Below are positions 1 through 38,115 of a stretch of 38,115 nt of DNA, piece after piece (within the stretch, counting starts at the first letter, position 1; each line of letters starts with the position of its first letter). Source of the stretch: Carex sylvatica (taxonomy: Eukaryota > Streptophyta > Magnoliopsida > Poales > Cyperaceae); the NCBI GenBank assembly GCA_964058845.1, contig CAXKVR010000795.1, positions 1 through 38,115 on the forward strand. The letters are read 5' to 3'. Position numbers and translations under genes: made by a program. The notes beneath the pieces were generated by a model, which was not told where the DNA came from, ran no database searches, and was given only the letters and a program-made list of their open reading frames with translations.

Positions 1-797
1 GAATAAGGGTTTAAAAAAGTTTATTTTTATAAATTTTTTAAAACAGAATTTACAAAATTTGAAAGAAATTTCTAAATTTGAAAGGCTATTATGATGTGCT
101 TTCAATTTTAAAGTTTCTCTCTAGATCATGTCATAATTCAGCATAACAAGTGCAGTTAATTTTAGGTTTTCCAAAATTCGGATAATAAAAAAAAACTGGG
201 GGCAGTGCAGACGCACTAAGGTCCAGTGCGTCCGCACTAGGCTCGAAAAATTTCTGAAAATGACTACAATTGTTATGATGCAATTATATTTATTTAATTA
301 TAATTCTATTTATGTTAAAGGTATAGATTATGATTCTTACAAAGACATTGTAGTTGTATATATCTTGAATTGATTAATTGAGTCATTATTGTACCATATG
401 GTGCCTCTTTTGATAAGGTTAATTGAGTTCATTATATAAAGGAAAATTAAGTGTACATTCAATGGAAGCAATCATTCATCGGCCCTCCGGAAGGTAGTGA
501 TTGTTGAAATGTTATGTACAATTTAGTAATATTAAAGTATAGTGATGATTATTATGACTAATACATATGTCAATAATGTCGGTCCTCCGCAAGATATGTT
601 TTCGATATGTTATTGAATAATTAATACTTTATTATTGTGCCAAAGTATCATAAGAAGTTAATTATTTTGCCCTCCGGTAATCAATTAATCATATGTAAGA
701 TGGTAGTGTCTAGCCTTTGTTTGAACATAATTTATAAATTTCAGAATTTATTTTGCTAAATCGTGGTTGTTTTGTGTGTTTTTGTTTGTATTTTTCA
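1..797 (+). other. Untranslated leader of a Ty1/copia element (5' LTR outside window)
   Basis: No open reading frame of note. The stretch lies directly upstream of a recognisable copia gag remnant, so I read it as the element's internal leader or a remnant of its upstream LTR. Two copies of a palindromic motif (AGTGCG..CGCACT) at about 205-238 also occur in the 3' LTR, which ties this DNA to the same family. A CCTCCG-containing motif recurs at about 484, 584 and 671. I do not see the end of a 5' LTR or a clear tRNA primer-binding site, so the element's left boundary is either off the window or destroyed. Confidence 0.5.
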
Positions 798-1093
798 GCT
801 AGTATTACTACTGGCCTAATAGACATTCCGATGTTAAATGGTATCAATTTCAAATATTAGTAGGAGGGTGCTATGATAACTCTCAGTGTCATGGATTTAG
901 ACTTATAATTAAGAATAGAACGTCCCAAAATAAGTGATAACTCAACCCTTAATCAAATAAGGATTGAGAAAAAGTGGGATATATCTAATAGAGTGAGTCT
1001 AATGATTATGAAAATGTCCATTCCAGAGGCATTTAGAGACTCGATTTCTGATAAAATTACCAATGCTAAGGCTTTTTTAGCTGAAGTTGAGAC

Positions 1094-1098
1094 AAAGT
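1094..1098 (+). repeat. Left target-site duplication of the solo LTR
   Basis: The five bases AAAGT immediately precede the TGTTGG end of the inserted LTR and match AAGGT at 2431-2435 on the other side at four of five positions. A 5-bp duplication is usual for copia integration. Confidence 0.75.
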
Positions 1099-2430
1099 TG
1101 TTGGAACTAATGGGGGTTGGCACCGCTTAATTGGCTCTTAAAAGCTGAAAATTAATCGCAATTGAAAGTAAATAGATGAGTTTACAGAAATTGACAATTG
1201 GGATGATAACAGAGTTCGGCAAAACAAAGGCCTACATCTCCGGGGCGTCGCAACCTCTTCTAGGTGCGCCTTTCTATTACCCAATACGAAAGGTTTACAA
1301 CTTGTGAACCGATGAGCCCTTACAACCAAGGGAAGTCACACGGCCAACTTGAGATGAGTGCCGGCGAGTCCTTACAACAAAAAAAAGTCGCACGAACAAC
1401 TCGAGAAGAGAGAACGAAGTCTCAAAGTAAAATCTCCACAAGAGAAACACTCAAAAGCTCACTCTAACCTAATCTAACTCAAGATTAGTGAAATGGATTT
1501 GAGATTGTTTAGGGATATTGAAGTTTAAACCTCTCACAACAATGGAGGAATTCTAACTCACAGAAAATAGGCTTTTGCAGTTTTAGAGGTGGCTAGGTTG
1601 AGTGGGAAAGAGACCCCACTGCCTTATTTATAGAGACAGCTCCACAAAGAGCAAATTGACCTAAAATATTATAACGTTTTAGCTCAATTTTGAATTTAGA
1701 TTTTCTTTTTTTGCGAGATTGAACAAATCGTTACAACGATTGTATAACATTATGTAACGTTTTGCACTGACTCAAACTTGATAAAAAATAAGAATTTCTG
1801 AAGCTCAGATTTAATTAAAACGTTACAACTTTTGTCAAACGTTACAACGATGATTTAAGTAAATCGTTGTAACTATTGACAAACATTACAACGTTTGTTT
1901 CTTGAATTTTGAATTTAAATACAGCTGTACTTAACATTCTGACATTCTTAAAACGTTATAACTTTTGATAAATCATTGCAACGTTTCAAGTTAATTCTGT
2001 ACAGCTGTGCTTCAGCAGTTCTGACATTCTTAAAACGTTACAACGTTTGAAAAACCATTGCAATGTTTCAAGTTGATTCTGAACAGCTGTGCTTCAGCAG
2101 TTCTTACATTCCTAAAACGTTACAACGTTTTGTAAAATGTTATAACATTTTAGGTTGTTTCTGAGTTCGATCAAGCTGTTTCTTATTGAAAACGTTACCA
2201 ACGTTTGTCCCCTGTTTTTACAAGCTCAAAAACACATTACCAAGTTTAAGATTTTATAATTTATATTATTGATAAGTGTCTTCATGATTTCTTTAGTCCA
2301 AGTATTCAATATTGCAATTCTATTTGACTTGAACCTACATAACTCAAAAATAGAAGAAATCATAAAATTCAATAATTGTATGTTTTACAAATTAGTCAAA
2401 TAGACGAAAAGATTATTGCTACAACCAACA
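1099..2430 (-). mobile_element. Solo LTR (1332 bp), reverse orientation, nested in gag
   Basis: The segment begins TGTTGG and ends CCAACA, perfect 6-bp inverted ends of LTR type. It is flanked by a near-perfect 5-bp duplication (AAAGT/AAGGT) and interrupts a recognisable gag frame. No coding region lies inside, so it is a solo LTR left by LTR-LTR recombination. The orientation is minus because a TATA box (TATAAATA) reads on that strand at 1625-1632, followed by a leader-like stretch. About ten or more copies of a short AACGTT-centred motif lie between 1670 and 2220, upstream of the TATA box in the LTR's own orientation, where U3 regulatory sequence belongs. It differs in sequence from the host element's LTR, so it came from another family. 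Confidence 0.85.
1625..1632 (-). promoter_or_regulatory. TATA box of the solo LTR
   Basis: TATAAATA on the minus strand. It fits the expected U3/R position of an LTR promoter reading leftwards. Transcription would run through the antisense strand of the host gag remnant. Confidence 0.5.
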
Positions 2431-2571
2431 AAGGTTTGTCAAGAATGAAAAGTCTGAAATTGGTACACTCTTGACCAAACTTATCTCAATGAAATATAAA
2501 GATAAAGGAAGTGTTAGGGAGTACATCATGAAGATGTCTAATGTTGTTTCAAAACTAAGGGCACTTAACTT

Positions 2572-3899
2572 TCTCTCCAGTTTCATTGAAATACTCTTTA
2601 ATGATTATATTGGCATTAATTGCGCATTTCGATTTAGAGCTTCATCATATGGATGTTAAGACTGCATTTCTCAATGGTGACATTGAGGAAACAATCTATA
2701 TGGTGCAATCAGAAAACTATGTGTCGGGAGACGCAAAATCTATGGTATGTAAACTCAAGAAATTCATCTATGAGCTAAAGCAAGCGTCTCGGCAATGGTA
2801 CTACAAATTCTATAATGTGATTATGTCATTTGGTTTTGAGGCAAATCTCTTGGATGAGTGTATATATCTCAAGTTCTGTGGGAGTAAGTTTGTGTTTCTG
2901 GTTTTATATGTGGATGACATATTGCTTGCCAGCAATGATATAAATATGTTGCATGAGACCAAGAAATTTTTGATGAAGAATTTTGAGATGAAAGATCTTG
3001 GTGATGCATCATTTGTCATAGGGATTGAAATACTGAGGAGTATAATCTAAGGTATATTAGGTTTGTCCCAAATGAATTATATCGAAAAGATCCTGAAAAG
3101 ATATGGCATGCAAGACAGTAAATTAGGACATACCCCTGTGGCAAAAGGAGACAAATTTAGTCTCAGCCAATGCCTAAATAATAATTTAGAAAATGAAGTA
3201 AAGCAAAAGTATCCATATGCTTCAGTCATTGGGAGCATCATGTATGCGCAAGTGTGTACGCGTCCAGATATTGCATTCATCACTGGCATGTTGGGCCGAT
3301 ACTTATCAAATCCAGATCTAGATCATTGGAAAGCAGCCAAACGGGTCTTGAGGTACCTAAAATGAACAAAAAACCACATGCTCACGTATCGGAGATCGGA
3401 CAAGCTAGATGTCATTGGGTATACTGATTCTGATTTTGGAGAATGTCAAGATAGCATGAAATCTACATACGGCTACATTTATATGTTAGCTAGAGGGGCT
3501 ATTTCATGGAAGAGTGCTAAACAGTCACTTATAACATCTTCCACAATGGCCGCAGAATTTGTAGCAAGTCATGAGGCATCAAATCATGGTGTATGACTGC
3601 GCAATTTTGTCACTAGGCTGTGTATAGTAGAGTCTATTGAGAGACCACTAAAATTGTATTGTGACAATAATTCGGCTGTGCTATACGCAAACAACAATTA
3701 AAATTCGTCAAAGTCCAAGTACATTGACATCAAGTTCTTGGTTGTAAAAGAGAGAGTGCAGAATGGTCAATTATCCATAGAACATATAGGGACATACTCC
3801 ATGTTAGCGGATCCACTTACTAAAGGATTATCACCCAATAAGTTTGAGGAGCATGTTACTCATATGGGGGTAGTTTTTGTTAAGAAAATTCTGTTTTAG
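2572..3899 (+). pseudogene. Ty1/copia pol remnant: reverse transcriptase and RNase H
   Basis: One frame runs from FSPVS at about 2570 to a TAG at 3897-3899. The copia reverse transcriptase (RVT_2) is shown by HFDLELHHMDVKTAFLNG, the YVDD active site at 2907-2918, and [14 protein letters not shown] with TRPDIAF. RNase H follows (YTDSDF near 3420, then AAEFVASHEASNHGV), and the polyprotein tail includes IDIKFLVVKERV and DPLTKGL. Four in-frame stops interrupt it (3048, 3363, 3594 and 3699). Protease, integrase and the start of RT are absent: Gag joins RT directly, which implies an internal deletion of a few kilobases. The copy cannot make its own replication proteins. Confidence 0.92.
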
Positions 3900-4422
3900 T
3901 GGGAGTCCATTAGTTGTTTAATTTTAATGTTCTATTTATTTATTGTAATTTTGGATATGAAACTTGTGACAGAAAACAAGTTATTTATGTTATATGCATG
4001 GTGTTGCAAAATGATTTAAAAATGCACTTTGTCTCTAATTTTATTTTGACCTTACATTTGAGTATGTGATTTGCGAATTGTTTATTTTAATTTTTGCATT
4101 TTACAACAAGCTTATGAAATTAAGTTTCAAGATTTTAGTGGGAGACCTAGTTAGAAATTGGCACGTAAGATCACAATTGCGTGTAATTTCTATGCTACAC
4201 ATTCACATCATGATTCATGTCATTTGGTTATATTAGTACTGTGATTATTGATAGTTTAGTCATGACTAAAATAAATGTGACGAAAACTGCTTTAGTCCTT
4301 TGCTAATGTAATTGATGGACGAAATTGTTCAGGAATACATAAGGATGACAGAAAAGTATGTGCGGACATAAGTTTGACAATATATAATTAAAAGAGTATA
4401 ACATATTGCTCAAGTGGGAGAT
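3900..4422 (+). other. Copia 3' untranslated region with polypurine tract
   Basis: Non-coding DNA between the pol stop and the 3' LTR. The purine-rich run AAGTGGGAGA at 4412-4421 sits immediately before the LTR's TGTTGG, where the plus-strand primer of LTR retrotransposons lies. A similar AGTGGGAG occurs near 4137-4145, and another near 3898, but neither is followed by an LTR end. Confidence 0.7.
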
Positions 4423-4651
4423 TGTTGGATCTTAATCCAACGTTGAGCATATATGTGATATAATTATGAATTGTTTACTGTCATATATGATTGTCACAAT
4501 TAAAGTGATATAATATGAAATTAAGATATTAAACAATCTATGTATTCAATAGGATGTGGTCCATAAATGTGCAGAACAATTTAGGCAAAGATCAAATCAT
4601 TGATGGACTGATTCTGAGATTTGTAATTAAGAAAATTATCATTTTGACCCT

Positions 4652-4996
4652 GAGTGCGGACGCAGTCAATACTTAGCCAAATTCTGGGAACTTCAGACAA
4701 CACAGAAAAAATGTCTGAGTGTAATGCGGACACACTAAGATTCAGTGTGGACGCACTCGGTACTTAGGCTATTTTCTGAAGTTCAAATGTCTAGTGCTGA
4801 CGCACTGGACCCCAGTGCAAACGCACTCAGCACTTACGTGAATTTCTACAGTTCAATGCAGAAAAGCCCGAGCGTAATGCGGACGCACTCAAGACTTGGA
4901 AAAATTCGGGGCTGAAGTTTAAAGCGGTTATTTGGACACGTTACAACCCAGTGCGGACGCATTGAGCCCCAGTGCGGGTCAATGCATCCGTACTGG
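4652..4996 (+). repeat. Array of a palindromic AGTGCGGACGCACT motif in U3
   Basis: Near-copies start at about 4652, 4722, 4743, 4792, 4813, 4874, 4949 and 4970. The arms AGTGCG and CGCACT are inverted complements around a GA centre. Spacing alternates between about 20 and 50-75 bp. Two further copies, one with the centre reversed, lie at about 205-238. The position upstream of the LTR TATA box suggests repeated protein-binding sites; that function is inference. Confidence 0.7.
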
Positions 4997-5016
4997 CGTT
5001 GTCAGATGTGTAAACT

Positions 5017-5025
5017 TATATATAG
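5017..5025 (+). promoter_or_regulatory. TATA box of the copia LTR
   Basis: TATATATAG lies in the middle of the LTR, about 20 bp after the last palindromic motif. This matches the U3/R promoter position. Confidence 0.45.
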
Positions 5026-5502
5026 ATGGGTCCCCAAGGCACAAGATAACCAACTCAACTCAGAATTCTAAAAGAAGTTATTTTTTAGACAAAATTTTGA
5101 GAGCCTTTTCCTTTCTTTCACCATTAAAGAATTGAGAGGAGAAATCAATTAGAAATTTGAAAATGATTTCTCAAGGGTGATATTGTTGCTTTGGAAGACA
5201 TAATCTAAAATTCAACCAAAAAGGCGTGAGAAAATTTTTGGCATCAAGAGTCTTGTATTGCGCTCACAGAGACGTTTGCTGCTCCATCTTCGGCTTTAAT
5301 ATTCCATGACAAACAACATGAAATTATGTATTGTATTACACACTAAAGATTATGTTTTGGATCTCTTTGACATAGGACGGTCTTAGGTTAAGATGAAAAT
5401 TATTTCTTCTTCTCCGCAGTGTAAGTGATTGACCTCTAGGTAAGATGTAATTGTTTGATATCTAGATAAGACGTAATTGTTTGATCTTTATGATTCCCAA
5501 CA

Positions 5503-5909
5503 AAAGGGATATGAAAGAAACTCAACACGAGAGAATATGTTGATTACCAGTACAATGTCATTTAGGTAATAACATAAATAAGGCCTACAGCCAATGGAGA
5601 ATAACCTTCGTCATATTAAAAAGAGAATGAATACAATACCGAGTGCATGATGCTCACAAGAGAGTATTAAATGAAAGAGATTACACAGGTACAACCTAGA
5701 TATACATACTCACAGGCAACCCATCTTTAAAAAATATTTGTCTTGACAACTTTAGAGTTCCATTTTGGCATTTGATCTCACAGAATTACAGTATGAGCCA
5801 CCAAAATAGCATACAGAACCAAAAATTATATATAGTATTCGTTCAGAATATATTCCAAAATTAAACCAATCTGGAAATGTACTTTAAACCATAAAAGCGC
5901 TTTCTCACA
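5503..5909. other. Intergenic and 3' UTR of the NOI gene
   Basis: Between the LTR end and the stop codon of the minus-strand NOI gene. The part next to 5910 should be that gene's 3' UTR. No other feature seen. Confidence 0.6.
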
Positions 5910-7541
5910 TCAAGTATGTGTTGGGCTGGACATCACACAGCAAAACCACTTTTTCTGCTGTAACACAAAAAGAAAGAAAGAAAAAAAAAAAGGATTATGA
6001 ATTTAGTACCATAAAGAAAAAGCACACAGAAGGAACTCTTTGAGGATGATTTTCCAGAGTATCTAGTTCATGCTTTACAACACAAATATGCCAGTTCAAA
6101 TATTGTTTGCTTCTGCCTTCAAGAAAATCAAAACCCATTTACAATATAGGTCAGAAATCCTGTACGGCCCATCCAATTTGATCAAACCTTACCAGAATCG
6201 AAGTGAAGAATATAAAAAAATTAACCACCCCAAGAAATTGACCCAAAACATGAAAAAACCACCTGCCTAACTGTAATCAGGTCTGATCTGTACTAACCCT
6301 ATCTGAACCTTAGCAATTATAAATTAAAATAAACATAACAGTAGCATTACATGAAACTCTTACTAGAACTCTTAACCCCAAAAATGCTGAACCACAAGTA
6401 TAGTCAAATTTATCTAGAATTTAATTCAATGCCCTGTAACCCATGAAACCTGATATATGCATTAAAACCTGACAGTACCTGGCATTTAAAACCGGTAACA
6501 GAAACTATCCAGAAAGGAGATGACCCAAATAATCAACCTGGGCTTAACCCAAGCTGAACCCAAAGCAACCCTGATTTGTCTCATCCAGTTCAGTTGTACT
6601 ACAGGATTAGGCTTAAGTTTTCATTGGGATGGGTTCTGATATGCAGTTTTACTGGTTTGATAATTCCTCAAGTTGGCTCTGTATTCCATTGCATAAAAAA
6701 AATAAACTAAGAGCCAAATTGAGCAAATTAGGGGCTTAAATTAACCCTAAATTGAGGCAGTATTTAAAAATTAAGGCCTGTTCAAGGTCAAATTGGATGA
6801 AATATTTAGCTAAGCTGGTGTTTATAGCACAAGGAAAGGTAAAGTGGGGTTACTTCAGGATCTATTACAAAGAAGAAACTCACAGAATTAGACCGGGTAG
6901 CATGGCCTACAGTAGGTTTGTTACTCCTATCATCTTTCATAGGTGAGTCAGTATCTTGTGTATTTCCCCCTTTCTTTTCATCCCTGGCCTTGTTAAAAAT
7001 TACAGTGAAGCCATCGGCCGAGGCTGGGTCATTCACATCCCAATCTCCAAACTTTGGCAAGGGGCGTCCATTTTCCTCCTGCAGAGGGCAGAATTGTTAA
7101 ACACCAAAAACTCAGGGGCCAAAATAGAGATGTCTACCAGACAATACTTCTTGCTTTGGTTAGATATATTAACCATCTGATACATCTATATCAAATAAGC
7201 GCTCAATAAATTCCAAATCAAACAAATTCTCATTTTTCCCAATTTTATTCATATTTTTTGCTTCCAGTGATGGATGAACTCGAAGGTTAAAATAGTACTG
7301 TAGAGTTAATCTCAATTAAAAGAGTACAGCTCCTAGATTCCAGCAGACTCGTCGATTAAGTAGCTCAAAAGATGGATAGAGACCAATAATAGTAATTAGC
7401 TAAAATATCAGAAAATAGATAAATTATCCTGTTAGTGAAACTTGGAAGCCAAAGTGCGATAAAAGTATACAGTTTTATCCTGCTAGAAACAAAAGAAGAA
7501 AAAAAAAAAACAGAAGCCTGAAGATCTGTGCTTACCGCCAT
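5910..7541 (-). CDS. NOI/RIN4-family protein, 82 aa, three exons
   Basis: Coding exons on the minus strand are 7536-7541 (only Met-Ala), 6884-7078 and 5910-5957, all joined in phase 0. Introns are 7079-7535 (donor GTAAG, acceptor CTCTGCAG) and 5958-6883 (donor GTGAGT, acceptor TTACAG). Together they encode 82 residues plus TGA. Residues 8-32 match the NOI (nitrate-induced) domain: LPKFGDWD at 9-16 is the conserved motif that is cleaved by the protease AvrRpt2 in RIN4, and [17 protein letters not shown] follows. Thr27 corresponds to the threonine of RIN4 whose phosphorylation activates RPM1 in Arabidopsis. The C-terminal KKWFCC (69-74) carries a Cys pair typical of acylation and membrane attachment. 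Small single-NOI proteins of this size are common in plants and most have no assigned role. The exon model is inferred from junctions and family fit. Confidence 0.88.
5958..6883 (-). other. Intron 2 of the NOI gene
   Basis: A 926-bp AT-rich intron with donor GTGAGT and a tandem NAGNAG acceptor (ACAGCAG). Choosing the second AG removes only Gln68. Short reading frames here have no recognisable product. Confidence 0.75.
7079..7535 (-). other. Intron 1 of the NOI gene
   Basis: A 457-bp intron directly after the second codon. A first coding exon of only two codons is typical of short NOI genes. Nothing else seen inside. Confidence 0.75.
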
Positions 7542-8510
7542 GGATTGATCTCTTGAAAGCACAGAGAAGATTTCGAGAGAAGAAAAGACCAAGGACGAAA
7601 TAAGAAAGCAGAGGCGAAAGTCTCCAAAAGAGAATTACAAAGAATCAATCTAATAAACGATCGAAATTATTTGTAGCTCAATAAATAAACATAAAGGTTA
7701 ATACAAATTCGGACCAGGCTTTAATTTTTTCTTCTTTTTATTATTTATTCTTTTGAGAATTAAATTATTGGATTTGGAGGTGTGGAAGACTAGACTGCAC
7801 AATACAAGGCCATGTGAGCTGTGCGGCTGGTGGGTCCCGTTAAAATTCCGTTTAGAACTAACGTCTGAGTGGTGGGACCCATATTTCAGTGTATATACAG
7901 AGTTAACGGCGATGGACGGAGAAAGGTTTTGGGTTTGACCAGATTTTCAATTGACAGGTTGGCGGTAAAGCAAGGTTGGCACGTTTGTTTGCTTAGCTGT
8001 CACTTCATTTGAATAATGATATTTTGATTTTGGGTTCTTAATTTTTGTTTTTAAATGTACTTTGGAATTGGTGATCACCTTTGCTGTTACCCAACAATTC
8101 ATTTTTATTAGTTGGAATGTATCTGCTTGTGTTTTCCTTATAGATATTGGACAAATTGAATTTTCAGTTTGGTCCCATTTTTTTTTTTTAAAATTAATTG
8201 AAGAGTTTCTATGCTTCATCAAGGTTACATGTAGAAGTATAAATGATTCGACTGAAATGCAACAAGTCTCATGGCATGCGGTTGCCGGTTGGTGTGACTA
8301 CTGACTAATGAGTATAATTTTGATATTTTCTATGGTTTGTTTAATTGTATGATAAAATTATAATGCACGTTACTAGTACATAAAAGCCAAATTTACTTTC
8401 CAAAATTTAGTACACAGATAGATATATCAAATAACAAAATCTAGTTGTAAGTTATTCAAACATGTGATTATAAGTTGAAATTTGACCGGTTATGTTTAAT
8501 GTTTAATTAA
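7542..8510. other. 5' UTR and promoter side of the NOI gene, then intergenic
   Basis: Minus-strand DNA above 7541 is pyrimidine-rich to about 7670, consistent with a 5' UTR. A TATATA lies near 7893-7898, but too far away to be sure it is used. No further gene is seen; reading frames at 7753-7938 and 7947-8304 have no family features. Confidence 0.5.
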
Positions 8511-8707
8511 TTAATTTACATTAAAAGAGAGCATCAAATGTGATGTGATACTTATACCTTCCCTGAGTTGTTAATTGCAATGAATTATCCTTGTTTGTTA
8601 TCTTATAGGTTAATTTACATTAAAAGAAAGCATCAAATTGATGTGATGCTTATATGTTGCTGAGTTGTTTATTGCAACGACGTCTTATCCTTGGTTATTA
8701 TCTTATA
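8511..8707 (+). repeat. Two-copy tandem repeat of about 98 bp
   Basis: Unit one is 8511-8609 and unit two 8610-8707. Both begin TTAATTTACATTAAAAGA and end TTATCTTATA, with small indels and about 85% identity by eye. It is a local tandem duplication without coding capacity. Confidence 0.8.
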
Positions 8708-10543
8708 AAAAATAGCATTAATTATTGATGCCAATTCATGACACAATTAATGCTGAAATTATCAACATGATTGTTATATAATAATTGCTGTAGGCCCATT
8801 GTCGTCATCTTAGATGCAGACAATCACAATAAATGGTTTAGAAAATCAAACAGTAAAATGAGTCGATCACAGAAATCGTATCCTCTTCAGTGCTTAAAAA
8901 ATTTTCGGTGCAGATCGAACTAGTAGTATTGTATCAACATTTGGGCATAATTAAGAATTGTGTAACTAAATTATTCTCAAGCAAAAATGCGACACATTAG
9001 ACAAAAAATAATAATCTGACGTGAAGTGACATAACTAATACATCGCGATTTGATCACGTCACGTTACGTGATAAAAACAAATTTAGATGACGTAATTTAA
9101 AATGGTAAAATTACAGTCACATTACACAAATAGTCTGATTTAATTATTATTATTATTATTTAATTTTAAATAGTTCATAAAAAAAACCAATAAGTATAAA
9201 TAAATTGCAAAATAAAAAAAATAAAAAATAATGTTAGAAAAAACTAGCCATGTAACGTGACTATGTCATTTAAGTTTTGTTTTGTATCTCGACATGTCAA
9301 TCTTTTATCTAAAAAACACATCATGTAACCAAAATGCGTGACCAATTTTCTTCACTGCACTAATTTATTACCATACATGCATCCATATAGTATTCAGTAT
9401 TCAGAATAACAACGCATCCCTAATTCATTTAATTGATTTCCACAAGTAATTTATTGCCAGAAAAACAATCCTCTCTAATTTCCAGTGATAACTCTGGTGA
9501 CAGGTTGCGCTGACCCGACATCCGTTCAACCAACATGTTATAGCTGGTGTAACCAACGCCTGGCTCTAATCCAGGATAGTGACTGATAATGAAATCAGTA
9601 GTTGTGTTTATATTAATTCAAGGCAAAAAAATTAACCCAGGCCCATAAAGGCCTGTTACCAACCCAAAGAAACCAAAGCTAAGAATCTTTGACATGGACC
9701 CATGTAGACCCATCCCATGCAGGCTGCTGTTTTTGTCAGAAGAATAACAATATCGATTTTTTTTGTGGCATTTAAAGAAAAATGGGAGGAAAAAAAGTAC
9801 AATTTTTGGAGAAGTTTAATCTACAATAGAAAGGTTAGTATTGTTAGCATTTTAAAACGAGATGAAACAAAACAAAATTTTAACATTTCCGATCGCACCT
9901 TGTCCGAGAAATAATGATGAAATTTCATTTCAAATTTTTATTTATATGGTGAAACGTTATTACTAGCTTCTTGTCAGGTCGAAATATTAACGATGCTAAC
10001 GGAACGTTTCGGCTATTATTTTTTTTTAAATGCTACATAAAAAAAATCGGAGAAAAATGTGGACCATCTAGAAAAATATTTGTCATATGAATTGACTTTG
10101 GACCACCTGAGAGGCCGAGAATGATTTATTTATTTATACATCAACACTTTAGGGTCCAGAGTCCAGACGATGTAACAGGTGCGATGCAGAAACAAGTTTT
10201 TCCTCCAAAAAAAAAAAAGTTATTGGTACCTAACACACGGTACATATTTTGAGACTGAATTAGTAATTCGTATAATATTTTTAAAAGGATAAATATCGCA
10301 CGGTCATATTTTAATAATTAATAATTAAATGTAACAACATTTTTTTTATAAAAATAAGCAGTTAAGTGTTTATATACAATACATTTATTAGGAAAATTGA
10401 AATTGAATAAGAGTATATACCAGTTACTCAAGTCAAATACAAATGGTGCGTCTGAATTTTGAAATGGAATATATATTGAACTGAGTTGTTTGACCGAACT
10501 TTTTGACCGAAGAACTCTCAGGAGCTGTAAAAATAGCTCGATA
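8708..10543. other. AT-rich intergenic DNA with one degenerate inverted repeat
   Basis: No gene recognised. Between about 8985 and 9330 the two halves are roughly inverted copies. For example, AAACAAATTTAGATGACGTA near 9078 pairs with the complement of 9262-9283, and TTAGACAAAAAATAA near 8996 pairs loosely with the complement of about 9305-9320. This looks like an old MITE, but I cannot fix its ends or find a target duplication. The remainder is unstructured, with poly-A/T runs. Confidence 0.4.
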
Positions 10544-10551
10544 GTCCGAAC

Positions 10552-10889
10552 CATAGTGACAAGATACTCAAATTATTTCTATTTAATTTTTTTTTGAGTG
10601 ATATCAAATCAAATGCTGAATTATTTGGTTGACTGAATTTTAACTAAATTAAACTCGAATAATTTTCGAATTTTACGAATTTTTTCTGAATTTTACGAAT
10701 TATTCACGATTTTTTTCCGAATTTTTTCAAGAACAATTTTTTTTTGGTTTTTTTTTTTTTGCTTTCTTGCAGGACTGAGATTTCTGATCTGAAAATTCCG
10801 AATCATTTCCGAATTATACCCGAATTATTCCCGAATCACGAATTTTTGATCTCGACGAACCGAATCCGAATAATTTATTTGTCACTATG
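10552..10889. mobile_element. hAT-type MITE, 338 bp, with perfect 8-bp TSD
   Basis: The termini are CATAGTGACAA and TTGTCACTATG, an exact 11-bp inverted pair starting CA and ending TG as in hAT elements. Both ends are flanked by the identical octamer GTCCGAAC (10544-10551 and 10890-10897), the duplication length of hAT transposases. There is no coding capacity. The interior is built from iterated variants of CCGAATTATT and CGAATTTTACGAATT. Confidence 0.85.
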
Positions 10890-10897
10890 GTCCGAAC

Positions 10898-11191
10898 TGA
10901 TATAAACCGTTCAAAGCAGATCAGATGGTCAAGCCCTCCAACTGCTAATTCACATGATGACGTGACTAGTCTAAAATTTTCTCCGATCTACAATTTACGG
11001 TTCAGATCTCTTAGATCACTCTGCAGGATTTCACTCACTAGAGGAACAATAGTTGATGACTTTCAGAAAAAAAAAAAAGTTACAATACTTGATTGTTCAG
11101 ACTTTTAGAGGAGCAATAATTGACCATTCTAAAATTATTATGATCATGATAAAGTAATATTACTGGGAAAATTCCTTGTTTTTTTTGGACA
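10898..11191. other. Intergenic spacer between two MITEs
   Basis: No gene or structure recognised in this short stretch. A 73-codon reading frame that starts inside the hAT MITE's right end has no family features. Confidence 0.5.
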
Positions 11192-11200
11192 CCATCTCTA

Positions 11201-12311
11201 CCGTGATTTTTATTAATACCCTCCAACAAAAAAAAACAGTAAACATGCCCTCTGGTTGGAAAAAGTTTTAAAAATACTCTAACCGCTCAACATTTGGGTG
11301 ATTTTTTTTTTTTTATCAAACTGCCCAGTATTTGAACGGTCAGCTGCATTATTTTTTTTATAGAGATCTTAATATATTTATCTAAAAATAAAAAATGAAA
11401 AATATTCAATTTTATAGCAAACATTCATTTTGATATTTTTCTTAATATTCAATTCAGTGCTAAAAATGAGAAATGTCAAAGCAATACCCCACGCCGCGAA
11501 ACCTCTTGGTAATAAATCTAACTTGAAAGACAGTAAAAAAGATATCAAAACATTCATTTTAATGTCAAATTTTAATAGCAAACATTCATTCTATACAACA
11601 CTGAACATCTCTAAAAAATATTTGCTAACCGCCCCCACAGTGGGGCGATCCGCTATAATTTTTTTTAGAGATGTTTAGCGTGTATAGAATACATGTTTGC
11701 TATAAAAATTGATATTCTACTTGTTCGAAAAATAAAAATGAAAAACTTGATCGGAAATTACAACTCAAATTTGGAGGCTCTTTTCTTTGTTTTTTGGCAA
11801 CTTTGGATATGCATTTGTCAATTTTACATCTTCAATGGATGCCTGACAGCTGTTCAAGTATTTGCAATATAATATGACAAATTAGAATGCATCTTCAAAG
11901 TAATATAATCTTATCAATATAACAACACAGAATCTCTCTATGATTACAATCTACTCATCTAGGATAGGTATCATAAATATACATTTTAGATAAAAATATT
12001 AAAATCTCCTTAAAAAAAGTTACTGTTTGATAACATCTGTAAAAAAAAAATTACAATCATTTTAAAACTAGTATATATTTGTTATATATTTGCTTTTTAC
12101 TAGTATAAACTAGCTTGTACTTTGAAAAACATTTGAAAATATTAAGATCTCTAAAAAAAGATATTACTGTAGCTGACCGTCAAATACTGGACGGTTTGGT
12201 AAAAAAAAGTGACTGCTCAAACACTGAGCGGTTAGAGTATTTTTGAAAAAAATTCAGCCCCGAGGACATATTTGTTATCTTTTTGTTGGAGGGTTATAAT
12301 AAAAATCACGG
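11201..12311. mobile_element. Mutator-type (MULE-like) non-autonomous element, 1111 bp
   Basis: Both ends carry long inverted repeats of about 170-180 bp (11201 to about 11375, and about 12135-12311) that begin CCGTGATTTTTATTA and continue through CCCTCCAAC, then ATACTCTAACCGCTCA, and then GTATTTGA.CGGTCAGCT. The element is flanked by the identical nonamer CCATCTCTA (11192-11200 and 12312-12320); 9-bp duplications with long terminal repeats are the hallmark of Mutator-like elements. No transposase is encoded. The centre contains a second palindrome at about 11573-11705. Confidence 0.85.
11573..11705. repeat. Hairpin palindrome in the centre of the MULE-like element
   Basis: ATAGCAAACATTCATTCTAT reads out to GAACATCTCTAAAAAA, then CCGCCCCCACAGTGGGGCG at the turn. 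The complement follows: TAGAGATGTTTAGCGTGTAT and ATACATGTTTGCTAT. Transcribed, it would fold into a stem of about 60 bp with bulges. A further direct copy of ATAGCAAACATTCATT lies at about 11415. Confidence 0.75.
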
Positions 12312-12320
12312 CCATCTCTA

Positions 12321-12442
12321 CATTCTAAAATAGGGAAAGAAAATATTAACCTCTCATTTAACTGCGACAAGAATTCCTTTCCTCTCCTTCATCAATGGAA
12401 GATTAATAATGGTGACAAACAAAAATTAATCAAGAAAAAAAA
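12321..12442 (+). promoter_or_regulatory. Short 5' region of the phosphatase-LRR gene with two uORFs
   Basis: Only about 122 bp separate the MULE-like element's target duplication from the start codon. No clear TATA box is seen, so promoter elements may lie inside the transposon. Two minimal upstream reading frames occur: 12395-12406 (three codons plus stop) and 12409-12429 (six codons plus stop). If both are in the mRNA, they could reduce translation. Confidence 0.4.
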
Positions 12443-13915
12443 ATGATGGCTGAAAAGCATGGAAACACAATGCTCAAACATGAGATTTCTGATGATAAAC
12501 GACATCAACAAAATAGTGATACATCCTACATGACAAAAGACATCGGCAATATCCTTGTTGCATCGATCGCCTTCGCTGCCTCCTTAGCCACCACATTTGC
12601 CATCTTTACCATCACAATTACCACCACATTTCTCCTCACCTTCCTCAAATCCCTGATTAATTTTTTCACTGGTTGCAAATCCATTACCTCCCCTAATTCC
12701 AGAACTGGCACATTTTTCCCTGCCCCGACCAAATCTGTTCCAAATCGGTACCATGCTCGACATGAACGCAATATCTCGTCAACTCGCTTTATACCGAAAT
12801 TTATATGCAAAAGCACAGTCCTTCCTCAATCTTCCAAACGGACCCTTTTTCTCGGCCTTGGCCGGATCCTTGTCAATTTTATAGTCAACGAGCCATGTAA
12901 TCGGTTTGACTTTGTGGTGCATCCGGTGATAAAAGGGAAAAGAAGGGCATGCTATGTGATGAAGCGACCTGGCCTTGATGAATTTCTCTGTGCTGCCAAG
13001 AATGCTTCCGTTGAAGTTGTCATTTACACAAGCGAATGCAATGAATACGCTGATCCGATCATTGATAGACTTGACCCAATGGGAAAGTTGATAACGCACC
13101 GGTTGTACCGAAATGCGTGCACCAAGTGTGGAAATGGGTTATTCATGAAGGATTTGGTTTCGACAGGAGGACAACTCGACCAATCTTTGATTATCGATGA
13201 TAATCCAAAGAAGCATGTCAAGCAGTGGGGTAATGCAATTGCGGTAAGGCCATTTCTCGGAGATCATACTGACACTGATCTCATAAATTTGGCCAAGTTT
13301 ATTGAGGTGCAGAGGAACTTCAATGATATTTGGCAGCTAATTCAATTGAAAAGATTGGGTATAATATATTTTAATTCAAAGGATAATGAAGAGTTTGGCA
13401 TGGCAGCATACAGGCTTTCTTTATTGCAATCTTTGAATCTGAGCTCAAGTGTCACTAATTTTGCTTATTCACAACTCTGCTTGGATTTCAAGTCTTCACC
13501 ACCTCCCCTTGAACAAAGTCTCAAGTTGATTTCCCCTCTCAATCATCTCAGTAATTATCTGGTGAAGGTAACTTTGAAGGACAGTAAATTACCAGAAACC
13601 ACAATTCCAGTTCTTCAGAGACTAACCAACCTGACTGCTCTTTCTCTTGTTGTATATGATTATTACAATGAAAAAAACCTGAAATTTCTTGGAAGCACCT
13701 TTTTAAAGCTAGAGATACTAAATCTTGAAGATCAGGATAATCTAAGTTCAGTCACTTTTGAAGAACAGTGCATGCCAGAGCTGAAAGAATTAAGTGTTAC
13801 CTCGTCTAACTTTGATTTTGTCATAATGGGAATTGGGAACCTTCTTAAACTAAAGAAGATTCAAGTTCATTGTGGCAAAGAGGAGAATGCAGTGCAAGAT
13901 ATGGTACAACAGTAG
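12443..13915 (+). CDS. Membrane FCP1-like pseudophosphatase fused to NLR-type LRR, 490 aa
   Basis: An intronless 490-codon frame; ATG at 12443 is followed at once by a second ATG. Residues about 34-76 form a long hydrophobic segment, so membrane anchorage is likely. Residues about 131-300 are an FCP1-homology (NIF/SCP-type HAD) domain: KRTLFLGLG, RACYVMKRPGLDEF, VEVVIYT, ITHRLYRNACT, MKDL, LIIDDNP (250-255) and NAIAVRPFLGD. The catalytic DxD is replaced by Gly138 and Gly140, so phosphatase activity is not expected although Lys236 and the DDNP motif remain. From about residue 301 (QLKRLGI) the sequence switches to leucine-rich repeats. SSPPPLEQSL, PVLQRLTNLTALSL, FLKLEILNLEDQDNLSSVTF and MPELKELSV resemble the C-terminus of RPM1-like CC-NB-LRR proteins. 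No NB-ARC is present. The two paralogues downstream carry a second, active FCP1 domain at this place. The frame is uninterrupted, which argues against an assembly artefact, but expression is unproven. Confidence 0.85.
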   Translation: MMAEKHGNTMLKHEISDDKRHQQNSDTSYMTKDIGNILVASIAFAASLATTFAIFTITITTTFLLTFLKSLINFFTGCKSITSPNSRTGTFFPAPTKSVPNRYHARHERNISSTRFIPKFICKSTVLPQSSKRTLFLGLGRILVNFIVNEPCNRFDFVVHPVIKGKRRACYVMKRPGLDEFLCAAKNASVEVVIYTSECNEYADPIIDRLDPMGKLITHRLYRNACTKCGNGLFMKDLVSTGGQLDQSLIIDDNPKKHVKQWGNAIAVRPFLGDHTDTDLINLAKFIEVQRNFNDIWQLIQLKRLGIIYFNSKDNEEFGMAAYRLSLLQSLNLSSSVTNFAYSQLCLDFKSSPPPLEQSLKLISPLNHLSNYLVKVTLKDSKLPETTIPVLQRLTNLTALSLVVYDYYNEKNLKFLGSTFLKLEILNLEDQDNLSSVTFEEQCMPELKELSVTSSNFDFVIMGIGNLLKLKKIQVHCGKEENAVQDMVQQ

Positions 13916-15150
13916 TAGATTAATATATATATCAAGTTATTAACTATGCATGATTAGAGCATTTTTAATAACTCGTCAAATGTGAATGGATCTTTGGTTC
14001 CTTGCAACAAAGATGCAAAGAGTACGTTCAATTATATGTAAATATTTCCTTGTTTTATTACATTGCATGTATATATTTTTTTTTTTCTTGCGCTTCCAAT
14101 GAAGAAGGCGAAGAAATTAAGTGTTTTTATTTTTTTTATTTTTTATAATTCTCTGTTGTTTGGCTCACAGGTCTGTTATTTTCATTTCCTTTTACCCCTT
14201 TTATTATGCTTGTAACTATATGAGTTGGTTCATATGTAATTTTCTCCAATTGTCAATTAGCAAATTATTCAATGATAATCATTTTCTTTTTTTTAATCCT
14301 AATGAAAAGGAAAAAAATTGTATTTACACTTAGATTATTAATAGTAGATTCTTCTTAAGGTTAGTTTAAAAATTAAGAGCCATAATTGGGAAAAAAAAGG
14401 AATGCAAAAATGTACTGGATTAGCTATCTGAACACAATAAGAGCAAAAGAAGACCCTCAATTTTTTTTCCTTTTGCTGAAGATTGAGATTTCATGCGCTA
14501 AAGATGGATGCAAAAGGAGCTTAAAAAGGAACTATGGAGTAATGAAGTATGCAGTTCCGTTAATACAACCTAAAAGGCAACAGCAGTTAGCACAACATTT
14601 CAGGAAACAAATCACATGCTAACATAGCATACGCATTTCTCAATAAGACCGATAAGGTGCCCAACAGCCCAAGTCTTGAACAATCTTGAACATGCTAGCT
14701 TAATATATTTCAGCACACACACACAAAAACTAGGGGAAATTTCCCAAAAAAATTACAAATGTTTGCATATCAATAAGGGAGAATTTCCGAAAATTTGAGA
14801 AAATAATTAGAAATATAAAAACTAGTGGAACTTTGAATTAATTAACAGCTCACTTCCCATTTTTTTTGCATAGTATAGCAAAGAAATACAAATGTTTGCT
14901 TATCAATAATGGATATTTTCCAATTTTTTTTGCCTAGTTTCGTACGACATTTTAATATATAAACCACTTTGTATTAACCTCTCAGATATGAAATTAGATT
15001 TGGACTATATGTATTTCATCCGAAAAATAAATGTATTACAGTAGTCTAACAAAATATACATCTATAAATGTTTTAAATTTCAAACTTGTTTTTACTTTAA
15101 AAGAAAGATTTTGTCGCAATTACATAATTAATAAATGATTCTGTTTCCTC
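13916..15150. other. Intergenic, first to second FCP1 gene
   Basis: It holds the 3' UTR of the fusion gene and AT-rich DNA. A short direct duplication is visible: ACAAATGTTTGC.TATCAATAA at about 14754 and again at about 14889, with similar flanks. A (CA)n run lies near 14714. No remnant of a second FCP1 domain or of an NB-ARC domain is recognisable after 13915. Reading frames at 14121-14333 and 14386-14622 have no family features. Confidence 0.55.
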
Positions 15151-15151
15151 G

Positions 15152-15158
15152 TATATAA
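15152..15158 (+). promoter_or_regulatory. TATA box of the second FCP1 gene
   Basis: TATATAA lies 119 bp upstream of the ATG, giving an expected 5' UTR of about 90 nt. The call rests on motif and spacing only. Confidence 0.5.
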
Positions 15159-15276
15159 CCAGACACTCTGGTTATGAATTTTCACCTTTTACCAATAATG
15201 CAAGGACTATCGTTTTCCTAAATTAGGAAACGAATTCCATAAACCTCGCCTCAAACCGCGCCTTTCAGGAAAATTA

Positions 15277-16818
15277 ATGGACAAATCTTCGCAAACCTTC
15301 GAAAAAAGAAAATCAAAAGGAAAAATGGTGCAATTCCTTCAAAGCTTATTCCCCAAACCTGACATATCCGATGAAAAAACACATAGAGACAAAACATCCT
15401 CCTTGGTGAAACACATAACCGACACAGTCAACGCCTCCGTCACCTTCGTCGCCTCCTTAGCTGTTGCATTTGCCATCTGCTATGTTGCCATAACCTCGGC
15501 AATCATCCTCTCATTACTAAAATCCTTTATCAATCTTTTCTCTTTTCGCAAATCGACTCCATCCCCTCTTTCCAAACCCGTCAGGCTTTCGCCTTCCCGG
15601 ACCAAACCTGTTCTAACCCGGTACTCATTCTATCATGATCAAAAGGTCTTGTCATCTCTACCACCGTCCGAGCCGGTTGTTGGTCTTTCCCTTCCAGCAC
15701 CTCGAAATGCACTTTTCCCTGAATCTTCTAAAAAGACACTTTTTCTCAGTTTGCGCCGAGTCCTTGTCAAATGTAGTTTCAACCCGCCACATGACCAGTT
15801 TGACGTCTTCGTGGTGTTTCCACTAATAAAGGGGATTAGAAGGGCATGTTATGTGCTCAAGCGACCAGGCCTTGATGAATTATTCCGTGCGGCAAAAATT
15901 GCCTCGTTTGAAGTTGTCATTTACACAAGAGGGCTTAGTGAGTTTGCTGGTCCAATCATTAACATGCTTGATCCGACCGGGGAGTTTATCACACACCGTT
16001 TGTATCAAAATGCATGCACCAACATGCATCGGAAGGATCTGGTTACAACCAGGAGGAAACTAGACAGGTCTGTGATTATTGACGACAATCCAAGGAAGCA
16101 TGTCAAGCAGTGGTCAAATGCGATTGCAGTAAGACCATTCCTCGGAGACCAAACTGATACTGATCTCATAAATTTACTCAAGTTTTTTGAGGTGGAGAGG
16201 AATTTTGCTGATCTTCGACAACTCATCAACATCATGTCATTCAGTCCGGCCGCATCAATTCTTCCACTTCCTAGCACTGACAAGAAGACATTATTTCTTG
16301 ACCTGGATCAAACTTTAATCTATGCAAGCACCAAGCATCCCAGTGATAGGAATTACTTTGTAAACGAGCCGTATTTTATTGTCAAGCGACCGGGTGTGGA
16401 AGAATTGTTGCGGGCCGCCCATTGGGCATCATTTGAGATCGTGATTTTCACAGCTGCAAGTGCAGGATATGCATCACCGATTCTCGACTGGCTCGACCCA
16501 AGTAACAAGTACATCACGCACAGGTTGTACCGGGATGCATGTACTGCAATCAACGAAGGGTGTTATGAGAAGGATCTGACAACCACTGGCAGAAGGCTCG
16601 AGTGGTCAGTGATCATAGATGATAGCCCAAAACTTGTGCGGCCTCAGGAGAATGCAATTGCCATGCGACCATTCAAGGGTGATTCGTCTGACAGGGAGCT
16701 CTTGAACTTGTTGTGGTTTTTTGATGTGCAGAGCAGGTTCAATGATATCAGAATTGCGGCGAAATATGTGAATGATCTTTACCGTGCCTTCAGTAATCAA
16801 AGAAAAAAAGCGGGTTGA
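15277..16818 (+). CDS. Membrane protein with tandem FCP1 domains (dead + active), 513 aa
   Basis: An intronless 513-codon frame. Residues about 52-92 are hydrophobic, aligning with the upstream gene's membrane segment. Domain A (about 151-320) is an FCP1-homology domain whose catalytic aspartates are replaced by Ser158 and Arg160, while KDL (Lys253) and IIDDNP (267-272) are kept. Domain B (about 336-500) keeps the DLDQT signature (342-346; nucleophile Asp342, general acid Asp344), FEIVIFTA, Lys432 in EKDL and IIDDSP (446-451). It should therefore be a working HAD-type serine/threonine phosphatase of the SCP/NIF class. The substrate is unknown; members of the class act on RNA polymerase II C-terminal repeats or other phosphoproteins. 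The membrane segment makes a nuclear CTD role less obvious. Domain A may be regulatory or substrate-binding; that is inference. Confidence 0.92.
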   Translation: MDKSSQTFEKRKSKGKMVQFLQSLFPKPDISDEKTHRDKTSSLVKHITDTVNASVTFVASLAVAFAICYVAITSAIILSLLKSFINLFSFRKSTPSPLSKPVRLSPSRTKPVLTRYSFYHDQKVLSSLPPSEPVVGLSLPAPRNALFPESSKKTLFLSLRRVLVKCSFNPPHDQFDVFVVFPLIKGIRRACYVLKRPGLDELFRAAKIASFEVVIYTRGLSEFAGPIINMLDPTGEFITHRLYQNACTNMHRKDLVTTRRKLDRSVIIDDNPRKHVKQWSNAIAVRPFLGDQTDTDLINLLKFFEVERNFADLRQLINIMSFSPAASILPLPSTDKKTLFLDLDQTLIYASTKHPSDRNYFVNEPYFIVKRPGVEELLRAAHWASFEIVIFTAASAGYASPILDWLDPSNKYITHRLYRDACTAINEGCYEKDLTTTGRRLEWSVIIDDSPKLVRPQENAIAMRPFKGDSSDRELLNLLWFFDVQSRFNDIRIAAKYVNDLYRAFSNQRKKAG

Positions 16819-17835
16819 TGGTACCAAGTAGTCTAATTACCTCTGCCCCAGAACCCCTAATTTATAGTTTTAATTGATGCAGGATCAAAATTTCCTCAAA
16901 CAAGTACATGATTTGAACAGGATCTCTGTCAATTAGATCTTTACATGCAGTCATGTATGTATTTGAATGTGATTGCTTTGGCATAAATGCCGAGAAACAT
17001 ACAACTTGGTTTCAATTGAGACAACTAGGAGTACACAGCGGTTTGAGCTTCAGCACCGAATGCTTGGTTACACAGCAAAAAGTATAACTTTGCTGATAAT
17101 GGTAGTTTATGTTATTTCTATGTTATTACTGGTGTATCAATGTATTTTCTTCTGTACTGATATTTTTACTAAATGTACATGATTTTTCTGGTTGTTCCAG
17201 CTGCTGTACTTGTTGTACCAATGCATTTTCTAATTATCAGCAGATTCACAAATTGTCCCAGTTCCATTTGTTTATCTTTCTCACGTTGAGACATCATTTC
17301 TTTAAATTGTATTTACATACACAATTATCAGAAAATCACAATAAGTATTTTTTTTGTTTGTTTGCATGTTTCATTGATTAAACAAAGTTTCACATACAGC
17401 ATATATTTATAGAATGCAGCCTAAACTAAAACCCAATGCAGAATGAATGAAAAAATTACACCCTGGAAAACTTTATAAAACCTCCCTACAAACGAAAAAG
17501 GTAAGTTAATCAGAAATATTTTGTTGCTAATGTCAATGCTCTCTAATACGTGTAAAAAAAAAATGTATCAGTATGATAATTCAAAATAAGTGGATTAAAT
17601 CGGAGTGACAGTTATACCTGCATGACATCTCTGAGGTTTCACTTGTCCTAGAAGTATAAAAGGCTTACAATTGGAGCCAGACACATCATTCTTTTTAATA
17701 ATCATCATCTCATTGGTGCAATTTAATCTTCTTGATTTAATTTAGTAGTAATTATTATGTTGTAAATTCAATCTAGCTAATAAACCTATGGACCAATTAA
17801 ACCACAATTGAACCATTGTATAGAGATTGAGTTGC
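16819..17835. other. 3' UTR of the second FCP1 gene and intergenic
   Basis: No further gene recognised. Plus-strand reading frames at 16973-17182 and 17109-17381 lack family features and lie where a 3' UTR would extend. On the minus strand a 37-codon frame at 17595-17708 is too short to support. Confidence 0.5.
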
Positions 17836-17843
17836 ATGTTAAT

Positions 17844-17968
17844 CAAAGGTTTAAATAGCGTTTATCGCTTCATAGCGGAACGATAAAAAAAACAATGCTA
17901 TTGCCATATTGTGCCGCTATAGCGTGCTATAGGGCTAATAGCGCCATAGCTTTTATGGTCTGACCCTG
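17844..17968. mobile_element. hAT-type MITE, 125 bp, with perfect 8-bp TSD
   Basis: The element starts CAAAGGTTTAAATAG and ends TGGTCTGACCCTG, with CA..TG termini and a short imperfect inverted match. Identical octamers ATGTTAAT flank it (17836-17843 and 17969-17976). The interior is full of GCTATAGCG-type palindromic words. There is no coding capacity. Confidence 0.7.
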
Positions 17969-17976
17969 ATGTTAAT

Positions 17977-18544
17977 ACACCACCACATCACACGACTAAT
18001 TGCTACGTAGTCTTTTCAAAATTAGATATAAAGAATTAAAGATCAACGCATCAATAAAGGACCGCAAAATCAAAGCCAAAACCACGGTTCCTTGCAAACT
18101 TCGAAACTATTCTGACAAGATTTGAAAATTACAGGAAAAGCAAAAATATTAATTATACCTTGATTTTTTTTTTCTTTCTCGCCAAAATCGATGGAATATC
18201 AACAAAACACTACCCTCATCCCTCAAAATCCCAAACCAGACACCTCAAACTTTTCGTTTCAGCCATCAAATCAACAAAAGAACTCACATAATTTTTGCTA
18301 GTATTTTGGACCGTGCGATATAGCAGAAGGAAAGAGGTCAACCTGCCTGCCGAAATGAGAAGATCCGGCGAGAGAGAGGAGGTTTGGCGTTAAGAGACTG
18401 AAGAGGTTCTTTCACCTAGTTTAATGAGAGAGAGATGAAGAGTAAGCCCCGATCTGAGAGAAATGATATTATGGCAAGGATAATTCGCCTCTGCGCAACG
18501 GAAAAACGAAAGGGTTTTTTTGTCCAATAATCTGAGCCTCTGAG
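17977..18544. other. Intergenic; pyrimidine-rich leader-like DNA on the minus strand
   Basis: No reading frame supported. On the minus strand, 18340-18440 is rich in CT and CTCTCTC, like a plant 5' UTR, and AATCAAG followed by GTATAA near 18160 resembles a splice donor. A small non-coding transcript is possible, but I cannot show it. Confidence 0.35.
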
Positions 18545-18552
18545 GTCATTGG

Positions 18553-19350
18553 TAGGGGTGGCAACGAGCTGTTAAAGAGCGAGCTAGGCCACACTCATAC
18601 TCGGCTTGTTGATATATCAAGCTGAGCGAGCGAGTTTGGATTTTAGGTTCCGAGCTAAAACTATTGCTCAAGACCGACTCGTCATTTGTCCGAGCGAGCC
18701 GAGTTAGCTCGTTACTAGCTTAGCAGATTTATAAATTTATATATATTTTTTCCTGCTATATCTTAAATTTTCATAACATATTTTATCAATTATGACTAAA
18801 ATAAAATAATATTTATATGACTAATTACTGAGGAATACTCTTAATTCAATTGTAATTAAGTAAATCAACTACTATAAATTAAGTTTACAGCTAAATTCAT
18901 ACATACAAATATATCAAAATTCTAAATTCATACAAACATATTCACAGAATAAATTCATGCATACCAAATCAAACAAATTCATACAAATTAACTTAATTGC
19001 TTATAATTAATTCACACATATTTCATACAATATTACTAATCAACTTAAACACAGTCCAAAATGTAATTGCCATAACACTGACTATAACATCCACAAACCA
19101 TAATATCCCTAATTTAAAGTTAATGGATCCGATTAAACTATTAAACTATGTATATTAAATAGCTCATTAACGACCGAGCTGGCTCGTGCCGAGCCAGGCC
19201 AAACTCAAACTCGTTAATTTTGGCTCGAATATGTAGCGAGCGAGCTAATTTTAACTCGATCCACTAACGAACGAGCTGTTACCGACCGAGTCACGAGCGA
19301 ATACCAAGCGGGCTGCGGGCTACGAGCCACGAGCTTTTTTGCCAGTCCTA
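18553..19350. mobile_element. hAT-type non-autonomous element, 798 bp, with perfect 8-bp TSD
   Basis: The ends are TAGGGGTGGCAA and TTGCCAGTCCTA, inverted at 10 of 12 positions and typical of hAT termini. The octamer GTCATTGG flanks both ends exactly (18545-18552 and 19351-19358). Both arms (18560-18720 and 19160-19340) are dense in GAGCTCG/CGAGCGAGC words around an AT-rich core. No transposase frame is present. Confidence 0.88.
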
Positions 19351-19358
19351 GTCATTGG

Positions 19359-20023
19359 GCAGGGTTTTGACTCCAATAATAGCAGATTTATTTTCCAAAT
19401 CCCAATTAGATCGGTCAGCCTGGGCAACGTCTGGGGAAGATCGCATATAATCAGAACCATTAGATTAAAACAACGGCTAGGATTTTTCCTACTCTAATAT
19501 GGAGAGATTTCTAATGAAGGCAAGAGAAATACGGATCTAAGATCATAGAGAAATTAACGGTTACGATTTTAAGTAAACAGAGAATACCTGAGTGTAAACA
19601 GAGAATACCTGAGTGTAGACAGACCGGATCACATGAGATTAACTAAAAATACGAGTTTATCTCAAAATAGGTCATATTCAATTCGGAAATATTTTTTTTG
19701 TAATGGACGGGCCGGCACTATTAATAGAACAGAGTTTACTTCGAGATTCGTGCTTCAGCAAATTTGAACGATTTAGATTTTTCAAAAGCAACTTAAATTT
19801 TGAATATCTTACCTTATTTCCAATTTATATGCTATATATAATGAAAAGAGAACTCTCAGATACACTTAATTGTCGGCTAATTATAAAACCCTACGTAGGA
19901 TTAACGGTCACTTAATTATAAATTTTGCAACCATCTTCCTTACAAAACCCTAAAACCTCTCATTTTTCTTTCTCTGCTTCCTTACACGCTCTCAACTTGA
20001 TCCGTACCTGATCGCTAAACCTA
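19359..20023 (+). promoter_or_regulatory. Upstream region of the third FCP1 gene
   Basis: It contains a two-copy 21-bp tandem repeat (19575-19616, unit AAACAGAGAATACCTGAGTGT). TATA-like TATAAAA lies at 19882-19888 and TATAAAT at 19917-19923. A telo-box (AAACCCTAA, 19945-19953) sits in the likely 5' UTR. Telo-boxes are frequent near starts of genes expressed in dividing plant cells; their use here is inference. Confidence 0.5.
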
Positions 20024-21190
20024 ATGGCGCAAGCCATGATCTCATCCTTTCATGACCCGACCAAATCCATTATTTCATCTGCTATTGTTTCTTCTCCTCC
20101 TAGTTTTCTGTGCAAGAGCAGTATTCCTCTGCTCAACCCCTACAAGAGAACGCTCTTGCTCGGTGTTCACAAAACCATGATCCACGTAACTGAAAAGCTG
20201 CCATCCGATGGCCGGTACAACTTCAAAGTGGATAATTGGGTGAATAAGAAGAAGACGGCCTTGTATGTTATTTTGCGTCCAGGCCTTGACAAATTTCTCA
20301 AAGCTGCCAAGAAGGCATCTTTCGAGATCGTTGCTTTCACCATGTGGCCACAAGGCCTCATATCTGATATACTTGACCGGATTGACCCGTCTCGGCGGAT
20401 AATATCGCACTGCTGGCTGATACAAGACACCCATTCTGGCATGCTAAAAGGAAGGGCGTTGCTTGATCGCACGGTGATGGTAGACCACGAACCAAGAGTT
20501 TACGACAAGTATTGGTCTAATGTTATAAAAGTGAGTCCCTTTTTTGGAGATGCTAATGACTCGGAATTGTGGAGTTTACTTGGCTTTTTTGAGGCCCAGG
20601 TAAATTTTAAGGATCTACGCAATCTTATCCATATTAGTTCGGGTGATCCTCCACTGCTGGGTCTTCCTCTCCCTGACACCACCCGCAAAACACTTTTTCT
20701 CGACCTGGATGAGACGTTAATTTGCCATGTAGACCTACATGAGAAGCCACCTAAGTACTATGACTTCGTTACAGAATGTTGCTACGTTATAAAGCGCCCT
20801 GGCGTGGATCGGCTGCTCCAGGCTGCTGTCAATTATGCATATGAAATTGTCATTTTTACAGCTGGATGCAGAGAATATGCTTCTCCAATCATTGACAAGC
20901 TCGATCCTGCAAGGCTCATCACACACAGATTATATAGAGATTCATGCAAACAAGATTCCCAAGGGAAGCCTGTTAAGGATCTGGCTTTGACTGGCAGGAG
21001 CCTTGGCAGGTGCATCATGGTTGATGACAAATGTTACCGGGTGGTCCCGAGTAAGAATGTCATCATGGTGAAGCCGTTTATGGGTGATATGAAGGATTAT
21101 GAGCTTGACAGGTTGCTCCTGCTTTTCCAGATTGAGAGCAACTATGAAGATCTCCGAGTTGCAGTGGGACGGGTGAATGAATTGTTTTAA
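20024..21190 (+). CDS. Soluble protein with tandem FCP1 domains (dead + active), 388 aa
   Basis: An intronless 388-codon frame, paralogous to the two genes upstream but without their membrane segment; the first 40 residues are Ser-rich and polar. Domain A (about 41-205) is the most decayed: the catalytic aspartates are Gly47 and His49, the motif-IV pair has become VDHEP (153-157), and the motif-III KDL is not visible. Domain B (about 221-385) has DLDET (227-231), EIVIFTA, Lys318 in VKDL and VDD (333-335), with the usual SP after DD replaced by KC. It should bind magnesium and act as a HAD aspartyl-phosphate phosphatase of the SCP/NIF class. Without a membrane anchor it may act in cytosol or nucleus. 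The start is supported by a leader-like 5' region and lack of an upstream in-frame alternative. Confidence 0.92.
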   Translation: MAQAMISSFHDPTKSIISSAIVSSPPSFLCKSSIPLLNPYKRTLLLGVHKTMIHVTEKLPSDGRYNFKVDNWVNKKKTALYVILRPGLDKFLKAAKKASFEIVAFTMWPQGLISDILDRIDPSRRIISHCWLIQDTHSGMLKGRALLDRTVMVDHEPRVYDKYWSNVIKVSPFFGDANDSELWSLLGFFEAQVNFKDLRNLIHISSGDPPLLGLPLPDTTRKTLFLDLDETLICHVDLHEKPPKYYDFVTECCYVIKRPGVDRLLQAAVNYAYEIVIFTAGCREYASPIIDKLDPARLITHRLYRDSCKQDSQGKPVKDLALTGRSLGRCIMVDDKCYRVVPSKNVIMVKPFMGDMKDYELDRLLLLFQIESNYEDLRVAVGRVNELF

Positions 21191-22860
21191 TGAATTAGTG
21201 ATCAAATGCTAGTTAAAATGGTACATATTTCCAAATGTGGCAATTATTAAGGAGAGCTTCATGTGATTTTAAGCTGTTTCTTGTCTTATATCTTTCTTCC
21301 AGTTTTCTTTGGGATGTCATTTAAGCTGTTATGCTGGGTTCTCATCTGAAAATGGAATGACATTTCTGTTGCCTGATACACTTTTATTCTGCTGTTTGTC
21401 ATTGCTCCAATTGATGATGCCAACAATTTTTTTTTTGTACTTTTGATGAAATTTAAAAGAATACTGGTAATTAATTGAATCAGACTATCAGAGAATGACT
21501 ACTACTGAAGCCTCTGTTACTTGGTTATATCACTGGTAATATACATACTTGCATGGCATGATATAAATTGAATGGGTAATACGGTGCCCTAGTCTTCTCT
21601 CCCCATTTTTGCTAAATTGAATTGCCTCAGATGCAATTGCAGTATCTTTGACTTGCTTGTGTCCTGACCAGAAAGGAACTTGGCAACCATGCATGACAAA
21701 TTAATTGACAATTTGCAACAGATTCATGCATGATTGGATGACTGTATCTTTCTCCCGTTATTATAATCACGTAATAAATAAATCCATTTTGGTCATTAAA
21801 TACTAATCATTTTCCAATGTGAATTAATCTAAACGTTTCAATATTATATAGGAGATTATTAAAAAACTTATTATCTTGTCCCCATTATGACAGTGGATAC
21901 AGGAAATAAAATGTGTTCAAAACAATTGTAGTTTGTTACCTTTGAGGAAATGGAGCAGTTTGACTCAAAAAGGTTCCAAACAGGGCAGGAAAGTGTTACT
22001 GCAGGATATGAATTTGCAAAATTAATGTTAAAAATACTTACTAGTTTTACCTGACAGCTTCTGTTTCTAAAAAAAAAAAATTCATACTAGTTGGAGCCTG
22101 TTGTAAATGCTAAATGGGCCGAGTCTGGGCAGAAACCGGGCCACAAGCCCAGATTTTTAATTTACTACAAAACGGACAAAATTTTATCAGATAGGATGGA
22201 AAGGTCCGAAACGGTAAGCACCGTATCTGGTGGGTGGCTAAGCAACGGCTTTGTTGTGCGATAGTTGCACGCGGTCTACAAATAGGCACAGAGGTCATTC
22301 ACATTTCTGTTTTTTAGGGTGCTAAGTGGTAAGTTGCTATGTAGGATTTATATATTATTCACTTATATTAGTTTTTTTTTTCATTTTAAAATTACGTAAG
22401 ATATAGTTAATGTACACGATTCTTTTTGTCTTTAGTAAGAAAAAAATCAAATTCTATACTGAATAAAATTTGAATGATTTTTTCGAAACAATCAAAATTA
22501 TTATCTTTATTATGTACTGATACAAGTGAATTGATGATTTTTAAGATAAATTTTGAGAGTTAAAATTATTTTATTCATTAAAAGACATATCTTATATTAA
22601 AATTAGAAAATACAACCTGATGTTTTTTTTGTGAAGTGGAAGATATCAATTTTAATGAATTATAGCAAATAAAATGGATATAAATTTTTATTTTTTTTAG
22701 AAAAACCTTTAGATAATATTATCAATAAAATATCATTAACAACTAAATTTATTACTACATAACAAGTTTATATTTAATAATTAATAGAAATATTACAAAA
22801 TTATCATGCAAATTAATTAAACCACCAAACCTGCAGATATTAGATAAATCTTCTCATAAG
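21191..22860. other. Intergenic between the third FCP1 gene and PDS5
   Basis: The first few hundred bases are the 3' UTR of the FCP1 gene. Around 22111-22160 there are clustered TGGGCC/GGGCC words (site II-type promoter elements in plants), about 1.05 kb before the PDS5 start. Their target gene is unclear. The rest is AT-rich with no gene recognised. Confidence 0.5.
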
Positions 22861-23190
22861 TATAAAATGAAGAAAAATAGAGCAATTTATATAAATTAAG
22901 TTCACCACTGCTTTGCTAGACCAGGTCTACATCCAATTCTTTGGAGAAGACCAACATATGGTCCAGTCCCGTAATTAATCGAAAAACGGAGGGTTATTAC
23001 CATTATCAGTCGCGAAATCTCAAAACTAGTTGTAAAATCTCCCAAAAACACCAAGCAGCTGCAAGGTTACACCTCTTCGAACTTAAAAACCAAAAAACCC
23101 GACTCGAGCGGGAGGCAAGCGAGAGGAGGAGAAGAGTGAAGAGGAGAGTGAATTCAAAAAATCAAGTGACTCCCGATCTGACGGTCAGAA
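22861..23190 (+). promoter_or_regulatory. Candidate promoter and 5' UTR of PDS5
   Basis: TATAAAA lies at 22861-22867 about 325 bp before the ATG. The last 100 bp is GAGG-rich and leader-like. A 104-codon frame at 22941-23255 overlaps the first exon in another phase and has no family features. Confidence 0.35.
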
Positions 23191-26100
23191 ATGGCCGAAC
23201 AGCAGCTCAGAGAGCTCGGCGAGAAGTTGCAGTCGCCTCCTTCCTCGAAGGATGAGCTAGTCGAGCTGCTCAAGGTAGAGTATCGGTTCTCTTTTGTTGG
23301 TTGATTTTGTAGATCTCTTTGGTCAGATCGATTGGGTTTCTTGTGGCTAGTGATTTTGGAGAGTTTTTGTTAGGCTTTTTGGTGGGTTTTGGTTGTAATT
23401 TCCCGAAGTAGGGTTTCTGTTGTCGTTGGAAAGTTTCGAGTTTGACTCGTTCCGGTGAAAATTAGTGGTTTCTATCACTTTTTTAGTTTGATTCAGAGTT
23501 TGAAGCAGTGGTTTCAATGATAATTTGAAGGTTTTAAGTGGGAAGCTTTGGTTTCTGTGAACTGGAAAATCGAATTCGTGGAGTAGGAACTGTATATACT
23601 GCACAGAGTAAGCTGGGGAAGTGACTTTCAAGTATTTCTGTTAGATGTTATGTTCTGATTAGGTGTTGATGTGGTTTGGTTAAACAGTGCTTTTAGCTTC
23701 TGTGGTTGTTTAGTAGGAAAACTTGTCATCCTGGATGCTTAGTTGATGACTTTGGGTAGTATTGGAGGTTAATTTTAATGGTTTCTGTTCTGATTTTGGT
23801 CACAGGAAGGTTCTTTAGGAAGCTTTTTGTGGTTGAAAATTATATTTCTATGATTGGTTTTCATTAAAGTTGAAGTTCCAAATATGGAGCCAGTCAGGGA
23901 ATCTTCCGTGATTCTGAATTTGTTGTACCATAGTGCACTTTTCTATAGGCATCTCAAGATAGAATCAATTTATCATAAGCAGTGTATGTTTGGAACATTT
24001 TTATTGTAGAGTTATTTTATTTAGCTCCTGGAGTCCCTTGGCTGTGCAAAATTTCCATCTATAATGAACATTTACAGAGAAGTGCTCGGATTTCATAACC
24101 AAGCAAAACAGCCACTTCTTTTCAAAGACAAGGAATAACAAAAGCTATCGCTCATGTTTATCACCGAACACAAACCAGATGAATTCTCAGTTCATGTATT
24201 CTATAGCTTGTTAATTTCGTCAAGCACGGTCAAATTAGCTGGATGTGTCGCATTTAGTGTTTGCAGTACCATAAGTGAGTCTCAGTTCACATATTCTATT
24301 GCTTGTTAATATTGTCAAGCACAGTCAAATTAGTTGGATGTGATTTTGTCGCATTTAGTGTTTGCGGGACCACAAGTGAGTCTCTTCTCTAGAACCAACT
24401 TAACATAAATGATAATATACCAGGTTTTAACAACTTTTAATAGAGCCAGAAAGTGCTAAGCATCCTCAATATGTTCCCAGTAGAGCCTAATGAGTGTATT
24501 GAATTTGTGCAGAAAACAGCCAGTGCCCTGTCAGAAATAGAGCAGTCACCACGCCCCTCGGTGCTTGACTCCTTGAACGATTCCTTTGATGCATTTTCAA
24601 AGCCGGAGCTGCTGAAGCATGAAGATAGTGATGCGAAGGTTATCATTGCTACTTGCATCTGTGAGATCACACGAATCACTGCTCCAGAAGCACCTTACAG
24701 CGACGATGTTTTGAGGGTAACATGATTTCATTTGTTTCCTTGTTGTTTCTTCCTTTCATGTAGAATTAAATAATTACAGGTTTTCCTTGAAAAGTGAAAC
24801 ATACTTGTATTTTTCTTATTAATTCATAACTTGACTACTGGAGATTACTTTTGGCCTTTAATAAAATATGTTATTCTTGTAGTATTCTACAGTATATATG
24901 TGTAAAAAATATTTATCTAACATAGTCCTTTCACCTCTTTTGGCAGGATATGTTTGAAATTATTGTTGGCACTTTTAGCGGGCTAAAGGATTCTAATAGT
25001 GCCACTTTTCCAAGGAGGGTTACCATTCTAGAAACACTCGCTAGATACAGATCGTGTGTTGTGATGCTTGATCTTGATTGCAATGATCTCATAAATGAGA
25101 TGTTTCATAATTTCTTCAGTGTTGTGAGGTACAATTCTAGAACCTAACATATAATCCAATGTCAGATTGGTCTATGATTTTCACTTATGCCTAGTTTTAC
25201 TGTTCACTTTTGTTTTTGGTTACTGTCACAGTGATGATCACTCGCAAAGTGTTGTAAGTGCAATGCAAACAATTATGGTTGTAATTATTGAAGAAAGCGA
25301 AGAGATACAAGAAAACCTTTTGCTTACTATTTTATCTGCTTTGGGCAGAAAAAAGCCTGTCAGTTCCTTTCCTCTCCTTCTATTTGATTACATTCAATTT
25401 TTTTATCTTTTTTTATTTTGGCCTTTATACTTGTGTTGTTTGGACAATCTAGGGTTTTTCTTTGGCTGCAAGGAGGCTTGCCAAGAGTGTTATAGAGAAC
25501 TGTGTAGAAAAGCTTGAGTCACCAATTAAGCAATTTCTCGTCTCATCAATTTCTGGTGAAGGTGCATTCTTGAGCAATACGATTGACCATCATGAAGTCA
25601 TATTTGATCTGTACCAGTCTGGACCCCAGATTCTGACAGGAATAGTTCCGTTTATTACTGGAGAATTACTGGTAAAGCAACCTCGCCACTCTCCCCCACC
25701 CCACCTTCTGCTGCCCTTTTTTTTTTCCACGTCCTGATTCTTATTAAAAAATTTCTACCAGTAGAAGTCTTTAATACAGTGGTGGATCCTTATTATAGGA
25801 TTTTAGTAATGTATCAGTCAGAGCATACAATACCTACAATTTCAGAAATCTTCTTATTTATTATTTATCTAATATTTCCTTATATATTAAGGTACATCTG
25901 TTCCGTTTGGCCTTTACTTAGTTGCATTGCATCCCTTAGCTGAGATGCTTGAAATTTTTTTATCCTTTACTTTGTTGCGAGTCAGAAAAGCAAAGTTTAT
26001 CTATATCTTTTTGTAACTTATAGACAGACAAGCTTGAAGTGCGTAGTAAAGCAGTCGAATTGATAGGGGAGCTAATTTCTCTACCTGGGGTTCCCATCTT

Positions 26101-29100
26101 AGAGTCGTTTCAGCCCCTTTTCTTAGAGTTTTTGAAGCGGTTGACTGATCGAGTAGTTGATTTGCGCATTTCGGTGATTGAGCATTTGAAGAATTGCCTC
26201 ATCTCACACCCTTCTCGGCCTGAAGCTTCTCAAATAATCCGTACATTCTTTTGTCTTCTTTTGCTTTCTCTTTTCATCTATTCTAGCTAGTCAAAGAAGG
26301 GTTTCTTTTATTTGGAAGAGCATTACCCTTCTCTGTTGTAAGCACATGAGAATCTATTGTCTTTGTTAATTAATTAGTATGGGTCACATATGCAGAGGCA
26401 CTCTGTGATAGGTTGTTAGACTTTGATGATAATGTTCGAAAGAAGGTAGTTGCGGCAATTTGTGACGTAGCTCACCATAAGTTTGAAGAAATTCAAGCTG
26501 AGACTATCGAATTAGTTGCAAAGCGACTTCGTGATACATCGGTTTGTTCTCAAAACTTTTGTTTAATTCCAGGAATTAGATTTTTTGCCTTTCGTACAGA
26601 AAATTTTAATGAGAATATTTTGGCTGAGTTGTAGATATCTGTCAAGAAATACACCATGAAGAGGCTTGCTGACATATACCGGCTTTACTGTGAGAAAAGC
26701 ACTGACAGTTCAAAAGATGGCAAGGAATTTGAATGGATACCAGGAAAGATATTGAAGTGTCTCTATGACAAGGATTTTAGGTAGGAGATATATACATTCT
26801 TTCCTAGAAATAAATGTTATGTGTCATAGGAGAAACATATTAAAATTATTCTGATCTCTTTTCTAAAATGTGTTCAGGCCGGAAACAATAGAACTCATTA
26901 TGATTGATTATTTCCCGGGTGAGTTCTCTATTAAGGACAGAGCAAAACACTGGGTAAGGGCTTTTTCCGGTTTTGATAAGATTGAGACAAAGGCCCTCGA
27001 GCAGATTCTAATCCAGAAACAGCGGTTTGCTTTTCACCATAATTCCTTTAATTACGTGGTGTTCTGAAAAGAATAGGTATATAGTGGATTTTAGTGTTGC
27101 TGGCATATGATTTCAGGTTACAGCAGGAGGTGCAAAAGTACCTTGCCCTTAGACAGACATCTCAGGTAATTATTGTCGTTGTCATTGTTATTATCATTTA
27201 TCAATATACTTTGTTTTTGAGTTATTATAGCAAATAATTGTCTTCTTTTTAACTGGCCTATTATTTAATTTGTTAATTCTCTAAATACAGGAAGAGGCAC
27301 ATGATCTTCAGAAGAGAATATCTGTGTGCTTTAGGAGCATGTCCCGTTTATTTCACGATCATTCAAAGGCAGAAGAGAGCTTAATTGCACTCAACCAATT
27401 TAAAGATGCCAATGTTTGGAAATTGCTAAGCACCTTGCTTGATCCAGCCACACCATTCCAACAAGCATGTTCTGTTCGGGTAACTTTTGGTTCTTTTACT
27501 GTTAATCATACTGTTTTTTAAAAGTTTGTACCCTTCATTGTTTTGGTTATTTCTAACAATATTCTTATTTGTGAAGGCTGAATTGCTTAAGATAATTGAT
27601 GAAAAGCACCCATTGCATGAATTCATGAGCATGCTGTCGGCTAGATGCTCTTATCTATTGATAAACAAGGAGCATGTGAAGGAGTTCCTTTCTGTTGCAT
27701 CAGAGGAAAAATCTGCTGGGAATATTGACCTCCTTTCAGCATGCATGAATCTCCTCACTGTAATAACTTCTACTATTCCTTGCAGAACAATCTTGAAGAC
27801 TATACATGTTGGTTTTCAGACTCTTAAGAAGTTCTGTGACTTAATTTTCTAGGTGATTGCTTCTTTCTTTCCTATGCTCTTTTCTGGGTCAGAGGAAGCA
27901 CTTGTAAATCTCATAAAGGAAGACGATGAAATACTGAAAGAAGGTATTGCTCATGTTTTGGCCAAAGCTGGTGGGACCATCCGTGATGAACTAGCTACGA
28001 CATCAAGGTGCAGTACTTGAATTAGTTTTAGAGTTGACAGACAAAATTTTCTTAACCTCTTACAACGTCATTTATGTTGTTCATTTCAGCAGCTCAATTG
28101 ATCTAATTCTAGAGAGGCTGTGTCTGGAAGGAAGCCGGAAACAGGCAAAGTACTCTGTCCATGCCCTGGCTGCTGTTACAAAGGATGATGGTCTCAAGTC
28201 TCTGTCTGTTCTTTACAAGGTTGTGGTTTTTGAAATTCGTGCGAGAAATATCTCATGATAATTATTCTTCTTTGACTGCAACCAGGGGCGGATTCACTCA
28301 TAGTGAATGAGGGTCAATTGACCCCCATTTATTTTCAAAATTTCTGTGCTTACACATAATTTTCTATATAGTTTAGAGTAAAATGCTATGGGTACTGTAA
28401 AATTGACCCTCCATACACAGCATGAAAATTTTATATGGATGACCCTCTATATGTTTTTGACCCCCATACCTTTAAAGTCTGGCTCCTACCCTGACTGCAA
28501 CATTACTCTTTAGTAGCGAAGTTCCTCACTTAGGTATAAATTGATGACACTACCTGATTTCTAGGCCAGATAACAGACAAACTAAAGAGAAGAGGATTTA
28601 TATTTGATTAATGTTGTTCTAATTTATTGGTATCTTTACTTCTTTGGCAGAGGATTGTGGATACATTAGAAGAGAAAGTTCACTTGCCATCTGCGTTGCA
28701 ATCTCTAGGATGTATTGCACAGATTGCGATGCCAATTTTTGAAACAAGAGAAGAAGAAATAGTTGGCTTCTTGAATAGCAAAATACTGGAAAATAGCATT
28801 GTGAGTTTTCTGTTAAATCTTAAAATCAAATTTTCATTATTATGATTTTGCTAGCCTACCCCAACTTGTTTGGGACTACAGGCTTGGTTGTTGTTGATGT
28901 ATGATTTTGCTAGTGAATGATTATTCTTTTCCTTTTCGGGAACAGAAGGCTGACGAAGTTTCTCCTTCCAAGTCCGAATGGAGCGAAAGATCAGAATTTT
29001 GCTCTTTGAAGGTACTGATTTTATTGCTGTCTTCTTGGTCATGTTAAATTGGATAGTAATGCAAACATTCATTCTTGCAGATTTATGGCCTAAAAACTTT

Positions 29101-32100
29101 GGTGAACAGCTATTTGCCTTCTACGGATGCACATGCACGAGAAGGAATTGAGAAGCTTCTCAGACTTCTGAAAAACATTCTCTCATATGGGGATGTTTCT
29201 CCAAATATGATTTCTAGGTATTGAAAAGAGGGTTGTGTAACTTGTAATTGACCATCTGCATTTATTACATTGAGTTAATAATGTTAACAACGGTCAGCGG
29301 AAAACCTTTTGGTAGAAGTATTGAAGGAATTTACTAGTACTACAGTTAGAAGCTGCAGAATACATTTCAGGGGGGGCGGGGGGACTTGCAGCTCTGTACT
29401 GATTTATTTCTTTTCTGATGATATAAAATGGTTGCAGTGCTATTGACAAGGCTCACCTGAGGCTTGCTTCTGCAAAGGCTGTCCTTCGCTTATCGAGGCA
29501 GTGGGATGCACAAATACCATCAGATATCTACTACTTGACTCTGAGGATTTCCCAGGTAATTTAATAATGAACTGAACCAGTGCACTGGACTCAATAATTT
29601 TTTTTGTTTTTGGGACATTGTATAGTTTTTTATTTAATTTATATTCTTTTACCATTTGTTTAAAAGGATGGGAATCCTCAATCAAGAAAGCTGTTCCTTG
29701 GCAAAGTTCATCAATACATAAAAGAAAGAGTATTGGATGCAAAATATGCTTGTTCCTTTCTGCTAAACATCTCCAAGTACCACTCACCAGAATATGAAGA
29801 GGTCAGTACTCACAGTTCCATTTTTAGTATGGTTGTATGCTTTTTGTTCTAATAATTGTCTTCTGCTTACAAGAAGTTTTTGTCAATTTTTTTATTTTTT
29901 TTCTTCTTTCACTTTTTGGTGTTGTCAGTGTAAGCACAACCTACTTGAAGTGGTGCAAATATGCCAACAAGTCAAGATGCGCCAACTCTCAGTGCAAGCC
30001 GACATGAACCTTCTTGTAGCTTACCCAGAGTACATCCTTGCTTATTTGGTACATGCACTTGCTCATGATCCTTCCTGCCCCAAATTTAAGGAGGGCACAG
30101 AAATTGACGCATTTGGGCCCATTTATTGGTATGTCAGTTAATTGTTGTTTCCCCCTTTGTAATAACTTGATGACTGGTTAGGTTAGAACATGTACTGGAA
30201 AAAGCCAACTTCTTTACTTTTAGCTTTTCTCTGTTATTTCTGAAATTATTATTTATCTGAAATTTTATCGGAACTACCAGGCGGCTTTCATTGTTTCTCA
30301 CCGTGCTATTAGCTGGAGATGAAAATACACAAGGTGGCTCAGCTGCAAATAAAGAGAGCTACAAAACAGTTGTCTCAATACTGCATAGTATCAAATCTTC
30401 TCAAGATATAATTGATGCAGATAAGACACAGGTATGTTACAACTCTTACGTGTGGTATATCTATAATGTCTCGTGTCTGGGTACAATAAATGCATGATGA
30501 ATTTATATGTCCTCTTATGAAATAATAAATACAATTTGTGCTCTTTTGTTCAGAGTTTACATGCCATAAGCGACCTTGGTCTTCTCATTGCAAAAAGGTT
30601 GGTCTCTGATGGGACAGAAATTGGTCAAACACAAGCAGTTCCATTGCCTACTCAGCTTTATACAACTCCTGAGAAAAGTGAGCAGGAAAATGGCATGGTG
30701 AGTAATTTTGAGACGTTGATAAAAGTAGATTATTTGCCCATGTTTCTAACATTAAAATAATAAATGCAGGAATGTCTGTTGGTATTGTGAAATCCTAAAT
30801 CCTAATTAGTGGGAAACCTAAGTTGACTTTTTTAATGACTGGTCATTATTATTTTATATTTATTATCTTTTTTTGTGTCTCATGTAGGAGAATAAGCACA
30901 CTTGGTCAGCTGCTGAGAGTGTTATGGCCCATTTTGAGGCTCTTAAAGTTGAAGAAGAGTTGGTATGCATTTTACCCTACAAATGATTTCATAGTTTAGG
31001 CTTACTGGCTGTGATAGGTTCATGTCAGACTGGATCAGGGTGAAGCCTGGCATGGCCTTGAGACTGTTGGGCTGGGCCAGTAAGGTCAGACTGTTGGTAT
31101 TAATAACTCGATTAGACTTGTTGGCCTTATTACACCCGTGAGCAGAGTTTAAGATGGGTTTTATTATCCATTTTGAGTATGGGCATTTTTGGAAATAGCA
31201 ACCTGGCTTTTGTAAGTTGGGTTTCATTTAAGTTAGCATTGTGGGCTTCTTTAGGCCCCAAAGTTTACCAGTTAGTTGCAAATTGGAAAATAGAGAAGGA
31301 AAAGCAAAGAGCAAACAAGAATAAAGAATTAGAAAAGAAAATGAAAAGGAAACTTTCCTCATTTCTTCTCCATTCCCATCTTATCTATTTTGATATTGCA
31401 TGCATGTTACTGTAAATCTGAGACTGAAACCCATAAGACGTTTCTTTGGATTAAATATGGACCTTTTGTGTTAGACATTTTTGAGTCATTAAATCAATAT
31501 TTCAGATTCTTTGAAGTTGGTATAGGAATCATATTTTTTTTTTTCCTATTTAGAAGTTAGAAAGGTTCGTGAGGTTTTGGTTTTATAAGACCTTTTTCCC
31601 CTTTAATATACAGATTGATGATGAATCCCTATTGCCGGTGACGGACAAGGATGGCAATGAGCTGCCCTTGAGCAAAATTCTGAAAATTATCAAAGCCCAG
31701 GGAGCAAAAAGAAAAAAGGCGGCCAAGGAGGAAAAGCCCAAGGACCCCTTTGCATTTGATGGTGAGGACGAAATATTAGGTGTTGTCAGAGAAATTAATT
31801 CGGATAACACAGAGGGGGCCCGAAAGAAAGAATTAGTCTCGAAGAAGAGGCAAATTGAGAAGGGAAGTGCCAGCTCGACCCCTAAAAAGAAAAGATCCGT
31901 TCCTGTGTACCAGTCCCCGCCAAAGAAAACTGAAGAAAAGAAATCGTTTAAAACTGAGAAAGATGTTTCTATGGGGGAAAACAAAAGTTCTGCGTCAACA
32001 AGTTTTGAAGGGAAAAACAAGAGTGTTGATGCCAGGAGCTCAAATGGTTCGGTGAATAAACGCAAGAGGGAAAGCTTCTTGGGTCTAGAAAAGGTAACAT

Positions 32101-33690
32101 TAGATTCTACATGTACTGTTTGTGAGGTTAGTTTATAAATAAACTGATTTGATAGTTGAGCCTACTAGTTCAGCTATTAATTTTTGCTTCTATGCCTTTC
32201 TTTTTATTTTGCATCAATGCCTATAGTGCTCGACAAAGGGTAATGAAGATGATCCCGAGGAGTTGATTGGTAAACGAATTAAAGTCTGGTGGCCTCTTGA
32301 TAAGAAGTAAGTCTCTTGTTGGTACATTTTTTTTTTCTTGTAAGAAACTATTTTAGTAGCAAATTCAAACAAGTATTTGATGCAACTGTTTTTTCCATGT
32401 TTCTGTCATCAGGTATTATAGTGGCATTGTGGGGTCCTATGATGCAGGGAAGAAAAAATACACGGTGAATCTCATGATCTTTGTCTTTGTTTTCATTGGG
32501 GGGATTATGTGTTTTCTAGTCTAATTGGTTTAGATTGATTATATGAAGTTACAGATGTCTTACAAAAGGTCTGAATTTTATAGTTGACAAGAAATGTTTT
32601 GCTAGTTTTTTACAATCTTGTGCTAATTTTGGTAGATTCTCTATGATGATGGAGATAAAGAGGTGCTTAACCTAGCTAAACAGCAATGGAAGCTCCTCAG
32701 CAGTGACTCACTGGCAAAGGTTAATTTGACCCACGTTTTTTATTTATTTTTCTATCAGAGTAAAGTAGTCAAGTTGAGCACCTGAAAACTTTATTTAATT
32801 ATGACTTGTTTTAACAACACAGAGACAAAAGACTGATCAGAAGACAACTCCCAAGGAGTAAGGATATACCTTTATTTTTTTTCTGGTGTTTTCTTTAAAG
32901 CTCTTACTGAAGTATTTATTTCGACCATTGCCTAACCAAATACTATGTGTTTACAGATCTCTTGAGAAAAAACGGGATACTGCCAAGCAGACTGACAGCA
33001 TACCACAGAAGACCCCTGCTAAGAAGTATGTAATTTACCAAGGGAAAATATATGATCCCCCTTCTTACACATTTGGGGGGTGGGGCTCATTTTTGCATGT
33101 GGTCCACAACCCATAGATTGTAGGGGCATGAGTCAGGAGCTTAATGAGGGACACTGTATCAGCACCCATTTGTAGAACTCCAAATTTAATATCATTCCTT
33201 GTGGTCAGTTTAGTGCAGCACTAACTATCTGATTTGTTGTTTTAGGTCTCCTTCATCCAAGAAAAAAGATTCCAGCAAACCAAAGGGTCGACCTAAGAAA
33301 ACACCTTCAGGAAGTGTCACAAAGGGTAGCGTTCCAGATGATCCTGTAGATACTACTGAGGCTGATATTGATGATGCAAATAATGGTAACATATTTGATA
33401 TCATGATGGCACTATAAGCTACTTTGAAGTTTCTAGTAACATTTTATCTGATTTTAGGTGGCAATAAGGTTGAAAAGGTAGAAGAGCCTGATGCTGGGTC
33501 TAAGGAGAATTCTGAGGATGGCGTGAATCAATCTGACGATGAAGATGAGCCTCTGGTAATTTTCTAATATCTAATGGCTCATCTTTTAAGAAATTAAAAT
33601 AAATTACAGCATAGCTCTTAACATTAGTGAATTCTCTGCATGTAATTATTGCAGAGCACGTGGAAAGCAAATTTAACAAAGGTGAAATAA
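23191..33690 (+). CDS. PDS5: Sister-chromatid cohesion factor PDS5, 32 exons, 1475 aa
   Basis: Coding exons: 23191-23274, 24513-24716, 24947-25128, 25232-25358, 25453-25671, 26024-26240, 26396-26541, 26635-26780, 26878-27024, 27117-27165, 27291-27479, 27577-27759, 27853-28007, 28090-28219, 28651-28800, 28946-29011, 29081-29217, 29438-29555, 29667-29801, 29929-30128, 30281-30431, 30554-30697, 30888-30962, 31614-32093, 32227-32306, 32413-32464, 32636-32719, 32823-32857, 32957-33025, 33246-33385, 33458-33555, 33655-33690. All phases agree, totalling 4428 nt with the stop. PDS5 binds the cohesin ring in the nucleus and controls cohesion, repair and chromatin looping. Family words include EITRITAPEAPYSDD, ARYRSCVVMLDLDC, FLKRLTDRVVDLR, KILKCLYDKDFR, AKAGGTIRDEL, RKQAKYSVHALA and YPEYILAYLVHALAHDPSC within HEAT repeats to about residue 1050. 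A charged linker follows, then a Tudor-like domain (about 1291-1344: GKRIKVWWPLDKKYYSG, ILYDDGDKEVLNL), an AT-hook-like GRP (1399-1401) and an acidic tail. I cannot say which PDS5 paralogue it is; the length fits the long plant form. Least certain is the exon 4/5 junction (donor GTCAGT). Confidence 0.93.
23275..24512 (+). other. Intron 1 of PDS5, with a tandem duplication
   Basis: The longest intron, at 1238 bp. A tandem duplication of about 95-101 bp lies at 24185-24279 and 24280-24380; both units begin TCTCAGTTCA and end with AAGTGAG. No coding sequence recognised. Confidence 0.7.
28283..28493. mobile_element. hAT-type MITE, 211 bp, in PDS5 intron 14
   Basis: It starts CAGGGGCGGA and ends CCTACCCTG, hAT-like inverted ends. 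Identical octamers ACTGCAAC flank it (28275-28282 and 28494-28501). It contains iterated TTGACCC/GACCCTC words and no reading frame. It lies wholly inside the intron between exons 14 and 15, so it does not alter the protein. Confidence 0.88.
28855..28900 (+). mobile_element. 5'-truncated SINE (46 bp) in PDS5 intron 15
   Basis: The sequence CCTACCCCAACTTGTTTGGG, then GGCTTGGTTGTTGTTG, is the conserved 3' end of a widespread plant SINE type (Au-like, with TTG-repeat tail). It is flanked by a perfect 14-bp direct repeat TATGATTTTGCTAG (28841-28854 and 28900-28913, the tail's last T shared). That fits target-primed insertion of a 5'-truncated copy. The whole lies between exons 15 and 16. Confidence 0.82.
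30963..31613 (+). other. Intron 23 of PDS5
   Basis: A 651-bp intron. The stretch 31010-31300 is less AT-rich than its surroundings and has a repeated GTCAGACTG (about 31025 and 31086). It may be old transposon DNA, but no ends or duplications were found. Confidence 0.5.
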
Positions 33691-35860
33691 AGGTTTCCAT
33701 GATGGTGATTTTATTTGTACTGATGGCAGTGTAGGAATTAATCTAGGATAGAGATGTAGATTTCTTTTGTTTTTATTTTGTTTAGTCGACCTCCAGTTAG
33801 CTGCTGCTTGTGTGATATTAGTTTCATGTAAGAAAACGTTCTTTAAGTTAGGATAATTAGCATAACAACAGTCTCTTAGAGAAGTGGTTAAGTTGTGATT
33901 AAAGAGATTAGTTTTTGGTCGTTGTTGATGTTGTTGTAGCATAACTATTTTTATTTATTTTTGGGAGGGATACAGAATAATGTCATGTTAACTTCAGTGT
34001 TACTTCATGCATGAGCCATGATGAATTGTTAAGTTGTGTATTCTGTTCCTTTATGGTGTTGTGTTTTATAATCTGTTACATTGTTTGAATCTGTCATACA
34101 TGTTATGGCTGCTGTTGGTTTTATGTTCTCATATCTGCGTTAGATATCATTAAATATGCTTGCGATTTAATAATGGTAATTTGGAAATTTGGTAACTGTC
34201 TACCAAGAAAGAGATTTAGAAAAAATTTCAAGGTTCATGTTCCCCTATCTGTCTCGAAGTTCTCTGGGAAATCATTTGGTGATGTCAATGGCTGATATGA
34301 GCCCTTCCTCGGGACTTTCTAGTCTAAAAGATTGTGCGAATATTGTTCAATAGACCCGAATGTAGTAATGGAGTACATATCGAATTCACATCCTCTGAGA
34401 TATCTCAAACTTTGGGTGGATCTGTGTAAAATCTGGACCATTCAAATTCTTTCTGCACGAATCTCAAAGCAAATTAAATTGATCCCATCCATTTCAAAAG
34501 GGCGCCGAATAGAAATTTGCACCGGCATTGAATCCACTCAAAATTTGATGTCTCGGATGATACGGATTCGTACATATCATGTAATTCAATAGTGAACTCA
34601 ATAAATATTAATTCACATCCAAGATGAACGGAAATTTCACGCAAGTCCCATAAATATATATTATAAACATAAGGAAAATAATTTGCTTACTAGGTGAAAC
34701 AGATTAGACTAAAACCAGTTTTGGAATTTATATAGAAAAGGGTGATAGAATTCAACAACGACACTAAATTAGATGAATAAGGTAGAAATTAATTGTTTTA
34801 ATGTTCAATAACTTTTTAAATAAATCTGTCAGTGGCCATCCATTATTTAATCATCATCTATGATTGTTTATTTGAGTTATATGTCAAGATTGATTTGTAA
34901 ACCAGCCATAGCTAGTGAATATATATTTCTCAAAATTTATGCAATAAATGTAAGAGTCTACTTGTGCAACTAATAATGAAAAAGTACCATTACCAAAATT
35001 TAAAAACAAAACATCAGACTAGTACCAAAAAAAAAGAGAGGTTAAACTGGTACCAGTTTAATCAAAGGATATCAAAAAAGATCACATGATGGTTATTATT
35101 GCAACATGAAGTTGCAAAGGCGTCAAACATCAGATAGCTGGATAGGCTTGAGCCAGCAATCCTCAGCTTTCTCCTGCAAGTACTTGAATCAAATTTCACC
35201 ACTGCAAATTATTTGAACTTGTACCAAAAGAAAAAAAAAATCCATACAAATGGCTCAACTTGATCTAATCAATTGTTGCAATAAATAGAGATTCATACAT
35301 ACATTGATTCTTGTGGGAACATTCTTAGAAAACATGTTCACAACAGGGCTCAGATAACTCCTTCATAATTAATTGTGATGCATCTTAGAAGACAAATTGC
35401 ATAATTACAAAATTAGGTGGTGAAAGTAACCCGTGTATATAGAGGTAGGTTATATGAACATTTTATTAATATTATTACCTTTACTTTCTTGAGGAGTTCA
35501 TATCATGTAATCTTGGGCATCGAGCAATCTATTATTATCATACTTGCATTTGGCTGTAGAAGCAAAAGAGAAAAAAAAAAAAAGACATTATGAAAACTTA
35601 GTATATATAAACATAACTAATTAGTTACAAAAAAAATTGTGAACTTGAATTGCATACCTACTCCAGTCATTCCAAAGCTCTCTTGCCACTGTTAATATAT
35701 GTCACTATGCATCAAAAAAATTAAAGCAAAATAAGTAAAAAATTCAAGAAAATTATACGATATCATCATGAATCAAGTTTCTTTTTATTTTTACAAAGAT
35801 CAAGATCAATGAACTTTCAATATATACATATTGCTAAGAACAACTAAAGTTTAATCAAAA
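33691..35860. other. 3' UTR of PDS5 and intergenic DNA
   Basis: The first few hundred bases are the PDS5 3' UTR. Afterwards no gene is recognised. GAATTCACATCC-type words recur at about 34381 and 34604. An exact 18-bp palindrome, TAAACTGGTACCAGTTTA, lies at 35043-35060 within a base or two. The reading frame at 34332-34592 has no family features. Confidence 0.5.
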
Positions 35861-36380
35861 ACTTCAGCAGCAGCGTCAATAGCGCCAGCGCCAATAGCTT
35901 CATGATTTCTAATTTCACTTATGAGAAAGAGTCAGTGGTGGCAGTATCAACCTCATCATGATTTTTAATTTCACCTACGCAAAGACTTCAGCAGTCACGC
36001 CAGCAGCCGCTCCGATAGTGGCACAGTCGAGAGGGGAGAAAGAGATGGTTAGGGTTTTTGAAAGAGACGTGAGAGAAAAAGGGAGGTGAGGTGAGAGAGA
36101 AGCACATAAATTGAAATCAGAGAGGAGACGAAGCTGAATCTTAGACTTTGAGAGTAGAACGAAGAAACAAAAAAGTTTGAAGGTTTGGCTTTGGTGGAGG
36201 CAGAAGACAGAAAGAGGCAGAGGAAAGAAGGGAGGTACAAATTCTTAGGCCAAATGTTTAAGATAGTGAATTTAGACACGCAGTAACAAAGGAGTTCAAA
36301 ATCTATTATAATCCGTTGGATCAAAATCTGAAAACTTACAATGAGACAGCACTGAATGAACAGTGCAAAATCCATCAGAA
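35861..36380 (-). other. GC-rich repeats plus leader-like DNA on the minus strand, origin unclear
   Basis: Read on the minus strand, 36250 to 36000 is pyrimidine-rich (CTCTCTCTCACC, TTCTTTCC, AAAACCCTAACC), like a plant 5' UTR with a telo-box-like word. Below it, two related segments (about 35940-36010 and 35861-35925) repeat GTGAAATTA.AAATCATGA and GCTGCTG.CG..TGCTGAAG. No frame of useful length continues through them. It could be a decayed gene start, a non-coding RNA or transposon-captured sequence. Confidence 0.35.
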
Positions 36381-37121
36381 CTTATATATATAAAAATATA
36401 TATATAAATAAATTTTCTATGGGCCCCATCAGTCAGTCTTATTGTAGTTATTACTGTTACAGTACTGTAGCAGACTCCATCAAGATTATATATATATAAT
36501 AGATTTGTCTACAAAGAATTAATTGTCAAAGCACAGATCAAGTAAATTCTAATAAATCTGGGGCATAATTCACATACAAACACAGCTACGAGTTCCTGTG
36601 CTCAATAAATAGACGAAACTAGGGGTGAACTTATGTCAAGATCATGTTTATTTGTTTATAATTAGTGAGACTAAGTTTAATCAATATAGTATTAATCACC
36701 TCCAAAGAAAATAGTAAAGTTTTCATAAATGATAGAAGTAATAACCAGCATAGCAACAAAAAAAGCAACATTAAGGTGCTAAACTAGTACATATTGCATA
36801 AAAAAAATACGGCGTGTGACAATAATACGTTGATAGTTGAAGAACGGAGCATCAAAAAATTTGTTCCACAAATTGATTAAAGAGGCACTATTCTCTTCTT
36901 TAAATTATTAACGAACTACTGTCGCATGTCTCAGCTTTCATAGTATATGCACCAAACTCATATAATTTTTCACATTATTAATTTTTGCTAATGAATTTTT
37001 TCATTCCTTAAGGTGGGAGAGCTGAACCAAGAATTCTCTTTTTTTTTTTCTTTTTCTTTTTCTTTTCATATCAATGATTTTTAGTTTTACGACATATAAC
37101 CATTCTTTTTATCTAGTTTGT
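36381..37121. other. AT-rich intergenic DNA
   Basis: (TA)n runs near 36385-36410 and 36488-36500, and a pyrimidine tract (CTTTTT repeats) near 37039-37070. No gene recognised. Confidence 0.5.
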
Positions 37122-37132
37122 AATTATTGGTA

Positions 37133-37276
37133 CACAAAGGAACCAATCTCTGCTCTAGTGGCAAAGACAATACTGTCTGTGTGAGTGATCGCAAATTTAA
37201 AATCCAGATTGAATGAATTAATTGTGGATATTAAAAAAAAGTGGAATCACTTGACCTCTAACCCCTACTAATAAAA
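37133..37276 (+). mobile_element. Degenerate SINE (about 144 bp) with 11-bp TSD
   Basis: An exact 11-bp direct repeat, AATTATTGGTA, flanks it (37122-37132 and 37277-37287). Inside, TGCTCTAGTGG (37151-37161) fits the RNA polymerase III box A of tRNA-derived SINEs. About 30 bp later, GATCGCAAATTTAAAATCC (about 37188-37206) looks like a decayed box B. The right end is A-rich (ATAAAA). The call rests on spacing, boxes and duplication. Confidence 0.6.
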
Positions 37277-37287
37277 AATTATTGGTA

Positions 37288-38115
37288 TATAAAAGTTTTT
37301 GGGTTCGGACACTGAATGCCACAAGTAAATTAAGAAATCCTTGTTTTGGTCTAAATGCTGATTTTTTTTTTGTCACAAAATTGTCTCTTTGAACTAATGT
37401 TTATCAATTCGTACCAATAATTTTATTTCCAGTGATAAACGGAATTTTGAGAATTGTGTGTTTTCTTCTTTATTGACGATGGAAGTACTGTCCCAGTAAT
37501 ATGATTTACCAAAGTTCTACGAAATTGCTAATAATCGATATGAGATTAGAACTAAAAAAAAAAATGGCGTTGGTTGCACATAACACGTTCTGCAAATTGA
37601 TTGATGCATGCTCTGCTTTAATTTTTACCATTTTGAAGCCACAAATTTGCCTCAAATTTGATCTAATCTGCATCAAATTGCACCAAGTGTTCTTTGTATT
37701 ACGCTAATTCATAATTCGAACAATTTTTTTTTTTTTTGGAGGAACTTGGCAGACTATGCAAGGGATTTCATTGATCCATAATTCCAACATTTAAATTGAA
37801 AATTATTTCACTTTTTGAGGAAAAAGATAGTAAATTTCTGTTCATTGTGAATGTGATTACTTATTGTGTTTTAATTTGATTCACAGTTTTAGGAAATATA
37901 ACTGCAATAATGTGACGATTTAGCCTCAGATTTTGCTAGTATAATACTCAATAACTGCTCTGTTTTAACTAATAGAGCATTGCATTTACTTTGTGGTTCA
38001 ATTCTGATCTAATTTGTAGCAATTAGTGTCAAAGTGTTTTTTTTTTTTTTTTTGAACTTAAACTAGGTACAAGTTCGTTTCGAGAGGTTTTAGTTATATA
38101 TAGTTTATGCTAAGT
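37288..38115. other. AT-rich intergenic DNA to window end
   Basis: No gene, repeat or transposon end recognised. Long T runs occur at about 37722-37738 and 38038-38054. The 68-codon frame at 37501-37707 lacks family features. Confidence 0.5.

Follow-up and report, generated by a model that had tools for sequence, protein, structure and literature searches.

How did a gene of Carex sylvatica come to join, in a single open frame, an FCP1-type phosphatase domain without its catalytic aspartates to leucine-rich repeats (LRRs) like those of NLR immune receptors, and what could its product do? The gene lies on contig CAXKVR010000795.1 in a stretch of 38,115 nucleotides, all of which was analyzed and is called the window here. 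The features of the gene and of its neighbors are the following.

12443..13915 (+): fusion gene, a single open frame of 490 aa plus stop, with full-length homologues P0002 and P0003
12542..12658 (+): hydrophobic N-terminal stretch, putative membrane anchor (residues about 34-72)
12842..13327 (+): NIF/FCP1-homology domain, motif-I aspartates lost (residues 134-295, Pfam E 3.4e-33)
12854..12862 (+): motif I (DxD) site, reading G138-L139-G140
13334..13369 (+): junction (residues 298-309), where NIF similarity stops and NLR similarity starts
13343..13912 (+): NLR-type LRR half (residues 301-490, about 190 leucine-rich residues)
15277..16818 (+): adjacent paralogue, 513 aa, with a hydrophobic stretch, a NIF1 that lacks DxD and a NIF2 that has DxDxT
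20024..21190 (+): second paralogue, 388 aa, NIF1 without DxD and NIF2 with DxDxT

An earlier note on this DNA had proposed a single-frame fusion, and the frame indeed covers exactly 12443-13915 on the plus strand, its 490 codons (product P0001) being intronless, with no intron needed to join the two parts. The order of parts given there, a membrane segment followed by the NIF domain and the LRRs with no NB-ARC, was also recovered, the anchor being putative. Hydropathy windows of 19 residues exceed 1.6 at starts from residue 34 to 54, with comparable windows in P0002 and P0003, while the domain borders follow from the Pfam match to NIF and from matches to NLRs. Pfam found no NB-ARC domain in P0001, P0002 or P0003. 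Going by its predicted domains, P0001 is not an NLR, as it is without NB-ARC, nor is it an NLR with an integrated domain, a class that combines NB-ARC with a foreign domain. The fusion looks like a genuine protein-coding gene, neither a broken gene nor an assembly error.

The NIF domain of P0001 (PF03031) scores 115 bits against a cut-off of 21.8, which places it among NIF domains, and its relatives by sequence in the PDB are SCP1-3, Tim50 and CTDNEP1. An AF2 model computed from 12 sequences reached ten-residue means of 64-91 across residues 131-300 (overall mean 50.2); the LRR half was poorly modelled in it, the rows of the two-NIF paralogues being misaligned there. The motif DxDx(T/V) is absent from the fusions, which read G-L-G in P0001, S-L-F in P0002 and G-L-C in P0003. 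Residues 138 and 140 of P0001 are both Gly, and relatives having the motif carry Asp at these positions. The replacement of both catalytic aspartates by Gly had thus been read correctly, but it does not distinguish the fusion: both motif-I aspartates are replaced in all eight readable N-terminal NIF domains (three from fusions, four of the neighbor type and one from a third gene), a count that leaves out P0004, whose sequence does not include this part. DxD is retained in five of five second NIF domains and in three of three single-domain relatives. The predicted loss of the active site is shared with the first domains of the paralogues and is not peculiar to the fusion. Since DxD was lost in all of these first domains, those of the paralogues included, and kept in all of the second domains, the dead site is probably older than the fusion.

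The roles given here to the motifs of this domain are those known from HAD phosphatases. The Thr of motif II, the Lys of motif III and both Asp of motif IV are present in all four fusion proteins; these four other pocket residues are all intact in just two of the five paralogue first domains, and the pocket of the family is not uniformly preserved. By sequence criteria, P0001 is a HAD pseudophosphatase, with the catalytic aspartates gone and the domain and other pocket residues kept, and it lies outside the active FCP1-type phosphatases, having no DxD.

The two neighboring genes stand in tandem and have a pseudo/active tandem phosphatase layout. Each contains two NIF domains with DxDxT in the second only, which bears out the earlier statement that the paralogues carry a second domain, predicted to be active, where the fusion has its LRRs. 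The product of the adjacent paralogue is 94.5% identical to P0007 of Carex littledalei over 495 residues. A remnant of NIF2 downstream of the fusion was sought as well and rejected, as tblastn with the paralogue second domains found nothing in 13916-15199 at E ≤10.

At the junction, the BLAST similarity of P0001 to the first NIF domain of its neighbor stops at residue 302. Similarity to NLRs begins at residues 295-299, right after the last NIF-like residues, where LIQLKRLGI is aligned with LTQLRSLRI. This agrees with the switch near residue 300, in a short stretch similar in both families, that the sequence alone had suggested. The same junction was then sought elsewhere. A search of ~5.8 billion proteins, with 7992 candidates scored, listed at least 13 proteins at E ≤0.001, and three proteins on separate contigs (one from JGI, two from Logan) span the junction with an identical core, LIQLKRLG. 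Two of them, P0002 (491 aa) and P0003 (503 aa), are 72% identical to P0001 over the whole length. The third, P0004, is a partial sequence of 332 aa with 95% identity; it starts at residue 158, an internal position encoded by GTG in the window, and the comparison covers it from there on. Some of these three proteins could be gene copies from one species. Searches with the LRR half returned fusions only: three proteins among 2003 candidates at E ≤0.001 (P0002-P0004), and two among 2200 candidates at E ≤10 (P0002 and P0003), P0004 being too short for the latter search. A separate LRR gene was ruled out, as the homologues span both halves.

In a tree, the NIF domains of the four fusions formed one clade (support 92/91); the branching order among this clade and the paralogue first domains is not fixed by it. 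The shared junction together with the single NIF clade argues for one fusion that was long kept open, and not for a misassembly. That two loci were merged by the assembly, as the drop of GC3 at the junction (NIF half 0.473, LRR half 0.342) might suggest, has practically no chance of being right, and we consider it ruled out, since three further database proteins, from separate contigs, carry the identical junction. The contig data also suggest that P0003 adjoins the two-NIF paralogue P0005, as in the window, each of the two being listed with two contigs, the longest of 12295 bases. Viral contigs scanned for DNA of the relatives gave four pattern matches, with no relative among them.

The origin of the LRR half was followed in the plant's own genome (an assembly of 64 Mb in 950 contigs). 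The two best frames found with this half showed 35-37% identity, and BLASTP against the own-genome frames, with alignments of about 190 residues, gave 30-32%. Of the four frames matched, three have the domains Rx_N, NB-ARC, WH_DRP and LRR_14; the remaining one, C1 (458 aa), contains LRRs and no NB-ARC. At E 0.01, BLASTP linked the LRR half of P0001 to all four frames, that of P0002 to one and that of P0003 to none. Alignment scores of the four LRR halves with the four frames were 5.9-20 SD above those of shuffled sequences in 16 of 16 pairs. When hydrophobic residues were kept fixed during shuffling, the real scores were still 3.0-6.9 SD higher in eight of eight pairs, although one shuffle beat the real score in one of the eight (P0003 against C1). 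Profile comparison of the LRR half with the four NLR frames, using shallow profiles, gave a probability of 96% (E 2.6e-9). As far as sequence comparison can tell, the LRR half of P0001 is homologous, distantly, to the tail of CC-NB-ARC-LRR receptors, in line with the earlier note. Its label 'RPM1-like' holds only in the sense of this receptor type, recognized by Rx_N, NB-ARC, WH_DRP and LRR_14.

Domain models gave a mixed picture when the halves were taken separately: the NIF half was recognized at E 3.4e-33, but the LRR half of P0001 matched nothing better than LRR_4 (E 0.18). LRR_14 was found in P0002 (37.9 bits, E 1.2e-9) and P0003 (36.5 bits, E 3.2e-9), in both cases just below the curated cut-off of 40, and P0001 was unlisted; the database annotation gives PF23598 for P0002 and P0003 and not for P0004. 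Beta-strand-like motifs, counted by eye, have the spacing of about seven or eight repeats. A PDB search by sequence with the single LRR half had an LRR receptor kinase as its best match (E 0.0021) and otherwise listed only a potassium-channel protein (E 0.53), while a profile of four LRR halves found nothing at E ≤0.1 and no NLR structure was matched by sequence. We prefer an NLR origin over that of a receptor-kinase LRR because of LRR_14 in P0002 and P0003, the NLR matches in the own genome and the profile comparison. No closer donor NLR appeared in the own-genome search or among the database candidates scored. In this genome, GC3 of NLRs is 0.43-0.45 for the tails and 0.35-0.36 for whole genes; set against these, the 0.342 of the LRR half neither proves nor excludes an NLR source. 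AF2 applied to the LRR half with four sequences gave a mean pLDDT of 38, which carries no weight against LRRs.

For the pairs P0001/P0002, P0001/P0003 and P0002/P0003, identities were 73, 77 and 84% in the NIF domain and 74, 76 and 78% in the LRR half, so that the LRR half appears about as well conserved as the NIF half. Within it, and with limits set by eye, residues 421-478 reached 84, 90 and 86% in the same three pairs, above NIF in each of them though narrowly in one, and residues 366-420, the middle LRR segment, were the least conserved (67, 64 and 73%). No invariant run within the LRR half was significantly long (p 0.08 for the longest). Between fusion and neighbor, dN/dS was 0.63-0.72 in the N-terminal part and as low as 0.22-0.25 in NIF1, which belongs to one of the two halves for which the earlier note had proposed this measure; these values average both lineages. 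In neutral simulations run to the observed protein divergence, the whole frame stayed free of stops in 0, 0 and 1 of 1000 runs (kappa 1, 2 and 4) and the LRR half in 0.9, 2.05 and 3.75% of 2000 runs at the same kappa values, figures uncorrected for databases listing open frames only.

We give about even odds (0.5) to the reading that the gene is a conserved, lineage-specific fusion that arose in one event and works as a membrane-anchored, non-catalytic scaffold. Its ancestor would have been a two-NIF gene encoding an anchor, a dead NIF1 and an active NIF2. In a duplicate of this gene, NIF2 would then have been replaced by the C-terminal LRRs of a CC-NB-ARC-LRR gene. Dullard-type phosphatases are membrane proteins that face the cytosol and have a hydrophobic N-terminus, and the fusion product may sit in the membrane in the same orientation. 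The pseudophosphatase pocket could still bind phosphorylated clients without releasing them; alternatively, the pseudophosphatase might pair with the active tandem paralogues or compete against them. The LRR would dock a conserved partner.

Another reading takes the protein as a dominant-negative brake that acts only on the active two-NIF paralogues, with a partnerless LRR as a mere cap. The genes form one tandem array and share a similar N-terminal stretch and the same type of NIF1 without DxD. A mere cap would have no need, however, for residues 421-478 to be more conserved than NIF in three of three diverged pairs, and we regard this reading as doubtful. An immune decoy or sensor would suit the NLR-like LRR half: the pseudo-NIF domain would imitate a phosphatase that effectors target, and the LRR would connect it in trans with a partner NLR. 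A NOI/AvrRpt-cleavage frame (PF05627, E 9.4e-23; 6806-7093, minus strand) also lies ~5 kb upstream of the fusion. This domain is that of RIN4-type proteins, which are guarded by the NLRs RPM1 and RPS2, but a lone NOI frame may be there by chance. NB-ARC is absent, and tblastn of the four NLR frames across the window (E 0.01) found nothing beyond the fusion. As the LRR was not seen diversifying, being conserved about as well as the NIF half, and as there is no NB-ARC, the decoy that the earlier note had raised is not favored; it has no direct support, and we hold it to be unlikely.

The same note had also considered a non-functional chimera, which would have stayed open by chance. The loss of the catalytic residues would fit this, as would the chance that P0004 is without an open frame upstream. 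No Carex littledalei fusion was among the matches listed either, though its paralogue P0007 was there; this may reflect a real absence, an annotation gap or the limits of the match list. Against it, the two full-length homologues keep the frame at 72% identity, which is rare under neutral drift in the simulations, and we find a chance chimera very improbable.

The preferred scaffold reading can be set beside several known systems. With SCP/Dullard-type phosphatases (NIF PF03031; the Arabidopsis SSP family) the fusion shares the NIF domain and the other pocket residues, as well as a hydrophobic N-terminus like that of Dullard, but it has no motif-I aspartates and carries LRRs after the NIF domain. 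Tim50, a membrane-anchored and largely binding protein of mitochondria, is a NIF-fold relative by sequence, the only level compared; it differs in being mitochondrial and without an LRR. The CC-NB-ARC-LRR receptors (Rx_N, NB-ARC, WH_DRP, LRR_14) have a homologous C-terminal LRR region, whereas the fusion is without CC, NB-ARC and winged helix, and identity is only about 30%. NLRs with integrated domains also join an NLR part to a foreign domain, but in the fusion it is the foreign protein that carries the NLR piece, with no NB-ARC. If our reading is true, a protein that is no NLR has here acquired a fragment of one, the opposite of what is usual in NLRs with integrated domains. The fusion would also be a natural experiment, in which an anchor and a pseudo-domain similar to those of the tandem paralogues are combined with LRRs in exchange for the catalytic domain. 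More tentatively, and with a modest chance of being right, the fusion might represent a new type of regulator in plants: an LRR derived from an NLR would target a pseudophosphatase that is anchored in the membrane and binds phosphate, and would so join the recognition surfaces of immune receptors to FCP1-type control of dephosphorylation. In the main texts of the open-access literature, we found no paper describing a NIF/FCP1-LRR fusion, lists of integrated domains being usually in supplements; nor did we find in these texts a paper linking PF03031 with NLRs or one on NLRs of Cyperaceae.

The rest of the window contains a Copia-type reverse transcriptase frame at 2559-3047 (+; RVT_2, E 5.4e-41) and a frame at 31554-32135 with no Pfam match. 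Exons of a PDS5 cohesin gene lie at 24444-26287 (+) and possibly further, two frames giving matches at E 2.2e-15 and 7.1e-13. Elsewhere, at L018 2895-3545 (-), lies a single-NIF, SCP-like gene that is apparently split by introns and has its DLDETL motif intact.
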